Below are positions 1 to 64,000 of a stretch of DNA of 64,000 bases, one piece after another. Made by a program: the position numbers and the translations under genes. Source of the stretch: Glutamicibacter protophormiae (GTDB lineage: Bacteria; Actinomycetota; Actinomycetes; Actinomycetales; Micrococcaceae); NCBI RefSeq assembly GCF_014647495.1, contig NZ_BMPH01000004.1:62001-126000 (forward strand). The letters run 5' to 3'. The notes below the pieces were generated by a model, which ran no database searches, had not been told where the DNA came from, and saw only the letters and a list, made by a program, of their open reading frames with translations. Each line of letters starts with the position of its first letter. Positions within the stretch are counted from its first letter, which is position 1.

Positions 1-1475
1 GACGCCGAGGTCACCATCGGTGCGTTCACGAAGAACTTCACCTGGTAGCCCTTGATGTAGCCCTTGGACTGCACGTCGGATAGCGAAGTGTACATCGCGA
101 TGTCGTCCGAGGTATTCGGCTCTCCGTCCTCACCCTCACTGTTGGCCGAGTTGATGCCGACTGCACGCGAGCCGACCATGACTGGTCCGCCGGAGTCGCC
201 CTGGTCCAGCACCGTCTGGCCGGGGTTGTTAGCCAGGTAGCCCTCCACCGCCCGCAGATCGTTTTTCAGTCCCAAAACGAAGAAGACGCCGTCGCCGATG
301 ATCTCCGAGCAGCTCCAGCCGGTGGTGCGGCCCGACGAGCAGGCCTCGGCGCCGGCCACTGCCTTGGAGACGCCGGTAACCTTGACCGAACCCTCGCGAG
401 GACCGGCAGCGGGCCAGTTCGACACGAGCGCCGGCAAGTTCAGCTCGGGGTTTATGTTGTCGATGACGGCGATGTCGGTGCCAGGCTCGTCGTTGCCTGT
501 CGGCGCACCCGAGTTGTTGGGGCCGCCGAACTGGCTGAACCCGAAGGTTCCCAGAGGAGCCCCGATGGCATCCAAAGAATTCGGCTTGGACTGTTCGGCA
601 ATGCCGAAAATCTTGCCCTGTCCGTCGTCGGTGCAGTGGCCCGCGGTGATGATGGCATCGGCACCGTTCGGGGCCCAGGCATTGAAACCAGCCGAGCAGA
701 TAGTCGATGTGGCGCTAGGCCCGCCTGTCTTATCGACGAAGTAGCCCATGGCACCGAAGTAATCGTTTGCGGCTGAGGTCTTAGCCGGACCCGAGCCCTC
801 AACGAGCTCGACACCCTTGGCCTGTTCCACGAACTCCTCCAGGGTCAACGACATGACTGCAGAAGACTTACTGGGAGTCGATCTGGACTTGCGCTCGGCG
901 GCGGCAGGACCGCCGGCGATGATCTGAAGACCTTCCTTGGTGTTAATGATCGCGGTCAGTCGCGTCAGCTCGCTCGGTTTCACGTTCTCGAGGACTTCCT
1001 CGTAGACGTCGCCGACATTCTTGATCGCGCCGATCTCGGTGGTGATCGAGGCGGTCTTGGTAGACGAGGAATCCAGGACCTTCTTGGCCTTGACTTCATC
1101 AGCCTTGCTGACCTTGATCTCTGCCGTGGTGCCATTGACGCTGGCGGACGCCTTGATGCCCTCGTGGCTCAGTTTCTCGCGGATCTCCGCGACTTCTTCC
1201 GACACCTTGGATTCTGCGTTGAACTGCTCTACGGTCTTGCCCAGATCGCGCTCGACGGCTTCCTTCAAGCCCTCGGTCTCCACAGCGCTATCCGAGGCGT
1301 CGTCAGCCGAAGTTGCAGATGCGTTCGTGGACGCGGCTGCGCTTGGCGATTCCGAGGGTGCGACGGCGGCTTCGGGTGCTGCAGCGGCAGGCATGAAGCT
1401 TCCGCCAACTACCAAGGCCGTGGCCGCAACAGCGACGAAGCCGCGTTGCGCCGTCTTATTATTCGGTTTTGGCAT
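1..1475 (-). CDS. Secreted trypsin-like serine protease (S1, streptogrisin/alpha-lytic type), C-terminus cut by window edge
   Basis: Reading the minus strand from the ATG at 1475 gives an uninterrupted protein of about 491 residues that runs off the left edge. It begins with a signal peptide (charged start, hydrophobic AVAATALVVGG stretch, AAA-AP cleavage region), followed by an acidic alpha-helical pro-region of about 190 residues as in proteases that need a pro-domain to fold. The chymotrypsin-fold domain carries the full triad: His in TAGHC (codon 636-638), Asp in GTDIAVI (474-476) and Ser in GDSGGP (192-194). A GGGAGA ribosome site lies 8 bases before the ATG. The secreted enzyme should degrade extracellular protein. 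The C-terminus lies outside the window, so a further C-terminal domain cannot be excluded. Several plus-strand open frames over this region are shadows. Confidence 0.9.
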   Translation of the reverse strand, partial: MPKPNNKTAQRGFVAVAATALVVGGSFMPAAAAPEAAVAPSESPSAAASTNASATSADDASDSAVETEGLKEAVERDLGKTVEQFNAESKVSEEVAEIREKLSHEGIKASASVNGTTAEIKVSKADEVKAKKVLDSSSTKTASITTEIGAIKNVGDVYEEVLENVKPSELTRLTAIINTKEGLQIIAGGPAAAERKSRSTPSKSSAVMSLTLEEFVEQAKGVELVEGSGPAKTSAANDYFGAMGYFVDKTGGPSATSTICSAGFNAWAPNGADAIITAGHCTDDGQGKIFGIAEQSKPNSLDAIGAPLGTFGFSQFGGPNNSGAPTGNDEPGTDIAVIDNINPELNLPALVSNWPAAGPREGSVKVTGVSKAVAGAEACSSGRTTGWSCSEIIGDGVFFVLGLKNDLRAVEGYLANNPGQTVLDQGDSGGPVMVGSRAVGINSANSEGEDGEPNTSDDIAMYTSLSDVQSKGYIKGYQVKFFVNAPMVTSA

Positions 1476-1637
1476 TAATGCTTCTCCCAGATCGAAAGGT
1501 GCGAGGGTTTCGGCGCGCCTTCGTATGTATGGGCGCAGCGAAACGGAGTTTGTTACCAAAATGAAACCCTATCGGGGAATACGTACAGGTTTCAAGCACC
1601 AGATCCAACAAAAATACAAACTATGGATTACATAATG

Positions 1638-1736
1638 CCTAGTCAGGCTAGTTAGAACATTTTGACTCAAATCACAACAGGCGAAGTGATTCAAAAAATT
1701 GAAGATTCATCTTCCTTTACTTCAACCTAGTCAGGC
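1638..1736. repeat. 11-base direct repeat pair upstream of the protease gene
   Basis: CCTAGTCAGGC occurs identically at 1638-1648 and 1726-1736, 88 bases apart, in the region upstream of the protease start at 1475. The spacing is close to eight helical turns, which would suit two operator half-sites bridged by a regulator. This is inference: the repeat is seen, its role is not known. Confidence 0.4.
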
Positions 1737-1946
1737 AGAGTGGGCGTGCCGTTTTGCGCAGAATAAGAGCAACTTCCTCCACTTATCCGAAGGCATCCGC
1801 AGAATTGTCCAAACTTCGTATTAATTCCCGCGTGTCGAGACAGAAGTTTCTTCAAGCTACCCCTTAAATGACCAATTTCAGACGGCTTGATCGAACGTTG
1901 AGGTTGATGGCACAAGGAGTCCCGAATCCGAATCGGGCAGAGAAAA

Positions 1947-1973
1947 CCCACGTACGCAGGTCGCATACGTGGG
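1947..1973 (-). terminator. Candidate rho-independent terminator of the rpsP-lepB operon
   Basis: An 8-base perfect stem (CCCACGTA at 1947-1954, TACGTGGG at 1966-1973) with an 11-base loop. On the minus strand it is followed by TTTTCTCT. It lies about 40 bases beyond the lepB stop. Confidence 0.55.
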
Positions 1974-2014
1974 ATGATTCCGATTCTGACGCATCGGACT
2001 CACCGGGCGAATGG

Positions 2015-2662
2015 CTAACGGATTTCAGAGCGGTGTTCGGCCGGCCAAATGATATGGGTTGCTTGCCCGGTAACGCGATCCAGGCTGATCATGCCACCGC
2101 CGCTGGCGCCAAGCAATGACCGGGAATCCTGCGACACTGATCGGTGGTCTCCCATGACCCAGATCCGACCGGCAGGAACTTGAACGGAGAACTTCATCTC
2201 GCTGGGTGCATCGCCTGCGAAGAGGTAGGGCTCGTCGATGGGTTCGCCGTTAACCGTGATGCGGCCGTCGGCGGAGCAGCATTCAACCGTATCCCCGCCG
2301 ACCCCGATAACGCGCTTGACGTAGGAATGCGAGTTGCCGGAAAGTTTGAAGGCACCCATGACGTCGTCGACCACGGAGGAACGGGCATACGGCAGGAAGG
2401 AACCGCGGCCGTCGAATACGATGACGTCTCCACGCTGGGGCTCGGCGTCATCGTAGGCGCGGCGGTCCACGGAGATGGCCTGGCCGGGATTCAGCGTGGA
2501 CTGCATCGAATCAGAGCGGATGCTGAATACGTCGACGAAAAATGCGCGGATGATGATCACAGCGACCAATGCGCAAATGACGGCGAGAACAGCGAAGCGC
2601 CAGACCCAGTAAAAGGCCCGGCGCTTCGTGATTGCCGCTTCAGGGCGAGCAATCTGGTTCAT
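2015..2662 (-). CDS. lepB: Signal peptidase I
   Basis: Type I signal peptidase of 215 residues that removes signal peptides from exported proteins at the membrane. One N-terminal membrane segment (about residues 17-42) is followed by the periplasm-facing catalytic domain. The nucleophilic Ser lies in FSIRSDSMQSTL and the general-base Lys in SHSYVKRVIGVGGDT; the late GDHR box (WVMGDHRSVSQDSR) is also present. I chose the ATG at 2662 because a longer in-frame extension would run into rplS. It is the last gene of the operon, 13 bases after rplS, an arrangement common in actinobacteria. Confidence 0.93.
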   Translation of the reverse strand: MNQIARPEAAITKRRAFYWVWRFAVLAVICALVAVIIIRAFFVDVFSIRSDSMQSTLNPGQAISVDRRAYDDAEPQRGDVIVFDGRGSFLPYARSSVVDDVMGAFKLSGNSHSYVKRVIGVGGDTVECCSADGRITVNGEPIDEPYLFAGDAPSEMKFSVQVPAGRIWVMGDHRSVSQDSRSLLGASGGGMISLDRVTGQATHIIWPAEHRSEIR

Positions 2663-2675
2663 GGAAGAACGCAGA

Positions 2676-3035
2676 TTACTTCTTGCCGCCGAAGTCGCGC
2701 TTCTCGCGGATGCGAGCAGCCTTGCCGTGACGATCGCGCATGTAGTACAGCTTGGCACGACGTACGTCACCCTTGGACACAACCTCAATCTTGTCGATGA
2801 TTGGGGAGTGAAGCGGGAAGGTACGCTCGATGCCGGTGCCGAAGGAAACCTTGCGAACGGTGAAGGTCTCGCCTACGCCGCGGCCCTGACGGCCTAGTAC
2901 GTAGCCCTGGAAGACCTGAACACGGGAGTTCTTGCCTTCGATGATGTTGACGTGCACCTTGAGGGTGTCGCCAGGACCGAAAGCAGGAACGTCGGAACGC
3001 AGGCTGGCTGCATCCAAAGAGTCAAGAATATGCAT
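2676..3035 (-). CDS. rplS: 50S ribosomal protein L19
   Basis: 119-residue protein with the typical L19 start [19 protein letters not shown] and the conserved [19 protein letters not shown] segment, ending in the basic [12 protein letters not shown] tail. L19 sits at the 30S-50S interface. An AGGAGA ribosome site precedes the ATG at 3035 by a few bases, which decides this start over an upstream in-frame one. It follows trmD after about 260 bases, a longer gap than elsewhere in the operon, so it may also have its own promoter or a leader. Confidence 0.97.
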
Positions 3036-3294
3036 TGTGCATCTCCTAGGATCAATGCCGCAGGTCACCGAATCCTCGTAGCGGGGCTCTTCGAGCGCCT
3101 GAATCGGCGTCGAACTCCCCGGAACGTTTACCACCGGCTGGCTTTAGCAACCGATGCGGCGGTTCTTGAAGCCCGGGATCCCCCTGCGGCAGGAGTCGGA
3201 CAAAACACACCAAGAAACAATTTTGCCATATAAATGGCCTCCAGGTGAACACCTCGGCGGCGGAACCCGCCGTGATGTCGACCTCGTAAACCGC

Positions 3295-4119
3295 CTACTC
3301 GGATTCGGTCCCCGCGCCGGTGGCCCAGTCAAGCTGGGACTTGGGCAGGATTTCGCCATCCACGACGGCGAACCCGTTATGCCACAGGGCGTCTCGGTCG
3401 CGACGATTCAGGCTTTCCACATCGAGCTGGGGAATCAGATCCGGGCGGCGGGCTGCGGTGCGCTTGATCTGTTCGTCGCGGCGGTGGCGTGCCACGCGGT
3501 GGTGGTTGCCGCCAAGAAGCACCTCGGGCACCTCACGGCCGCGCCAGGAGGCCGGCTTGGTGTAGACGGGGTACTCCAGCAGCACGTCGGAATGGGACTC
3601 CTCAACGAGGGACTCCGGATTGCCGATCACGCCGGGGATCAGCCGTGCGATGGCCTCGACCATCACCATGACTGCGACTTCTCCCCCATTCAGGACATAG
3701 TCGCCGATCGACACCGGGATGACAGTGAAGTTTTCGTGCGCGTACTCGATGACGCGCTCGTCGATGCCCTCGTAACGGCCGCAGGCGAAAACCAGGTGGT
3801 CTTCTTCGGCCAGGTCGTAGGCCATCTTCTGGTTGAAGACCGTCCCTGCCGGCGAGGGCACGATCAGCACCGGCTTCTTCTCGGCCGGGGCCTGGGCACG
3901 TACGGCGTCCAGCGCCTGGCCCCACGGCTCGGGCATCATGACCATGCCGGCGCCGCCGCCGTACGGGGTGTCGTCCACCTTGCGGTGCTTGTCGGTGGCG
4001 AAGTCGCGCAGGTTGGTGACGTTCAGGTCTAGGATGCCGTCTTCCGCTGCCCGGCCGATGAGCGAGAGCTGCAGCGGGTTCAGGTATTCGGGGAAAATCG
4101 AGATGACGTCCAGGCGCAT
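3295..4119 (-). CDS. trmD: tRNA (guanine-37-N1)-methyltransferase
   Basis: 274-residue SPOUT methyltransferase that makes m1G37 in tRNAs and so prevents +1 frameshifting. The N-terminus [13 protein letters not shown] and the trefoil-knot AdoMet site with [15 protein letters not shown] and [12 protein letters not shown] are conserved. The ATG overlaps the rimM stop codon by one base (TAATG), indicating translational coupling. Confidence 0.97.
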
Positions 4120-4661
4120 TACTTGGACTCCCCTTCGGGCTGCTCGGAGTCCTCGGAGTTCAGCTCCAGCAAGCCCGGCGGCGGGGTGATGGTCAGCGTG
4201 CCGGCCTCGGTGTCGATCTCCGGGACGAACTCGTCCACGAACGGCAGGTAGATTTCCTCGCCCTCGGCGTTTTCGAAGACCAGCAGATCCTGGGCCGGGT
4301 TGGTACGCAGCGCGGTGACCACGCCGACCTCGACGCCATGGTGCATGACCTTGAGGTCCTGCAGCTCATGCTCGTACCACTCGTCGGAGTCGTCTTCCGG
4401 TTCCTCGCCGACCTCGATCTCCAGACGGGCGCCGCGCAGCGTTTCGGCGGTATTGCGGTCCGAGATCTCCTGGAAGGTCAACAACAGGATCGTCTTGTTC
4501 CAGCGCGCGCTCTTGATGATCAGCGAATCAACCGGACCACCGGTGACATGCAGGACTTCGCCGGCGACGAAGCGCTCTTCGGGCGCGTCGGTGAGGACCT
4601 GGGCCGTGACTTCGCCACGGATGCCGTGGGGCTTGCCGATGCGGGCTACCTGCAATCGCAT
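4119..4661 (-). CDS. rimM: 16S rRNA processing protein RimM
   Basis: 180-residue 30S maturation factor. It begins [18 protein letters not shown], the typical RimM N-terminal beta-barrel start, and has a PRC-barrel C-terminal half ([20 protein letters not shown]). It helps assemble the 30S head around S19. The end carries an acidic, low-complexity tail ([13 protein letters not shown]). It lies between khpA and trmD, as expected; a strong hairpin separates it from khpA. Confidence 0.95.
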
Positions 4662-4725
4662 GTTCGCTGAACCTTTTCTTCGGTGGGTGGCTTCAGATGG
4701 TGAAGGAATAAATTTTGGGGTGAAA

Positions 4726-4769
4726 CACTAAAGGAGTTCCCGCGTTGTAGAGCGGAAACTCCTTTAGTG
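4726..4769 (-). terminator. Strong hairpin between khpA and rimM (attenuator or partial terminator)
   Basis: Two 18-base arms (4726-4743 and 4752-4769) pair with a single mismatch around an 8-base loop. GTGAAACAC is repeated directly just outside the two arms. In the direction of transcription the stem is followed by a moderately T-rich stretch. Because rimM-trmD-rplS follow, it may tune read-through from rpsP-khpA or act as an RNA-processing site. Confidence 0.6.
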
Positions 4770-4803
4770 GTGAAACACGGCCGGGGCCGGGCTTCTAAGT
4801 TGT

Positions 4804-5046
4804 TCAGCCTCGGCGTCGATCAGTGTCGATGACATCAACACGGATCGATTCCTTGGCCAACGCTGCCATCACGGTGCGCAGTGCCCGTGCGGTGCGACCC
4901 TGGCGACCGATCACACGACCGAGATCATCAGGGTTCACACGTACTTCGAGCAAGTCGCCGCGGCGGGTGGACTTCAGGGCAACCTGAACATCCTCCGGTT
5001 CCTCGACGACTCCGCGTACCAGGTGGTCTAGCGCGTCAACGAGCAT
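4804..5046 (-). CDS. khpA: KH-domain RNA-binding protein KhpA
   Basis: 80-residue protein that is essentially one type II KH domain. The GxxG loop appears as GRQG in DDLGRVIGRQGRTARAL, the surface that grips single-stranded RNA. KhpA (YlqC) partners with KhpB in many Gram-positives and affects cell elongation and sRNA/mRNA handling. The gene begins 2 bases after the rpsP stop, so the two are co-transcribed and probably coupled. Confidence 0.93.
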   Translation of the reverse strand: MLVDALDHLVRGVVEEPEDVQVALKSTRRGDLLEVRVNPDDLGRVIGRQGRTARALRTVMAALAKESIRVDVIDTDRRRG

Positions 5047-5048
5047 GA

Positions 5049-5459
5049 TTACTCAGCCTCGGTAGCTTCAGCCTCTGCCTCTTCGGCAGCTGGCTTTTCA
5101 GCCTTCTTGGTGATGGCTTCCTTGAGGATAACCGAGCCCTTTTCAGGAGCAACGAATGCTGGCTTAGGCTCGGCAACCTTGTAGGTGCCTTCCTGGCCAT
5201 CGATGCCCTTGAACTTCTGCCAGTCACCGGTGACCTTCAGCAGTGCGTGTACCTGCTCGGTTGGCTGAGCGCCAACGGACAGCCAGTACTGTGCACGGTC
5301 CGAATCAATCTCGATGATCGAAGGGTTCTCGGTCGGGTGGTACTTACCGATCTCCTCGATGGCACGGCCATCGCGCTTGGAGCGCGAGTCCATGACGACA
5401 ACGCGGTAGAAAGGTGCGCGCATCTTACCGAAGCGCTTCAGACGAATCTTTACGGCCAC
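5049..5459 (-). CDS. rpsP: 30S ribosomal protein S16
   Basis: 136 residues. The S16 core ([19 protein letters not shown], then [14 protein letters not shown]) is followed by an extended, Ala/Glu-rich acidic tail of the kind seen in actinobacteria. I chose the GTG at 5459 because AGGAG lies 9 bases upstream and the protein then begins exactly where S16 proteins begin. It is the first gene of the operon; the promoter should lie between 5460 and about 5650. Confidence 0.95.
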
Positions 5460-5719
5460 TTTAGTGGTCTCCTGTTTCTCAACATGGTCGAGCCAAGCGT
5501 TGTGCACCTGTGGGGCAGGCCTTACTAACCCGGCTCTAAAAGGACAGGATTCGAAACGGAGAGAGGGTCCATAACAAATCGAGTACCCTGCAATTATGCC
5601 AGAGACTCCGGACCCAAACCAATTCCTCCCACCCTCCGCGTGCCCGATCATCAGATGAGCTTGGTCACGCCCGAGTTGGAAGCGGAGTGGCCTCCCGGGA
5701 GGGAACTACGATTAATTCT

Positions 5720-6349
5720 ATGACCGTCACCTCTGCTTTGCTTTCCTTCGCCGTGGTCGCCGCGCTGATGACCCTGGTTCCAGGGGTCGATACGGCGCTG
5801 ATCCTGCGCTCGGCGGTGACGCGCAGCCGATTGGACGCACTGGTGGCGGCCCTCGGAATCTGCTCCGGCGTCTTCATATGGGGCATCATCGCAGCCGCTG
5901 GAGCGTCCGCGGTTCTGGCCGCTTCCCAGCTCGCCTACCAAATACTGACCTATGCCGGAGCGGCCTACCTGATATTCCTGGGCGGCCAGATGATCTACCG
6001 TTCCTTGCGGCGCCGGGAACTGGAGCCGACGAATGTTTCCGTGGCCAGCAGCAAATGGAAAGCCTACGCGACGGGCTTGGTGACCAATCTGTTGAATCCG
6101 AAGATCGGCGTCTTCTACATCGCGGTGATCCCCCAGTTCACCCCGGCCGATGCCAATGCGCTTCTCATGGGCATCGCGTTGTCTGCGGTGCATGTGGCAA
6201 TGACCCTGGCATGGGCCGGAGTACTCATTCTGGGAGCCTCGCTGGCCGGACAATGGCTGAGCACGCCGAAGGCAGTGACGTGGATGGACCGGATCACCGG
6301 AACGGTACTGGTCGGATTCGGACTCAGGGTGGCGCTCTCCAAGCCTTAG
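5720..6349 (+). CDS. LysE/RhtB-family amino-acid exporter
   Basis: About 209 residues with six predicted membrane helices. The family signatures are visible: TLVPGVDTALILRSAV after the first helix, GICSGVFIWG, and NLLNPKIGVFYIAVIPQF in the middle. These proteins export amino acids or homoserine lactones; the substrate cannot be read from sequence. The ATG at 5720 is preferred over one at 5687 because the first hydrophobic helix then starts at residue 5 and a GGGAGGG stretch lies about 15 bases upstream, a rather long spacing. It is divergent from rpsP and stands alone. Confidence 0.85.
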   Translation: MTVTSALLSFAVVAALMTLVPGVDTALILRSAVTRSRLDALVAALGICSGVFIWGIIAAAGASAVLAASQLAYQILTYAGAAYLIFLGGQMIYRSLRRRELEPTNVSVASSKWKAYATGLVTNLLNPKIGVFYIAVIPQFTPADANALLMGIALSAVHVAMTLAWAGVLILGASLAGQWLSTPKAVTWMDRITGTVLVGFGLRVALSKP

Positions 6350-6456
6350 GCTCAGCGCCGCAGGGATCAACTAACCGTTCTGGTTTCCTGTCGAGGATCC
6401 GGAAAAGGCATGCCGGGCCCAGTGAATTCTCCGGGTCCATGTCAAGCATGCGGGTT

Positions 6457-8274
6457 TTAGGCAGCGGTGTAGAGCCGGTTGCGTTGGGGTATCTGCAAGG
6501 GATCCACGTGCTTGGGGAACAAGATGTAGGCCAGTCCCCCGATTTTCACGAGCGTGAGCAAACCGGCATGGATCGCCAAATGGTGCCGCCGGCACAGGCA
6601 CGAGGCGTTGCGGCAACTGGTTTTCCCGCCATGTTCCCACCAGTCGTCGTGGTGGCATTCGAGCATTTCCGGCGGCGCGGTGCAGCCGGGCACAATGCAC
6701 CCACGGTCCCGGGCCAGCGCGGCCCGCTTGATGGCTTCGGTGAAGAATCTCTGGGTCCGCCCGACGTCCAGCGGCTGCCCGTCGGCCCCGAAGATCACCC
6801 GGTAGATTGCGCCCTCGCACATGAGCCTGCCGGTTTCGGCCGCGTCGAGCTTTACCCCGTGGTCCGTGGTCGAGGTGAGCCGGTCGGGGTGCCGCAGGTC
6901 GTCAAGGGCCTTCAACTGGATGTGGATTCCAATCCGGGGCGCGATGGTTTTGGCGCTTTGCCCCGGGGTGCCGGCTCCCAAGGCCGCGAGAAATGCGTTC
7001 AGCCGGCGCTGGGCGGGCGGGACGTCGGCGTCGCCGCCCAGATCGGGATCCTGGTCGCTGAATGTGGTTCGAGACTGTCCGGCGCCCTCGTCGTGCTCGG
7101 AGTCCATAAGCTCGAAATCTTGTTCAGCCGAGTCCAACAACGTTTCCTGCGATCCTTCGTCCTTGGCCTGCCACCCATCGAGGTCGACGATGTTCTCACT
7201 AACCTCGCCAGCGCTGCCGTCATCGGCGCCGGAATTGATCCCGGACCAGTCCGGTGCCGGTTCGTCGGAGCTGAACAGCGGGTCGGTCTGGATCTCCTCG
7301 TGTTCCGCCGCCTCGACGTCCGCGGTGCCGCGTTCGGCCTTCTGCGAGCCGGCGCGCCCTGCACTCCGGGCGGCCTTGCCGGCCTGGGTGCGCGGGTTGT
7401 CCGCTTGCCTCATCATGGAGCGAAGCTGCTCGGCCTGCTCCCCCGCGGCACGCAGGTCGTAGCAGTCCACCCCGGCGCGGGTGCCGCGGAAGAAGATGCC
7501 GGTGTCCGGGGCGTGGTTCTTGCCATGCTCGCGCCGGTAGTCGGAAAGCAAGGTGGATACCTGCTTCTCGCTGGTGGTGCGATTCGGCTCGATGAGGGCC
7601 GCGGCCACGTGGTCTTCCATGAGGGCGCCGTCGGCGTGCCGGGCGGTGGGCGGCAGCGGCGTGCCTTCGAAGCAGGTGTCGGCCGGTTCGAACTTGTCCA
7701 GTGCCCGGGCGGCCTGGGCGATCCGGCGAGGGTCCACCGTTCCCGGGTTCTCGTACATTTGGGCAAGCCGGGCCAAACGCGGGGCAAGCGTGCCGCCGTC
7801 CATGGCGCGGCGGGCGATGAGCAGGTGCGCATCGTTCAGCCGGGAGGCGGCGCCATAGTAGTTCAGGCCGAGCCATGCGGCGGCGAAGTCGGCGGTAGTG
7901 CCGTAGTGCGCGCGGCCGGAATGCAGGCGCGGTGCGGCGCCGAGGTGCAACCGCCCGTAGGCGTTCTGATCCTGGGCGCGGCGCAGGGCGGCCAGTTCGT
8001 CGTCATCCAGCAGGTGGGCCCCGGTGGATTCGAGGTGGATTTGGCTGCGCAGCTGCTCGCGCTGGGTGTAGTGGAACAGCTTTTCGACCAGTTGGGCGTG
8101 GGCGGCGGCGACCCGCGGGTCCTCGATCCGGCGCAGGGCTTCGGAGAGCTTCACCAGCAGCGCGCAGCAGGAGGCCATGACGTCGAGCAGCGCGGCGGCC
8201 GCGCCGCGCGGGATGCTCCCGGTGATGACTTCGCGCAGCACCTGAAGTGCCGCGGCTAGCTGGTGAATACTCAT
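6457..8274 (-). CDS. DUF222/13E12-family protein with C-terminal HNH nuclease motif
   Basis: About 605 residues. The N-terminal two thirds are helical and match the DUF222 (13E12 repeat) style common and multi-copy in Micrococcaceae and mycobacteria; an acidic spacer (about residues 350-450) follows. The C-terminus holds an HNH motif: RDRGCIVPGC, ECHHDDWWEHGGKTS, CLCRRHHLAIH, with paired Cys and His for a zinc or metal site. Function is not established for the family. The ATG at 8274 lacks a clear ribosome site and no better start was seen upstream. It converges with the LysE gene and diverges from efeUOB. Confidence 0.8.
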   Translation of the reverse strand: MSIHQLAAALQVLREVITGSIPRGAAAALLDVMASCCALLVKLSEALRRIEDPRVAAAHAQLVEKLFHYTQREQLRSQIHLESTGAHLLDDDELAALRRAQDQNAYGRLHLGAAPRLHSGRAHYGTTADFAAAWLGLNYYGAASRLNDAHLLIARRAMDGGTLAPRLARLAQMYENPGTVDPRRIAQAARALDKFEPADTCFEGTPLPPTARHADGALMEDHVAAALIEPNRTTSEKQVSTLLSDYRREHGKNHAPDTGIFFRGTRAGVDCYDLRAAGEQAEQLRSMMRQADNPRTQAGKAARSAGRAGSQKAERGTADVEAAEHEEIQTDPLFSSDEPAPDWSGINSGADDGSAGEVSENIVDLDGWQAKDEGSQETLLDSAEQDFELMDSEHDEGAGQSRTTFSDQDPDLGGDADVPPAQRRLNAFLAALGAGTPGQSAKTIAPRIGIHIQLKALDDLRHPDRLTSTTDHGVKLDAAETGRLMCEGAIYRVIFGADGQPLDVGRTQRFFTEAIKRAALARDRGCIVPGCTAPPEMLECHHDDWWEHGGKTSCRNASCLCRRHHLAIHAGLLTLVKIGGLAYILFPKHVDPLQIPQRNRLYTAA

Positions 8275-8428
8275 GAAACCAGACTGGTCCGGCAGGACCA
8301 GGAGCTGCAGGAAGCGGACGCGAACTGTGGAGAAGAAGGCGGAAATATTTATCCACCCCCGGCAAGGCGCCCGCGAGGGCCGGTGCGGGGCGTCGGCGTA
8401 AAGGATTGCAGAGTGTGACGCGAAAAAA

Positions 8429-8443
8429 GTTGCCCAGGGCAAC
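8429..8443. promoter_or_regulatory. 15-base palindrome upstream of efeU
   Basis: GTTGCCC-A-GGGCAAC is a perfect odd-centred palindrome preceded by a run of A. It may be an operator for an unidentified regulator or part of a weak transcriptional stop; it lies about 60 bases upstream of the iron box. Confidence 0.35.
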
Positions 8444-8504
8444 GGTTAGGCGCTTGATTCAAAAAAAATGTTAGCGAATGCCCACGGATTGATATTTGCC
8501 CGGA

Positions 8505-8523
8505 CAAGCTTAGGCTAACCTGA
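8505..8523 (+). promoter_or_regulatory. DtxR/IdeR-type iron box controlling efeUOB
   Basis: CAAGCTTAGGCTAACCTGA matches 15 of 19 positions of the actinobacterial iron-box consensus TTAGGTTAGGCTAACCTAA, with the whole core TTAGGCTAACCT intact. It sits about 65 bases upstream of the efeU start, where bound Fe-DtxR/IdeR would block transcription. This predicts repression under iron sufficiency. Confidence 0.75.
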
Positions 8524-8588
8524 ACAAGGCATTTGGCCACCCGGGCGACGCAGCGGCGCGCGCGGGCGTATGACGGATGGAAACCACC

Positions 8589-9455
8589 ATGATCGGAAAC
8601 TACCTGATCGGACTGCGCGAGGGACTGGAAGCGGTCCTGATCGTCGTCCTGCTGATCGCGTACCTGACCAAAACGAACCGCAGGCACCTGCTGCCGCGCA
8701 TCTACGCCGGCGTGGGCGTCGCGGTCGCGGTCTCGCTGGGTTTCGGCGCGCTGCTGACCTTCGGCCCGAAGGGGCTGACCTTCCAGGCGCAGGAGATCAT
8801 CGGCGGCACGCTGTCCATCCTGGCCGCCGGCCTGGTGACCTGGATGATCTTCTGGATGGCCAAGACCTCCAAGACGCTGAACAAGAACCTGCAGCACCAG
8901 GTGGACCAGGCCGCCGACGGCTCGGCCTGGGGGCTGGTGGTCGTCGGGGCGCTGTCGGTGGGCCGCGAGGGCCTGGAGACGGCGCTGTTCATCTGGGCCG
9001 CCGCGCGCACCAGCGAGGACACCTGGGAGCCGCTGCTCGGCGCGGGCCTGGGCATCGCCACCGCCATCCTGCTCGGCGTGCTGCTGCACCGCGGCATCGT
9101 GAAGATCCAGCTGTCCAAGTTCTTCGCCTACACCGGGGTGCTGCTGGTCATCGTGGCCGCCGGCGTGCTGGCCTACGGCGTGCACGACCTGCAGGAAGCG
9201 GGTGTGCTGCCGGGCATCAACACGCTGGCCTTCGACCTCAGCGCGCAGCTGCCGCCCTCGGGCGTGGCCGCCACCTTGCTGCAGGGCATCTTCAACTTCA
9301 CCCCCGCGATGACCGTGCTGCAGGTGGCCGCCTGGGCCGCCTATATCGTGCCGGTGATGTTCTTCTACCTGCGCGCCCTGCGCACCGGGAAGCAGGGCGC
9401 CAAACCAGCGCCCACGCCGGCGCAGCCCCGGACGCAAGCGCCGGACAATGCCTGA
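8589..9455 (+). CDS. efeU: Iron permease EfeU (FTR1/OFeT family)
   Basis: 288-residue polytopic membrane protein, the channel subunit of the EfeUOB elemental-iron uptake system. Two REGLE-type iron-binding motifs are present: GLREGLEAVL at the N-terminus and SVGREGLETALF in the fourth helix region. Seven membrane helices are expected. I prefer the ATG at 8589 to that at 8577 because FTR1 proteins start just before the first REGLE motif and a GGATGG stretch lies before it. The C-terminal tail is Pro/Ala/Gln-rich. An iron box lies upstream, and efeO and efeB follow in the same direction. Confidence 0.95.
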   Translation: MIGNYLIGLREGLEAVLIVVLLIAYLTKTNRRHLLPRIYAGVGVAVAVSLGFGALLTFGPKGLTFQAQEIIGGTLSILAAGLVTWMIFWMAKTSKTLNKNLQHQVDQAADGSAWGLVVVGALSVGREGLETALFIWAAARTSEDTWEPLLGAGLGIATAILLGVLLHRGIVKIQLSKFFAYTGVLLVIVAAGVLAYGVHDLQEAGVLPGINTLAFDLSAQLPPSGVAATLLQGIFNFTPAMTVLQVAAWAAYIVPVMFFYLRALRTGKQGAKPAPTPAQPRTQAPDNA

Positions 9456-9501
9456 GCACCGCCCCGCACCAACCATTCGCACTACCGAGGATCCACCACC
9501 C

Positions 9502-10653
9502 ATGACCAAGTTCCTGGCACCCGCCGCCCTGCTCGCGCTCGGCGCCCTGGCCCTGACCGGCTGCACCGACAACAACGCCGCCGCCAGCGCGGACGGCTCG
9601 ATCGCCGTCACCGCGAGCGACGACGCCTGCACCCTGGCCAGCGCCACCGCCGCCGGCGGCACCCTGAGGTTCACCGTGAAGAACGAGGGCACCAAGGTCA
9701 ACGAGTTCTACCTGCTGGCCGAGGACGGCCTGCGCATCGTGGGCGAGGTGGAGAACATCGGCCCGGGCGTGAGCCGCGACCTGGTGGTCATGGCCCCCGA
9801 GGGCAGCTACTTCGCCGCCTGCAAGCCGGGCATGGTGGGCGACGGCATCCGCTCGCCCTTCACCGTGACCGCCGCGGCCGCCGGCCAGGAGGTCTCCGCG
9901 GACCGCGCCGCGCTGCAGAAGACCGCCGTGGACCAGTACGCCGCCTACGTGAAGGACCAGTCGCAGCAGCTGCTGGCCGGCACCGAGGACTTCGCGGCGG
10001 CCTTCGCGGCCGGCGAGGAGGCCACGGCGAAGGAGCTCTACCCGCAGGTGCGCATGCACTGGGAGCGCATCGAGCCGGTGGCCGAGTCCTTCGGCGACCT
10101 GGACCCGATCCTCGACGCCCGCGAGGCGGACCTGGAAGAGGGCCAGGAGTTCACCGGCTGGCACCGCGCGGAAAAGGACCTGTGGGCGCCGAAGGGCTAC
10201 ACCAAGATGACGCAGGCGCAGCGCCAGCAGATCGCGGATGGGCTCGTGGAGAACACCGCCGAGCTGGCCACCCGCGCCCAGGCGCTGGAATTCACCCCGG
10301 ACAAGCTGGCCAACGGCGCCAAGGAGCTGCTGGACGAGGTCGCCACCGGCAAGGTCACCGGCGAGGAGGAGGCCTTCTCGCACACCGACCTGTGGGACTT
10401 CCAGGCCAACCTGGAGGGCGCGAAGATCGCCTACGAGGACCTGGCCCCGCTGCTGAAGGGCACCGAGGACGCGCTGGATGCCGAATTGGCACAGAACTTC
10501 GCGACGCTGCAGGAACAGCTGGACGCCTACCGCGTGGGCGAGGGCTTCAAGTACTACGATCAGCTGTCCACCGCGCAGGTGCAGGAGCTGGCCGCCGGGG
10601 TCGACGCCCTGTCCGAGCCGCTCTCCCGCCTGACCGCCGCGGTGGTCAAGTAG
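9502..10653 (+). CDS. efeO: Iron-uptake lipoprotein EfeO (cupredoxin-like plus M75 imelysin domain)
   Basis: 383-residue lipoprotein: signal peptide with lipobox LTGC near residue 19-22. About residues 35-125 form a cupredoxin-like domain and the rest an imelysin/M75-type helical domain. The M75 HxxE motif is seen as HWERIEP, and GWHRAEKDLW is also conserved. EfeO is thought to bind extracytoplasmic iron and hand it to EfeU. The ATG at 9502 is taken because the lipoprotein signal starts there; a frame from 9448 would overlap efeU. Confidence 0.93.
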   Translation: MTKFLAPAALLALGALALTGCTDNNAAASADGSIAVTASDDACTLASATAAGGTLRFTVKNEGTKVNEFYLLAEDGLRIVGEVENIGPGVSRDLVVMAPEGSYFAACKPGMVGDGIRSPFTVTAAAAGQEVSADRAALQKTAVDQYAAYVKDQSQQLLAGTEDFAAAFAAGEEATAKELYPQVRMHWERIEPVAESFGDLDPILDAREADLEEGQEFTGWHRAEKDLWAPKGYTKMTQAQRQQIADGLVENTAELATRAQALEFTPDKLANGAKELLDEVATGKVTGEEEAFSHTDLWDFQANLEGAKIAYEDLAPLLKGTEDALDAELAQNFATLQEQLDAYRVGEGFKYYDQLSTAQVQELAAGVDALSEPLSRLTAAVVK

Positions 10654-10662
10654 GGGCACGGC

Positions 10663-11919
10663 ATGAGCGAGACGAAGAACCCCGGCATCTCCCGGCGGCT
10701 GCTGCTCACCGGGGCCGGCGCCGGCGGCGCGGGCCTTGCAGTGGGCGCGCTGGCCGCCGCGGCCTTCGGCGGGCAGCTGCCCCAGAAGCCTGCCGCGGAC
10801 ACCGTGGACTTCTACGGCGAGCACCAGGCCGGCATCACCACCGAGGCCCAGGACCGCATGCACATCGTCGGCTTCGACGTGACCACCAAGGACCGCGGCC
10901 GGCTCATCGAGCTGCTCAGGGACTGGACCGCCGCGATCGAGCAGATGGCCGCCGGCCGCCCGGTGGGCGGCGGCGGCTCCTACGACGCCCCGCCGGAAGA
11001 CACCGGGGAGGCCGAGGGGCTGAGCCCGGCGCACCTCACGGTGACCGTGGGCTTCGGCCGCTCGCTGTTCCTCGACGAGCACGGCAAGCCGCGCTTCGGA
11101 CTGGAGGGCAAGCTGCCCGAGGCGCTGATCGAGCTGCCGCACTTCTCCGGGGACATGGTGGAGGAAGCCCGCAGCGGCGGGGACATCGTGGTGCAGGCCT
11201 GCGCCAACGACCCGCAGGTGGCGGTGCACGCGATCCGCAACCTCTCGCGCCTGGGCTTCGGCACGGTGCGCGTGCGCTTCAGCCAGATCGGCTTCGGCCG
11301 CACCGCCAAGACCACCAGCGCGCAGCAGACCCCGCGCAACCTGTTCGGCTTCAAGGACGGCACCGCCAACATCCTGGCCGAGGACGCCGACGCGCTCGCC
11401 GAGCACGTCTGGGTGGGCGCCGGCAGCGACCAGCCGTGGATGGAAGGGGGCACCTACCTGGTGGCCCGGCGCATCCGCATGCAGATCGAGACCTGGGACC
11501 GCTCCTCGCTGCGCGAGCAGGAAAACGTGGTGGGCCGCATCAAGTCCACCGGCGCCCCGCTGTCCGGCGGCGAGGAGTTCTCCGAGCCGGACTTCGCGAT
11601 GGCAGGTTCGGCCGGGCCGCTGGTCCCGGTGGATTCGCACGTGGCGGTGCTGCACCCCAGCGCGCACGGCGGGGCGCGGATGCTGCGCCGCGGCTTCAAC
11701 TACACCGACGGCTCGGACGGGCTGGGCAGGCTGGACGCGGGGCTGTTCTTCATCGCGTTCGTCGTCGATGCGCGCACGCACTTCGTGCCGCTGCAGCAGG
11801 CGATGAGCGCGAACGACGCGATGAACGAGTACCTGCGCCACACCTCCTCCGGGCTCTACGCGATCCCGCCGGGCATCCAGCCCGGGCAGTACCTGGGCCA
11901 GCAGCTCTTCGAGGGCTGA
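10663..11919 (+). CDS. efeB: Dye-decolourising haem peroxidase EfeB (Tat-exported)
   Basis: 418 residues starting with a twin-arginine signal (SRRLLLTGAGAGGAGLAVGA), so the folded haem enzyme should be exported by Tat. The DyP-family GxxDG motif is present in LFGFKDGTANI, with the catalytic Asp, and the proximal haem His lies in VDSHVAVLHPSAHGG. Within EfeUOB it is proposed to oxidise ferrous iron or act on haem for iron acquisition. It begins 9 bases after efeO, completing the operon. Confidence 0.95.
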   Translation: MSETKNPGISRRLLLTGAGAGGAGLAVGALAAAAFGGQLPQKPAADTVDFYGEHQAGITTEAQDRMHIVGFDVTTKDRGRLIELLRDWTAAIEQMAAGRPVGGGGSYDAPPEDTGEAEGLSPAHLTVTVGFGRSLFLDEHGKPRFGLEGKLPEALIELPHFSGDMVEEARSGGDIVVQACANDPQVAVHAIRNLSRLGFGTVRVRFSQIGFGRTAKTTSAQQTPRNLFGFKDGTANILAEDADALAEHVWVGAGSDQPWMEGGTYLVARRIRMQIETWDRSSLREQENVVGRIKSTGAPLSGGEEFSEPDFAMAGSAGPLVPVDSHVAVLHPSAHGGARMLRRGFNYTDGSDGLGRLDAGLFFIAFVVDARTHFVPLQQAMSANDAMNEYLRHTSSGLYAIPPGIQPGQYLGQQLFEG

Positions 11920-12002
11920 GTCCCTGCCAGCGCCTGCCATGGCGGATCTTGCGGTGCCGCGCCTAGACTGGGCCAACCATCGGTTCGGCGGCGGAGGACC
12001 CC

Positions 12003-13187
12003 ATGAGCACGGTATTGCAGCAGCACAAGATCACCATCCTGGCCGGGGCGCGCACCGCGGTGGGCCGCTTCAACGGCATGTACAAGGACCTGGAGGCGGC
12101 GCAGCTGGGCGCCGCCGCGGTCCAAGGCGCGCTGGCCCGCAGCGGGCTGGAGCCCGAGGCGGTGGACGAGGTCGTGATGGGCTGCATCGGCCAGGTCGGC
12201 GCGGAATCCTACAACGCCCGGCGGGTGGCGCTGGGCGCCGGCCTGCCAGCCAGCACCACGGCGTTCAACGTGAACCGCTTGTGCGGCAGCGGGCTGCAGG
12301 CGGTGTTCAGCGCCGCGCAGTCGCTGGCGGTGGGCGCTTCCCGGGTGGCGGTGGCCGGCGGCAACGAGTCGATGACCGGCATGCCGTATCTGGACTACTC
12401 GGCCGGGCAGGCCCGCTCGCTGGCGCCGCGCACGCTGCGCCACGGCACCCGGGCGATGCTCACCGATCCGTTCAGCAACCGGCACATGGGCACCACCGCG
12501 GACGCGGTGGCCAGGAAGTACGACGTGGGCCGGGCGGCGCAGGACGAATTCGCGCTGCGCTCGCAGCAGCTGGCCGGCAGCCAGCTCGCCCGCCAGGCCT
12601 TCGCGCAGGAGATCATCGAGGCGCCGCTGGCCGGCGGCGAGGGCCAGGATCGCGACGAGCACCCGCGGCAGGGGGTGAGCCTGGAAACCCTGGCGGCGCT
12701 CAAGCCCGCCTTCTCCCCCGATGGCACGGCCACCGCGGGCAACTCCTCGGGCGTGAACGACGGGGCGGCGGCGCTGGTGCTGGCCCAGGGCGAGTACGTG
12801 CGGGCGCACGGGCTGCCGGCGCTGGCCACGGTGGAGCACGTGGTGGTCACCGCCATGGATCCCGCCTACATGGGCTACGCCCCGACCTTCGCGCTGCGCA
12901 AGCTGTTCGCCGAGACCAAGCTGGGCCCGAAGGACATCGACGTGTTCGAGCTGAACGAGGCGTTCGCCGCGCAGGCGCTGGCGGTGATCCGCGACGCGCA
13001 GCTGGAGCCCTACAAGGTCAACCCCTACGGCGGGGCCATCGCGCTGGGCCACCCGGTGGGAGCCACCGGCGCGATCCTCACCCTGCGCGCGGCGCTGGAC
13101 CTGCAGCGCCGGGACCTGGAGTACGCGGTGGTGACGCTGTGCATCGGCGGCGGGCAGGGCATCGCGGCGCTGCTGAAGCGGGCCTGA
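12003..13187 (+). CDS. Acetyl-CoA C-acyltransferase (thiolase)
   Basis: 394-residue thiolase. The acyl-accepting Cys94 lies in NRLCGSGLQA, the active-site His in GGAIALGHPVGATGA, and the second catalytic Cys in TLCIGGGQG. The length and motifs fit biosynthetic or degradative thiolases; the two cannot be told apart from sequence alone. GGAGGA stands just before the ATG at 12003. It follows efeB by about 80 bases but is functionally unrelated, so it may have its own promoter. Its stop codon is only 3 bases from the stop of the convergent cardiolipin synthase gene, leaving no room for a terminator between them. Confidence 0.93.
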   Translation: MSTVLQQHKITILAGARTAVGRFNGMYKDLEAAQLGAAAVQGALARSGLEPEAVDEVVMGCIGQVGAESYNARRVALGAGLPASTTAFNVNRLCGSGLQAVFSAAQSLAVGASRVAVAGGNESMTGMPYLDYSAGQARSLAPRTLRHGTRAMLTDPFSNRHMGTTADAVARKYDVGRAAQDEFALRSQQLAGSQLARQAFAQEIIEAPLAGGEGQDRDEHPRQGVSLETLAALKPAFSPDGTATAGNSSGVNDGAAALVLAQGEYVRAHGLPALATVEHVVVTAMDPAYMGYAPTFALRKLFAETKLGPKDIDVFELNEAFAAQALAVIRDAQLEPYKVNPYGGAIALGHPVGATGAILTLRAALDLQRRDLEYAVVTLCIGGGQGIAALLKRA

Positions 13188-13190
13188 GCG

Positions 13191-14699
13191 CTACTGCAGG
13201 GCGGAGGTGAGCCGGGCCAGCGAGTCCAGGATCTTCTCGCGCCACGGCCGGCGCTTCCAGCGCTGCAGGTCCATGGGCAGGCTGAGCTCCCGGTAGCCGT
13301 CCTCGACCTTGCGCATCTCGGCGACGAAATCCGCCCCGCGCACCAGCAGCGAGACCTCCATGTTCAGGCTGAAGGAGCGCATGTCCATGTTGCTGGAGCC
13401 GATGACTGCGACCTGGTCGTCGATGGAGAAGTGCTTGGAGTGCAGCACGGTGGGCGCGGGGTACTGGTAGATCTTCACCCCGGCGGCCAGCAGGTCGGTG
13501 TAGTAGGAGCGCTGCGCGTGGTAGACCATCGCCTGGTCGGCGACCTCGGAGACGAACAGCTCCACGTCAAGCCCGCGGGATGCGGCGGTGATGATGGCCT
13601 GCAAGGTGGCCTCGTCCGGGACGAAGTAGGGGCTGGTGATGCTCACCCGGTGCCGCGCGTTGTGGATCAGCGAGACGAAGAGCTTGAGGTTGTTGTCGTT
13701 CTCGAAGCTCGGCCCGCTGGGGATCACCTGGGCGTCCAGCCCGTGCACGGTGCGCGACTGGTGGGTGCTGGGGGTCTCGTGGTGGATGCTGGCCTCGCGC
13801 ACCCGGTACTTCTCCCCTTCGAGCAGCTCGTCGGTTTCGCTGTACCAGTCGGTGATGAACACCGCGTCCAGCTCGGAGACGATGGGGCCTTCCAGCCGCA
13901 CCATCAGCTCCTTCCAGTGCAGGCCGCGGCGCAGGTTCTTGGGCTTGAGGTAGCTGGAGTCGATCAGGTTCTGCGAGCCGGTGAAGCCCACCTCACCGTC
14001 AACGATCAGCAGCTTGCGGTGGTTGCGCAGATCCGGGCGCTGCCATTGGCCCTTGTGGGGCTTGAGCGGCAGCATGTGGTGCCATTCGATGCCCAGCCGG
14101 TCCAGCTCCTCCATGGTCTCCTGGCGCCGCGGCAGGGTCAGGGTGGCGACGTGGTCGAAGAGCACGCGCACCGCGACCCCGCGCCCGGCGGCCCGGCCCA
14201 GGGCGGCGACCAGCTCGCCGGTGGCCTGGTCGCTGACCAGGATGTAGAACTCCACGTGGACGAAGGTCCGCGCCTTCTCGACGGCGCGGACCATGGAGGC
14301 GATGGACTGCGCGTAGCCGCCGATCAGCGTGGCGGAGGTTCCCGAGACCATGCCCAGCGCGCCGAGCTTCTCGTTCATCGCCACGGTGGGCACCAGCCAG
14401 TCCGGGGAATCGAACTGCGCCCGGTGCCCGCTCAGCCCGGAGGCGGCGTGCATCAGCTCGTTGACCTGCTGCTGCTTCTCCCTGCGGTGACGCGGCAGCC
14501 GGCCGAAGCCGATCAGGAAGAAGGCGATGGCGCCCAGGTACGGAATGAAGATGATCGTCATGATCCAGGCGATGGCCGTGGCCGGCTTGCGGCGCGAGGA
14601 GATGACGATGGCGGCGGTCAGGCCGATGGCCAGGTGCAGGATCAGGAAAACCATGCCAACGACGTCAGCTGTAGTCAAAGCGCTGCCTCTCAGTTCCAC
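13191..14699 (-). CDS. cls: Cardiolipin synthase (phospholipase D family)
   Basis: About 502 residues. Two N-terminal membrane helices (about residues 15-70) are followed by two PLD domains with HxKxxxxD motifs: HRKLLIVDGEVGFTGSQN and HSKHFSIDDQVAVIGSSNMD. It transfers a phosphatidyl group to another phosphatidylglycerol to make cardiolipin. The GTG at 14699 has no ribosome site; a TTG at 14678 has AGAGG about 8 bases upstream and may be the real start. It converges with the thiolase gene and diverges from the nuclease gene. Confidence 0.9.
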   Translation of the reverse strand: MELRGSALTTADVVGMVFLILHLAIGLTAAIVISSRRKPATAIAWIMTIIFIPYLGAIAFFLIGFGRLPRHRREKQQQVNELMHAASGLSGHRAQFDSPDWLVPTVAMNEKLGALGMVSGTSATLIGGYAQSIASMVRAVEKARTFVHVEFYILVSDQATGELVAALGRAAGRGVAVRVLFDHVATLTLPRRQETMEELDRLGIEWHHMLPLKPHKGQWQRPDLRNHRKLLIVDGEVGFTGSQNLIDSSYLKPKNLRRGLHWKELMVRLEGPIVSELDAVFITDWYSETDELLEGEKYRVREASIHHETPSTHQSRTVHGLDAQVIPSGPSFENDNNLKLFVSLIHNARHRVSITSPYFVPDEATLQAIITAASRGLDVELFVSEVADQAMVYHAQRSYYTDLLAAGVKIYQYPAPTVLHSKHFSIDDQVAVIGSSNMDMRSFSLNMEVSLLVRGADFVAEMRKVEDGYRELSLPMDLQRWKRRPWREKILDSLARLTSALQ

Positions 14700-14866
14700 G
14701 ATGCGCAGCCGGGCGGGCTGCGGCGGCCGAAAGCGGCCCTGTAGGAAATCCTATGTTCCTGGGCGCGGTTTTCCGCAGCTCACGCGCTGCCGGAGGGTGT
14801 CCAACCTCTCAGCCGGTCCCCTGACTTATCAGGACCCCCTGGGCGTCCGATAGATATATTGAAGGT

Positions 14867-14879
14867 GCAAGTAACTTGC
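14867..14879. promoter_or_regulatory. 13-base palindrome in the nuclease promoter region
   Basis: GCAAGT-A-ACTTGC is a perfect palindrome about 55 bases before the nuclease start, just downstream of a TATATT that could be a -10 element (about 14855-14860). This is where a repressor would sit. No regulator is encoded nearby. Confidence 0.4.
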
Positions 14880-14932
14880 CGCGGCGTTCCCCGCCGCGCC
14901 TCATCACCCGCACCCCAAGGACAACAAGCATC

Positions 14933-16003
14933 ATGAGCAAGAAAGCTGGATGGATTTCAGCGGGCGTCGTCGCCTCGCTGGTCGCCGGCGGCGCCGTCTA
15001 CGCCACCACCTCGAATTCGGACTCCCACGGCACGGTCATCCGCGTGGTCGACGGCGACACCGTGGATCTTCAGATCGCCGGCGAAGAAACGCGTGTACGG
15101 CTGCTGAATATCGACACCCCCGAAACCGTGGATCCCGACAAGGCCGTCGAATGCATGGGCCCGGAAGCCACGGACTACCTGAGCTCGCTGCTGGGGCCCG
15201 GGGAGAAGGTGGACCTGGAATACGACGTCGAACGCGAGGACCGCTACGGGCGGACCCTGGCCGGGGTCTTCAAGGACGACCTGTTCGTCAACAGCGCCAT
15301 CGCCGCGGCCGGACTGGGCGTCGCCGTGAAATACGCGCCGAACGTGAAGTTCTACGACGAGGTGCTGGCCGCCGAGCAGCAGGCGGCCGACACCGGCGAG
15401 GGACTGTTCAGCCCGGCCGTCGACTGCACCATCCCGGCGCAGCTGGACGAGGCCGGCACCGCGCTCTCCGAGGTTTCGGCACTGCCGGCCGACAGCATCG
15501 AGGAAGCGGAATCGCTCATGGGCGAGGCAGCGGCCGCCGTGGGCGTGGGCCTGGCGGTGAAGAGCGCCCTGGGCAAGGCCAAGGCAGCCACGCATCCGGT
15601 GACCTATGCGCTGCTGAACGGCCGCTACGCCAGCGACGTTTCCCGCCTTTCCACGCGGATCGATGACACCCGGCGGCTGGAGGCCGTCCACAAGGAACAG
15701 CGCGCCGAACTGGTGGAGAAGGAAAAGCAGCGCAAGGAAGCGGAGCGCAAGAAGAAGGAAGCAGAAGCCAAGGCGAAGAAGGCGGCCGAGGCAGAAAAGA
15801 AGGCCGAAGCCGCCGCCCAGCGGGCCGCCGAGCAACGGGCCGCGGCGAAGGCCGCGCAGAAGGCGCAGCAGAAGCGCTATTCCGCGCCGAAGTCGACGCC
15901 GCGGACGCAGCCCAAGAAGTCGGCGCCGAAGACGAATTCCTACTCGAACTACACCGGCCCGCGGTGCTACGCACCCGGCGGCAAGACCTGGAAGCCCTGC
16001 TGA
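14933..16003 (+). CDS. Exported thermonuclease-like (SNase) protein with Lys/Ala/Glu-rich tail
   Basis: About 356 residues. The N-terminal hydrophobic stretch WISAGVVASLVAGGAVYA looks like a signal anchor or signal peptide. The SNase OB-fold follows with the metal Asp in VVDGDTVDL, active-site Arg and Glu in RVRLLNIDTPE, and a second Arg in REDRYGRTLAG, so it should cut nucleic acids outside the membrane. About residues 240-320 form a Lys/Glu/Ala-rich coiled coil. The C-terminus ends in a short two-cysteine motif (GPRCYAPGGKTWKPC). The ATG at 14933 is taken because the hydrophobic segment begins right after it and AAGGACA lies upstream. Confidence 0.85.
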   Translation: MSKKAGWISAGVVASLVAGGAVYATTSNSDSHGTVIRVVDGDTVDLQIAGEETRVRLLNIDTPETVDPDKAVECMGPEATDYLSSLLGPGEKVDLEYDVEREDRYGRTLAGVFKDDLFVNSAIAAAGLGVAVKYAPNVKFYDEVLAAEQQAADTGEGLFSPAVDCTIPAQLDEAGTALSEVSALPADSIEEAESLMGEAAAAVGVGLAVKSALGKAKAATHPVTYALLNGRYASDVSRLSTRIDDTRRLEAVHKEQRAELVEKEKQRKEAERKKKEAEAKAKKAAEAEKKAEAAAQRAAEQRAAAKAAQKAQQKRYSAPKSTPRTQPKKSAPKTNSYSNYTGPRCYAPGGKTWKPC

Positions 16004-16064
16004 TACCAGGCGGCCGGTAGACCAGCGGCTTGCCTGCCGCTGATTGTCCCGTGTGATGCCCGGT

Positions 16065-16101
16065 GCCCGGTACCCGGATCCTCGTGATCCGGGCGCCGGG
16101 C
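16065..16101 (+). terminator. Rho-independent terminator of the nuclease gene
   Basis: Arms 16065-16080 and 16086-16101 pair over 16 positions with two mismatches around a 5-base loop; the 8-base inner stem is perfect. ATTGCTTATCTTC follows. It lies about 60 bases after the nuclease stop. Confidence 0.7.
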
Positions 16102-16259
16102 ATTGCTTATCTTCAACCCAAATTACTGTCCCGCCGGTGTCATATTTATCCACCGACCAGAGACAAAACCACGGGCACCCCTAGGATCAGTATCGTCGGA
16201 GCACTGCGCCGCAGTGGACCGGCCTGACATCCAGACTTCAGCATCCCCGGGGAGAAACC

Positions 16260-17249
16260 ATCATTTCCATCACCCGCCGGTTCACGGCAGCCTCGGCCGC
16301 CACGGTCCTTGCGCTTGCACTCAGCTCTTGCTCTGCTTCTCCCTCGCAGCCCTCGCCCGAACCCTCGGGCACGGCTACGGCTACTGCTTCGCCTACGGCT
16401 GCTGCTACATCCACGCCAACCAGTTCAGCATCGGCGAGCGCCACGGCGCAGGCCGCGGAGACAGTGAAGCGCACGGTGGGCAAGGGGCATTTCGAACTTG
16501 AATTGCCGGCGGACTGGAGCCTGAAGGAAACCGGCGACTACGCCGAGGGCCAGATCTACGAGGACATCAAGTCCAGCTACAGCATCCGCAATGCCAAGGG
16601 CGCCCAAATGGCGGTGCTGGGAACCGGCATCGAATTCTACTGGCATGGCGAGCCGCCCATGACCCAGGTGCACAACGAGATCGTCGACTTCAGCGACAAG
16701 GCGATTAATGGCCAGTCCTATGTTTTCGCCACGTCCGAGGACAGCACCGGAACGTCCATCAGCCTGAGCATGGCCAGCAAGGAGCAGCTCGCCGAGGCTG
16801 ATGCCTTGCCTTGGGTCTTCAACCCCACGCAGTCCAGCGCGGCGACGTTCTACCGGGTCATTGAGGACGACGAGCAGCTCGCGGGAGTGGATCCGAGCCT
16901 GACGGAGATTGCCCGGGCCAAAGCCTATGCAAAAACCCCGGAGTACCGGCAGCTGAAATCCGTCATGCTCTCGATGAGGGAAATCAAGAAGTTCACCGCC
17001 CCGCCGCTGGGCGAAGCGAGCACCGCGCCGGCCTCCTGCGTTGGTGCGAAGTACTCCTATGATCTGGGAAATTCCCAGCTCAGCTGCGACGAAGCCAAGG
17101 CCTTCCTTCAGCGGCTGCTGCAGGAGCGTCCAAGCACCGGGGGCGTGGAGATCATGGGCGTGGGCGCCTGCATGCTGGCTTGGGAAGATGCCCCTGGCTT
17201 CTGCCTTGTCGAGTCAACCGGCGGGCGTTTCGACTTCAGCGTGCGATAG
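16260..17249 (+). CDS. Hypothetical lipoprotein with apparent ATC/ATT start codon
   Basis: From the GTG at 16464 the frame encodes a 261-residue soluble domain of no recognised family, with several Cys in the second half. Upstream in the same frame, codons 16269-16463 encode a convincing lipoprotein leader: TRRFTAASAATVLALALSSC (lipobox LSSC) and a long Ser/Ala/Thr/Pro linker. No ATG, GTG or TTG exists between the stop at 16182 and 16464. GGGGAG at 16249-16254 stands 5 bases before ATC (16260) and 8 before ATT (16263). I therefore infer start at one of these, giving about 329 residues. Alternatives are a sequencing error or a mutated ATG, or a shorter cytoplasmic protein from 16464. The protein would be anchored outside the membrane; function unknown. 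Confidence 0.7.
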   Translation: MISITRRFTAASAATVLALALSSCSASPSQPSPEPSGTATATASPTAAATSTPTSSASASATAQAAETVKRTVGKGHFELELPADWSLKETGDYAEGQIYEDIKSSYSIRNAKGAQMAVLGTGIEFYWHGEPPMTQVHNEIVDFSDKAINGQSYVFATSEDSTGTSISLSMASKEQLAEADALPWVFNPTQSSAATFYRVIEDDEQLAGVDPSLTEIARAKAYAKTPEYRQLKSVMLSMREIKKFTAPPLGEASTAPASCVGAKYSYDLGNSQLSCDEAKAFLQRLLQERPSTGGVEIMGVGACMLAWEDAPGFCLVESTGGRFDFSVR

Positions 17250-17418
17250 GCTTCGGGCCGCCGCTCCCGGACCGCACCGAAAACACGAGGCAACCGGGTG
17301 CCTCGCAGCGTCGTGCCTGCGCCAATCCATGGCGAGTTTCACGTAGCGTAGGCAACAACTTGACGCGGCCCGCTGGGTGAGAAGCCCAGCGCCTTGAATC
17401 ATCGTAAGGATTGCATCT

Positions 17419-19215
17419 GTGGATATTCAGACGGAGCCCCTCGACGCCTATATGGTCACCTGGCAGGTGGAGCTGGAATTCGGCGGCATGACCACTGTCT
17501 GCCTCCAGCGCGCCGCGGCATTTGCCGAACGCTACGGGCACGCGTCCGTGGTGACCTTCAACGCGGACCCCGCATACGAGGTGGTGCTCCAGAGCCTGCG
17601 CGAGCGCGGCAAGCTCTCGGAGAAGGTCCGGCATGTGAACTTCTACGAGCATCTGGCGGCGCATCCGCTGAAGCCGCAGGCCAAGCTGGCGGCGGCGAAA
17701 TTCGTTCCGGAGCATACCGACTTCAGGGCCGCGCTCAGCAACACCTACCTCGACTCGGACACTGCCACATTCAGCGAGCAAAGCTACGCCGGCCCGGAGA
17801 AAGAGGTCGAGCGCAAGTCCTACTTCCGCCGCAACGGAACGGTATACCTGACCGATACCAAGTTCCCTTCCGGCGGAACGGAACGCCGCCTGCTTGAAGT
17901 TGTCAACGAATCCGGCGCGGTGACCGCGCGCTTCGCCAGCGCCGCCGCGTTGTACCGGTACTGGCTCTCCGAGCTGGTGGACCACGAGCATTCGCTGGTG
18001 GTCGTCGACAGCAAGTTCTCCGCCAAGTTCCTCAGCGCCTGGAACACGGTCCACGTACCCAAGCTGTTCGCCTTCCACAGCACGCATGTCAAGGCAGGGC
18101 AGAACCTGCTGACCGGTGCGCTCGCCGATGGGCATGCACCGATGATCGAGCAACGCGCGAAGTGGGACGGCTTCGTTTTCCTGACCGAGGCGCAGCGCAG
18201 CGCCTACGTGGCGCGTTTCGGGGATGCGGAACGCACTTTTGTCGTGCCCAACCCGGTGCGCAGCGGGCACATCGATCCCCCGCTGCCGCAGCGCAACCCC
18301 GCCCACCTGATTGCCGCAGGATCCCTGACCGTCAACAAGAACGTGGCGGCCTCGATCAAGGTGGTTGCCGAGCTGAAGAAGCGCGGGCTGGAGGCCACGC
18401 TGAACGTGGTTGGCCAGGGCTCGCAGCTCAATGTGCTGGAGCAGCTGGCCAGCGACCTGGAAATCCGGGACAACATCGTCTTCCACGGGTATTCGGACCA
18501 GCTCCCCCGGCATTTCGCTGCCTCGGCCATCCACCTGCTGACCTCGACCAACGAGGGGCAGGCGCTGGTGCTGATCGAGTCGCAGCAGCAGGGCTGCGTG
18601 CCGGTGTCGTACGACATCAACTTCGGCCCGGCCGATTCCATCACCGACGGGCACAACGGCTTCCTCCTCCCCCACGGGGACATCACCGCGATGGCGGACA
18701 AGGCCGAGGCGTTGATCCGCGACCAGGAGCTGGCGGCGCGCATGTCGGCCAACGCGAGGAAATTCGCCGAGGACTGGGCCAGCCGGGACATCGTAGCCCT
18801 GTGGATCGAGACCAGGGACGAGGCAGCCAGGCTCAAGAAGTCCGGCTCCCCCGAGCAGCTCGCGGCATTCACCGCGGATCTGCAGGGCATGGATTTCCTT
18901 GACGGGTCGGTGAAGATCCGCTTCGCCCACGGCGTGCCGGCACCGGTGACGGGCCAGTTCGAGCTGGTGCTCATCGGGCGCGATTCCAAGGAGGTCCTCG
19001 CCAGCATCCCCGCCAGCGAGGTGGCCGCGGAGAACGCGGCGTTCACCGTCAGCACCGAGATCCTGGCCCAGCCCGGCGTCGCGGATGCCATTGGCGACGC
19101 GAGCGTGAAGTTCAGCAACGGCTCAAGCTCGGAAACGAAGCGGCTGCGGCTCGCGGACCCGGTGCTCGTGCCGTACCTGACGGCCTACAACAACCTGTCG
19201 ATCAAACGCGTCTGA
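17419..19215 (+). CDS. GT4-family glycosyltransferase, TagE/TarM-like, with C-terminal beta-rich extension
   Basis: 598 residues from a GTG with GTAAGGA 8 bases upstream. The N-terminal part has the ELEFGGMTTVCLQRAAAFAE start resembling poly(glycerol-phosphate) alpha-glucosyltransferases. The GT-B C-terminal domain shows the retaining GT4 E-x7-E motif in TSTNEGQALVLIESQQQG. About 110 extra residues follow and end TAYNNLSIKRV, a beta-strand type ending that resembles the end of the protein at 47343-48107. The likely role is transfer of a sugar to a teichoic-acid-type polymer, but acceptor and donor are not determined. It stands alone, 25 kb from the glycopolymer locus. Confidence 0.8.
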   Translation: MDIQTEPLDAYMVTWQVELEFGGMTTVCLQRAAAFAERYGHASVVTFNADPAYEVVLQSLRERGKLSEKVRHVNFYEHLAAHPLKPQAKLAAAKFVPEHTDFRAALSNTYLDSDTATFSEQSYAGPEKEVERKSYFRRNGTVYLTDTKFPSGGTERRLLEVVNESGAVTARFASAAALYRYWLSELVDHEHSLVVVDSKFSAKFLSAWNTVHVPKLFAFHSTHVKAGQNLLTGALADGHAPMIEQRAKWDGFVFLTEAQRSAYVARFGDAERTFVVPNPVRSGHIDPPLPQRNPAHLIAAGSLTVNKNVAASIKVVAELKKRGLEATLNVVGQGSQLNVLEQLASDLEIRDNIVFHGYSDQLPRHFAASAIHLLTSTNEGQALVLIESQQQGCVPVSYDINFGPADSITDGHNGFLLPHGDITAMADKAEALIRDQELAARMSANARKFAEDWASRDIVALWIETRDEAARLKKSGSPEQLAAFTADLQGMDFLDGSVKIRFAHGVPAPVTGQFELVLIGRDSKEVLASIPASEVAAENAAFTVSTEILAQPGVADAIGDASVKFSNGSSSETKRLRLADPVLVPYLTAYNNLSIKRV

Positions 19216-19252
19216 TCCGGACCAGTTCCGGACGCCCGCAGTTTGGCGCGCC

Positions 19253-19286
19253 AATGGGTAGCGATCCGCAAGGATCGCTACCCATT
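19253..19286. terminator. Perfect 15-base-pair hairpin with GCAA tetraloop between convergent genes
   Basis: Arms 19253-19267 and 19272-19286 pair without mismatch around GCAA, a stable GNRA loop. It lies between the stops of the GT4 gene (+) and the VOC gene (-), so it should stop transcription from either side. Confidence 0.75.
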
Positions 19287-19319
19287 CGTTGTGCGTGCTC
19301 GAAGGCTTCGGGCTGGCTC

Positions 19320-20189
19320 CTAGCGCACGGCGACGCGCAGCTGGTTGTTCCACGGATCCTTGAACTGCAGCTCGGAGCCGGTGTGGTGGTTCTGCACGCC
19401 CGCGAAGTCCAGGCGTTCGGCGATCTTGCCGATCTCGTCCTGGGTCGGGACGTTGATCAGCACCTCGCCCAGGCCCAGGGTGTCCTTGCGGGGTCCTGCG
19501 CCGCGGGAATTCCAGACGTTCATGGCCATGTGGTGGTGGTAGCCGCCGGCGGAGACGAACAGCGCCTGGTTGCCCAGGGCGGCGGTCTGGTCGAAGCCCA
19601 GGGTCTGGACGTAGAACTGGTGGGCGGTGGCGACGTCGCCGACCTGCAGGTGGACGTGGCCGACATCCGCGCCGGCCTGCTTCTGCCCGGTGACCGCTTC
19701 CTCGGTCAGGTGGGTGTTCAGGAAGTTGTTCGGATCCAGGTAGATGGTGTCCATGGAGACCTGGTCTCCGGTCCAGGTCCAGGTCTCGCGCGGGCGGTCG
19801 AAGTAGAGCTCGATGCCGTTGCCTTCCGGATCGGTGAAGTAGAAGGCTTCGGAGACCAGGTGGTCCGAGCTGCCCACGAAGCTGCTCTGGTTGTACTGCG
19901 CGGCGGACAGCACGGTGGCGGCCAAATCAGCCTGGGTCTTGAACAGCAGGGCGGTGTGAAACAGGCCTGCTTCGCCGCGGGCCGGCAGTTGCAGACCGGG
20001 GGCCGGTGTGAGTTGGACCAGGGTTTCGGCGCCGCGTCCGAGGCTGGTGCCGGCGGCGCTTTCCTTGAGCACTTCCAGGCCCAGGGCCTGCTGGTAGTAG
20101 GTGCTCATGGTGTCCAGGTCGCCGACCTTGAGCTGCACGGCATTCATCGACAGCTGCTCGGGGAGCTTGTCTTCCTTCAGGGGTGCCAT
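19320..20189 (-). CDS. Ring-cleaving dioxygenase of the VOC (glyoxalase/bleomycin-resistance) family
   Basis: 289 residues with two tandem VOC domains (about 15-130 and 170-285). Metal ligands appear as His in the first-strand QLKVGDL/HVHLQVGDV regions and Glu in YFTDPEGNGIELYFDRPRE; VGHVHLQVGD and GGYHHHMAMNVW are family signatures of CatE/MhqO-like dioxygenases. It probably opens a hydroquinone or catechol ring. AAGGA precedes the ATG. A TTGAAGCTTCAA palindrome lies about 60 bases upstream, a good candidate operator for a MarR-type quinone sensor. The gene is divergent from the first acyl-CoA synthetase gene. Confidence 0.85.
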   Translation of the reverse strand: MAPLKEDKLPEQLSMNAVQLKVGDLDTMSTYYQQALGLEVLKESAAGTSLGRGAETLVQLTPAPGLQLPARGEAGLFHTALLFKTQADLAATVLSAAQYNQSSFVGSSDHLVSEAFYFTDPEGNGIELYFDRPRETWTWTGDQVSMDTIYLDPNNFLNTHLTEEAVTGQKQAGADVGHVHLQVGDVATAHQFYVQTLGFDQTAALGNQALFVSAGGYHHHMAMNVWNSRGAGPRKDTLGLGEVLINVPTQDEIGKIAERLDFAGVQNHHTGSELQFKDPWNNQLRVAVR

Positions 20190-20248
20190 GGTCGGCGTCC
20201 TTTCTGCGGGTGGGTCATCTTCCTTGATTTCAGACTACGCCTCTTTAG

Positions 20249-20260
20249 TTGAAGCTTCAA
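20249..20260. promoter_or_regulatory. TTGAAGCTTCAA palindrome, candidate MarR-type operator
   Basis: A perfect 12-base palindrome 60 bases before the VOC dioxygenase start and about 160 bases before the acyl-CoA synthetase start. MarR-family repressors often bind TTGA/TCAA palindromes, and related dioxygenases in other bacteria are under MarR-type quinone sensors. The regulator gene is not in the window. Confidence 0.5.
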
Positions 20261-20353
20261 GCTTTATCGTGAAATGTGGCCCACGTCCCTGAATTCCACC
20301 CCGGTCGCAACACTCCGAGCCAGGCAGGCTCTTCCCCTTTGGTAGGACGTCAA

Positions 20354-20363
20354 AGTATATTGG
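20354..20363 (+). promoter_or_regulatory. Candidate promoter element (AGTATATTG) of the first acyl-CoA synthetase gene
   Basis: AGTATATTGG lies 65 bases upstream of the start at 20419. The same nine bases occur 67 bases upstream of the paralogous gene at 22309. TATATT fits a -10 hexamer; no good -35 is seen. Confidence 0.4.
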
Positions 20364-20418
20364 CCAGTGACCGCCGTCACTCTCAGGGGGCGGGGAATCT
20401 GCGAGCTGGAGGATACAC

Positions 20419-22128
20419 ATGAGCGTGACCGAGGAATTCCGCACGGTACGGGATCAGCTGATCGCGTGGCGCGAAGACTACCAGCTCGCCTGCGAGCAGT
20501 TCTCCTGGCCGCGCTTCACCCACTTCAACTTCGGCTTCGACTGGTTCGACCAGGTCGCCGCCGACCCGCAGCGCGCGGACGCCCCGGCGCTGGTGATCAC
20601 CGAGATGGACGGCTCCTCCACCCGGCGCACCTGGCGCGAGCTGTCTGAGCGCTCCACCCAGCTGGCCCGCTGGCTCAGCGATGCCGGGGTGCGCCGTTCT
20701 GATTCCATCGCGGTGATGCTGGGCAACCAGGTGGAACTGTGGGAAACCATGCTGGCGGGCATCAAGCTCGGCGCCATCCTGGTCCCCTGCACCACCCAGC
20801 TGACCCCGGCCGACCTGGACGACCGCATCCAGCGCGGCCACGTCTCCTGGGTCATCACCAACGAGGCCGAGACCCCCAAGTTCGCCTCGCTGGACGGGGA
20901 CTTCACGCTGGTGCAGATCGGCGGGACCCCGGCCGCGGGATCGCTATCCTACGCGGATTCCTTCACCGTGCCGGTGGAGTTCGCCCTGGATACCCCGACC
21001 CGCGCCGAGGAGCCGCTGCTGCGCTACTTCACCTCCGGCACCACCTCCCGGGCCAAGCTGGTGGAGCACACCCACGTCTCCTACCCGGTGGGGCACCTGA
21101 GCACGATGTTCTGGATCGGCCTGGAGCCCGGGGACGTGCACCTGAACGTCGCCTCCCCCGGCTGGGCCAAACACGCCTGGTCCAACCTGTTCACCCCGTG
21201 GATCGCGGAGGCGACAGTCTTCGTCTACAACTACGAGCGCTTCGACGCGACGGCGCTGATGGAGCAGATGGCCCGCGAGAAGGTCACCAGCTTCTGCGCC
21301 CCGCCTACCGTGTGGCGGCTGCTGATCCAGGCGGACCTGACCCAGCTGGAGACTCCCCCGGCCAAGCTGGTCTCGGCCGGGGAGCCGCTGAACGCCGAGG
21401 TCATCGACCAGGTGCAGCGCGCCTGGGGCCAGGTGATCCGCGACGGCTTCGGGCAGACCGAAACCACCGTGCAGATCGCCAACCCGCCCGGAGAGCGCAT
21501 CGTCATCGGTGCCATGGGACGGCCGATGCCCGGCTACCAGGTGGTGCTGCGCGACCCGCTGACCGGGCAGGAATCGGACACCGGGGAGATCTGCCTGGTC
21601 ACCGATCCGCGGCCGCTGGGGCTGATGAACGGCTACTTCGAGGACGCGGAGAAAACCGCGCAGGCCTTCCGCGACGGGGTCTACCACACCGGGGACATCG
21701 CCGAACGGGACGAGCACGGGGTGCTCACCTATGTGGGGCGGGCCGATGACGTGTTCAAGTCCAGCGACTACAAGCTCAGCCCCTTCGAGCTCGAATCGGT
21801 GCTCATCGAGCATCCGGGGGTCGGCGAGGCGGCGGTGGTTCCCGCGCCGGACGACCTGAGGCTGTCCGTGCCCAAGGCCTATGTGGTGCCGGCCGCCGGC
21901 TACACCGCCGGAGCCGAGCTGGCCGAGAGCATCCTGGCCTACTGCCGCGAGCACCTGGCCGCCTACAAGCGGATCCGGCGCCTTGAATTCGCGGAACTGC
22001 CCAAAACCATCTCGGGCAAGATCCGCCGGGTCGAGCTGCGACGGGCCGAGGAGGAACGCCACCGCACCGGGGACGCCCCGGGCAGGGAATACCGGGACAC
22101 CGATTTCCCGGGATTGTCCTCCAGCTAG
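20419..22128 (+). CDS. AMP-forming acyl-CoA synthetase (medium-chain/ACSM-like), copy 1
   Basis: 569-residue adenylating enzyme that activates a carboxylic acid with ATP and joins it to CoA. The P-loop reads YFTSGTTSRAKLVEHTH, where most family members have TSGTTGxPK. The GYGQTE-type motif is GFGQTETTV, the hinge region includes YHTGDIAERDEHG, and the catalytic Lys is in LPKTISGKIRRVELR. The order and the EHTH-type segment after the P-loop suggest the ACSM/benzoate-CoA ligase branch; the substrate is unknown. GGAGGA precedes the ATG by 7 bases. A close paralogue follows. Confidence 0.88.
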   Translation: MSVTEEFRTVRDQLIAWREDYQLACEQFSWPRFTHFNFGFDWFDQVAADPQRADAPALVITEMDGSSTRRTWRELSERSTQLARWLSDAGVRRSDSIAVMLGNQVELWETMLAGIKLGAILVPCTTQLTPADLDDRIQRGHVSWVITNEAETPKFASLDGDFTLVQIGGTPAAGSLSYADSFTVPVEFALDTPTRAEEPLLRYFTSGTTSRAKLVEHTHVSYPVGHLSTMFWIGLEPGDVHLNVASPGWAKHAWSNLFTPWIAEATVFVYNYERFDATALMEQMAREKVTSFCAPPTVWRLLIQADLTQLETPPAKLVSAGEPLNAEVIDQVQRAWGQVIRDGFGQTETTVQIANPPGERIVIGAMGRPMPGYQVVLRDPLTGQESDTGEICLVTDPRPLGLMNGYFEDAEKTAQAFRDGVYHTGDIAERDEHGVLTYVGRADDVFKSSDYKLSPFELESVLIEHPGVGEAAVVPAPDDLRLSVPKAYVVPAAGYTAGAELAESILAYCREHLAAYKRIRRLEFAELPKTISGKIRRVELRRAEEERHRTGDAPGREYRDTDFPGLSSS

Positions 22129-22185
22129 CCCGCAGCGCCGGAGCGGCGCACCCGCCGCAACCGTGTTTTGATCAATATTGCCGGT

Positions 22186-22208
22186 GTTGTGCAAGTCGAC
22201 CGCACAAC
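22186..22208. repeat. Inverted repeat between the two acyl-CoA synthetase genes
   Basis: GTTGTGC (22186-22192) and GCACAAC (22202-22208) are perfectly complementary around 9 bases. It lies just upstream of the candidate promoter of copy 2. It could be an operator or a weak terminator of copy 1; no T-run follows. Confidence 0.4.
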
Positions 22209-22241
22209 CTGACGCAACAATTCGTCCATAGTGAGCACCAG

Positions 22242-22250
22242 AGTATATTG
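22242..22250 (+). promoter_or_regulatory. Candidate promoter element (AGTATATTG) of the second acyl-CoA synthetase gene
   Basis: Identical to the element before copy 1 and at nearly the same distance (67 bases) from the start codon. The agreement in an otherwise different intergenic region argues for a shared promoter or operator. Confidence 0.4.
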
Positions 22251-22308
22251 AACACAGAAACGTTCACCCTGCTGTCCGTGCAGTCTGCCTGCCGCGGAAA
22301 GGACTCCC

Positions 22309-24021
22309 ATGAGTAACACCGAGAAGTTCCGTGCGGCGCGCGACCTCCTCCTGGCCCACCGCGACGACTACGCCGGTGCGCGCAAGGCCTTCAGCTGGCC
22401 CCAGTTCAGCGACTTCAACTTCGCCTACGACTGGTTCGACGAGGTAGCCAAGGATCCCGCCCGCTCTGACACCCCGGCGCTGATCCTCACCGAGCCGGAC
22501 GGCAGCAGCGCACGCTACAGCTGGGCCGAACTCTCGCGGCGCTCCACCCAGGTGGCGCGCTGGCTTTCGGAGAACGGGTTCAAGCGCCAGGACACCATGA
22601 TCGTGATGCTCGGCAACGAGGTGGCGCTGTGGGAGATCATGCTCGCGGGCATGAAGCTGGGCGCCGTGATCATCCCCTCCACCACGCAGCTGACCAGCGT
22701 GGACCTGGCCGACCGGATCGAACGCGGCAAGGCCCAGTGGATCGTCACCAGCTACGACCAGCTGCCCAAGCTTGAGCAGGTGCCCGGGGACTACACCACC
22801 GTCCAGGTGCGCGGCGAGGCCGCCGCGGGCACCCTGCACTTCGATGACTCGCTCCAGGCTCCGGCGCAGTTCGCCCTGGACACGCCCACGCGCGCGGATG
22901 AGACCCTGCTGCTCTACTTCACCTCCGGCACCACCTCGCTGGCCAAGCTGGTGCAGCACACCCACGTGTCCTACCCCGTGGGGCACCTGGCGACCATGTT
23001 CTGGATCGGGCTGGAACCGGGCGACGTGCACCTGAACGTCGCCTCCCCCGGCTGGGGCAAGCATGCGTGGTCCAACTTCTTCGGCCCGTGGATCGCCGAG
23101 GCGACGGTGTTCGTCTACAACTACGAGCGCTTCGATCCCAAGGCGCTGATGCACCAGATGGATGTCGAGAACGTCACCAGCTTCTGCGCCCCGCCCACCG
23201 TGTGGCGCTACCTGATCCAGGCCGACCTCTCGGCGCTGCGCACTCCCCCGCGCAAGCTGGTCTCCGCCGGCGAACCGCTGAACCGCGAGGTCATTGAGCA
23301 GGTGCGCAACGCCTGGGGCCAGGTGATCCGCGACGGCTACGGGCAGACCGAAACCACCGTGCAGATCGCCAACCCCCCGGGAGAAGCCGTCAAGGTGGGC
23401 GCCATGGGCCGCCCGATGCCCGGCTACGAGATCGAGCTGCGCAACCCGACCACCGGCCAGCTGGCGGAGGTGGGAGAGATCTGCCTGCGGCTGGATCCGC
23501 GGCCGGTGGGCCTGATGAAGGGCTACTTCGAGGACCAGGCGAAAACCGACACCGCGACCCGCAACGGGGTCTACCACACCGGGGACATCGCCGAACGCGA
23601 CGCCGAGGGGGTGCTGACCTATGTGGGCCGCGCGGATGACGTGTTCAAGTCCAGCGACTACAAGCTCAGCCCCTTCGAGCTGGAATCGGTGGTGCTGGAG
23701 CACCCGGCCGTCGCCGAGGCCGCCGTGGTGCCCTCGCCGGATCCGATGAAGCTGTCGGTGCCGAAGGTGTTTGTGGTGCTGGCGCCCGGCCACGAGCCGT
23801 CCGCGCAGACCGCCGAAAGCATCCTTGGCTACTGCCGCGTGAACCTGGCCCCCTACAAGCGCATCCGCCGGCTGGAATTCTCCGAGCTGCCCAAAACCAT
23901 CTCGGGCAAGATCCGCCGGGTGGAGCTGCGCCTGGCCGAAAGCGACCAGCACGCCCAGGGCAAGGTGCCGCCGAAGGAATACCGGGACACCGATTTCCCG
24001 TCGCTGAAGTCCCTGGGCTGA
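22309..24021 (+). CDS. AMP-forming acyl-CoA synthetase (medium-chain/ACSM-like), copy 2
   Basis: 570 residues, aligned with copy 1 over the whole length without large gaps; the central region is nearly identical (for example PGDVHLNVASPGW and TSFCAPPTVWR). The P-loop has the same unusual form, TSGTTSLAKLVQHTH. The catalytic Lys segment LPKTISGKIRRVELR is identical. The differences concentrate near the N-terminus and in the C-terminal subdomain, so the two enzymes may differ in substrate. AAAGGA precedes the ATG. A 20-base-pair terminator lies just after the stop. Confidence 0.88.
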   Translation: MSNTEKFRAARDLLLAHRDDYAGARKAFSWPQFSDFNFAYDWFDEVAKDPARSDTPALILTEPDGSSARYSWAELSRRSTQVARWLSENGFKRQDTMIVMLGNEVALWEIMLAGMKLGAVIIPSTTQLTSVDLADRIERGKAQWIVTSYDQLPKLEQVPGDYTTVQVRGEAAAGTLHFDDSLQAPAQFALDTPTRADETLLLYFTSGTTSLAKLVQHTHVSYPVGHLATMFWIGLEPGDVHLNVASPGWGKHAWSNFFGPWIAEATVFVYNYERFDPKALMHQMDVENVTSFCAPPTVWRYLIQADLSALRTPPRKLVSAGEPLNREVIEQVRNAWGQVIRDGYGQTETTVQIANPPGEAVKVGAMGRPMPGYEIELRNPTTGQLAEVGEICLRLDPRPVGLMKGYFEDQAKTDTATRNGVYHTGDIAERDAEGVLTYVGRADDVFKSSDYKLSPFELESVVLEHPAVAEAAVVPSPDPMKLSVPKVFVVLAPGHEPSAQTAESILGYCRVNLAPYKRIRRLEFSELPKTISGKIRRVELRLAESDQHAQGKVPPKEYRDTDFPSLKSLG

Positions 24022-24039
24022 TCCCCGGGATGCGAAATG

Positions 24040-24082
24040 GCCCGAGGGGCCCGGACAGCCACGCTGTCCGGGCCCCTCGGGC
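24040..24082. terminator. 20-base-pair perfect hairpin between convergent genes
   Basis: Arms 24040-24059 and 24063-24082 pair without mismatch around a 3-base loop, GC-rich throughout. It lies between the stop of acyl-CoA synthetase copy 2 and the stop of the convergent unknown gene at 24101, and so probably ends both transcripts. Confidence 0.85.
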
Positions 24083-24100
24083 GTTGGCGCCGGGCGCCGG

Positions 24101-25291
24101 CTACTTGCTGCGCGCCTTCGCCGCGCCGAGCAGTCCCTTGCCCAGGTAGTACAGCCCGTCGGCGTACCAGGCGATCATCAGCAGGTTGCGCAGCGGCTTG
24201 GGCACGGAGGACAGCTTGGGGCACTTGGCCAGGGCCAGGTGGGCCAGCGCCCCGGAACCGAGCACCGCCAAGCTGGAGGTGATCAGCGCCTTCGGGCCCC
24301 AGCCGCCGCGGTAGAGCAGCTTGGCGATGCCGCTGGCTTCCCGCTCGTGCTCGGCCAGGGCGGCCTTGAGGGTCTTGACCGGGCCGCCGGTGGCGACCAC
24401 CCGGATGTTCTCCGGCAGCGGCTTGCCCGTCAGGTAGTCCACGCTGCGCGGGTCGAAGCCCAGCAGGGCCACGAAGCGCTTGAGGTTCTTCAGGTTGCCC
24501 GGCGCCTTGACCAGCGCGAGCGCTTCCTGGAGCTTGGACTGGTCGCTGATGATTTCGCCCAGGGTTTGGTCGTCTTCCGTCTCCCAGCCCAGCAGCGAGG
24601 CATCCAGCTCGGCCAGCCGGTCCGCGGCCGGGCTGCCGGATTCCGGCTCGATGATCACGGTGCGTTCCAGGTCCACGAAGTAGCGCACCGACTTCGGGAA
24701 GTAGCTGCGCCGGGAACCGACGCCGGTGACCAGCGCGCTGAGCGTGTTGCCGTGGCGGGTCAGCGAGAGGAAGGGGCGGTTGGAGCGCGCGATGGTCACG
24801 GTGTCCACCGGTGCGGCGGACATGGCCATCAGCCCGGTGCCGTGGTTCCACAGGGTGAGCACGTTCTCCTCCAGCCCGGCGGCGACCACCAGCTCGGAGC
24901 CCTTGAGCTTGCGGCCGTGCACCAGTTCGGTGGCGGACCCGTAGTCGCCCAGCACGTCCTCATCCGGGGTCGGGCCGTCGATTTCCTCGCCGTCCAGCAG
25001 CACGTAGTCGGCTTGCGTGGAGTTCTTCAGCTCGTGCACCAGCTTGGTGACCCGGGAGCCTTCGCGCAGCTTGCCCCTGGCGTCCACGCGGTAGAGCACC
25101 GCGTCGCGGGCGGGGCTGACCGTGGCGATCTGCGCCGCGACCTCGGTGGCGTGCTCGCGTTCCACGGCGCCGCCGACGAAGCCCAGCAGGCGCCGGTCCG
25201 CCAGGGCGGTGCGCACCACGTCGGCCGCCTCGGGCTGGTCGCCCAGGAAAATGAACTCGATGTCGAGGTAGCTGAACTCGCTGGAATCCAC
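24101..25291 (-). CDS. Unknown protein, possible distant paralogue of the next gene upstream
   Basis: 396 residues; I do not recognise the family. It is mixed alpha/beta, with a hydrophobic helix near residue 340 (ALITSSLAVLGSGALAHLAL) and possibly a second near the C-terminus, where the protein becomes basic. It shares layout with the protein at 25389-26615: near the N-terminus LGDQPEAADVVRTALADR versus GAQAEAAVRTLLAEREV, and later VALLGFDPRSVDYLTGKPLP versus LAAFGHDPESARYLQEPGVP. The GTG at 25291 has AAAGGGG 9 bases upstream. It probably forms a unit with the next gene, about 100 bases away. Confidence 0.75.
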   Translation of the reverse strand: MDSSEFSYLDIEFIFLGDQPEAADVVRTALADRRLLGFVGGAVEREHATEVAAQIATVSPARDAVLYRVDARGKLREGSRVTKLVHELKNSTQADYVLLDGEEIDGPTPDEDVLGDYGSATELVHGRKLKGSELVVAAGLEENVLTLWNHGTGLMAMSAAPVDTVTIARSNRPFLSLTRHGNTLSALVTGVGSRRSYFPKSVRYFVDLERTVIIEPESGSPAADRLAELDASLLGWETEDDQTLGEIISDQSKLQEALALVKAPGNLKNLKRFVALLGFDPRSVDYLTGKPLPENIRVVATGGPVKTLKAALAEHEREASGIAKLLYRGGWGPKALITSSLAVLGSGALAHLALAKCPKLSSVPKPLRNLLMIAWYADGLYYLGKGLLGAAKARSK

Positions 25292-25388
25292 GAAGGTAAA
25301 CCCCTTTGGGATGGGTGGGTCGGGTGCTTGTTTTAATCATAGGCGCGCTGCGGGCGCCCGCCGCGGATTAACCCGCGCACTGCCTTGG

Positions 25389-26615
25389 CTAGCGCCGGCG
25401 CCGGCCCCGGATCCAGCGCACCGCGCCGAACACCAGGTTCCCGGCGGCGTCCACGTAGCCCACCGCCAGGATGAGGACCACCAGCCAGGCCGGAGCCCAG
25501 GGGCGGTCCCACTCGGTGCCTGCGAGCATCAGCGAGAAGACCAGCGCCTCGATCACGCCCCAGGCCAGCTGCAGGCCGGGTTTCCAGGACAGCGGGTTGA
25601 ACCAGCGCGGGGCGGCGCTGCTCTTGCGTGCTTCCATCGCCATGGCTCGGCCCATGGCCTTGCCCAGGCCCATCGGTTCAATCGGCGTCGAGCCGGCCGG
25701 CACGCCGGGCTCCTGCAGGTACCGCGCGGACTCGGGGTCGTGGCCGAAGGCCGCGAGCACCTGCTGCGCGGCCTGCGGGCCGCCGGTGCCGGTGAGCACG
25801 CGTTTCAGGATCTCGATGTCCTGCGCCGAGACCTTCATGGTGCCCAGCTCGTCCAGTTCCGCGGGGTCGGGGGCCAAGTAGTGGGTTTCAAGCACCTGCA
25901 GCTGCTCCCGGGCGTCGGTGCCGGCCGGATGCTGCACCGCAGGGCTGGCGGCTACCGGCCAGATGTGCACCCAGGCAGGTTCCCCGCCCAGCTTGGAGCT
26001 CTGTTTCGGGAACCAGAAGCTGGCGGTGTAGCGCGGGCCGGTGCGGCTGAGCATGATGGCCGGATACTGGTCGCCGTCCAGATAGCCGCCGATCAGGAAG
26101 CCGTCGTGCACCGCGACGGCGGTGCGCTGCGGATCCTCGGGAGGCAGCAGGTGCCACGCGGTTTTGGAGGCTGCGGCCAGCAGCTGCAGGTCCGGCTCGG
26201 TCAGCGCTCCGGCCAGCAGCGTGCGCCCTGAGGGCATCTCTTCGAGGCGGGCATCCTGGATCGGTTCCCCGCTTTGGGCCTCGACGTCGTCCTGGTCCGC
26301 ATACAGGGCGCCGGTGCCGAACTTCAGCGCCAGCGCGAAGTCCTCCACCTGCTGCCCCAGCCGGGTGCTCCCGTCGGCGGCGGCCAGCAGGATCAGCCCC
26401 TCCGGGTTAACTGCGATGCCGACCTCGATGAGCACCAGCCCGTTCCACGGCGCCGGCTCGGAGACCAGCGCCAGCACCTCGCGCTCGGCCAGCAGCGTGC
26501 GCACCGCCGCTTCGGCCTGCGCCCCGGGGGTGTTGTCGAAGATAAGAGTCAGGGCGGCGACCAGCGTTTCGGGCTGGCCGCCGCCCTGTGGCGACTCGTG
26601 GCTACTTCTTGCCAA
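25389..26615 (-). CDS. Unknown protein with C-terminal membrane segments, overlapping the end of ffh
   Basis: 408 residues; family not recognised. The main part is soluble, the last 70 residues contain two hydrophobic segments (LAWGVIEALVFSLMLAG and WLVVLILAVGYVDAAGNLVF) and a basic RRRR end. It resembles the protein at 24101-25291 in layout and in a few segments. The start TTG at 26615 overlaps the ffh end by 14 bases and has GAGAAG about 5 bases upstream; no other start fits. The overlap suggests co-transcription with ffh. A link to protein export is only a guess from position. Confidence 0.7.
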   Translation of the reverse strand: MARSSHESPQGGGQPETLVAALTLIFDNTPGAQAEAAVRTLLAEREVLALVSEPAPWNGLVLIEVGIAVNPEGLILLAAADGSTRLGQQVEDFALALKFGTGALYADQDDVEAQSGEPIQDARLEEMPSGRTLLAGALTEPDLQLLAAASKTAWHLLPPEDPQRTAVAVHDGFLIGGYLDGDQYPAIMLSRTGPRYTASFWFPKQSSKLGGEPAWVHIWPVAASPAVQHPAGTDAREQLQVLETHYLAPDPAELDELGTMKVSAQDIEILKRVLTGTGGPQAAQQVLAAFGHDPESARYLQEPGVPAGSTPIEPMGLGKAMGRAMAMEARKSSAAPRWFNPLSWKPGLQLAWGVIEALVFSLMLAGTEWDRPWAPAWLVVLILAVGYVDAAGNLVFGAVRWIRGRRRR

Positions 26616-28164
26616 GGTACTTCTCGAAGCCCGCCGGCAGGTTCAGGCTCGAGGGGTCGAAGTCCTGGGCGCCCTGGCCGAAGGCGGCGCCGGAGGGCGC
26701 GGAGGCCTTCTTCTGCGAGGATTCCAGCTGTGCCTGCGCGGCCTTGGCCGGGTTGCCGTACTTGACCTGCTTCTTGCCCTTGCCCTTGGCCTTCGCCTTG
26801 CGGGCCGCGCCCTTGCCGGCGCCGGGCATGCCCGGGATGCCGCCGCCGGCGGCCATCTTCTTCATCATCTTCTGGGCTTCGGCGAAGCGCTCGAGCATCT
26901 GGTTGACCTCGGAAACGGCGACACCCGAACCCTTGGCGATGCGGGCGCGGCGCGAGCCGTTGATGATCTTCGGGGCCACGCGCTCGTGCGGGGTCATCGA
27001 GCGCACGATGGCCTCGACGCGGTCGATCTGGCGCTCGTCGAACTGCTCGAGCTGCTGGCGGGAGATCTGCGCGCCGGGCATCATGCCCAGCAGCTTCTTC
27101 ATCGAGCCCATCTTCTTGATCTGGGCCATCTGGGCGAGGAAGTCGTCCAGGGTGAAGTCTTCCTGGTCGGCGAACTTCTTCGCCATCCGCTCGGCTTCGC
27201 CCTTGTCCCAGTTCTTCTCCGCCTGCTCGATCAAGGTGAGCACGTCGCCCATGTCCAGGATGCGGCTGGCCATGCGGTCCGGGTGGAAGACCTCGAAGTC
27301 GTCCAGGTTCTCGCCGGTGGAGGCGAACATGACCGGCTTGCCGGTCACCGAGGCCACCGACAGGGCGGCGCCGCCGCGGGCGTCGCCGTCCAGCTTGGAC
27401 AGGACCACGCCGGTGAAGTCCACGCCCTCGTGGAAGGCCTGGGCGGTATTGACCGCGTCCTGGCCGATCATGGCGTCGATGACGAAGAGCACTTCATCCG
27501 GGTCGATGGCGGCGCGGATGTTCGCGGCCTGGGCCATCATCTCGGTGTCCACGCCCAGGCGGCCGGCGGTATCCACGATCACGATGTCGTGCAGCTTGGC
27601 CTTGGCCTCGGCCACGCCGTCGCGGGCCACGGCGACCGGATCGCCGGTCGGGGTGTCGAACTCGGAGGAGACGCCCGGGTGCGGTGCGTAGACCGGCACC
27701 CCGGCGCGTTCGCCGTTGATCTGCAGCTGCTTGACGGCGTTCGGGCGCTGCAGGTCGCAGGCCACCAGCATCGGGGTGTGGCCCTCGGCCTTCAGGTGCT
27801 TGGCCAGCTTGCCGGCCAGGGTGGTCTTGCCGGCGCCCTGCAGGCCGGCGAGCATGATCACCGTGGGAGGGTTCTTGGCCAGGTTCAGCCGGCGGGTCTC
27901 CCCGCCGAGGATGGCCACGAGCTCCTCGTTGACGATCTTGACGACCTGCTGGCCCGGGTTCAGCGACTCGGAAACCTCGATGCCGAGTGCGCGTTCCTTC
28001 ACCTGGGCCACGAAGGCGCGGACCACCGGGACGGCAACGTCAGCGTCCAGCAGGGCGCGACGGATTTCGCGGACGGTACCGTCGATGTCTGCCTCGGACA
28101 GGCGGCCCTTGCCGCGCAGGTTCTTGAAGGTTGCTGTCAGGCGATCGGAAAGTGAATTAAACAC
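26602..28164 (-). CDS. ffh: Signal recognition particle protein Ffh
   Basis: 520 residues, the normal length plus a basic C-terminus. The N and G domains show the SRP GTPase motifs GLQGAGKTTLAGKLAKHL (G1), DTAGRLGVD (G3) and TKLDGDARGGAAL (G4 region). The Met-rich M domain follows (MMPGAQISRQQ, MMKKMAAGGGIPGMPGAG), which binds signal sequences and 4.5S RNA. The start is GTG at 28164. Its receptor FtsY is encoded 5 kb away at 33124-34314. Confidence 0.97.
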   Translation of the reverse strand: MFNSLSDRLTATFKNLRGKGRLSEADIDGTVREIRRALLDADVAVPVVRAFVAQVKERALGIEVSESLNPGQQVVKIVNEELVAILGGETRRLNLAKNPPTVIMLAGLQGAGKTTLAGKLAKHLKAEGHTPMLVACDLQRPNAVKQLQINGERAGVPVYAPHPGVSSEFDTPTGDPVAVARDGVAEAKAKLHDIVIVDTAGRLGVDTEMMAQAANIRAAIDPDEVLFVIDAMIGQDAVNTAQAFHEGVDFTGVVLSKLDGDARGGAALSVASVTGKPVMFASTGENLDDFEVFHPDRMASRILDMGDVLTLIEQAEKNWDKGEAERMAKKFADQEDFTLDDFLAQMAQIKKMGSMKKLLGMMPGAQISRQQLEQFDERQIDRVEAIVRSMTPHERVAPKIINGSRRARIAKGSGVAVSEVNQMLERFAEAQKMMKKMAAGGGIPGMPGAGKGAARKAKAKGKGKKQVKYGNPAKAAQAQLESSQKKASAPSGAAFGQGAQDFDPSSLNLPAGFEKYLGKK

Positions 28165-28330
28165 GTGCCGGGCACTTCTTTCGATAGGTCTTGTGGTGCG
28201 CAGTTAAATCGCACAGGACTCGACTACCAAGAATATCAACAATCCGACACTTGGCTAACCGTCGGCGCACCCAAGACCGTGTGAAATCCGTTTTCCGGCG
28301 CGTCACGGCGGCGGCGGCCGTCCCCAGGGG

Positions 28331-29881
28331 TCATTCCCCGTCCACCCGGCCGGCGGTGCGGACGGTAGTTTCCTGCTCCTGGACGGCGTCCGGCTCCGTT
28401 GCCGCGGCGCTGCTGCGTGCAGCCTCGCTCGGCTCGGCGGCCAGCGGGGAATCCACGGCCGGACTCTTCTGCGTGGCCGGCGCCTTGGCGGGAGGCGTCG
28501 CCGCCGACGTGTCCGGAGCCGCAGGAGCCTTGGTCGGCTTCACCGGGGTGTCCGGCGCGCCGGGCGCTTGCGGCTGGCCCGGCGGCGTGGCGGTTCCGTT
28601 CGGCGCGGATGGTGCGCCGGGCTTTACGCTGCCCGGAGGCGTGGGCGCAGTCGGCGTGGCGGTGCCGCTCTGGGTCGGCGAGGCTGAAGGTTCCTCGGTT
28701 GCCGCCGCGGTGGGCTTGGCCGGTTTGGTCGGCTTGGTCGGCTTGGCGGGCTCGGTCGGCTTCGGCGTAGCGCTCGGCGTGGGTGTAGCGCTGGGTTTGG
28801 CTGTAGCGCTCGGCTTCGGTGTGGCGCTGGGCTTGTCCTTGGACGGAGGTTTTTGGGTCGGTGCCGGGCTGGGCTTGAGAACCATCGGGGTGTCGTCCTC
28901 GGGCACCACGACATCCGGGTTGTCCTGCGTGTCCTTGGAAGGCTTCTGTTCCTTCGCCGGCGCCGAAGGCTTGCTGCCCTTCGGCGCGCTGTTGGCGTTG
29001 ACCGTCAACCGGCGGGAGTCGACCATGGCCTGGGCCTGGCCGGGGTTCAGCGGCAGGTAGTTGCGCGGATCGTGCCAGCGGCCGTTGATGATGACCTCGA
29101 AGTGCACGTGGCAGCCCGTGGAGTTGCCGGTGGTCCCGGAGCGGGCAATCAGCTCTCCGCGCTTGACCCGCTGCCCCACCGCGGCGATGAGCACCGAATT
29201 GTGGCTGTAGCCGGTTTGCACGTTGTGGCCGTGGTCGATGGTGATGCGTTTGCCGGAGTGCCCCGCCCAGGACGAGACCGTGACAATGCCGTCCTCGCTG
29301 GCATATACCGGGGACCCGCAGGCGATGGGATAGTCCTGGCCGATGTGGATCTGGTTGCCCGGGCCGGTCGGGTTCGCGCGCCACCCGTAGGGGCTGGAGA
29401 TCCGCCGGGTCTTGACCGGCGGCAACAGTTCCAGCCCGCCCGGGAGCCGGCCGATCTGCCCGACCTCTCCGATCAGCAAGGTGGAGGCGTTTTCCGCGCG
29501 GATCTGCGCGCCGGGGGCCTGCGGGCCGCCGACCAGCTGCTCAGTCGGCGCGGCGGGACCGGGTCGCTGCGCGTTTTTCATCATGAAGGAAGGACGCCCG
29601 TCGATGTCCAGGACCTGTCCAGCACCTCCGAACACCGCCAGCGGGGCGTACGGGTCGACATGGACCGCGTCGCGGGTGACCTCCCAATCCATCAGGGCCG
29701 CGGCAGACGCTTCCATGCCCGCGGCCCTTGAATGATCCGGGCCGGCCATGAGCGGTGTGGCCAGCGTGCCGGAGATGCCCAGTGCCAGCACGAGGCTGGC
29801 CGCCCCGTACAGCGCGCGCTTGTTTTCGCGCGGCCTCCCCGGAACGGCCGGTTCATGGTTTACCTGATGACGCCTTTTCAT
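28331..29881 (-). CDS. M23-family peptidoglycan peptidase with long Pro/Ala/Thr-rich C-terminal tail
   Basis: About 516 residues. A basic N-terminus and hydrophobic segment (ALYGAASLVLALGISGTLA) act as signal peptide or anchor. The LytM/M23 domain lies at about 185-305, with zinc ligands in NQIHIGQDYPIACG (HxxxD) and CHVHFEVI (HxH), so the peptidase should be active against peptidoglycan cross-links. The C-terminal 200 residues are low-complexity, rich in Pro, Ala, Thr and Lys, including a 6-residue repeat PSATPK. Such tails cross the cell wall or are glycosylated. GGGGA precedes the ATG at 29881. It lies downstream of amt in the same direction but beyond a strong terminator. Confidence 0.9.
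   Translation of the reverse strand: MKRRHQVNHEPAVPGRPRENKRALYGAASLVLALGISGTLATPLMAGPDHSRAAGMEASAAALMDWEVTRDAVHVDPYAPLAVFGGAGQVLDIDGRPSFMMKNAQRPGPAAPTEQLVGGPQAPGAQIRAENASTLLIGEVGQIGRLPGGLELLPPVKTRRISSPYGWRANPTGPGNQIHIGQDYPIACGSPVYASEDGIVTVSSWAGHSGKRITIDHGHNVQTGYSHNSVLIAAVGQRVKRGELIARSGTTGNSTGCHVHFEVIINGRWHDPRNYLPLNPGQAQAMVDSRRLTVNANSAPKGSKPSAPAKEQKPSKDTQDNPDVVVPEDDTPMVLKPSPAPTQKPPSKDKPSATPKPSATAKPSATPTPSATPKPTEPAKPTKPTKPAKPTAAATEEPSASPTQSGTATPTAPTPPGSVKPGAPSAPNGTATPPGQPQAPGAPDTPVKPTKAPAAPDTSAATPPAKAPATQKSPAVDSPLAAEPSEAARSSAAATEPDAVQEQETTVRTAGRVDGE
28761..28835 (-). repeat. 18-base tandem repeat coding PSATPK-like units
   Basis: About four copies of an 18-base unit encode PSATPK, PSATAK, PSATPT, PSATPK in the tail of the M23 peptidase. 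Tandem in-frame repeats of this kind can vary in number between strains and alter tail length. Confidence 0.7.
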
Positions 29882-30016
29882 AATTTGCCAGTCCCCAAAC
29901 TGCAAATCCAAAGTGGCCTCCAGCGTATCGACTCCGGGCCCACATAGCCAGAGTTTTCTGGCGGCGCTTGTCCCGGCACAGCGGCAGATGCCGGAACCCC
30001 AAGGTTTTCCCAGCAA

Positions 30017-30057
30017 ACAGAACCGCCGGTGGCTGCTTGGCCCACCGGCGGTTCTGT
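30017..30057 (-). terminator. 16-base-pair terminator downstream of amt
   Basis: Arms 30017-30032 and 30042-30057 pair perfectly around a 9-base loop. It lies about 70 bases after the amt stop and before the M23 peptidase gene. Confidence 0.8.
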
Positions 30058-30124
30058 CCGGGCCCCGGTGTCCCGGGACCCTTCCCCTATGTTGTCTAGC
30101 TGGTTTTTCTCCAGCGGGCAACGG

Positions 30125-31345
30125 CTACTTGGTCATCAGCTGGTACCCGCTTTCGTTGTGTTCCGCCGCGTCGATGCCGGCGATTTCAATGTCGGCCGGG
30201 ACTCGCCACGGGCTGACCTTCTCGATCACGGTTGCGATGACCCAGGTCATGGCCGCGGAGAACACGATGACCACCAGCAGTGCCATGAACTGGGAGACCA
30301 GCTGGGCGAATCCGCCGCCGTAGAACAGGCCGCCGGCGCTTTCTGCGGTCGGCATGGCGAAGAATCCGAGGAACAGGGTGCCGATGACGCCGGAGACCAG
30401 GTGCACGCCGACCACGTCGAGCGAATCGTCGTAGCCCAGCTTCCACTTGAGGTTCACGGCCCAGGCCGAGCCGGCGCCGGCCAGCACGCCCAGCAGCATC
30501 GCGGCCCACGGGGCGATGTCAGCGCAAGACGGGGTGATGGCCACCAGGCCGGAAACCAGGCCGGAGGCGACGCCCAGCGAACTCGGGCGGGCTCCGCGCA
30601 GCTTCTCCACCATGATCCAGCCCAGCACCGCTGCACCCGGGGCGGCCAGGGTGTTGACCCAGATCAGTCCGGCCTGCTCAATGGTGGTGGCGGCACCGGC
30701 GTTGAATCCGAACCAGCCGAACCAGAGCAGTCCTGCGCCGAGCATCACCAGCGGGGTGTTGTGCGGCTGCGGGCGGTCGTGGAAGTTGTGGCGCTGGCCG
30801 AGCTTGAGCGCCAGGACCAGGGCCGCCACACCGGCGTTGGTGTGGACCACCGCGCCGCCGGCGAAGTCGATGGCTTCACCGAAGATCTTGCCCAGGAACC
30901 CGTCGGCGGAGAGCATGCCGCCGCCCCAGACCCAGAACGCGACCGGCGCGTACACCAGGGTGACCCACAGGGGAACGAACATCAGCCACGGGGCGAAGCG
31001 AGAACGGTCAGCGATGGCTCCGGAGATGATGGCCACGGAGATCATGGCGAAGGTTCCGGCGAAGCCCGCCGCCAGCAAACCGGACTCCGGGGTGTTGTGC
31101 AGGGCGAAGTCGCTGATCGGGTTGCCAATGATTCCAGCGATGGCCGGTTCGCCGGCGGAGAACGAGTACCCCCACAGCACCCAGACGATTGCGGTGATGG
31201 CCGCCGCGGAGAAGCTCATGAGCATCATGTTGACCACGCCGGTGGCCCGGGTCATTCCCCCATAGAACAGCCCGAGCGCCGGTGTCATCAGTAGAACGAG
31301 TGCTGCGGCGATCAAGATCCAAAGACTGGCGACATCCAGCTCCAT
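30125..31345 (-). CDS. amt: Ammonium transporter
   Basis: 406-residue Amt/MEP/Rh channel with eleven membrane helices. The N-terminus MELDVASLWILIAAALVLLM lacks a cleaved signal. Conserved pore regions include the periplasmic-side segment with ATGVVNMMLMSF and the twin-His helix region with DFAGGAVVHTNAG; the second His lies in the later VGVHLVSGVIG segment. It takes up ammonium under nitrogen limitation. No glnK or amtB-associated PII gene lies next to it here. GAGGGG stands upstream with a longish spacing. Confidence 0.95.
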   Translation of the reverse strand: MELDVASLWILIAAALVLLMTPALGLFYGGMTRATGVVNMMLMSFSAAAITAIVWVLWGYSFSAGEPAIAGIIGNPISDFALHNTPESGLLAAGFAGTFAMISVAIISGAIADRSRFAPWLMFVPLWVTLVYAPVAFWVWGGGMLSADGFLGKIFGEAIDFAGGAVVHTNAGVAALVLALKLGQRHNFHDRPQPHNTPLVMLGAGLLWFGWFGFNAGAATTIEQAGLIWVNTLAAPGAAVLGWIMVEKLRGARPSSLGVASGLVSGLVAITPSCADIAPWAAMLLGVLAGAGSAWAVNLKWKLGYDDSLDVVGVHLVSGVIGTLFLGFFAMPTAESAGGLFYGGGFAQLVSQFMALLVVIVFSAAMTWVIATVIEKVSPWRVPADIEIAGIDAAEHNESGYQLMTK

Positions 31346-31561
31346 CTAGTCCACATCCCCTCACGGTGTTTGGTGTATCGGTGAATAATTTCTGTTGACT
31401 TAACCGGAATACTCGGCGTTCGTCTCAATACATAATTCTTGGCCACCGATGTTTCGCCTTCCTCCACCGCTCGTTTCGAATGCGTGACAAAGCGAGCCCG
31501 CGCGTAACGGTCTGTTTCCCGCCGTGTTACCGATGCGTTTCAAAAATCGCACCATGCGAAA

Positions 31562-31592
31562 ACCGCGGCAGCCGATGAACGGCTGCCGCGGT
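31562..31592 (-). terminator. Terminator of the coiled-coil lipoprotein gene
   Basis: Arms 31562-31574 and 31580-31592 pair over 13 bases around a 5-base loop, followed on the minus strand by a TTTTCGC stretch. It lies about 20 bases after the lipoprotein stop. Confidence 0.8.
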
Positions 31593-31613
31593 GGTGCGGT
31601 GAACTGCTGTGCG

Positions 31614-32273
31614 CTACAGGCGGGTGATCTTCACGACCTGCATCTCGGGTACGGTGGTCGAACCGCCGACCTGGGTGTCGTAGGTCAGCGAACCGGACAC
31701 CGTTGCGGTGACCTTGACGATGTCTTCGGCCACGACATCGTCCAGGATGTCGCAGTTGGCCAGGCCGTCGCCGGCGTTGAAAATCGTATTATGCTCGTAG
31801 TCGTACTTGCCGACGTGTGCATGGCTGACGTTGGCGCGGAAGGTGCATGGCCCGGTGGCCGAGTCGAACTGGGTGACCCGCGCGTAGAGAATCACGTTCT
31901 TGTCCAGGTGCGAGCTGGGCTTCTTCACGATCTGTGCCAGCTCACGGCTGGTGATCTTCTTGGCCTTGTTGGCCTTGGCCTTTTCGGCTTTCTGCTTGGC
32001 TTCCTTCTCTGCCTTCTCCTTGGCCTTCTTCTCGGCCTCCGCCTTTTCCGCTGCTTCGCGTTCGTCATTTGCGCTGCGCAGCTCGTCGGCCTCGGCCTGG
32101 GCCGCGGTCAGCTTCGTCGTGGTGTCAGCCAGCTGGGTTTCCAGCTCCTGCTTCTCAACGGTCACCGCGGCGGCCGAAGCCTGCACGGCTTCATGTTCTT
32201 CGGTGGACACTCCACAGCCGGCCAAAACAAGCGCCGCAACTACTGCGGAAACGGACATCGCGATTTTCTTCAC
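31614..32273 (-). CDS. Lipoprotein with Lys/Glu/Ala coiled coil and OB-fold-like C-terminal domain
   Basis: 219 residues from a GTG at 32273, with GGGGGA 7 bases upstream. The signal VKKIAMSVSAVVAALVLAGC ends in lipobox LAGC. About residues 25-110 form a heptad-rich coiled coil dominated by Lys, Glu and Ala. The C-terminal 110 residues (from ITSRELAQIVKKPSSH to the end) look like a small beta-barrel of the tRNA_anti/OB type often annotated in Gram-positive lipoproteins, with two Cys that could form a disulphide. Function unknown. The gene is divergent from the DNA glycosylase gene. Confidence 0.85.
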   Translation of the reverse strand: MKKIAMSVSAVVAALVLAGCGVSTEEHEAVQASAAAVTVEKQELETQLADTTTKLTAAQAEADELRSANDEREAAEKAEAEKKAKEKAEKEAKQKAEKAKANKAKKITSRELAQIVKKPSSHLDKNVILYARVTQFDSATGPCTFRANVSHAHVGKYDYEHNTIFNAGDGLANCDILDDVVAEDIVKVTATVSGSLTYDTQVGGSTTVPEMQVVKITRL

Positions 32274-32385
32274 GATAATCCCCCAATCATTCAAGTGCGA
32301 GTACCCGGCAACCCCCTGTCGCCGGGCAATCATCATCTTGGCATTGACTACCGACAAAATAAGTTCGCACTGCAATACTGGAGAC

Positions 32386-33036
32386 ATGGATCGTGAGTTC
32401 TTCGCCGCGGACGCGCTTGAGGTCGCACCGCGGCTCCTCGGAGCAGTACTCGGTTTAAGCAGCCCTGAAGGCACCGTTCGCCTGCGCATCACCGAAGTCG
32501 AGGCCTACATGGGATTGGGAAGCGGCGGGTGCTATGACCCGGGGAGCCATTCCAAGGACCGCAAGACGCAGCGCAACGCCTCGATGTTCCTGGGGCCGGG
32601 GCATGCCTACGTCTATTTCAGTTACGGAATGCACTTCGCGCTGAATTTGGTGTGTTCGCCTGCCGGCATCGCCTCCGGGGTGCTGATCCGCTCCGGGGAG
32701 ATCATCGACGGACGCGAGCTCGCCAGGGAACGCAGGCTGCGCAAACGTCCACCTGGAACCGACCCGGCCACGCTCTTGGACCGCGATCTGGCGCGCGGTC
32801 CGGGAAATCTTGCCGCGGCGCTGGGCATCAACCGCCCGCAGCATGATGGACTGGATCTTCTCGCTGCGCCGTTCACCGTGGAAACGCGAACTCGGGTTCC
32901 TGCGGCCATTGCTTCCGGGCCCCGCGTCGGCGTCGCGGGTATTGCCGGCGGTCCACAGTTCCCATGGAGATTCTGGATTCCGGGAAACAAGTCTGTTTCA
33001 GCATTCAAGCCCGGGCGCAATGCGCCACGGGCTTGA
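32386..33036 (+). CDS. 3-methyladenine DNA glycosylase (AAG/MPG family)
   Basis: 216 residues. It removes alkylated purines to begin base-excision repair. Family signatures are MDREFFAADALEVAPRLLG at the start, RITEVEAYMG containing the catalytic Glu, RNASMFLGPGHAYVYFSYGM with the base-flipping Tyr, and RGPGNLAAALGI near the end. The ATG at 32386 opens the family's normal N-terminus, and GGAG stands a few bases upstream. The stop codon lies inside the terminator hairpin at 33004-33037. Confidence 0.93.
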   Translation: MDREFFAADALEVAPRLLGAVLGLSSPEGTVRLRITEVEAYMGLGSGGCYDPGSHSKDRKTQRNASMFLGPGHAYVYFSYGMHFALNLVCSPAGIASGVLIRSGEIIDGRELARERRLRKRPPGTDPATLLDRDLARGPGNLAAALGINRPQHDGLDLLAAPFTVETRTRVPAAIASGPRVGVAGIAGGPQFPWRFWIPGNKSVSAFKPGRNAPRA

Positions 33037-33037
33037 A
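33004..33037 (+). terminator. Terminator overlapping the end of the DNA glycosylase gene
   Basis: Fifteen base pairs (33004-33018 with 33022-33026 and 33028-33037, one bulged A at 33027) around a 3-base loop, followed by a stretch containing CTTTCTT. The TGA stop at 33034-33036 is part of the right arm. Confidence 0.7.
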
Positions 33038-33123
33038 CTACTGAACTTTCTTGCCTAAACGGGCAGTGATTAAGCACATTCCGCAGAAAGCAAGTGTGAA
33101 GGTCTCCTGATGTAAGGCAATTT

Positions 33124-34314
33124 TCAGCCTTCCAACAGAGCGTCGACGAACGCTTCGGGGTCGAACGGAGCCAGATCATCAGGGCCTTCACCCAATCCGA
33201 CGAGCTTCACCGGGACACCGAGCTGTCGCTGAATCGCGACTACGATGCCGCCCTTGGCGGTGCCGTCCAGCTTGGTCAGCACGATGCCGGAGACGTTGAC
33301 AACCTCTGAGAACACCTTGGCCTGGGCGAGGCCGTTTTGGCCGGTGGTTGCATCCAGCACCAGCAGCACTTCGTCAACCGTTGCCTTCTTTTCAACGACA
33401 CGCTTGATCTTGCCAAGCTCGTCCATCAGTCCGACCTTGTTCTGCAGTCGACCGGCAGTATCGATCATGACGATATCGACTTCCTGCTCGATGCCAGCAG
33501 ACACAGCTTCGAACGCAACAGACGCAGGATCTGCTCCATCGATGTCCGACCGAACCGTCGGCACGCCGACTCGGTCGCCCCAGGTGGCAAGCTGCTCGGC
33601 AGCTGCGGCACGGAAAGTATCCGCTGCGCCAAGGAGCACGTCCTTGTCCTCTGCGACCAGTACGCGGGCCATCTTGCCGATGGTCGTGGTCTTGCCGACC
33701 CCGTTGACTCCAACCACCATGATGATGCTCGGACGGTCAGGATGCGGCTCGGGGAGGTAGGAACGGTCGAGGCTTGGATCAACCAACTTGAGGAGTTCTT
33801 CGCGGAGCATGGCCTTGACCCGCTGCGGGTCGCGGCTGCCTTCTACCTTCACCCGTTCGCGCAACGCGTCGACAAGTTCCAGAGTCGGCTCGGTGCCGAG
33901 GTCTGCAAGCAGCAGGGTTTCCTCGATCTCGTCCCAGACGTCCTCGTCGATGGAGTCCTGGCTGAGCAGAACCAGCAGGCCCTTGGAGAACATGTTGTTG
34001 GACTTGGTCAGGCGTGCGCGCAGTCGGGCTAGGCGCCCTTGGACTGGTTCAGGAACATCCAGTGCGGGAGCACTTGGGATCTCGGGCTCAACGACTGAAA
34101 CAGGCGCTTCGGTTGCATCCGTGGTGGCGGCTGAGCCTTCGAAGGTGTCAGTTTCGCCTCCAGCAACGGTGGCGCTGGGAACGTCGTCAGCGTCACGCTC
34201 TGTTGTGTAGGGAGTCTTAGGCTTGCGGCCCTTGGCTACGAAGGCGGTGGCAACAATGCCCACCACTACAACGACCGCGACAATGATGATGGTAAGTAAT
34301 AGCGAATCGGTCAC
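33124..34314 (-). CDS. ftsY: Signal recognition particle receptor FtsY
   Basis: 396 residues. An N-terminal membrane helix (LLLTIIIVAVVVVVGIVATA) and an acidic linker precede the NG domain. GTPase motifs are VGVNGVGKTTTIGKMARVL (G1), DTAGRLQNK (G3) and TKLDGTAKGGIV (G4 region). It receives SRP-ribosome complexes at the membrane. The membrane helix replaces the soluble A domain of enterobacterial FtsY, as is common in actinobacteria. The start is GTG with a weak ribosome site. Confidence 0.96.
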   Translation of the reverse strand: MTDSLLLTIIIVAVVVVVGIVATAFVAKGRKPKTPYTTERDADDVPSATVAGGETDTFEGSAATTDATEAPVSVVEPEIPSAPALDVPEPVQGRLARLRARLTKSNNMFSKGLLVLLSQDSIDEDVWDEIEETLLLADLGTEPTLELVDALRERVKVEGSRDPQRVKAMLREELLKLVDPSLDRSYLPEPHPDRPSIIMVVGVNGVGKTTTIGKMARVLVAEDKDVLLGAADTFRAAAAEQLATWGDRVGVPTVRSDIDGADPASVAFEAVSAGIEQEVDIVMIDTAGRLQNKVGLMDELGKIKRVVEKKATVDEVLLVLDATTGQNGLAQAKVFSEVVNVSGIVLTKLDGTAKGGIVVAIQRQLGVPVKLVGLGEGPDDLAPFDPEAFVDALLEG

Positions 34315-34475
34315 GTTCTAAATCGTCTCATATCTTCGGCGTTTTCTCGGCTTCAGTGATCAAACCGTCTACCGGCAACTTTGCTGGGAAAGACATAGAA
34401 TGGCATGTGGTCCTCAGACCACTAGTTCTTGACAGAAAGGCTGACCGCCGCAGGCAGCGTCCTGACGTCGCGGCG

Positions 34476-35726
34476 ATGATTATGGCATTTACCCAGAAGG
34501 CTCCTGCTCGCCCTCCAATTCCGGCCGAAATTCGGGTGCTGCTGGTTGCGGCGTTCATCATTGCTCTGGGATTCGGCTTGATCGCACCGATTCTCCCCCA
34601 GTATGCGGTGAGTTTCGATGTAGGTGCAGCCGCGGCGACCGTGATTGTCAGCATCTTTGCCTTCACCCGGTTGATCTTCGCCCCGGTGGCGGGCGTGCTC
34701 GTGGGCAAGCTGGGCGAGCCTCGCATCTACGTCACCGGCGTGCTGCTCGTCGCAGTCTCGACACTGCTCTGCGCAGCAGTGCAGGACTACACTCAGCTCC
34801 TGCTGGCCCGTGGATTGGGCGGATTCGGCTCCACGATGTTCACCATTTCCGCAATGGCGCTGATTGCCAGGTTGTCTCCCGAAGAGTCCCGAGGCAGAAT
34901 TTCCGGCTTGTATGCGGGATCGTTCCTGCTGGGCAATGTGGCCGGTCCGGTTTTGGGCACTGTCTTGGCCCCGCTGGGGATGCGCCTTCCTTTCGTGATT
35001 TACGGTATCGCCTTGGTAATTGCCGCGATGGTGGTTTACATGGCGTTGGGCCGTCGGCGGGATCTTGACGAACGGGCCAAAAATCCGGCGAGTGCGGCGA
35101 CTGCAATCGAAGTTGTCACCATGCGACAGGCCATGGGATCTCCCACCTACCGGGCTGCACTGTTTTCCGGGTTCAGCTATGGGTGGCTGGCTTTCGGTGT
35201 CCGCAACAGCATGATCCCGTTGTTCGCGCTTGCGGTCTTCGGCCAAGCCCAGGGGCAGTCAGTCGCGGGAATTTCATTGGCCATCTTCGCCGTGGGCAAC
35301 GGTTGCGCGCTGCTCTTCTCCGGAAAGCTCACCGACCGTATCGGGCGGAAAATCCCTGTCCTGATTGGCATGAGCGTACTGATTGTGAGCATCGGCGCGA
35401 TGGGCTTCTTCACGTCGCTTGCCGGGTTCGTGATTTGTTCGGTGATCGCCGGCTTCGGCGCAGGAACCTTGGGCCCAGCCCAGCAGGCTTCCGTTGCAGA
35501 CGTCATCGGCTCGGGCCGCAACGGCGGAAAGGCCCTGGCTGGGTTCCAAATGTGCCAGGATCTGGGTTCCATCATTGGGCCGCTGATTGCCGGTGCCATG
35601 GCGGACTTCTGGAGCTACCAGCTGGCATTCAGCGTCTCGGCCGTAGTGGGCTTGGTCGGCGTTATTGCTTGGTTGCTGGTGCCACAGACTACGAAACCAG
35701 TTCCTACCGACGATCGACAGCCCTGA
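34476..35726 (+). CDS. MFS multidrug-type transporter
   Basis: About 416 residues with twelve predicted helices. Major facilitator motifs are visible: GVLVGKLGEPRIYV for the loop 2-3 motif A region and a second-half counterpart GKLTDRIGRKIPVL. The closest style is the drug/proton antiporter 1 group, so export of a small hydrophobic compound is likely; substrate unknown. The start is uncertain: ATG 34476 or 34482 lies just before the natural N-terminus, while a GTG at 34356 would add 40 unrelated residues. Divergent from ftsY. Confidence 0.82.
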   Translation: MIMAFTQKAPARPPIPAEIRVLLVAAFIIALGFGLIAPILPQYAVSFDVGAAAATVIVSIFAFTRLIFAPVAGVLVGKLGEPRIYVTGVLLVAVSTLLCAAVQDYTQLLLARGLGGFGSTMFTISAMALIARLSPEESRGRISGLYAGSFLLGNVAGPVLGTVLAPLGMRLPFVIYGIALVIAAMVVYMALGRRRDLDERAKNPASAATAIEVVTMRQAMGSPTYRAALFSGFSYGWLAFGVRNSMIPLFALAVFGQAQGQSVAGISLAIFAVGNGCALLFSGKLTDRIGRKIPVLIGMSVLIVSIGAMGFFTSLAGFVICSVIAGFGAGTLGPAQQASVADVIGSGRNGGKALAGFQMCQDLGSIIGPLIAGAMADFWSYQLAFSVSAVVGLVGVIAWLLVPQTTKPVPTDDRQP

Positions 35727-35820
35727 ATTCTCACCCTCCGGCAAATATTACTTTGAACCGAGCTCCAATTCCCGGCGCCAATACTGCTTTCAGTACCTCA
35801 CCGAACCTGGGAATATATGG

Positions 35821-38800
35821 TCACGCGTCGGAACTCCGACGCTCCATTTTCTGGCTAATCACAGTAGAGACACCGTCTCCGCGCATGGTCACGCCGTACA
35901 GGGCATCCGCGACTTCCATTGTCTTCTTCTGGTGGGTGATCACGATCAGCTGCGATGATTCCCGAAGCTCTTCGAAGATCGTGATGAGTCGTCCCAGATT
36001 TACGTCATCGAGCGCGGCTTCCACCTCGTCCATGACATAGAAAGGCGAAGGACGTGCCTTGAAGATGGCCACCAGCAGTGCCACCGCGGTTAGTGATCGT
36101 TCACCGCCGGATAGCAGCGACAGCCGCTTGATCTTCTTGCCAGCCGGGCGCGCCTCAACCTCGATGCCGGTAGTGAGCATGTTCTCCGGATCGGTGAGGA
36201 CCAGCTGCCCTTCTCCCCCGGGGAATAACCGGTCGAAGATGCGCTTGAACTGCACCGCGGTGTCGTTGTAGGCCTCGGTGAAGACACGCTCCACGTGGGA
36301 ATCCACGTCCTTGATGATCTGTTGCAAGTCCCCTCGCGACTTCTTCAGGTCCTCAAGCTGGCCGGCCAGGAATTTGTGCCGCTCCTCAAGGGCCGCGAAT
36401 TCTTCCAGAGCCAATGGGTTGACCTTGCCCAGCGCCGCAAGATCGCGTTCGGCCTTCTTGAGGCGTTTTTCCTGTTCCACGCGGTCGAAAGGTTTCGTGC
36501 CCACGGCATTGCCGTCCTCGTCAACGTTGACACGAAGTTCGGCCCACTTGTCATCAGGGTCGGCAGCTTCGGGGATCAGTTGATCCGGGCCGAAATTCGC
36601 GATCAAGTGATCCGGTGTATACCCCAGCTCTTCAAGAGATTTCGTTTCAAGGTTCTCGATTTTGATGCGCAGCTCGGCGCGCAGTATTTCGTCGCGATGC
36701 ACGGCATCGGCCAGTCGGCCGAGTTCAGCGGAAAGCTGTTCAGCCTCGGTTCGGTTGCTGCCCAATAGCTCTTCAAGTTCAGATTTCTTGACCGAGAGTT
36801 CATCACGTTCCTGGCCGGCCATTGTCAACGACAACTCAATGAATCGAAGCACTCGTTCGGACGCGCGTTCCACGCGCTGGGCCTTCGCTGCTTGGGCTTT
36901 ACGTTCGGCGGCGCGCTGCAGTGCCACCTCCCGATGGGTACGCTCGGCAGCCGCAGTGCGGCGCAAGCCGTCGACTCGGGAGCGCAACGCGTTAACTCGC
37001 TCTTCGCTGCTCCTGAGCGCGAGCCTGGCTTCAAGTTCCTGCTGCCTGGCGGCCGCCGCGGCATCCGCCAAGGCAGCGCGGGCGGCATCGTCGACAGGCT
37101 CGTCCTCCGAATCCGTCGAAGCCATCTCCATGCGCTCGCTGATTTCCTCGTAGGATTCTTGTTCGATTTCAAGTTTTTCAACGGCCGTGTCCAGCCTTGA
37201 TTCCAAGGACTCCTTCTCGGATTGCGCCGAACGGAGCTTGTGCCCCAGTCGGGCCAGGTAATTGGACAACTCGTCGATTGCAGCGTCTGATTCAGCCAGC
37301 TGGCTCAACGCTTCGTCCCTTGCCTGCTGCGCGTCGGACAGCACCGGAGCGCGCTGCGCCACTTCGGCTTCCAGCTGTTTGTGCTCCTCCTGCGCTTGGG
37401 TTAGCTCAGCTGACGTTTGCTCGACCAAGGCCTGCTGGGCGATCAACGATGCTCCAGCCGAGTCTCCAATGGAGCTGTGGAGCCCTGCAAAAGATACGCC
37501 GTCAAGCGTGGTGATCTTGGCTTCCGGATGCGCCGCGAGAATCTGCTCGACGGATCCGAGATCGGGGACAACATAGTGATCGGCAAAGATGTTGTCCAAG
37601 AGATTTGAGAACTTCTCGGTTGAACTCACGATGTCCCGCGCCGTAATGGCAAGCTCACCAAGATCAGGGGTGGACACCTTCGGGACATCGGCATGGACGA
37701 AGGAGGCACTGGCGGACTCTTCTTGCGACACTTGCCGGATCAAGGCAATTGCGTCAGCTGCGCTTTCAGCGACCAGGTGCTCCGCCGTGTCGCGCAGGAT
37801 GGCGGCTACAGCTTGTTCATAGCCCTCGTTGACCGCCAGCAGCTCTCCGAGCCGGCCGGCGAGGACGTCCGTCGAACGTTCGAGCAAATGTGCGGATTGG
37901 TCATCTGGTTTTGCGTTGAGTTTCAAGGCCTCCCATCGCGCACGAAGACCGGAAATCCGGACCGACAATTCGCGTTCTCGCTGGGTATCCCGGCCCTGCT
38001 GTTCTGACAGGCGGGTGAAGGCTGCTTCGGCATTTTCGAAGACGTCGTTGAGCTGGCGCTCGCCAAGGAGCCGTTCTTCCAGTTCAGCGTTCACCGTTTC
38101 GTGTGAGCGCGCATCAGCAGCAAGATCGGCATCGAATGATTGGACGGTGTCTTGCAGACGGGAAATTTCCGCGCGTGTCACGTCAACGCGGCTGCGTGCC
38201 GACGCCACCTGCGATGCAAGGCGGGACATCCCCTCGCGGCGATCCGCCGCTGCGCGCAGCATGGCAGCCATGCGCTGCTGTTCTACCCGCGATTGTTCTT
38301 CGGCGTGTTCCTTGGCTTCGATGGCTTCGGCGAGAATTTCGTGGCGATCTTCGACAGCTTCTATGAGTTCTTCGAGTTCCTCGTTCAGACGCTCGGCTTG
38401 AGCTTCCAAACGTTCTGGATCACGGCTGGAATCAAAATGTGTCTGATTACTTTCGAGCAGTTTCCCCCGTTCACGTGCCAACGCGGTGAGCGAGCGAAAA
38501 CGCTCAGCTTGCGTGGTAAGCGCGACCCAGGTTCCTTGCATCTTTTCGAGCCTTGGGGTGAGAATCTCAGCACGTTCGGAAAGCTCTGCCACCTGACGGC
38601 GGACGCGTTCCAGACGCGAGGTGACGTCCTGTTGCTGCGCCTGGATCTTTGATTCGTCGTTGATGTCCTGGGCCAGCTTGTTGTTCAGCGACACAAGATC
38701 ATCGGCCAGCAGGCGTGCCCTTGCATCACGTACGTCCAATTGCACCGTCTGCGCTCGGCGGGCAATCTTTGCCTGGCGGCCCAAGGGGGCCAGCTGGCGG

Positions 38801-39396
38801 CGGACTTCGGAGTTCAGGTCCTCCAGCCGGTCCAAATTGCCTTGCATTGCCTGCAGCTTGCGCAGTGTCTTTTCCTTGCGCCTGCGGTGCTTGAGCACCC
38901 CAGCGGCTTCCTCGATGAAGCCGCGTCGGTCTTCGGCCGTGGCATGGAGAATTCTGTCCAGCTGGCCTTGTCCGACGATGACATGCATTTCACGGCCCAG
39001 CCCCGAGTCGGACAGCAGTTCTTGGATGTCCAGCAATCTGCACGAATTTCCATTGATTGCATATTCGGAGCCACCGGCCCGGAAAAGGGTTCGTGAAATC
39101 GTGACTTCGGCGTAGTCGATGGGCAGCTGGCCATCGGCATTGTCGATGGTCAGTGAGACGTGCGCGCGTCCCAGCGGAGGGCGCCCCGAAGTTCCGGCGA
39201 AGATGACATCTTCCATCTTTCCGCCGCGCAGCGTTTTGGCCCCCTGCTCCCCCATGACCCAGGACAGGGCATCGACAACATTCGATTTGCCCGAACCATT
39301 GGGCCCGACAACAGCCGTGACGCCCGGTTCAAACTCGAAAGTGGTCGCCGAAGCAAAAGACTTGAATCCGCGAACGGTAAGAGTCTTCAGATGCAC
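35821..39396 (-). CDS. smc: Chromosome segregation protein SMC
   Basis: 1191 residues, full length. The N-terminal ATPase half carries Walker A in VVGPNGSGKSNVVDALSW and the Q-loop region WVMGEQGAKTLRGG. Two long coiled coils flank a hinge at about residues 510-680. The C-terminal half has the ABC signature LLSGGERSLTAVALL and Walker B PFYVMDEVEAALDD. It condenses and aligns replicated chromosomes with ScpA and ScpB, not encoded here. The GTG at 39396 has GAGGAA about 9 bases upstream and gives the normal SMC N-terminus HLKTLTVRGFKSF. Confidence 0.97.
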   Translation of the reverse strand: MHLKTLTVRGFKSFASATTFEFEPGVTAVVGPNGSGKSNVVDALSWVMGEQGAKTLRGGKMEDVIFAGTSGRPPLGRAHVSLTIDNADGQLPIDYAEVTISRTLFRAGGSEYAINGNSCRLLDIQELLSDSGLGREMHVIVGQGQLDRILHATAEDRRGFIEEAAGVLKHRRRKEKTLRKLQAMQGNLDRLEDLNSEVRRQLAPLGRQAKIARRAQTVQLDVRDARARLLADDLVSLNNKLAQDINDESKIQAQQQDVTSRLERVRRQVAELSERAEILTPRLEKMQGTWVALTTQAERFRSLTALARERGKLLESNQTHFDSSRDPERLEAQAERLNEELEELIEAVEDRHEILAEAIEAKEHAEEQSRVEQQRMAAMLRAAADRREGMSRLASQVASARSRVDVTRAEISRLQDTVQSFDADLAADARSHETVNAELEERLLGERQLNDVFENAEAAFTRLSEQQGRDTQRERELSVRISGLRARWEALKLNAKPDDQSAHLLERSTDVLAGRLGELLAVNEGYEQAVAAILRDTAEHLVAESAADAIALIRQVSQEESASASFVHADVPKVSTPDLGELAITARDIVSSTEKFSNLLDNIFADHYVVPDLGSVEQILAAHPEAKITTLDGVSFAGLHSSIGDSAGASLIAQQALVEQTSAELTQAQEEHKQLEAEVAQRAPVLSDAQQARDEALSQLAESDAAIDELSNYLARLGHKLRSAQSEKESLESRLDTAVEKLEIEQESYEEISERMEMASTDSEDEPVDDAARAALADAAAAARQQELEARLALRSSEERVNALRSRVDGLRRTAAAERTHREVALQRAAERKAQAAKAQRVERASERVLRFIELSLTMAGQERDELSVKKSELEELLGSNRTEAEQLSAELGRLADAVHRDEILRAELRIKIENLETKSLEELGYTPDHLIANFGPDQLIPEAADPDDKWAELRVNVDEDGNAVGTKPFDRVEQEKRLKKAERDLAALGKVNPLALEEFAALEERHKFLAGQLEDLKKSRGDLQQIIKDVDSHVERVFTEAYNDTAVQFKRIFDRLFPGGEGQLVLTDPENMLTTGIEVEARPAGKKIKRLSLLSGGERSLTAVALLVAIFKARPSPFYVMDEVEAALDDVNLGRLITIFEELRESSQLIVITHQKKTMEVADALYGVTMRGDGVSTVISQKMERRSSDA

Positions 39397-39546
39397 AGCG
39401 TGAAATTCCTCAGTTTGGCCCGGTATCGATAGTGTTAGCATGGGCGCGCAGACCATGTTCTCCGAAATGATTCTATCGAAACGACTCGGCGAAAACCGGT
39501 TTCTGCTCGCCTTTGCGCACATCAAAAACGAGGGGTAGATCATTTC

Positions 39547-40362
39547 GTGGACGTCTTATCAGAGATCGAGGACTGGCCGGTCGACAACGCAGTGTCAGTT
39601 GTCGTCGATGGGCAGGGAGCAATCGCAGGTCAGCATGGCGACACGGACAGGCCCTATGCGTTGGCTTCGGTAACCAAGTTGCTCAGCACCTATGCGTTCC
39701 TGATTGCCCTGGAGGAAGGAGCCATCGGTCTTGAGGACCCCGCAGGGCCTGAAGGATCGACGGTTCACCATCTACTTGCTCACACCGCAGGGTACGACTT
39801 CGATTCGGAAGTCATCCGCTTCGAGGTTGGTGCCAAACGCGGATACTCCAATTGCGGATTCGAAAAATTGGCCGAACATCTGGAGCGGGAAACAGAAATC
39901 AGCTGTGCCGACTACGCGCAGGAAGCGGTCTTCGCGCCTCTCAGAATGAACTCGACCAAGATCGCTGGAAGCTGTGCGAAAGATGGTTGGTCGACCGCTG
40001 CGGATCTTGCAAGGTTCGCAGCAGAACTCCTCACGCCGACGCTTGTTTCACCGCAAACGATGGCCGACGCCACCCGGGTGCATTTCGAGGGCTTGGCTGG
40101 AATTCTGCCCGGATACGGGAGACAGAACCCGAATGACTGGGGTCTGGGATTCGAAATTCGCTCGACAAAGAATCCGCACTGGACCGGAGCTTCGCACCCC
40201 GCCAAGACCTTTGGGCATTTCGGCCAGTCAGGGACGTTCCTGTGGGTGGATCCCGTGGATCGTCTGGCTTGCGTGACCCTCACAGACCGCAATTTCGGAC
40301 CGTGGGCGGCTGAAACCTGGGCCGGTTACAACGAACGCGTGCTCAAGGCTTACTCCGCCTAG
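39547..40362 (+). CDS. Beta-lactamase-fold serine hydrolase
   Basis: 271 residues from GTG, with GAGGGG upstream. The class C/penicillin-binding-like motifs are the SxxK in LASVTKLLSTYAF, YSN in KRGYSNCGFEKLAEH and HFGQSG late in the protein in place of KTG. There is no signal peptide, so it should act in the cytoplasm and is likely an esterase or peptidase and not a resistance enzyme. It lies between smc and mutM on the opposite strand. Confidence 0.85.
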   Translation: MDVLSEIEDWPVDNAVSVVVDGQGAIAGQHGDTDRPYALASVTKLLSTYAFLIALEEGAIGLEDPAGPEGSTVHHLLAHTAGYDFDSEVIRFEVGAKRGYSNCGFEKLAEHLERETEISCADYAQEAVFAPLRMNSTKIAGSCAKDGWSTAADLARFAAELLTPTLVSPQTMADATRVHFEGLAGILPGYGRQNPNDWGLGFEIRSTKNPHWTGASHPAKTFGHFGQSGTFLWVDPVDRLACVTLTDRNFGPWAAETWAGYNERVLKAYSA

Positions 40363-40365
40363 AAC

Positions 40366-41295
40366 CTACTTGGGGATCCGCCGCGGCCGAGGCTGGCATA
40401 CCGGGCAGCTATAGGAAGAACGCCCCATGAATGGATCGCGGCGGATCAGGGACGGGCGCCCTTGGTCGAGGCACCGCAGGCATTGCTCGCCTTCTCGCCC
40501 ATAGGCGTTCAGCGATCGTGAGAAGTAGCCGCTCGCGCCATTGACGTTAACATAGAGCGAATCGAAGCTCGTCCCGCCGGCTTCCAGCGCCCGAGTCATT
40601 ACGTCAATAAGTGCCTCATTCAGCAGCGTCACCTCGAAGCGGCGGATGGTGGCAGTGTTTCGCAGGCCAGATAACCCGGCGGCCCAAAGCGCTTCGTCGG
40701 CATAGATGTTTCCAACGCCTGAAATAATTTCTTGGTCAAGGATCGCCCGCTTGAGTTGAGTCGTCTTTTTGCGCAGTGCGGCATAGAGATCCTCAGCGGT
40801 TCGAGCCGGGTCCAGCACGTCGCGCGCAATATGAGCGGCGGCCTGTGGAATAAATTCGCTCCCGCTGCCCGCACCGCCAGGGCCGCCGTCGGAGGTTGCC
40901 ACGAGCGGGGATAAGAACATGCCGCCGAAAATCCTCTGATCGACGAAGCGCAACTCGGCTGGAACACCGGGAATGTCGCCGAGGGTCAGCCGTACCTTGA
41001 GGTGCTTTTCGTCGGGAGCGGCAGGTTCTTCAACCAGAAGTTGGCCGCTCATCCCGAGATGGGCGATTAAAGCCGTGGGCACGGAAAGGCCGTCAAGCTC
41101 CATCCATAGGAATTTTCCGCGGCGGGCAACGGATTTCACCGTGCAGCCTGTCAGGGATTGTTCGAAGTCTAGCGGGCCGTCTCCGTGCCGGCGGACCGAA
41201 CGCGGGTCCAGGACTTGCACCGATTCAATTCGGCGGCCCCGGACCCACTTGTCCAGCCCTACGCGGACTACTTCAACTTCAGGTAATTCCGGCAT
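40366..41295 (-). CDS. mutM: Formamidopyrimidine-DNA glycosylase
   Basis: 309 residues, bifunctional glycosylase/AP lyase for oxidised purines such as 8-oxoguanine. The catalytic N-terminus MPELPEVEVVRVGL (Pro2 nucleophile, Glu3) is intact, as are the lesion-sensing Lys/His region near residue 55-75 and the C-terminal zinc finger (CLRCLDQGRPSLIRRD then CPVC). The segment at about 125-140 is Gly/Ser-rich and looks like an insertion relative to short family members. It sits 12 bases after rnc in the operon. Confidence 0.95.
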   Translation of the reverse strand: MPELPEVEVVRVGLDKWVRGRRIESVQVLDPRSVRRHGDGPLDFEQSLTGCTVKSVARRGKFLWMELDGLSVPTALIAHLGMSGQLLVEEPAAPDEKHLKVRLTLGDIPGVPAELRFVDQRIFGGMFLSPLVATSDGGPGGAGSGSEFIPQAAAHIARDVLDPARTAEDLYAALRKKTTQLKRAILDQEIISGVGNIYADEALWAAGLSGLRNTATIRRFEVTLLNEALIDVMTRALEAGGTSFDSLYVNVNGASGYFSRSLNAYGREGEQCLRCLDQGRPSLIRRDPFMGRSSYSCPVCQPRPRRIPK

Positions 41296-41307
41296 TGAAA
41301 ACCGCCC

Positions 41308-42006
41308 CTAGCTCCGAGGAATTTGTTCGCCTGGGTGCAGCATGAGCCATGAGTTACGGGCAGCTTCCTGCTCCGCTTCCTTCTTCGACGGGCCATGGCC
41401 GCTGCCGTAGAACTCGTCCGAGATCACAAGGGTTGCTTCATAGGTACGTGCATGATCAGGGCCGGAACCGGTCACCTGATAATGCATGTCGCCAAGCTTC
41501 TTTGCGGCTACTTCTTCCTGGATGACAGTCTTCCAGTCAGTGGCAGCTCCAAGCAGGCGAATGTCTTCCAGCAAGGGCGTCACGAACCGCAGGACTAGTC
41601 CACGGGCGGCATCCATTCCCTGAACCAAGTACGTGGCGCCGATCAACGCTTCCATGGTGTCTGCAAGGATGGAAGCCTTATTGGCACCGTTGGATTGCGC
41701 TTCACCGCGCCCCAGGAGGATGTGTTCACCAACTCCCAGGTCTCGGGCGATGATAGCCAATGCACGGGTACTGACGATTGCTGCACGGCGCTTGGCCAAG
41801 TCGCCTTCGGGAAGATCCGGGTACTTCTGGTAGAGGTACTCGGCGACCGAAAAACCAAGGATGGAGTCGCCTAGGAATTCGACGCGCTCATTGGTTGGTA
41901 TTCCACCGTTTTCGTACGAATACGAACGATGAGTCAGGGCAAGACGAAACGTCTCGGAATCAATGTCGATTCCGAGACGCTTCATTAGTTCTTCTTTTGA
42001 AGACAT
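41308..42006 (-). CDS. rnc: Ribonuclease III
   Basis: 232 residues. The RNase III signature ERVEFLGDSILGFSVAEYLY and the metal-binding EALIGATYL/DTMEALIG segment lie in the N-terminal domain, and a double-stranded RNA-binding domain (KTVIQEEVAAKKLGDMHYQV to the end) follows. It processes rRNA precursors and degrades structured RNA. It begins 3 bases after the rpmF stop. Confidence 0.97.
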   Translation of the reverse strand: MSSKEELMKRLGIDIDSETFRLALTHRSYSYENGGIPTNERVEFLGDSILGFSVAEYLYQKYPDLPEGDLAKRRAAIVSTRALAIIARDLGVGEHILLGRGEAQSNGANKASILADTMEALIGATYLVQGMDAARGLVLRFVTPLLEDIRLLGAATDWKTVIQEEVAAKKLGDMHYQVTGSGPDHARTYEATLVISDEFYGSGHGPSKKEAEQEAARNSWLMLHPGEQIPRS

Positions 42007-42009
42007 GTC

Positions 42010-42213
42010 TTAGACGTCTGCGACCTTGCGACCCTTGTACTCAAGGAACAGTTCGGTACCGGCCGAGTCGGTGACAACCTTTGCCTGGTGAGGCAGGCTG
42101 TAGGTTACGCGACCGTTTTCAACGGTCTTCACCAGGTTAGGCGCAGTAGCCTTCCACTGAGAACGGCGTGCACGAGTATTCGCACGGGACATCTTCCGCT
42201 TTGGAACAGCCAC
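42010..42213 (-). CDS. rpmF: 50S ribosomal protein L32 (cysteine-free form)
   Basis: 67 residues, [20 protein letters not shown] start. The four Cys of zinc-binding L32 are missing, so this is the zinc-independent form usual in actinobacteria. The start is GTG with GAGAAG about 6 bases upstream. It is 2 bases after yceD, and the pair yceD-rpmF is conserved in most bacteria. Confidence 0.97.
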
Positions 42214-42215
42214 GA

Positions 42216-42836
42216 CTACTTCTCTTCTCTCTTGTCTGACGTATTATCGGGTGCCGCGTTATCTGCGGCAATGTCGGACAGCTGCGCAAGCGCTGCCCAA
42301 CGCGGGTCCAGTACCTCATGATGGTGCTCGGGTTCATCATTGAGATTCACTCCGCATTCGCTGCAGAGACCCAAGCAATCCTCCCGGCAAACCGGCTGGA
42401 ATGGCAGTGCGGTTCCAATTGCGCTCCGCACCACCGGGTCGATGTCAATCAAATCACCAACGACCCAGTACTGATCCACTTCATCATCGGCTTCGAATTC
42501 TTCGCTGCCTTCATAGTAGAAGAGCTCTTGAATGTCAGCCTCGAAATCGTACTCGATGGGCTCCAGGCATCGTCCACATTCCCCCGCAATTTGTGCGGTA
42601 GCGGTACCCGATACCAGGATTCCCTCATGTACGGCTTCAAGGCGAAGATCTAAGTCAAGCTCAGATCCTCCACGAATGCCGATGAGTGCATTTCCCACAT
42701 CTGTGGGTGCCGGAACCTGCTCGCTAAGAGTTTTCATCGAGCCTGGCGAACGGCCAAGCTCCTTGGCTGATACAACCAATGGCGAGTTGCGATCGACTTC
42801 GCCATGTGACGATCGATCAGAACGCTTATCGCTGAT
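42216..42836 (-). CDS. yceD: YceD/DUF177 family protein, probable ATC start
   Basis: About 206 residues. The family features are [20 protein letters not shown] near the N-terminus, [20 protein letters not shown] with a CxxC, and a second pair in [22 protein letters not shown]177 proteins are linked to 23S rRNA/L32 accumulation and lie next to rpmF. The start is unusual: no ATG, GTG or TTG with a ribosome site lies upstream of the conserved N-terminus; AGGAG (42842-42846) is followed at 5 bases by ATC at 42836-42834. A weak TTG at 42914 and an internal ATG at 42737 (which would cut off conserved sequence) are the alternatives. Confidence 0.85.
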
Positions 42837-42935
42837 GATGACTCCTATAGAACATAGTCCGACATTTAATCTTAGCGCACACGAGACATAGTTCCCAAAT
42901 CTGCAGCACCCCAAGCAAAGCTGCTTTACTGCGTC

Positions 42936-44573
42936 CTACATTTCGAATGATGAAGGCACCGGCAACAAGTCATGAAGCAAACGAGGAACAAGGCGCCGAA
43001 TTTCGTTTCGCTTCTCCTCAGATACTTCCTGCGACCCATCGTTGATAACCACTACTTCAACATCCCTTCGCCTCGTGATTCGCCTAAGCCGTGAAACAGC
43101 AATCGAATCTGCTGGATCAATGTAGTCGTACCTGATCCTGCCTGGAACAGCACGACCGGTACTAAGGGCGAAGTTGAAATAGAACGATCCGGCTAACGCC
43201 GCGTCGGAAAGTGACCGAAATTTGGCACGGCTCGTGGCAGCAAAAACTTCAGGATAGCGCTCCTCCATCTCATTCATGACGCTGACTCGAAGAGCGTATG
43301 GAGTATGGAAAAATTTCCGATTGTATGTAGGGAATCCATCCCGAGAAAGGATTTGACGTGCATTCTTCGCCGCCACCGTCGAAACATTGTCTTCATCAGA
43401 AATCGGCGAAAAATCCACCAGAGCCCTCGAATAGAAGACCTTAGAGATTCCGTTAGCATGGAAAAACCGTTCAGGACTGAGCGGTGAGGTGAGTATCATG
43501 TCATCGTTGAAATAGAGGAAATGCTCAGACAATTCCTTGATCCGGTGAAGGTTCGCCTCAATGGCATGAGAGTTGAATACCGGAAGCTCGGTGGAATCTT
43601 TCCAAATCTCCGAGTGGTCAACAATTTGGACTTTTGAATCCACACTACTATTTAGCCAATTTGGGCGCTGCCTATCCGTGACAATGTAGATTTTTCGAAT
43701 CCAAGGTGCATACTGCTCAATAGATCTCAAACAGTACCGAAGCTCATCTAAGGATTCAAAGCGCGAAACATCAACTGCATTTTTGACCAAATCATCGTCG
43801 GAGTTACCAAGGGCCGCACTCTTGCGTTTCTTCCACTCAACATCATCGCCATCAACCCAAGTAATCACTGCATCAATTGGGAAATCGACATCATAGCCTA
43901 GAGCAGAATTGGCTGCTCCCATGTGCTCCGCCCAAGAAACAGCATTCGAGACCGGGTCAGGGAGCTCAGTAGCACGCGGGTTCCAAACTTCACTGATCAA
44001 CCGGTCTGTCTTAGCATCTGAACCCCAGCGGATAATATCTACCCCCTGCAGGGCATTGCCGAAAAAATGGGATTTCTCGCCAGAAGCCACATATCGATAT
44101 AACCTGACGCCCACGACGTCAGACCGGTTTGCAAGGGCCGCGACAAATTCTTCCTTGGAAATCGCCCTACCGTTAGGTAGGAGTGCACGAAAATACCACG
44201 AGGTGAAAGACGGATCCCCAGCAATGCTCTCCAGCGCTTTCCTATAATCGCGTGAGGGAATATTGACAATTGGTATACCCGAGTCCCCTCGTTCGAATAT
44301 CCAATGCGAGAGGTTAAGCTCTTGCAACTTCGTCTTGATTATCAATAGGTTTGATTTCTTTAGTGAATCAAGATTTAGATTGCAATCAATTTCCGCAATC
44401 CGAGGCCCCACCGGAGCACTGAACAAAATTCTTCCCTCAGCATCTTCTGCTGTCAAATTTTGCTTTACTGACGCTACGGAAACCATAATACTTTCCGTCC
44501 GCCTACGAACATTTCGAGAAAGCGAGGCGACGGCACTGTGTTTAAACTTGGTTGCTAACTTGCTCAATTCCAT
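42936..44573 (-). CDS. Stealth-family sugar-phosphate transferase
   Basis: About 545 residues. Conserved Stealth regions: CR1 FPIDAVITWVDGDDVEW; CR2 ESLDELRYCLRSIEQYAPWI with IYIVTDRQRPNWL; the LPVFNSHAIEANLHRI and FLYFNDDMIL boxes; CR3 NARQILSRDG and FFHTPYALRVS; CR4 GSFYFNFALSTGRAVPG. Stealth proteins transfer hexose-1-phosphate units in capsule and wall polymers. The N-terminal 230 residues are specific to this copy. The ATG at 44573 is chosen because it starts after the previous gene's stop and has GGATAAAG nearby; 44486 is an alternative. Codon use is AT-rich relative to the housekeeping genes around it. Confidence 0.85.
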   Translation of the reverse strand: MELSKLATKFKHSAVASLSRNVRRRTESIMVSVASVKQNLTAEDAEGRILFSAPVGPRIAEIDCNLNLDSLKKSNLLIIKTKLQELNLSHWIFERGDSGIPIVNIPSRDYRKALESIAGDPSFTSWYFRALLPNGRAISKEEFVAALANRSDVVGVRLYRYVASGEKSHFFGNALQGVDIIRWGSDAKTDRLISEVWNPRATELPDPVSNAVSWAEHMGAANSALGYDVDFPIDAVITWVDGDDVEWKKRKSAALGNSDDDLVKNAVDVSRFESLDELRYCLRSIEQYAPWIRKIYIVTDRQRPNWLNSSVDSKVQIVDHSEIWKDSTELPVFNSHAIEANLHRIKELSEHFLYFNDDMILTSPLSPERFFHANGISKVFYSRALVDFSPISDEDNVSTVAAKNARQILSRDGFPTYNRKFFHTPYALRVSVMNEMEERYPEVFAATSRAKFRSLSDAALAGSFYFNFALSTGRAVPGRIRYDYIDPADSIAVSRLRRITRRRDVEVVVINDGSQEVSEEKRNEIRRLVPRLLHDLLPVPSSFEM

Positions 44574-44616
44574 ATACTTTATCCGATCAAAAAAAGAATG
44601 ACTGACTGTTCTTAAT

Positions 44617-47340
44617 CTAAACTTCGTCGATAGTCGGGTAAGGGAACCTAGCACGGAAGAATTGATCAAGCATTTCGTCTACCTCGGCCGAACTAAAATT
44701 GGCATTTTCGGCCTCGCCGAATGTAATCATGTCAAATCGATCTGTTGCGACGAGATTGCTTAGACGTGGGCGCAAGAAATCATCACCTAAAGAGCAGTAT
44801 GCATAACGAACTGATCCTGGTTCATAAGTCCCAGTAAAGTAGCCGAAATACTGCGCGAATGATGACAATAAGGAGATGTCTGTTTCACTTCTGAACTTTG
44901 CTGCCCGTACGGACTTAAATATTTCGCTATAGTCGGTTTCGATTCTCTGAAGTGTCGACCTACGATGCGGGTGTGGCGTGTGCAGCATCGCCCGGGTAAT
45001 CACCTTGCCAAATCGTTCTTGCAGGACACGGCGGTTATTCTGAGCAGCCCACATATGCGGTTCGACATCTTGCTGAGGTCGGAGGTCTACCTTGACAGGT
45101 GACAGGAAGAACTTCGCTATGCCGTTCGCGTGGAAGTAATTTGCGGGCACCTGCATACGCAAGAGCATGGTGTCATCGTTAAAGTACAAGAAATGCTCGG
45201 CGAGCCCAGGAATGCGATGTAAGCATGATTCGATTGCATGGGAATTGAACACCGGAAGTACACTCGGATCAGGGAAAATTTCTCTGTGTGAAATTACCTG
45301 AATTTCCGACTCTTGGGAGAGCCAAGCCGGCCGCTGATCCGCAGTAACAACGTAGATGTTCCGGACCCACGGCATGAACGTACGCACACTTCGAACCGAA
45401 TACTTCAGTTCATCACGATTGCGAAACCGCATCGCGCCAGCCGCGAGATCTCCGCCATCATCGCTGGCTGGACTATGCGCCTCTTTCTGGGAACGCCAGT
45501 CGGGATCAGAGTCATCAACCCATGTATAAACCACATCAATTGGGAAATCTATCTGATCCCATAGTGGAGAATAGAACAGTTGAGAATTCGAATCGAAATC
45601 ATGGTCAAGAAGCAGATCCACGCCAGGGTTGTGACGAGGTGGAACCCAGCCGCTACGTTCCTCATCATAACTCCAGATTTCAATGTCAACGCCAAATGCT
45701 GATCCCCAAGTAAACCGACGCAGAGGGTCTGATTCCGGAGTGAACAGTCTAAATACATCGGCTGTCTCAGCCTGCATGGCCGATAATTGTTCGATGCCAG
45801 GATGCCAGTCTGAAGAAGAGATGACACTATTACCCCGAAGTGGCTTGACACATAAACTCTCCAGCGACTCTTTCAATAGCGTAAGGAGTAGCTGCTCACG
45901 GTCATCGCTCCTGATGGCTATCGAGCGTCGGAAATAGCCGTAGGCAGGGACATTAACATGCGCAATCTGACCGCTCTCGAGGAACCTGACTGCATCATCA
46001 AAATTCTTAGTCTGCACGGCTCCGACAGAAAGATCATCAGGCTCAACTATTGAAACTTCAAAAGGGACCGGTGAATCTTTTTCAAAGAAATTTTTAGTTT
46101 TGTCTGCGTCATATAGGTTTGGATCTTCTGCGGTAGCGGTTATTCGCATATGTCGTCGATTGGTTTCTGATCGAGATTCAGTACCCGCACGGCGTTCCAA
46201 CAAATCTGAGTACAGTTGAATCCAACGGTCAACAACGAGATCCGGAGTATACCGACTAGCAGTTAATATTGCCCGTTTCCCCATGCCATTGCGCAGAGCA
46301 GAGTTGTCCGCAAGGGTTGCCAAAGATTCTGCAAAAAGTTGAACATCATTGAGCGGAACTAGCAATCCGTCAACTCCGTGGGTAACAATGTTCCTGGGGC
46401 CGATTGGGCAATCGTAGGCGACAGTCGGGACACCCGCCGCCGCTGATTCTAAAATCACAAGTGGTTGACCCTCTGCACGCGACGTCATCGCATGAATACT
46501 CGCGTTTTGCCATTCCATGGTCAAATCGCCAAGGTCGGTTGTGAACGCAACAGCATCCTGCAGGTTCAATTCGCCAACCAGCTCACGCAAGGCCAATTCC
46601 TGCGGACCGTTGCCATATAGACGTAGCTTCCAGTCCGGATGATCCGCATGAAAAATTGCAAATGCTCTGATCAGATGATTAAACTGCTTCCCCGGTGCAA
46701 AGCGGCCCGCAGCAATAACAGTCTTGTTGTCCAACGTCGACTGAGGCCTAAAAATATCATCGAGGGAATTAGGGACTATTTCACTCACGAAGCCTTGCGC
46801 TTGAAAATTCTCATCAATCCATTCTTTGTTCTCTTGATTCAGTGAAACGATAGCGTCCAAATCATGTGCAACAGCTTGAAGTGGCTCGATTCCTTTGCCG
46901 CGCTGCATACTCGCACGATGCTCTTGAGCGACTAGTACAGTGTTTCCCGGCAAGAAAAGCGATCCAAGCATGGCCAGAGCTGGCGTCGTGGTTACCACAA
47001 CGTCAGCCCTGATTTTACCGAGCTCCTCTCGTGCTACAAGTTCGGTGAGCTGGCTGAATTGATCGTCCCATTCTCTTCGAATGAGCATTGCTGGCAATTG
47101 GTTCAATTCTCGGGAAGCCAACACATCAAAGTTCCCCGATAGATCATGCGCATTTTCACCGAGCCAGTAAGTGACCCTAGCGACGTCGCCAATCGCTTCA
47201 CTAAGTGAGCCGTCCGTTCTGTACAGACTAAAAACTGAGATTTCGTGTCCACGTGAAACAAGGGACCGGATCTGCGACTGGATTGCATGTTCTGTTCCAG
47301 CTTTAGAATCACCGGTCGTCAACAAGAATGAAATTTTCAT
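44617..47340 (-). CDS. Bifunctional GT4 glycosyltransferase-Stealth fusion
   Basis: 907 residues. Residues 1 to about 385 are a GT-B/GT4 enzyme (MKISFLLTTGDSKAGTEHAI start; E-x7-E in SRAEGQPLVILESAAAG). A linker of about 210 residues, partly similar to the N-terminal region of other Stealth proteins, leads to a Stealth domain from residue 599: CR1 FPIDVVYTWVDDSDPDW, CR2 NRDELKYSVRSVRTFMPWV, VFNSHAIESCLHRIPG, FLYFNDDTML, CR3 NNRRVLQERFG and LHTPHPHRRS, CR4 SSFAQYFGYFTGTYEPG. One protein could thus add a sugar and a sugar-phosphate in alternation. It begins 2 bases after the upstream gene's stop. Confidence 0.87.
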   Translation of the reverse strand: MKISFLLTTGDSKAGTEHAIQSQIRSLVSRGHEISVFSLYRTDGSLSEAIGDVARVTYWLGENAHDLSGNFDVLASRELNQLPAMLIRREWDDQFSQLTELVAREELGKIRADVVVTTTPALAMLGSLFLPGNTVLVAQEHRASMQRGKGIEPLQAVAHDLDAIVSLNQENKEWIDENFQAQGFVSEIVPNSLDDIFRPQSTLDNKTVIAAGRFAPGKQFNHLIRAFAIFHADHPDWKLRLYGNGPQELALRELVGELNLQDAVAFTTDLGDLTMEWQNASIHAMTSRAEGQPLVILESAAAGVPTVAYDCPIGPRNIVTHGVDGLLVPLNDVQLFAESLATLADNSALRNGMGKRAILTASRYTPDLVVDRWIQLYSDLLERRAGTESRSETNRRHMRITATAEDPNLYDADKTKNFFEKDSPVPFEVSIVEPDDLSVGAVQTKNFDDAVRFLESGQIAHVNVPAYGYFRRSIAIRSDDREQLLLTLLKESLESLCVKPLRGNSVISSSDWHPGIEQLSAMQAETADVFRLFTPESDPLRRFTWGSAFGVDIEIWSYDEERSGWVPPRHNPGVDLLLDHDFDSNSQLFYSPLWDQIDFPIDVVYTWVDDSDPDWRSQKEAHSPASDDGGDLAAGAMRFRNRDELKYSVRSVRTFMPWVRNIYVVTADQRPAWLSQESEIQVISHREIFPDPSVLPVFNSHAIESCLHRIPGLAEHFLYFNDDTMLLRMQVPANYFHANGIAKFFLSPVKVDLRPQQDVEPHMWAAQNNRRVLQERFGKVITRAMLHTPHPHRRSTLQRIETDYSEIFKSVRAAKFRSETDISLLSSFAQYFGYFTGTYEPGSVRYAYCSLGDDFLRPRLSNLVATDRFDMITFGEAENANFSSAEVDEMLDQFFRARFPYPTIDEV

Positions 47341-47342
47341 GC

Positions 47343-48107
47343 CTAGCGAAGACCTTTCTTAATTACTTTCAATGCCAAATGACCGTCTATAGTCCAGTAG
47401 ATCCGAGCTTTCGAAGAGAAGCGATCGTCCCCTACCCAGAACCACGGATATTTAAATGATTTTCTTGGGTTAATATTCTTTTGACCCCAAAAAGTCACTC
47501 GGCTGTCTGAATCGCCTCGAATATAGAAGTCCCACAACGATTCTCCATCTCGAAGACTATGAAGAGCGTCACTGAGTTCAGTAAGTGAAAAAACATTGCC
47601 ATCTCCATCGACAGTTGTTCCCGAATTAACTACAATCCCAGATTTGCGCGGGCGTATCGTGAGCTTCTGGGCATTAGGGAACCACAGTTGGACAGAATCG
47701 TGGTTGGTAATGATCTTTGGATCGTCAAGCCGGTTGCTTGGATTGAAGAAAAAATAGCGAGACGCCAGCCCAAGAAATTTAAGAACCCGACCGGATACTG
47801 CGGGCAGAGCAGGATATTGAACGGTTCCAGAGCCACCCGGGATTTCCAAGCGGTATCGTCGACCAGAAGGTGATATGCAGAAAACGGCAAACCTTCTTTG
47901 AGGCTTCAAAGTTGCTTGAAAGTGCTGCAGGCCTTGTACATCTCGAACGAACTCCATGGGACTTGCGTTCAACTTTGAACCACATTCCTGGAGTTGAACC
48001 TTGAGAGGGCTGTTGGAAAAACCGCTCTTCGAAGATTCAATAAGAACGCTCAAGAGCCCGGACTCTGAAAGGGAGAATCGAACGATTGTTGGAGCTTGCC
48101 GTGTCAT
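47343..48107 (-). CDS. Unknown protein in the glycopolymer locus, beta-rich
   Basis: 254 residues; family not recognised. No signal peptide or membrane helix. Its pattern of short hydrophobic strands suggests a beta-sandwich, and the ending ARIYWTIDGHLALKVIKKG resembles the ends of other teichoic-acid enzymes with N- or C-terminal beta domains, including the GT4 protein at 17419-19215 (TAYNNLSIKRV). It may bind the polymer or a partner enzyme. The ATG at 48107 has no ribosome site but a TATAGC about 8 bases upstream, so the message could be leaderless. Probably co-transcribed with the fusion gene that follows. Confidence 0.7.
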   Translation of the reverse strand: MTRQAPTIVRFSLSESGLLSVLIESSKSGFSNSPLKVQLQECGSKLNASPMEFVRDVQGLQHFQATLKPQRRFAVFCISPSGRRYRLEIPGGSGTVQYPALPAVSGRVLKFLGLASRYFFFNPSNRLDDPKIITNHDSVQLWFPNAQKLTIRPRKSGIVVNSGTTVDGDGNVFSLTELSDALHSLRDGESLWDFYIRGDSDSRVTFWGQKNINPRKSFKYPWFWVGDDRFSSKARIYWTIDGHLALKVIKKGLR

Positions 48108-48587
48108 CTAGCTATAATTCCTAATCCGTCTAATATCTTTTCGGAGCCGCATCACTCAACTTCTAACCGTCTATATCATCTAGCGGAGTTGGGCAACCTT
48201 TCGACGCGTAGCACCACCTTACATTCTATTCGATTCCGACGATCTTGAATAAAATCGAGATCCACAACACACGCTTGCTTTATTCTTCGATAGTAAAGAT
48301 CAAATTGCTAAAATCGGATGCGAACATAGTTGGAACGTTAGATCACAAATCAAAAACTACATCTAGACCCTAGAATAAACACTCACATTCAAGGAACAGT
48401 TGTATTTATACTTAATTATAAATAGTTTCTCCACTGCCACTAATTCACCAAGACTTATAAATGATTAAACTCTAGAGAACTTTCGACTATTTGAAATCTT
48501 ATCGCAAAGCAATTTCGCACGCAGGTTTGTTCAAAAAAGCATACACTTGCGAATAGATGCAATTAGAATCCCTGAATATTGCCATGA
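48108..48587. other. AT-rich non-coding gap inside the glycopolymer locus
   Basis: 480 bases with no credible reading frame on either strand and clearly lower GC than anywhere else in the window. It probably holds the promoter for the three genes below 48107. No insertion sequence ends or clear inverted repeats are visible. Confidence 0.65.
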
Positions 48588-49952
48588 TCAAAATTCATAA
48601 GACGACTTTAGTGGAAAAATACTTTCCAACATTCTTCGAACGATAATGTCTCGTTGACTCGAATTGCTCGTAGACAACACTTCATTAATGCAGAAGACTG
48701 AAGGCCGCTTGAGCCGCATAAATCTCCAAGCGTCTAGATAAAATTCGTCTGATCCAATCTCGAGGTATTGATAATCAATATCAGCGGAGTATCCCAAACC
48801 GAGGCGTGCAGCGATGTGATGAGCAAGAGAAGAAGGAATTGAAAGGTCCAGTTCCCCTCGGAATTTTTGCCTTGAGATCCTTTTGATCTCTTCCGGGTAA
48901 TTGTCTTTCAAGTACTCATGGACCGTTTTACGTTGCGGATGCGCTACATGTTTGAATTTCCGCGATACCGTTCGATCAAAATCACGTATTAGGATATTCC
49001 TATTATTTCGTGCTGCCTGGTTAACGGGAAGATCCACATCGTTTTCAAGTGCGAAATGCCGATTTGACAGTGAAAATTTCGTTTGTCCGACAGGTCCATA
49101 GAATGCATTCGGATGCAACATCTTGCCGAAGAACACATCGTCATTGACGTATATAAAATGCTCTCTTAGCCCAGGTATATTGGATAAATTCGCCTCAATT
49201 GCGTGAGAGTTGAATGTGGGAAGTGAATCACTTGGGTTTTCAAATATTTCTTCATGGGATACAAGGGTGAGCTTCGGATGATCCTTGGCTAACCATTGGG
49301 GTGCTTGCCCCGCTGTAACTAAATACACATGGTTGATCCAAGGCATATTCAGTTCCAGTGATCGAAGAGAAAACAAAAGTTCGTCGCGTGATTTGAAGCG
49401 CCCGAGTCCCGCAACGCTTTCGCGGTAAGGATAATCTTGATTTTGCAATGATCTCTGATAATCTTCTTGCCACGACTGATCGGAAGAATCGACCCATGTA
49501 TAGACCGCATCGACTTTACCGACAAAATCTTGGGCATCCCATATTGCGGAAATATTGCTTGCATAGACGTGCCAGATCGCACCAAGCCCCCGCAGATCCA
49601 TCTTGGCCATCATATCGCCATTGTCAAATCGATCGCGAACACTCCACGATTCTACGGCAGCATAGCCATGTTGGCCAGATAACTTTGAAATTACTAGACC
49701 TTTTTGTTCGAAATCTTTACGCAAACGCTGCCAGTCGCTTATTTGAATACAGTTACCTGTAGAATTGCGATCTTTGGTAAAATCTATTTTTAGATTATTC
49801 GCTACGTGGGTCGTTAAATTTTCGTTATAAAATCTAATTTCTGAAATTGTGCGTTGTTCTGAGTTCGAATTTTTGAGGGAGTTATTTAACAAATGACGAT
49901 ATAAATCGTCGGGTAACATACGCCCGATCTTACCACGCCATCCTGTTATCAT
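48588..49952 (-). CDS. Stealth-family sugar-phosphate transferase
   Basis: About 454 residues with CR1 VGKVDAVYTWVDSSDQSW, CR2 KSRDELLFSLRSLELNMPWI and HVYLVTAGQAPQWL, the FNSHAIEANLSNIPGL and FIYVNDDVFFGKM boxes, CR3 NNRNILIRDF and KHVAHPQRKTVHEY, and CR4 PSSLAHHIAARLGLGYSAD. I chose the ATG at 49952 because GAGGGAG lies 6 bases upstream. The frame continues open to about 50105 with sequence that reads like protein (PWNILLHGESPLWG), but there is no start with a ribosome site, so a longer ancestral N-terminus may have been lost. AT-rich codon use. Confidence 0.83.
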   Translation of the reverse strand: MITGWRGKIGRMLPDDLYRHLLNNSLKNSNSEQRTISEIRFYNENLTTHVANNLKIDFTKDRNSTGNCIQISDWQRLRKDFEQKGLVISKLSGQHGYAAVESWSVRDRFDNGDMMAKMDLRGLGAIWHVYASNISAIWDAQDFVGKVDAVYTWVDSSDQSWQEDYQRSLQNQDYPYRESVAGLGRFKSRDELLFSLRSLELNMPWINHVYLVTAGQAPQWLAKDHPKLTLVSHEEIFENPSDSLPTFNSHAIEANLSNIPGLREHFIYVNDDVFFGKMLHPNAFYGPVGQTKFSLSNRHFALENDVDLPVNQAARNNRNILIRDFDRTVSRKFKHVAHPQRKTVHEYLKDNYPEEIKRISRQKFRGELDLSIPSSLAHHIAARLGLGYSADIDYQYLEIGSDEFYLDAWRFMRLKRPSVFCINEVLSTSNSSQRDIIVRRMLESIFPLKSSYEF

Positions 49953-50136
49953 GTGCGCTCCCTCAATATGGGTCAATTTCTCAAAATCTTGCAAAACCAT
50001 TGCATCAACTATTGATGCTATATCTGTTTCATCACCCCAAAGTGGTGACTCACCGTGTAGAAGAATATTCCAAGGCAACTGCCAGAAATTGAAAGACTCT
50101 CGGATCTAATATGATTAGTTCTACGGACTTCAGGGA

Positions 50137-50598
50137 TTAACTTAATTCTTTGACAATCTGACTCAAAGTATCAAGGGTGTTCTTCAATGATTCAACATGC
50201 CGTTCATCGAATTCGCTAAGAACTCGCTTCATCTCGGTAGTCGAGATTCCGGCAGTGCGCGGTAGGTATACGACTTCGACTTCGTCGCCAAGATCGTCGA
50301 ACTTGCCCTTCCAGTCTTCACCGATTCCGAAGACTTTCACATCGTACTTCTTGATATCAAGTCGTTTCTGTTCCCAGTTTTCCTCCGGGATGGCGAGGTC
50401 GACATATTTGATAGACTCAACGATTTCTCGTCGCTGTTCGAACGGAACAACCGGCTTCTTGCCCTTAATAGCGTTGAATTCATCTGTCGACACACCAACG
50501 ATAAGGCGGTCGCCCTTTTCGCTAAGGCGCTTGAGGATATTGAGGTGCCCGATGTGGAAAAGGTCGAAAGTTCCGTACGTCAAAACAGTTTTCGTCAT
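50137..50598 (-). CDS. tagD: Glycerol-3-phosphate cytidylyltransferase
   Basis: 153 residues of the nucleotidyltransferase family. It joins glycerol-3-phosphate and CTP to make CDP-glycerol. The signature TYGTFDLFHIGHLNIL (HxGH) and the C-terminal RTAGISTTEMKRVL motif fit TagD/GCT. GGAGGT precedes the ATG at 50598. CDP-glycerol normally feeds TagB/TagF, which are not found in this window; a CDP-alcohol phosphotransferase-like gene lies nearby. Confidence 0.92.
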   Translation of the reverse strand: MTKTVLTYGTFDLFHIGHLNILKRLSEKGDRLIVGVSTDEFNAIKGKKPVVPFEQRREIVESIKYVDLAIPEENWEQKRLDIKKYDVKVFGIGEDWKGKFDDLGDEVEVVYLPRTAGISTTEMKRVLSEFDERHVESLKNTLDTLSQIVKELS

Positions 50599-50661
50599 GT
50601 TTACCTCCAAGTCACGTTTAACGTGCATAGTGATCATTTAAGCGGTTAGGACCGCTTCTGG

Positions 50662-51591
50662 TTAAAGAACAGGCGGGCGCCCGGCCAAAGTCATTCGAAT
50701 GATGGTTCGCCAGGAAAGTTTCGGCCGTGGTTCCAAGTACCACGGGCTACCCTTCCAGCCTGCTTTCCACCCTGAGAGGTATTGTTTCACGCCGCTTTTG
50801 TTTTTGCGTAACCTCAGACATTCGACGAGCATCCATGAAATAGGATAAATCCATGCAAACGGGACGGGAAGGTTTCTCCGTGCCAGCCAAACTCGGTTAC
50901 GTGCGTTAAGCCGGTAAAATTCGTCATGCCGACGCGGGTCGATTACCGGATGCCCGATCCTCATATCGCCCGCATACCACACGTAAGTACCAGTGTCCCA
51001 AACACGCCAGGCAAGTTCGATCCCTTCGTGCGCGTACCAAAATCCGCCGGCCCAGCCACCAGTCTCGTCGAATAATTTTCGTTTAGTCACTAAACAGGTT
51101 TCGCCAACGTGAAAGACCTTACTCGGGTCAATGGCCGTTCTCTTGTTGAGACGAGGAATCCATCTTGTCGGGTTCTGATCCTCATGTTCCGGGTCTGTGA
51201 TTCGAGGCTGCAGCAGTCCCATCTTTGGGTGTTTTTCGAACCTGTTAACTGCGGTAATCAGAAAGTCATTGTCCAAGAACCATGAATCGTCGTCTAGGAA
51301 ACACAGGTACTCTCCAGAGACATGATTGACACCGGCGTTTCGTCCAGCGGGGATACCTTGGTTTTCCGGCAAATGGAGAGTTTTGATCGATTCTGGAATT
51401 CCTGAGGGATCCCAACCATTTCCTACCACGACGGCGTCAATTGAAACTCGTTCTTGGGCAAGGAGAGAATCCAGTGCGCGTCGCAGTTCAGCAGGACGAT
51501 TGCCCATGGTGAGAACAACAACACCAATCGATGGCTGGCCGGTGGGCTGCAACGCGGATTCCTGTCCATGTGACGTGTTTGATAATTCCAT
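50662..51591 (-). CDS. GT2-family glycosyltransferase
   Basis: 309 residues. The GT-A fold starts with SIGVVVLTMGNRPAELRRAL; the DxD motif is CFLDDDSWF, preceded by NQGIPAGRNAGVNHVSGEY; the acceptor-side region FWYAHEGIELAWRVWDTG carries the late acidic residues typical of rhamnosyl- and galactofuranosyl-type GT2 enzymes. No membrane helix. It acts on the cytoplasmic face, adding a sugar to the growing polymer. Two bases separate its start from the stop of the CDP-alcohol transferase gene. Confidence 0.87.
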   Translation of the reverse strand: MELSNTSHGQESALQPTGQPSIGVVVLTMGNRPAELRRALDSLLAQERVSIDAVVVGNGWDPSGIPESIKTLHLPENQGIPAGRNAGVNHVSGEYLCFLDDDSWFLDNDFLITAVNRFEKHPKMGLLQPRITDPEHEDQNPTRWIPRLNKRTAIDPSKVFHVGETCLVTKRKLFDETGGWAGGFWYAHEGIELAWRVWDTGTYVWYAGDMRIGHPVIDPRRHDEFYRLNARNRVWLARRNLPVPFAWIYPISWMLVECLRLRKNKSGVKQYLSGWKAGWKGSPWYLEPRPKLSWRTIIRMTLAGRPPVL

Positions 51592-51593
51592 AT

Positions 51594-52415
51594 CTATGCC
51601 CTAAGCCTCGATGAAGCCATATTGGAAAGAAAATGGCCTGCATTGACCAGTACGCAGGCCGGCAGCAAGATCCAGATTATCCACTTTTCAGCAACGCCAG
51701 GTACACCCAACGCTACCGAAATGATAGAACAAAACAGAATAATTAGGCTGAGCTCAACAGCGTGCAAAAGTTTATGGAACGGCAAGAATCGTGCCAGGGA
51801 GCGTAGCCGGCCGATCAGCGTGGTTGTCGGTACGGCACGAGCAGCGGCGGTATCTGGCAGCTTGCCCAGACCAGCCATCCCACGTGCTGCGTGGACCATC
51901 AAGGACTGGGAACGGTTTAGTACCAAAAGAACTGACAGACACGCGGCCATGAACAACGTTGGCCATGCTTGGCCAGCGCTAACAGGATCACCTGATAGCT
52001 CGGTAAACACGCGGTAGCCCAAGGCGATTGGAATCAGTGCTTCGGTCGTGTGATGTCCGACCATGTCGATAAAGATCCCGCGCGGCGATTGTGAAGCACG
52101 CCAGCGTGCAACTTCACCGTCCGAGCAGTCGAAGTACAGCTGCACCTGTGAGAACACGACAGCCAGCAACGGACCCCAGATACCAGGGATCAACAATGCC
52201 AGCGACATGCACCACCCAGAAAGGATCATTAGCCCGGTCACCCCATTAGCGGTAATCCGTGTTCGGACCAAGACAGCTGTCAGGTAGATCGAGATATGCC
52301 GAAGGTACAGTTCTGCAGTCCAATGCTCCGCATTCTTTCGAGCACGCACTTCAGGAGGCTGGCAGACTGCCCGTAACTGTTCCAAGGTGGGATTCTTTGG
52401 ACGTTCGACGGTCAT
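51594..52415 (-). CDS. CDP-alcohol phosphotransferase-family membrane protein with altered motif
   Basis: 273 residues with about six membrane helices. The family motif D-x2-DG-x2-AR-x8-G-x3-D-x3-D appears as FDCSDGEVARWRASQSPRG followed by IFIDMVGH, so the last Asp is His. That position is normally the catalytic base, so either the chemistry or the substrate differs, or His takes the role. Related enzymes transfer phospho-alcohols from CDP-alcohols. With TagD in the locus, CDP-glycerol is a plausible donor (inference). The ATG overlaps the stop of the upstream GT2 gene (ATGA), so translation is coupled. Confidence 0.83.
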   Translation of the reverse strand: MTVERPKNPTLEQLRAVCQPPEVRARKNAEHWTAELYLRHISIYLTAVLVRTRITANGVTGLMILSGWCMSLALLIPGIWGPLLAVVFSQVQLYFDCSDGEVARWRASQSPRGIFIDMVGHHTTEALIPIALGYRVFTELSGDPVSAGQAWPTLFMAACLSVLLVLNRSQSLMVHAARGMAGLGKLPDTAAARAVPTTTLIGRLRSLARFLPFHKLLHAVELSLIILFCSIISVALGVPGVAEKWIIWILLPACVLVNAGHFLSNMASSRLRA

Positions 52416-53449
52416 TTGACTCGCCCCCGATCCAATGTTCCGGCCGCGCCCACGACTCGGCCCTTCACATATCCGGCGGCCCACGGCAGATGGATGCTCT
52501 GGAATGCTACAGCTGCGAGCAGTTTCTCGCCGAGGTTTTCAGCTTTGGACGAGATGCCAGCGGCAACCGTGGCGCCAGCGTAAAGTAGCGGTGCGACCTG
52601 GAGCAGATTCAATCCGGCACGGGCTACCTTGGGGAGTTTTGGCGTAACAAAAGGCGCAGCGAGCGTCGCCGCGAGGCCAGCACTTACACCAAGAAGCAAT
52701 AGCGGTGGCAAGTCGTGGCGCAGGGACTTGCCTTCGGGGTAACGACGGGCGATTTCACCACGCCATGTACCCGAAGCGTATGACTGGCGAATCAGCGCCT
52801 TGAAATTATCACGCGGGTAATAGCCGACCTTCAGTTCCGGATCGAACCAAACTTTGTACCCTGCCTGACGGATCCGCATGCACAGTTCCCAGTCCTGGGC
52901 CCTCCACATGTCTTCATTGTAGAGTCCAACCTTTTCGAAAACTTCCCGTCGGAAGATGCCAAGGTAGGCCGACTCGGCTTCGCCCTCGGGTGCACCCGAG
53001 TGGTATGCGGGGCCGCCAAAACCGAATTTCGAATGATATGCTGCCGCGATCGCACGTTGAACTGGCGTTTTTCCCTTGGCGTCCATAAGCCCACCGACAT
53101 CGTGGGCGCCGACGCGGAACAGCGTCTCAACTCCTCGCCGAGTGTATTCGGGAGGAAGCTCGCTATGGGCATCGACCCTCATAATGATGGGGTGGGTTGA
53201 TTTGCCAATGGCGAGGTTCAGCGCATTGGGTGTCCGGCCTCTCGGATTATCAACGAGGATAATACGGGAGTCTTCAGAGGCCAGGCGTTTCGCAACAGCG
53301 TTGGTGCTATCGCTGCTTGGGCCCAATGCAAGAACTAGTTGCTTGTCGCCCTCGTATTCCTGGGAGAGGATCGATTGAACAGCCTCATGCAAATATTCGG
53401 CTTCGTTCAGCACCGGCATGACGTATGAAACGCCAGGAAAGTCAGTCAT
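52412..53449 (-). CDS. GT2-family glycosyltransferase with C-terminal membrane helices
   Basis: 345 residues. The GT2 domain has SYVMPVLNEAEYLHEAVQSI at the start, a DxD-like MRVDAHSELP, and the RAQDWELCMRIRQAGYKVWF box that replaces the QxxRW region. The C-terminal third has two or three hydrophobic segments (LLLLGVSAGLAATLAAPFV and AGLNLLQVAPLLYAGATVAA), resembling the succinoglycan/ExoA group. It would use a lipid-linked acceptor. Its stop overlaps the next gene by 4 bases and its start lies 7 bases after tagH. Confidence 0.87.
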   Translation of the reverse strand: MTDFPGVSYVMPVLNEAEYLHEAVQSILSQEYEGDKQLVLALGPSSDSTNAVAKRLASEDSRIILVDNPRGRTPNALNLAIGKSTHPIIMRVDAHSELPPEYTRRGVETLFRVGAHDVGGLMDAKGKTPVQRAIAAAYHSKFGFGGPAYHSGAPEGEAESAYLGIFRREVFEKVGLYNEDMWRAQDWELCMRIRQAGYKVWFDPELKVGYYPRDNFKALIRQSYASGTWRGEIARRYPEGKSLRHDLPPLLLLGVSAGLAATLAAPFVTPKLPKVARAGLNLLQVAPLLYAGATVAAGISSKAENLGEKLLAAVAFQSIHLPWAAGYVKGRVVGAAGTLDRGRVK

Positions 53450-53456
53450 CTGTCAC

Positions 53457-54341
53457 TTACTTCTTATGCTGTTGATACGCCTTGATAACCGTGTCCGGGT
53501 CGCCGTCCATCTTCTGAACACCCTTCTCGATCCAGATGCATCGGTTGCAAGTTTCTTTGATGGAATTCATCGAGTGCGATACCAGGAAAACCGTTCCGGC
53601 GTTTTCCCGGATCTCACGAATCTTGGCTTCACTGCGCTTGCGGAATTTGGCATCGCCGACCGCTAATGCCTCATCGACAATGAGAATGTCATGCTGCTTG
53701 GAGGCAGCAATGGCGAACTTCAAACGGGCAGCCATTCCCGACGAGTAAGTTCGCATAGGCAGATCGATGAACTCTTCTAGCTCGGCGAACTTCGTAATTT
53801 CTTCACGCATAGTTTCAACTTCTTGACGGTTGTAGCCAAGGGCCAAACCACCAAGGGTAATGTTCTTGTCGCCTGAAAGGTCCGGAATCAGTGCCGCACC
53901 AACACCCAGCAGGCTTGGCCTGGATCGTGCGTACACTGCACCGGAAGCGGGCGGCGTGAGTCCAGTAATGGCTCGTAACAGCGTCGACTTACCGGATCCG
54001 TTGGAACCGATGATGCCGATCGACTCATTCTCGTACGCAACGAAAGAAATACCTTGGAGCGCGTGGACTGTACGAACACCGCGCATCTTTGGCTGCAGCA
54101 ATCGCCGTGCTCCGGCGGTTCCAACAGCCTTTCCACTGGAAAATACCTGGTACTTCACATGGAGGTTGTCCACCATGACGACAGGCTGTCGAGTTTCATC
54201 AACGGTGAGGGTGGATGACTTGATGTCTTCGGGCTTGACTACATCGATGAACGACGTGTCGTCGGAAAATATCGGAGCGGGTTCGTATTCCGGGTGGAGC
54301 CCGGGATTGATTAAATCGTCAAAACTAATTGGCACGGCCAT
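53457..54341 (-). CDS. tagH: Teichoic-acid-type ABC exporter, ATP-binding subunit
   Basis: 294 residues. Walker A is GIIGSNGSGKSTLLRAITGL, the ABC signature is RTYSSGMAARLKFAIA and Walker B is DILIVDEALAVGD, followed by the H-loop LVSHSMNSI. The N-terminal 60 residues are an acidic extension specific to this branch. With TagG it moves the finished polymer across the membrane. GAGGAG precedes the ATG, which overlaps the tagG end by 17 bases. Confidence 0.94.
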   Translation of the reverse strand: MAVPISFDDLINPGLHPEYEPAPIFSDDTSFIDVVKPEDIKSSTLTVDETRQPVVMVDNLHVKYQVFSSGKAVGTAGARRLLQPKMRGVRTVHALQGISFVAYENESIGIIGSNGSGKSTLLRAITGLTPPASGAVYARSRPSLLGVGAALIPDLSGDKNITLGGLALGYNRQEVETMREEITKFAELEEFIDLPMRTYSSGMAARLKFAIAASKQHDILIVDEALAVGDAKFRKRSEAKIREIRENAGTVFLVSHSMNSIKETCNRCIWIEKGVQKMDGDPDTVIKAYQQHKK

Positions 54342-55173
54342 AGAGCTCCTCAGCCTTCCAGAAATAAATGAGTCCGAAGCCCAGCGCCAGCAGCGCCCAG
54401 ACGGAAACTACAATCCATGCGAATGGATCGTAGGTGGCATCATTCATGATCATTGCGCGGGCGATTTGCAGCGTCTGGTACAGCGGATGAAAGTCGAATA
54501 TCTGAACGAGCCAAGGCCAGTGGTTCAAGATTCGGTCAACGCTGAATAGAACGCCCGAGGTGTAGAACAGCATGCGGGTAATCAGTGGCAGGATCTGGGT
54601 GAAGTCCCTAATGTGCACAGTGATTCGAGCGCAGATCAGGGCGATTCCCATATTAAAAACGCTGAAGATCATGAGCAACGGGATGATGACAAACCACGAC
54701 CATTTGGGAGTTGTGCCAAGAATCATCGCGTAAATGAACATGACTATGACCATGGGCATCAATGTCAAGAGATTCTGAGTAACCTGGGCAACCGGCAATG
54801 TCAGCCGGGGGAAGGATAGCGATTGGACCAGCGCTTGGTTACCGGTGATGGACTTCGCGCCACCGTTCATGGAACTCGTAAAGAACTCGAAGAGGAATAC
54901 CCCGATAACAACGAAAACTGGAAAGTCTGGGCCCTTACTGTCGCCTTGCAAGACGCCGAAGATGACGCCATACATAATCGCGTTCATCGTCGGTTTGAGA
55001 ACAACCCAGATCATACCCAAGCGGTTCTGCTGATTTTGCTTCTGAACACGCGCCTTGGCAAGTTCGTAGATGAACTCACGCCGTTCCCAAGTCTGCTTCA
55101 GGTAGCTGGCCAAGCTTGGGCGGGCACCCACACGGTGCAAGCCAAACTTCTCGGCTTCTTCTGCCACTGTCAT
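54325..55173 (-). CDS. tagG: Teichoic-acid-type ABC exporter, membrane subunit
   Basis: 282 residues of the ABC-2 permease type: a cytoplasmic start and coupling segment (QTWERREFIYELAKARVQKQ) and then six membrane helices. The NRLGMIWVVLKPTMNAIMYG and SFPRLTLPVAQVTQNLL regions are typical of TagG/Wzm. The ATG at 55173 is taken because GAGGACA lies about 8 bases upstream. The tagG-tagH pair is preceded by the LCP and galU genes in the same direction. Confidence 0.94.
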   Translation of the reverse strand: MTVAEEAEKFGLHRVGARPSLASYLKQTWERREFIYELAKARVQKQNQQNRLGMIWVVLKPTMNAIMYGVIFGVLQGDSKGPDFPVFVVIGVFLFEFFTSSMNGGAKSITGNQALVQSLSFPRLTLPVAQVTQNLLTLMPMVIVMFIYAMILGTTPKWSWFVIIPLLMIFSVFNMGIALICARITVHIRDFTQILPLITRMLFYTSGVLFSVDRILNHWPWLVQIFDFHPLYQTLQIARAMIMNDATYDPFAWIVVSVWALLALGFGLIYFWKAEELYGRAN

Positions 55174-55312
55174 GTGTGAATTGTCCTCATTGTCTTCAAC
55201 CAACTTTTGTGCCGTAATAACACAGATGTTCAAAGTCTAGTAGATCGGTCTGGATTTTCGACGATTTCGCCTGCCACGGGTGCACAACTGTAGTGTCTGT
55301 CACTCGTTCAAT

Positions 55313-56380
55313 CTATTCTTGGGGCGGATTTTCCTTGAGATACTCATCCATCGTGTCGGCTTTCAACGCTACACGAATTTGCTGGATGGCCTGCTCGCTG
55401 GGCAGTTCAATTGACTGGCCATCTGCACTCGTGGAACTGCCAGCTGTTGGCATCGTGAACATTGCCAAGTCGTTCGTATCGACGTTTTTGAGCTGCATTC
55501 CCAAACCGACTAGCGTTGCGGCATCGAAGCTGCTGTCAAAGGTCAGGTAGGGCGACACCTTATCGACGATGTCGTACAGCTTGACCGGGTTGGTCAGCGT
55601 ATCGGCCGATAACATCTGGCTTGCGGCAGCTGCGATGAATTTCCGTTGATTGGCGACCCGCTGATAATCACCGTTGCTGAATGACTTGCGCTCGCGAACA
55701 AACCTCAAGGCCCGGTCACCTTCCAGAGTGATCTCGCCTTGGGGGTAGAAGTAGTCGGTGTCGTGGGCTGTGAAAGGGATGTCGTTCTGAACTGTCACGC
55801 CGCCGAGGGCGGTGGACAACTCCTTGAATCCATCAAAGTCGATCATGGCAACATGATCAACTTTGGTGTCGAAAAGTCCTTCCATCGTTTGCACTAAGAG
55901 GGGAATACCGCCAAAAGATACGGCTGCGTTGAGTTTGTTCTTCCCATATCCAGGGATGTCAACGTACATGTCTCGGACCGTAGACATAATGTATATCTGC
56001 GAACGGTCCTCCGGAACATGTACGAGCATCATGGAATCGCTGCGCTGGCTGACTGCCCCATCCAAGGCAGCCGATTGGGCTGAGTTATCGTCTGCATGGT
56101 CAACACCAACCAGCAAAATATTCATGGATCCATCATCGGGATCCTTTACCGGCCGTGCATCTTCTTGTTCTTGGGTGAAGTTAAGGTCAACGGTGTTGGT
56201 TTTGGAATTGAAAGCATGCTGCAAGTTGAAGAGATAGTATCCAGCGCCCAGCACGGCAATCAAAAGCACGGCCAGCGCGGAAAGAACAACGGCTCTTACG
56301 CGTTTCTTCTTTCGCCGCGCGGCACCAAAACGCACACTTCGAGTGCTGATGTCATTCTGACTTGGATCGTTTGAGTTCAT
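55313..56380 (-). CDS. LytR-CpsA-Psr (LCP) family glycopolymer ligase
   Basis: 355 residues: basic cytoplasmic start (ARRKKKRVRAVV), one membrane helix (VLSALAVLLIAVLGAGYYLF) and an extracellular LCP domain. Landmark motifs are MNILLVGVDHADDN, RSDSMMLVHV, MSTVRDMYVDIPGYG, ALRFVRERKSFSNGDYQR and NQRKFIAAA. LCP enzymes transfer lipid-linked wall polymers to peptidoglycan. The end contains a GSSTSADGQSIELP segment, closely matched by the partial LCP at 63798-64000. It lies between galU and tagG, as expected for a wall-polymer locus. Confidence 0.93.
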   Translation of the reverse strand: MNSNDPSQNDISTRSVRFGAARRKKKRVRAVVLSALAVLLIAVLGAGYYLFNLQHAFNSKTNTVDLNFTQEQEDARPVKDPDDGSMNILLVGVDHADDNSAQSAALDGAVSQRSDSMMLVHVPEDRSQIYIMSTVRDMYVDIPGYGKNKLNAAVSFGGIPLLVQTMEGLFDTKVDHVAMIDFDGFKELSTALGGVTVQNDIPFTAHDTDYFYPQGEITLEGDRALRFVRERKSFSNGDYQRVANQRKFIAAAASQMLSADTLTNPVKLYDIVDKVSPYLTFDSSFDAATLVGLGMQLKNVDTNDLAMFTMPTAGSSTSADGQSIELPSEQAIQQIRVALKADTMDEYLKENPPQE

Positions 56381-56494
56381 TTCTATCCCACCGAGAAAAT
56401 TCCGTCGAAGCCAACGGACCTTCCAAGTGACTTCGTGCAATCAAAAAGACTACCCAAGATAAATGTGATTATCCTGAGTAGCCTTTAATGACTG

Positions 56495-57394
56495 TTAGTC
56501 TTCCATCTCGGCGACGAAGTCCTTGAGCCAACTCTTCAGACCTTCACCCAGATCTTCATGATCTACCGCAAGGGTGATGTTGGCCTGCAAATAGCTGAGC
56601 TTGTCTCCGGTGTCATAACGGCGACCGCGGAATACCACTGCGTGCACACCCGCGCCTTCGCCTTCGGCGCCTGCGAGGACTTGAAGTGCATCAGTGAGTT
56701 GTATTTCGTTGCCACGGCCTGGTGCAGTATGTTCAAGAACTTCGAATACCCTCGGGTGCAGCAAATAGCGACCGATAATGGCCAAATTGCTTGGAGCGTC
56801 TTCAGCCGCCGGTTTTTCAACAAGGCCGTTGACCTTGACGAAATCCTCGCCACTGACGGACGAGACATCAGCGCAGCCGTATGCACTGATCTGTTCGGGA
56901 GCAACTTCCATGAGGGCGATCACGGACCCGCCGACCTTTTGCTGCACGCTGGCCATAACTGAAAGCAGCTCGTCGCGTTCGTCGATGAGGTCGTCACCAA
57001 GCAGAACCGCGAAAGGCTCGTTCCCTACATGCTGCTTCGCGCAAAGGACAGCGTGTCCAAGACCTTTGGGATCGCCCTGGCGCACGTAGTGAATGTCCCC
57101 CAAATGGGTAGCCTCATGAATAGCATCGAGCTTCTTCTTATCGCCCTTGGCTTCCAAGGAATACTCAAGCGAAGGGACACGGTCGAAGTGATCTTCTAGC
57201 GCACGCTTGTTGCGGCCGGTGATCATGAGCAGGTCAGTGAAGCCAGCCTTCGCGGCTTCGGCCACTACGTATTGGATTGCGGGCTTATCTACAACAGGCA
57301 GCATCTCCTTGGGCATCGCTTTCGTTGCCGGAAGGAATCGAGTTCCGAGGCCCGCTGCTGGAATGACGGCCTTTGTTATTGGACGATGAGTCAT
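56495..57394 (-). CDS. galU: UTP-glucose-1-phosphate uridylyltransferase
   Basis: 299 residues. It makes UDP-glucose from UTP and glucose-1-phosphate. The nucleotide-binding start AVIPAAGLGTRFLPATKAMP and the KEMLPVVDKPAIQYVVAEA segment are the GalU signature; GLVEKPAAEDAPSN and LSYLQANITLAV follow in the right order. It is the first gene of the minus-strand glycopolymer block and could supply its sugar nucleotide. Confidence 0.95.
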   Translation of the reverse strand: MTHRPITKAVIPAAGLGTRFLPATKAMPKEMLPVVDKPAIQYVVAEAAKAGFTDLLMITGRNKRALEDHFDRVPSLEYSLEAKGDKKKLDAIHEATHLGDIHYVRQGDPKGLGHAVLCAKQHVGNEPFAVLLGDDLIDERDELLSVMASVQQKVGGSVIALMEVAPEQISAYGCADVSSVSGEDFVKVNGLVEKPAAEDAPSNLAIIGRYLLHPRVFEVLEHTAPGRGNEIQLTDALQVLAGAEGEGAGVHAVVFRGRRYDTGDKLSYLQANITLAVDHEDLGEGLKSWLKDFVAEMED

Positions 57395-57477
57395 TAATTA
57401 AGCGACCTATCAGTTAAAACGAGTGAAATTACAGAACTACAAGCATATATCTACGGGGTAGAAATACATATTTTTGC

Positions 57478-57948
57478 CTACTTCCTCATCAGCCGTTTCA
57501 TCACTGCACGTGGGAAGTATTCCGCGACATCGCCACCCAGGGTCTGCACTTCCTTCAGAAGCGATGACGACAAATGGGTGAACCGCGTATCGGCCTGAAG
57601 GAATACAGTTTCAACACCGGTCAAGTGGCGGTTCATGGTTGCCATCGGAATTTCGTATGCGTAGTCGACAGTGCTTCGCAGGCCCTTGACGATGGCTTCC
57701 GCACCCTGTTCCTTGCAGAAATCAGCCAACAAGCCCTGACCCATGGGAAGGGCCGTGACACCGCGGAGACCGCCGACCGTCTCCTCGACGATGGCGACTC
57801 GCTCATCTTCGCTGTATCGGTAGTTTTTTGAATAGTTCGTCGATACCGCGACGATCACTTCATCAAACAGGCTGGCGGCTCGAGCAATAATTTCGACATG
57901 ACCATTGTGAATCGGGTCAAAGGATCCTGGGCAAACGGCTCTACGCAT
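57478..57948 (-). CDS. coaD: Phosphopantetheine adenylyltransferase
   Basis: 156 residues. It carries out the fourth step of CoA synthesis (ATP plus 4'-phosphopantetheine to dephospho-CoA). The start MRRAVCPGSFDPIHNGHVEI contains the HxGH motif; FTHLSSSLLKEVQTLGGDV is the ISSS-type motif near the end. In many actinobacteria it stands next to rsmD and yceD-rpmF; here both links are interrupted. Confidence 0.96.
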   Translation of the reverse strand: MRRAVCPGSFDPIHNGHVEIIARAASLFDEVIVAVSTNYSKNYRYSEDERVAIVEETVGGLRGVTALPMGQGLLADFCKEQGAEAIVKGLRSTVDYAYEIPMATMNRHLTGVETVFLQADTRFTHLSSSLLKEVQTLGGDVAEYFPRAVMKRLMRK

Positions 57949-58046
57949 ACGTTGAATGTATCAAGAAGTCCCGGCCAAAACGTGAATTGCGGATAAACCC
58001 AAGTAACGAAGTGACGTTTCGAATGCTCGACCGCACATGTCCCCCG

Positions 58047-58061
58047 TACATAATGGGTTTA
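58047..58061 (+). promoter_or_regulatory. Candidate promoter giving a leaderless aminotransferase message
   Basis: TACATAAT at 58047-58054 ends 6 bases before the ATG at 58061. A TCGACC at 58027-58032 is about 16 bases upstream of CATAAT. No ribosome site precedes the ATG. Transcription would begin at or next to the start codon, a common arrangement in actinobacteria. Confidence 0.5.
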
Positions 58062-59269
58062 TGAGCAATGATTTCAACCCTTGGCAACGAACAGCGCACG
58101 GCGCGAACCTCTTGGATCCGGCTGGCACGCCACGGGTGACGATCTTTGAAGAAATCACAGGTCTTGCCAACAAACACAATGCATTGAATCTGGGACAGGG
58201 TTTTCCCGATACAGAAGGACCCGAAGAAATTCGCCAAATCGCACTAAAATCGATTGCTGAAGGTGCAAATCAGTACGCACCCGGTTCAGGGATACCAGCC
58301 CTCCGCCGCGCCATTGCCTCCCATCAAAAACGGTTCTACGACCTCGAGCTGGACCTAGAAACCCAAGTAGTCGTCACCACAGGCGCCACCGAGGCCATTG
58401 CCGCTGCAATCCTCGCTTTCGTTCAGCCCGGTGACGAGGTTGTCACATTCGAGCCTTACTACGACTCGTATGCGGCCATGATCGGGCTGGCGAACGCAAA
58501 ACACAACGTGGTCCAGTTGCAGCTACCGGATTTCCAACCAGACCTGGCCAAGCTCCGCGCAACGGTCACTGACAAGACCCGGATGATAATTCTCAACAAT
58601 CCGCACAATCCGACTGGATCCGTATTTGGGGAAGATGTGCTCAATGAGATCATTGCACTGGCTCACCAGCATGATTGCATTATTCTTTCCGATGAGGTCT
58701 ACGAGCACCTGACATTCGGGGTGAGCCATGTTCCCGTTGCTACCCTGCCCGGTGGATTCGACCGGACGATTACCATCTCGTCGGCGGGCAAGTCCTTCTC
58801 GTTTACCGGATGGAAGGTCGGCTGGGCGACCGGACCTGAAAAACTGATTACCGCCGTCAGAACGGTCAAGCAGTTTCTCACCTACTCGTCGGGACCGGCT
58901 TTTCAACCTGCCGTGGCACAAGCCTTGGAACTCCCAGACGAATTCTTCGCGCAGTTTGCCGGCTCGCTGGGGCACACCTGCGGTCTTCTTGCCGACAGCT
59001 TGGAACAGTCGGGCATCCCCGTCGTCCGCCCCCGTGGAACATACTTTCTCGTCGCAGACGTTAGCCAGCTAGGTTATCAAGACGCGACTGAGCTCGCTCG
59101 ACTGCTCCCCGAGCGGCTAGGGGTAGCGGCAATACCAATGTCAGTTTTTGTGCATCCGGAAAATAGGCAGGCCTACTCATCTCTCCTGCGCTTCGCGTTC
59201 TGCAAGAAGGAAGACGTGATCTTGGAAGCGGCTCGACGCCTGAGCCGACTGCCGGAGCTGGTCCGATGA
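58061..59269 (+). CDS. PLP-dependent aminotransferase (class I/II)
   Basis: 402 residues. The PLP-binding Lys is in ITISSAGKSFSFTGWKVGW; NNPHNPTGSVF and LSDEVYEHLTF provide the ring-stacking and pyridine-nitrogen Asp; the C-terminal Arg is in SLLRFAFCKKED. The sequence resembles the kynurenine/methionine aminotransferase (YbdL/KAT) branch. The ATG at 58061 is preferred to the in-frame 58037 because a -10 element lies in between. Its stop overlaps the next gene's start by 4 bases. Confidence 0.9.
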   Translation: MSNDFNPWQRTAHGANLLDPAGTPRVTIFEEITGLANKHNALNLGQGFPDTEGPEEIRQIALKSIAEGANQYAPGSGIPALRRAIASHQKRFYDLELDLETQVVVTTGATEAIAAAILAFVQPGDEVVTFEPYYDSYAAMIGLANAKHNVVQLQLPDFQPDLAKLRATVTDKTRMIILNNPHNPTGSVFGEDVLNEIIALAHQHDCIILSDEVYEHLTFGVSHVPVATLPGGFDRTITISSAGKSFSFTGWKVGWATGPEKLITAVRTVKQFLTYSSGPAFQPAVAQALELPDEFFAQFAGSLGHTCGLLADSLEQSGIPVVRPRGTYFLVADVSQLGYQDATELARLLPERLGVAAIPMSVFVHPENRQAYSSLLRFAFCKKEDVILEAARRLSRLPELVR

Positions 59270-60048
59270 CCGCTTCAAGCCAGAAGCGCTGGCTTGGATT
59301 TGTCCAAGCGCATGCAAACATTTATGACGATGACCTCGTACCCGGAGCGAAGATCCTGGCTATCGGCGGCGCAGAACAATCCCATGTGAACCTCGCCCAT
59401 CCGGAGGAGGTTTTCTATGAATACCTCGCCAGGATTGCGAACCATCTCAAGGTACTGCGAGAACCCGGCGAACCGCTGAGGATGCTTCACCTGGGGGCGG
59501 GGGCGCTCACCCTTGCCCGTTGGGCTAGTGTCGTCTTTCCGAATAGCACACACGTGGCAGTCGACATCGAGCGGGAACTACTTGATTTCGTAATAGCGCA
59601 ACTCCCGCTGCCGAAAAACTGCTCACTCGAGACCATCGTCGCCGATGCCCGCGATGTCCTGCACAACCAGCTGGACGGCCGGACATTCGATGTCATCATT
59701 GTCGATATTTTCAGCGGCCCCGAGGCACCCGAGCATCTGACGGTAACCGAGTACTATTCGGAGCTGTGCACGGCGCTTGACGACCAAGGGCTGTTATTCG
59801 TCAATATCGGCGACGATCCGCCCCTGGCATTCACGGACCGGCAGGTAGCGGCCGCCCGACAAAACTTCGACTTTGTCATGCTGAGTTCCTCGCCTGAAAT
59901 GTTTACCAGGCGATACCCGGGCAACTTGATCCTGACTGCCGCCAAACACCGCTTGGACGATTCAAGCATCAACCAATGCCAAGCCTCGGGACCTTTTCCC
60001 TCGGAAATCAAGCACTCACTCGGGCTGGACAGGTTCGGCAAACCATAG
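59266..60048 (+). CDS. Spermidine-synthase-like/class I methyltransferase-fold protein
   Basis: 260 residues. The Rossmann motif I is RMLHLGAGALTLARW, the acidic strand 2 is HVAVDIERELLDF, and FDVIIVDIFSGPEAPEHL resembles the polyamine synthase D-x-F/Y-S region. Such actinobacterial proteins are often called spermidine synthase, but there is no speD or polyamine gene here and the true reaction is uncertain. It starts in ATGA overlap with the aminotransferase stop, so the two are coupled. Its last 33 bases overlap the end of the convergent rsmD gene. Confidence 0.85.
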   Translation: MTASSQKRWLGFVQAHANIYDDDLVPGAKILAIGGAEQSHVNLAHPEEVFYEYLARIANHLKVLREPGEPLRMLHLGAGALTLARWASVVFPNSTHVAVDIERELLDFVIAQLPLPKNCSLETIVADARDVLHNQLDGRTFDVIIVDIFSGPEAPEHLTVTEYYSELCTALDDQGLLFVNIGDDPPLAFTDRQVAAARQNFDFVMLSSSPEMFTRRYPGNLILTAAKHRLDDSSINQCQASGPFPSEIKHSLGLDRFGKP

Positions 60049-60609
60049 GTGCGTCTCGCCGTATTTCTTGTCGGCGAACGGCTGCAGGCTAACGGGCCAC
60101 AGGGGGCGCGGAGACCGGCTGGATCGCTCTACAATGACTGTCGCATCGTCAGCTAGCACGAGGGAAACCTTCAGCAGCGTGGTTTCGAGTTCCGCTTCGG
60201 TCAAGGGATACGGAGGGTCCAAAAAGACCACGTCGAATGTCCTGCGAGGTATCCGAGTAGATTCGTCAAAGTAGCCGTCAAGAATCGAGTCGACTGATCC
60301 GCGCTGGACGGAAGCAATGTCGCTCTTCAGGGTTTTATTGATCATCGCGGCATTCTGCTGGCACACCGCAACGGCCTTGGGAGCTTTTTCGACGAGAGCC
60401 ACTTGGCGCGCTCCCCTGCTTGCAGCTTCCAGCCCCAAAGCCCCGGATCCGGCGAAAAGATCCAGCACCCGAGCGCCCTGAAGAATATCCCAACTCTCCA
60501 GCCGCGAGAAGAGTGCTTCTTTGACCCTGTCCGTGGTTGGTCGCGTAGCGTCGCCGGGAACGGACTTCAGCGGGTTGCCGCCGGCCGCGCCGGCAATGAT
60601 TCGGCTCAT
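60016..60609 (-). CDS. rsmD: 16S rRNA (guanine-966-N2)-methyltransferase
   Basis: 197 residues. The start MSRIIAGAAGGNPLKSVPG and PTTDRVKEALFSRLESW are family hallmarks. Motif I is VLDLFAGSGALGLEAASRGA and the catalytic motif IV is FDVVFLDPPYPL. It methylates G966 of 16S rRNA. It lies 19 bases after recG, the usual partner. Its C-terminal coding bases overlap the convergent methyltransferase-like gene. Confidence 0.95.
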   Translation of the reverse strand: MSRIIAGAAGGNPLKSVPGDATRPTTDRVKEALFSRLESWDILQGARVLDLFAGSGALGLEAASRGARQVALVEKAPKAVAVCQQNAAMINKTLKSDIASVQRGSVDSILDGYFDESTRIPRRTFDVVFLDPPYPLTEAELETTLLKVSLVLADDATVIVERSSRSPRPLWPVSLQPFADKKYGETHLWFAEPVQPE

Positions 60610-60628
60610 TGATTCTTGCCGCTTTCAC

Positions 60629-62818
60629 TTAGTTCTTGTTGAGGAATTCACGGGTGGATTCATCGACCCAGTTCTTGGTGGTCGCCAGCAGTACGGGGTA
60701 CTTCTCCCGCCATGCCGGCATCGCCATAAGCGCCCTGACATCATCCCGTGCCTTTTCAATCAATGCCCGGTCCCTGATGATGCTCAGCTCGCGAAGCGCC
60801 GATTGGCTTCCCGATTGCTGGACGCCTAGGATATTTCCTTCCTTGCGCTCCGCCAGGTCGGCCTCCGCCAGTTCGAAACCGTCCAGGGTTGATTCGATGA
60901 CGCGCAGGCGATTGACCGACGGATGATCCGCATCCAGCCATGTTGAGAGCAGGCACGTGCCGGGAAGGCCGCCACGACCCACACGTCCGCGCAGCTGATG
61001 CAGCTGGGAAATTCCGAAGCGTTCGGCGTCCATGATCACCATCAACGTTGCGTTGTGGACGTCCACACCGACCTCGATGACCGTCGTGGAGACCAGTACA
61101 TCGATGTCCCCCGCCGCGAAGTCATCCATGATTCCCTGCTTGTCGTTGGAGTCCAGCTGAGAATGCAGTCCCTGCACCCTGATCGACTCGAAGTCGGGCA
61201 ATCCACCGAGCAGTTCCAGCATCTTCTCAACGCTCATCGACTGACCGGAAGTGTCCTCGTAGGTCGCCAGCAATACGCCTTGCTCACCGGCTGAATCGCT
61301 GATGCGCGGGCAGACAACATAGACTTGGTGGCCTTTTGCCACTTCTTCGCTGATACGCGTGTACAGGCGGTTCCTGTAGCCGGAAAGCTGCATCGGAACG
61401 ATGTGGGTCGAGATCGGTGCCCTGCCGACGGGAAGGTGCTTGATCGTCGAGGTGTCCAGATCGCCGAAAACCGTCATCGCAACGGTGCGTGGAATCGGCG
61501 TGGCAGTCATAACTAGCGTGTGGGGCACCGAGTCGTTGGCCTTGGCCCGCAAGGCATCACGCTGCTCAACACCGAAACGGTGCTGCTCGTCGATGACGAC
61601 CAACCCGAGTTCTGCAAACCTTACCTGCTCCCCCAGCAGCGCGTGGGTGCCGACGATCAGGCCGGTTTCGCCGCTGGCGATGCCCAGCAGCGCTTCGCGA
61701 CGTTGGGCGGTTTTCGCCGAGCCCGTCAGCAGCGCGACGCCGGTTCCTTCACCTTCATTGAACAGGCCGGGGTCGGCCAATGCTCCCAGCATCTTGGTTA
61801 TGGAGGCATAGTGCTGGGCTGCCAGGACTTCGGTGGGCGCCAGCAACGCTGCCTGCCCTCCGGCATCGATCACCTGGAGGATAGCCCGGAGCGCGACAAC
61901 GGTTTTGCCCGAGCCGACCTCGCCCTGCAGCAAACGGTGCATCGGATGGTTCAGCTCCAGATCCTGGCTGATCTCGCGCCCTACCTGCTGCTGGTCATCG
62001 GTGAGGATGAAAGGCAGCTGGGCATCAAACTTGTCGGCAAGCCCGCCGCTACGACGCGGCCGGGCGACGGAGTGCTGGGTGCCGATTTGGCGGTTTCGTT
62101 CAGCAAGCGAAAGCTGGAGCAGAAATGCCTCTTCAAAGGCGAAGCGCTGGCGGGCAACGTATGCATGCTTCAACTCGCGTGGGGAATGCCGGTTGGCGTA
62201 GGCCTGGTGCCGGATTGGATAATGATGGGTATCCAATAGCTCCTGCGGGAGGAATTCCGGCAGATTCTCCTGCGTCATCTGTTCAAGCAGGTGAGCCATC
62301 AGGTCGCGGATCTTCTTGTTCGGCATCTTGGCCGACGCTGGATAGATCGGTATGGGGCGTGGATCTGCTTGGGAGGCCTCGTCGAGCACGGCGTAGTCCG
62401 GCTGGTTCAATTGCAGATGGTCCTGGTACCAACCGACTTTGCCGCTGAACATGGCAATCGTTCCGACGAGCAGATCCGAGCGTGCTTGATATCCGTTGAA
62501 GAAAGTCATCTTCAGCTGCTGGCCGGCATCTCCTAGTTCATCGCTGACGGTGACCTCGAAGATGAATCCCTTGCGCGAGTGCATCTGGCGCTGGCTGATG
62601 TTGACGACTTGCGCCACCACCGTTACATGTTCGTCGAAGGGCAGCTCCGCGATGGGGGTCAGTTCCCCCACTTCAACGTAGCGCCGAGGAAAATGTCGAA
62701 GGAACTCTCCCACCGTGCCGTAGCCGAAGGCTTTTTCCAATGCGGTTGCATTCTTGGCCCCGAGCACCACGGAAAGCGGCGAGCTTTCGAAATCCCGGCT
62801 CGTCGTTTCAGCCGTCAT
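60629..62818 (-). CDS. recG: ATP-dependent DNA helicase RecG
   Basis: 729 residues. The wedge/OB domain occupies about residues 60-160; helicase motifs follow: LLQGEVGSGKTVVALRA (Walker A), LVVIDEQHRFGVEQR (DEQH box), MTATPIPRTVAM (motif III) and QLRGRVGRGGLPG (motif VI). It remodels stalled replication forks and Holliday junctions. Its start overlaps the end of the DhaL-like gene by 11 bases, so they are co-transcribed. Confidence 0.96.
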   Translation of the reverse strand: MTAETTSRDFESSPLSVVLGAKNATALEKAFGYGTVGEFLRHFPRRYVEVGELTPIAELPFDEHVTVVAQVVNISQRQMHSRKGFIFEVTVSDELGDAGQQLKMTFFNGYQARSDLLVGTIAMFSGKVGWYQDHLQLNQPDYAVLDEASQADPRPIPIYPASAKMPNKKIRDLMAHLLEQMTQENLPEFLPQELLDTHHYPIRHQAYANRHSPRELKHAYVARQRFAFEEAFLLQLSLAERNRQIGTQHSVARPRRSGGLADKFDAQLPFILTDDQQQVGREISQDLELNHPMHRLLQGEVGSGKTVVALRAILQVIDAGGQAALLAPTEVLAAQHYASITKMLGALADPGLFNEGEGTGVALLTGSAKTAQRREALLGIASGETGLIVGTHALLGEQVRFAELGLVVIDEQHRFGVEQRDALRAKANDSVPHTLVMTATPIPRTVAMTVFGDLDTSTIKHLPVGRAPISTHIVPMQLSGYRNRLYTRISEEVAKGHQVYVVCPRISDSAGEQGVLLATYEDTSGQSMSVEKMLELLGGLPDFESIRVQGLHSQLDSNDKQGIMDDFAAGDIDVLVSTTVIEVGVDVHNATLMVIMDAERFGISQLHQLRGRVGRGGLPGTCLLSTWLDADHPSVNRLRVIESTLDGFELAEADLAERKEGNILGVQQSGSQSALRELSIIRDRALIEKARDDVRALMAMPAWREKYPVLLATTKNWVDESTREFLNKN

Positions 62819-63776
62819 GAATGCAAAGATCGGTCACGCTGATATTTACCGGGTTCCCCTGCTTTCGAATGAGATCCAGCGCTGCCTCGGGATCTTGGAC
62901 ATGCACGTGGACTCGCCACCGGTAGGTGTCTCCCTCAAGCTGGTTGACCGGGGACATGATCACCGAGTCTCCCAGCGCGTCCAGCTGGCCGCGAAGTGTC
63001 GCAGCCCCCAAGGCGTCCAACGCCACAGTGCACATGACTTCCACACCGTCGATTTCCTCGAAGTCGAAATGGACATGCGGATCTTGAACGCTGTAACCGT
63101 GGAAGCTTTCATAGTCGTCAAAATCAGTATGTTCGTTGCGAATGGCTGCGCATAGCTCGTCAATGATCACCAGCATGCCGACGGCCCCGGCGTCCACGAC
63201 GCCTGCTTTGACCAGGCTTGGCAATTCGCTTTCGGTGCCCTTGACAGCCAATCTGGCGGCTTGCGTCATCTGAGTCAGCAAGGTGTCCAACGCCGCGCGG
63301 CTATCCCTGTCGACTTTGAGGTGCATCAGCGTGGAAGCTGCCGCCAAGGCCAGTGCATTGATCACCGAAAGCATGGTGCCTTCCACGGGCTCGCTCAGCG
63401 CCGACCAGGAGCGGACCTTCGCCCGTTCCAGCCCCAGGGCCAGCAACGGTGCCGTCAATCGCGGCTGTCCCTGCCACGGCTCGCTGAGGCCGCTCAGGAA
63501 AACAGCCAGCAGAGTCCCGGAATTGCCGCGCGCAGACTCCATGGCGGCGCGCGCGGCAACTTCCAGGAATCCACCAATGTCATCGCTTTCCAACTTGCTG
63601 ACGGCATCATGACCGGCACGTGCAGTCAGGTAGAGGTTGCTTCCCGTATCACCGTCGGCAACCGGAAAGACATTGATGGCGTTGAGGCGATCCGAATGAT
63701 TCCCCAGGCTCTTGACACTGCGCGCCAGCCAATGGCGGATAGCGCGAACCGAAGTATCGAGTTTCTGGGTGGTCAT
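62808..63776 (-). CDS. DhaL/FakA-like (DAK2 domain) protein
   Basis: About 322 residues. The N-terminal DhaL-type domain has the metal-nucleotide site NVFPVADGDTGSNLYLTARA and ESARGNSGTLLAVFLSGL, plus VVDAGAVGMLVIIDEL. FakA phosphorylates fatty acids held by FakB; the gene beside recG in actinobacteria is of this type. The protein is much shorter than full FakA (about 550), lacking most of the C-terminal domain, so its activity is uncertain. The ATG at 63776 has AAGGAA about 9 bases upstream. Confidence 0.88.
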   Translation of the reverse strand: MTTQKLDTSVRAIRHWLARSVKSLGNHSDRLNAINVFPVADGDTGSNLYLTARAGHDAVSKLESDDIGGFLEVAARAAMESARGNSGTLLAVFLSGLSEPWQGQPRLTAPLLALGLERAKVRSWSALSEPVEGTMLSVINALALAAASTLMHLKVDRDSRAALDTLLTQMTQAARLAVKGTESELPSLVKAGVVDAGAVGMLVIIDELCAAIRNEHTDFDDYESFHGYSVQDPHVHFDFEEIDGVEVMCTVALDALGAATLRGQLDALGDSVIMSPVNQLEGDTYRWRVHVHVQDPEAALDLIRKQGNPVNISVTDLCIHDG

Positions 63777-63797
63777 AAAGAGTGGTTCCTTCAATGG

Positions 63798-64000
63798 TTA
63801 CTGAGACAGGTCAGTAGAAGCTACAAATTCGTCAACCGTATCGTTTTGGAGTGCTTCTCCAAACTTGTTAATCGTATCCATATCCGGGATGACAATCGAC
63901 TGTCCGTCGGCCGAACGGCCCGGACCGTTGTTTGGAAGGGTGAAGAATTCCATGTCGCTGGTGCTGACGTTGATCATCGATGAAGCGATTCCAACGACCT
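63798..64000 (-). CDS. LytR-CpsA-Psr protein, C-terminal fragment cut by window edge
   Basis: About 67 residues read in from the right edge and end at TAA (63798-63800). The segment SMINVSTSDMEFFTLPNNGP then SADGQSIVIPDMDTI and NDTVDEFV matches, in order, the C-terminus of the LCP protein at 55313-56380 (LKNVDTNDLAMFTMPTAG, SADGQSIELPSE, ADTMDEYL). So this is a second LCP ligase. The N-terminal part lies outside the window. It precedes the DhaL-like gene in the same direction, with 21 bases between. Confidence 0.85.
   Translation of the reverse strand, partial: VVGIASSMINVSTSDMEFFTLPNNGPGRSADGQSIVIPDMDTINKFGEALQNDTVDEFVASTDLSQ

Follow-up and report, generated by a model that had tools for sequence, protein, structure and literature searches.

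The wall-polymer locus of Glutamicibacter protophormiae described here encodes a variant CDP-alcohol phosphotransferase (CDP-AP) whose catalytic motif lacks its fourth Asp. Tentatively, and at a little under an even chance, the enzyme may be a polyol-phosphate transferase that sits in the membrane and takes part in the assembly of actinobacterial wall polymers; it would move glycerol-phosphate from CDP-glycerol onto a lipid-linked sugar in a TagB-like priming or linkage step. This reading builds on observed features, namely the genes, the motif, the fold class, the subfamily-wide loss of the fourth Asp, and the linkage to CDP-polyol supply and export genes.

The window, which is the whole 64,000-nt stretch of DNA analyzed, carries all genes of the locus on the reverse strand. 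CDP-AP (51594..52415, 273 aa) lies between two GT2 glycosyltransferases, GT2a (52412..53449) and GT2b (50662..51591, PF00535), and is followed by tagD (50137..50637), a glycerol-3-phosphate cytidylyltransferase by similarity to solved enzymes and the expected maker of CDP-glycerol. These are real genes, as the earlier note described, including the His at the fourth Asp position of CDP-AP. An ATG at 52415 is a possible CDP-AP start; it is part of an ATGA shared with the stop of the upstream GT2a, an arrangement that the earlier note took as translational coupling. GT2a ends in the same manner (ATGA or GTGA) in 20 of 24 named relatives. GT2b begins two bases past the CDP-AP stop and adjoins CDP-AP in 24/24 named loci. 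Farther afield, a GT2b match was found within 5 kb on the same strand as CDP-AP in 30/50 loci from the order and 9/11 from the phylum; among the order loci, it was on the opposite strand in five and not recognized within 5 kb in 15. Upstream of GT2a are an ABC export ATPase (Wzt/TagH-like, 53457..54341; NCBIfam scores below cut-off), a Wzm-like ABC export permease (54325..55233; NCBIfam score below cut-off), and a LytR-CpsA-Psr (LCP) protein (55313..56440; PF03816, 135.6 bits) that is syntenic in all 24 named loci. LCP enzymes attach glycopolymers to the wall.

CDP-AP passes the Pfam PF01066 threshold (27.1 bits; cut-off 22). The four-Asp motif DxxDGxxAR(x8)GxxxDxxxD is incomplete in its sequence, DCSDGEVARWRASQSPRGIFIDMVGH, which retains D96, D99, and D117 (D1–D3) and has H121 at the fourth position (D4). 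His is common to 24/24 named relatives at D4, and an alignment of 93 rows (92 distinct sequences; L083 and L124 are duplicates) has His in 82, Ala in 11, and Asp in none. One of the six patterns used in one locus search contains His, so that search leans to His; the order-genome search had no such pattern. All motif residues other than D4 are invariant in 93/93 rows, although for D1–D3 this is partly built in because the motif used to pick rows demanded D1–D3 but not D4. Eight non-motif residues are likewise invariant over these rows, which come from several classes, and an acidic residue occupies position 125 (Glu in the window protein), one turn past D4, in 93/93. A sequencing error or strain oddity at D4 is ruled out by the 24 relatives together with the alignment, which indicates that the lack of Asp marks a CDP-AP subfamily and not a change in a single protein. 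The Ala found at D4 in 11 rows speaks against His as an indispensable base. The role of the missing Asp may be filled by His121 or by the acid conserved throughout at position 125.

In a predicted model of moderate quality (pLDDT 68), CDP-AP has the fold class of its namesakes. Its best Foldseek matches are 4q7c, 4o6n, and 4o6m (E 1e-4, TM 0.48–0.50), with weaker matches to PIP synthases and IPCT-DIPPS (E 0.01). AF2299 (4o6m) is the closest solved relative both by sequence and by fold (E 1e-4), and it has an acidic residue at D4+4, as does the window protein. Fold and the D1xxD2GxxAR...GxxxD3 pattern are shared with the class I group comprising AF2299, PIP synthase, and IPCT-DIPPS, whereas the present subfamily has His or Ala at D4, and its genes belong to wall-polymer loci that also encode TagD or another CDP-polyol supply enzyme. 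By these sequence criteria, CDP-AP is a variant of the class I CDP-alcohol phosphotransferase superfamily and not an orthodox member.

The supply genes bear on the donor. Window TagD matches solved glycerol-3-phosphate cytidylyltransferases strongly (E 1.3e-44 to 2b7l, 1.7e-43 to 1coz), and its NCBIfam score of 160.6 bits falls just under the cut-off of 165.4. A co-occurrence of tagD with the His variant, the survey that the earlier note had proposed, holds at each level covered. In the 24 named relatives, which are closely related, tagD is always 0.9–2.7 kb from CDP-AP. Among 297 genomes of the order, TagD is present in 46 of 64 with the variant (65 minus row G195; E 6e-6, 82 residues) vs 19 of 233 without it, and by genus in 10/16 vs 11/78 (p 1.4e-4). 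The two genes lie within 5 kb of each other in 24 of the 46 order genomes that have both; in the 13 f9 genomes, TagD is distant or on another contig in ten and absent in two. Thus, the co-occurrence fits CDP-glycerol as donor. At 61 CDP-AP loci (50 from the order, 11 from the phylum), TagD is encoded in 11, and a nucleotidyltransferase and/or a glycerol-1-phosphate dehydrogenase in 23 others. In 13 of these 23 loci the gene is the nucleotidyltransferase (229–306 aa), and in the other ten the putative dehydrogenase abuts CDP-AP, nine of these also having the nucleotidyltransferase. The dehydrogenases score 240 and 227 bits, below the NCBIfam cut-off (413). TagD never occurs together with either gene at any of the 61 loci. 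Of the loci other than the 34 with a local supply gene, 20 belong to genomes that encode TagD at another site, and seven have no recognized supply gene; the variant is therefore not found mainly where no CDP-alcohol is made. The linkage to these three kinds of genes points to a soluble CDP-polyol donor, which, judging by the genes, is probably CDP-glycerol.

Bacillus and Staphylococcus make wall teichoic acid by a pathway with TagD, TagB, and TagF. The earlier note had described CDP-glycerol synthesis without TagB/TagF, and this is correct for the window, which contains no gene of the TagB/TagF family (PF04464), but not for the genome, where a profile search places five PF04464 proteins over the cut-off, all encoded outside the window. 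Two of these genes are strong matches (E 1.4e-78 and 3.3e-66; presence only) and lie 30–36 kb past the window end. A genome lacking TagB/TagF is thereby ruled out. A PF04464 match occurs in 24/24 named relatives, above the Pfam cut-off in 23, and in 15 of them the gene belongs to the locus itself and follows tagD. Since these 15 loci have both, CDP-AP is ruled out as a TagF substitute, and gene content indicates that it occurs alongside the classical teichoic-acid enzymes and not in their place. Glutamicibacter creatinolyticus has no strong PF04464 protein and one short divergent match (21.5 bits; cut-off 22.1). At the same position, genome G746 of the genus, which on account of this position is taken to be G. 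creatinolyticus, has a 375-aa ORF that is 60% identical to the C14 protein of the window's genome, which passes the PF04464 cut-off. PF04464 is also present in all 64 variant genomes of the order, 48 at E<=1e-25 and the other 16 above the Pfam cut-off, which means that enzymes other than CDP-AP could consume CDP-glycerol. In the 16 without a strong TagF, a divergent PF04464 match lies 0.3–5.0 kb from CDP-AP in 16/16, and this PF04464 protein could be the primase instead.

These distributions favor an alternative that we regard as rather unlikely, in which PF04464 enzymes (long TagF, short TagB-like) consume all the CDP-glycerol made by TagD, and CDP-AP uses CDP-diacylglycerol (CDP-DAG) for a lipid anchor or head group of the polymer. 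Known CDP-APs such as PIP synthase do use CDP-DAG (PMC6506517). However, CDP-AP goes together with genes that supply soluble CDP-alcohols (TagD, the nucleotidyltransferase, and the glycerol-1-phosphate dehydrogenase), and among solved proteins AF2299 is nearest to it in both sequence and fold.

Under the priming reading, neighboring TagD would supply soluble CDP-glycerol in this lineage, the coupled GT2 enzymes would build a lipid-linked oligosaccharide, and CDP-AP would transfer glycerol-phosphate to it. This TagB-like priming or linkage step would take place at the cytoplasmic face early in assembly. An interchangeable cassette, which resembles TagF in 15/24 relatives and is of the Stealth kind in G. 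creatinolyticus as in the window, would then elongate the polymer; Wzm/Wzt would export it, and the LCP enzyme would attach it. Donor, acceptor, and order of steps would be as the gene content suggests, and the transfer to a lipid-linked sugar and the Stealth elongation put forward in the earlier note may both apply. The same donor logic, the integral membrane nature of CDP-AP, and a GT2 on each side that could act before or after it are also compatible with an improbable alternative, in which CDP-glycerol is joined to polyprenol, polyprenyl phosphate, or another lipid, and the resulting lipid-linked compound donates glycerol-phosphate for extracellular decoration of the polymer. Against this, no extracellular polyol-phosphate transferase stood out among the genes recognized in the locus.

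The variable cassette of the window consists of two Stealth proteins (48588..50078 and 42936..44669), a GT4-Stealth fusion (44617..47340), and a 254-aa protein (47343..48107). CR1, CR2, and CR3 are above the Pfam cut-off in 3/3 Stealth proteins; CR4 is under it in two, including that at 48588..50078, and is not listed for the third. The 254-aa protein matches neither a Pfam nor an NCBIfam model, nor any of the TagF genes compared; a search of the loci gave a single relative, in L020. LicD-type transferases gave no match in the genomes of the window and G. creatinolyticus; across the ten genomes searched, three had partial matches only (25–27 profile positions). G. creatinolyticus carries the same Stealth cassette and keeps tagD at 86% identity. 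In the named loci, CDP-AP is retained under either cassette, TagF or Stealth, and thus resembles a priming or linkage enzyme.

It is also quite improbable that relatives make an ordinary TagD/TagF glycerol teichoic acid and the window a Stealth sugar-phosphate polymer, with tagD a relic or serving distant TagF genes and CDP-AP of unrelated or lost function. The two strong PF04464 genes past the window end, the PF04464 genes within 15 of 24 loci, and the altered motif residue would suit this explanation, but the invariance of D1–D3 and eight other residues across several classes is not the pattern of a dead enzyme, and tagD is conserved in G. creatinolyticus, a genome without a strong TagF. A different reaction, such as hydrolysis or exchange, is very unlikely: a eukaryotic CDP-AP becomes less active when any one of its four Asp is changed to Ala (PMC10182977), yet the subfamily with His or Ala at D4 keeps an acidic residue one turn further in every row, and for CHPT1 (at D3+1) and CEPT1 a nearby His, though not at D4, has been proposed as the base (PMC10182977; PMC10156783).

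With the TagD/TagB/TagF pathway, the locus shares TagD, the ABC exporter, and the LCP protein, as well as PF04464 genes in the loci of 15/24 relatives; it differs in having a membrane CDP-AP in its core and, in the window, a Stealth cassette instead of TagF. A Streptomyces synteny block of CDP-AP, GT2, tagGH, araM, and a sugar phosphate nucleotidyltransferase has been linked with teichoic acid biosynthesis and has the same kinds of genes as loci L147–L150; the excerpted text names no mechanism, D4 change, or TagD-bearing version (PMC13118837). Stealth polymerases are sugar-1-phosphate transferases (e.g., PMC5974469); the window proteins, putative enzymes of this kind, have the CR1–CR3 domains and are encoded with TagD and CDP-AP.

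It is possible, though on balance doubtful, that these proteins form a new class of glycerophosphotransferase, embedded in the membrane and bearing His or Ala at D4, which uses CDP-glycerol to prime the wall polymers of actinobacteria and is fed, depending on the lineage, glycerol phosphate of either handedness: sn-glycerol-3-phosphate via TagD, or sn-glycerol-1-phosphate via an archaeal-type dehydrogenase and a nucleotidyltransferase. To our knowledge, the start and linkage of actinobacterial wall glycopolymers are poorly known. The conserved core (GT2, CDP-AP, GT2, CDP-polyol supply, ABC exporter, and LCP), which precedes an exchangeable cassette of polymerase genes, offers a concrete candidate for priming that can be put to the test, and the subfamily is a natural test of the need for the fourth Asp in the CDP-AP motif. 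If confirmed, the alternation of TagD and glycerol-1-phosphate dehydrogenase would mean that one enzyme family builds wall polymers on either stereoisomer.

The His-variant CDP-alcohol phosphotransferase (CDP-AP; PF01066) is encoded at 51594-52415 on the minus strand, and its ATG start and the stop codon of the preceding GT2 glycosyltransferase gene (GT2a) overlap. The four genes described in the earlier note, for TagD, CDP-AP, and two GT2 enzymes, all lie where it placed them. Its account of the catalytic motif also holds: the first three Asp (D1-D3; D96, D99, and D117) are retained, and His121 occupies the fourth position (D4). Similarity to solved enzymes identifies TagD (50137-50637, minus strand) as a glycerol-3-phosphate cytidylyltransferase, and Pfam confirms the identity of the neighboring LytR-CpsA-Psr (LCP) protein.

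Sixty-seven pattern-matching stretches yielded 24 loci encoding a CDP-AP relative, from Glutamicibacter, Paeniglutamicibacter, Arthrobacter, Zafaria, and one other Micrococcaceae. His is found at D4 in all 24. The gene order is likewise shared by all 24 loci (coaD, galU, LCP, the ABC exporter genes wzm and wzt, GT2a, CDP-AP, the second GT2 gene GT2b, tagD, then a variable stretch), with tagD 0.9-2.7 kb downstream of CDP-AP. GT2a terminates in ATGA or GTGA in 20/24 relatives, and a Stealth gene sits between GT2b and tagD in three. The variable stretch holds same-strand TagF-like genes in 15/24 loci, with matches to the TagB/TagF-type family PF04464 at the same places; in L024 and L025, the TagF-like matches are on the opposite strand. 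The Glutamicibacter creatinolyticus locus (L020) carries the window's cassette, with identities of 50, 57, and 49% for Stealth proteins and 32% for a protein without a family match. In the window, this last protein has 254 aa and is encoded between Stealth genes (47343-48107); the G. creatinolyticus one is its single relative among the loci searched.

The active site was compared across 93 rows. D96, D99, G100, E101, A103, R104, G113, and D117 are invariant, partly through selection, because the pattern used to choose the rows required D1, D2, G, A, R, G, and D3, leaving D4 free. Outside the motif, E30, H31, W32, R39, S42, R178, E221, and S268 are also invariant in 93/93. Residue 125, one helical turn past D4, is acidic in every row (Glu in 80, Asp in 13), and AF2299 has Asp at the aligned position. 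Mycobacterium tuberculosis PgsA1 binds metal 2 through its fourth Asp, which is also presumed to act as the base (PMC6506517). The base proposed for CHPT1 is a His at D3+1 (PMC10182977); a His base thus has a nearby precedent, though not at D4.

Among 297 genomes of the order, 65 match the His-variant CDP-AP and 64 were counted (G195 was dropped); D4 is His in all 64. TagD, scored by TIGR01518 at E<=1e-20, occurs in 65/297 genomes, 46 of which also carry the variant. TagD is present in 46/64 variant genomes versus 19/233 others (Fisher 4e-24, a value that treats genomes as independent, which they are not). By genus, the figures are 10/16 versus 11/78 (p 1.4e-4). A phylum scan gave matches at E<=1e-15 in 18/346 genomes. 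One family with genomes of 7-10 Mb, which appears Streptomyces-like by synteny with PMC13118837, has Ala at D4 in 11 sequences from nine genomes. All 11 group together in a single clade, recovered in 93% of 200 bootstrap trees. This Ala clade shows that His is dispensable for the CDP-AP subfamily.

The 61 loci read for candidate CDP-polyol supply genes, each no longer than 20 kb, comprise 50 from the 64 variant genomes of the order and 11 that the phylum scan provided. TagD is encoded at 11 loci and a 229-306 aa nucleotidyltransferase at 13. A glycerol-1-phosphate dehydrogenase homologue directly abuts CDP-AP at 10 loci of deep actinobacterial lineages (L147-L155 and L113), nine of which also have a nucleotidyltransferase. 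TagD occurs together with either gene at 0/61 loci. No curated NCBIfam model recognizes the nucleotidyltransferases above its cut-off, which leaves CTP as their putative substrate. Twenty of the 27 loci without a supply gene belong to genomes that encode TagD at another site. No supply gene was recognized at seven: L082, L083, L087, L089, and L093, whose genomes lack TagD at E<=1e-20, and L156 and L157, where its absence refers to the locus only, L156 being truncated where its contig ends. Many loci, both in the order and in deep lineages, encode an additional, long CDP-AP whose D4 is intact; such a long protein is frequent at the dehydrogenase loci (DUF5941 in L148).

The window's genome (3.83 Mb, 38 contigs; the window is C4:62001-126000) encodes two further PF01066 proteins. 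One, of 202 aa on contig C12, is PgsA-like by eye. The other has all four motif Asp (C4:173805, minus strand; 9496-10443 of L038, which spans C4:164001-184000, C4 being the window's contig). It lies about 7.5 kb from a second TagD-like gene on the same strand (C4:181956; L038 17935-18813; 44% identity over 124 residues), in a polysaccharide-type cluster, as judged by eye, that also holds a GT2 gene and a large ORF whose product looks secreted. This constitutes a second CDP-AP/TagD-like association in the genome.

Under the main rival explanation, PF04464 enzymes would consume the CDP-glycerol entirely and CDP-AP would make a lipid from CDP-DAG. A whole-genome profile search places no PF04464 gene in the window, but the earlier note's proposal of a route without TagB/TagF fails at the genome level, where five matches exceed the cut-off. 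Two lie 30-36 kb past the window end: a 1290-aa ORF with TPR, PF04464, and GT4 domains (C4:159686; E 1.4e-78) and an 809-aa ORF (C4:157206; E 3.3e-66) whose N-terminal part is best matched by TarF (137.6 bits versus a cut-off of 550). An rve_3 integrase/transposase-type ORF and its neighbors (L037 6098-9892; C4:152-156k) adjoin these two genes, which may have moved recently. The others are divergent proteins of 443 and 448 aa (C4:221698-224141) and a short one of 372 aa (C14:53411-54523), matched in 35/149 family genomes, eight of them from the window's genus. PF04464 is detected at E<=0.001 in all 24 relatives' genomes, and above the Pfam cut-off in 23. The exception is the L020 genome, with a single match of 21.5 bits (cut-off 22.1). 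Even this genome keeps a divergent TagB-like candidate, since a 375-aa ORF occupying the same position in a one-contig 3.3-Mb Glutamicibacter genome shares 60% identity with the C14 protein.

Alternatively, priming may be carried out by a short PF04464 protein instead of CDP-AP. PF04464 matches reach E<=1e-25 in 48/64 variant genomes of the order; the remaining 16 have weaker matches, all above the Pfam cut-off. In 16/16 of these, one such match lies 0.3-5.0 kb from CDP-AP, the strongest result against CDP-AP as the priming or linking enzyme. Divergent short PF04464 proteins (~370-550 aa) often adjoin the His-variant CDP-AP. They are possibly its TagB-like partners.

In PMC13118837, a Streptomyces synteny of CDP-AP, GT2, tagGH, araM, and a nucleotidyltransferase is linked with teichoic acids. 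A literature search covering few subscription journals, and sources partly accessible, found no description of the D4 change or of a CDP-AP that uses CDP-glycerol. The polymerase cassette varies while CDP-AP stays constant, and the neighbors of CDP-AP would provide CDP-polyol supply, glycan building, and polymer export. The best reading is that CDP-AP acts as a priming or linkage-unit polyol-phosphate transferase, which would start or link the wall polymer with CDP-glycerol from TagD.
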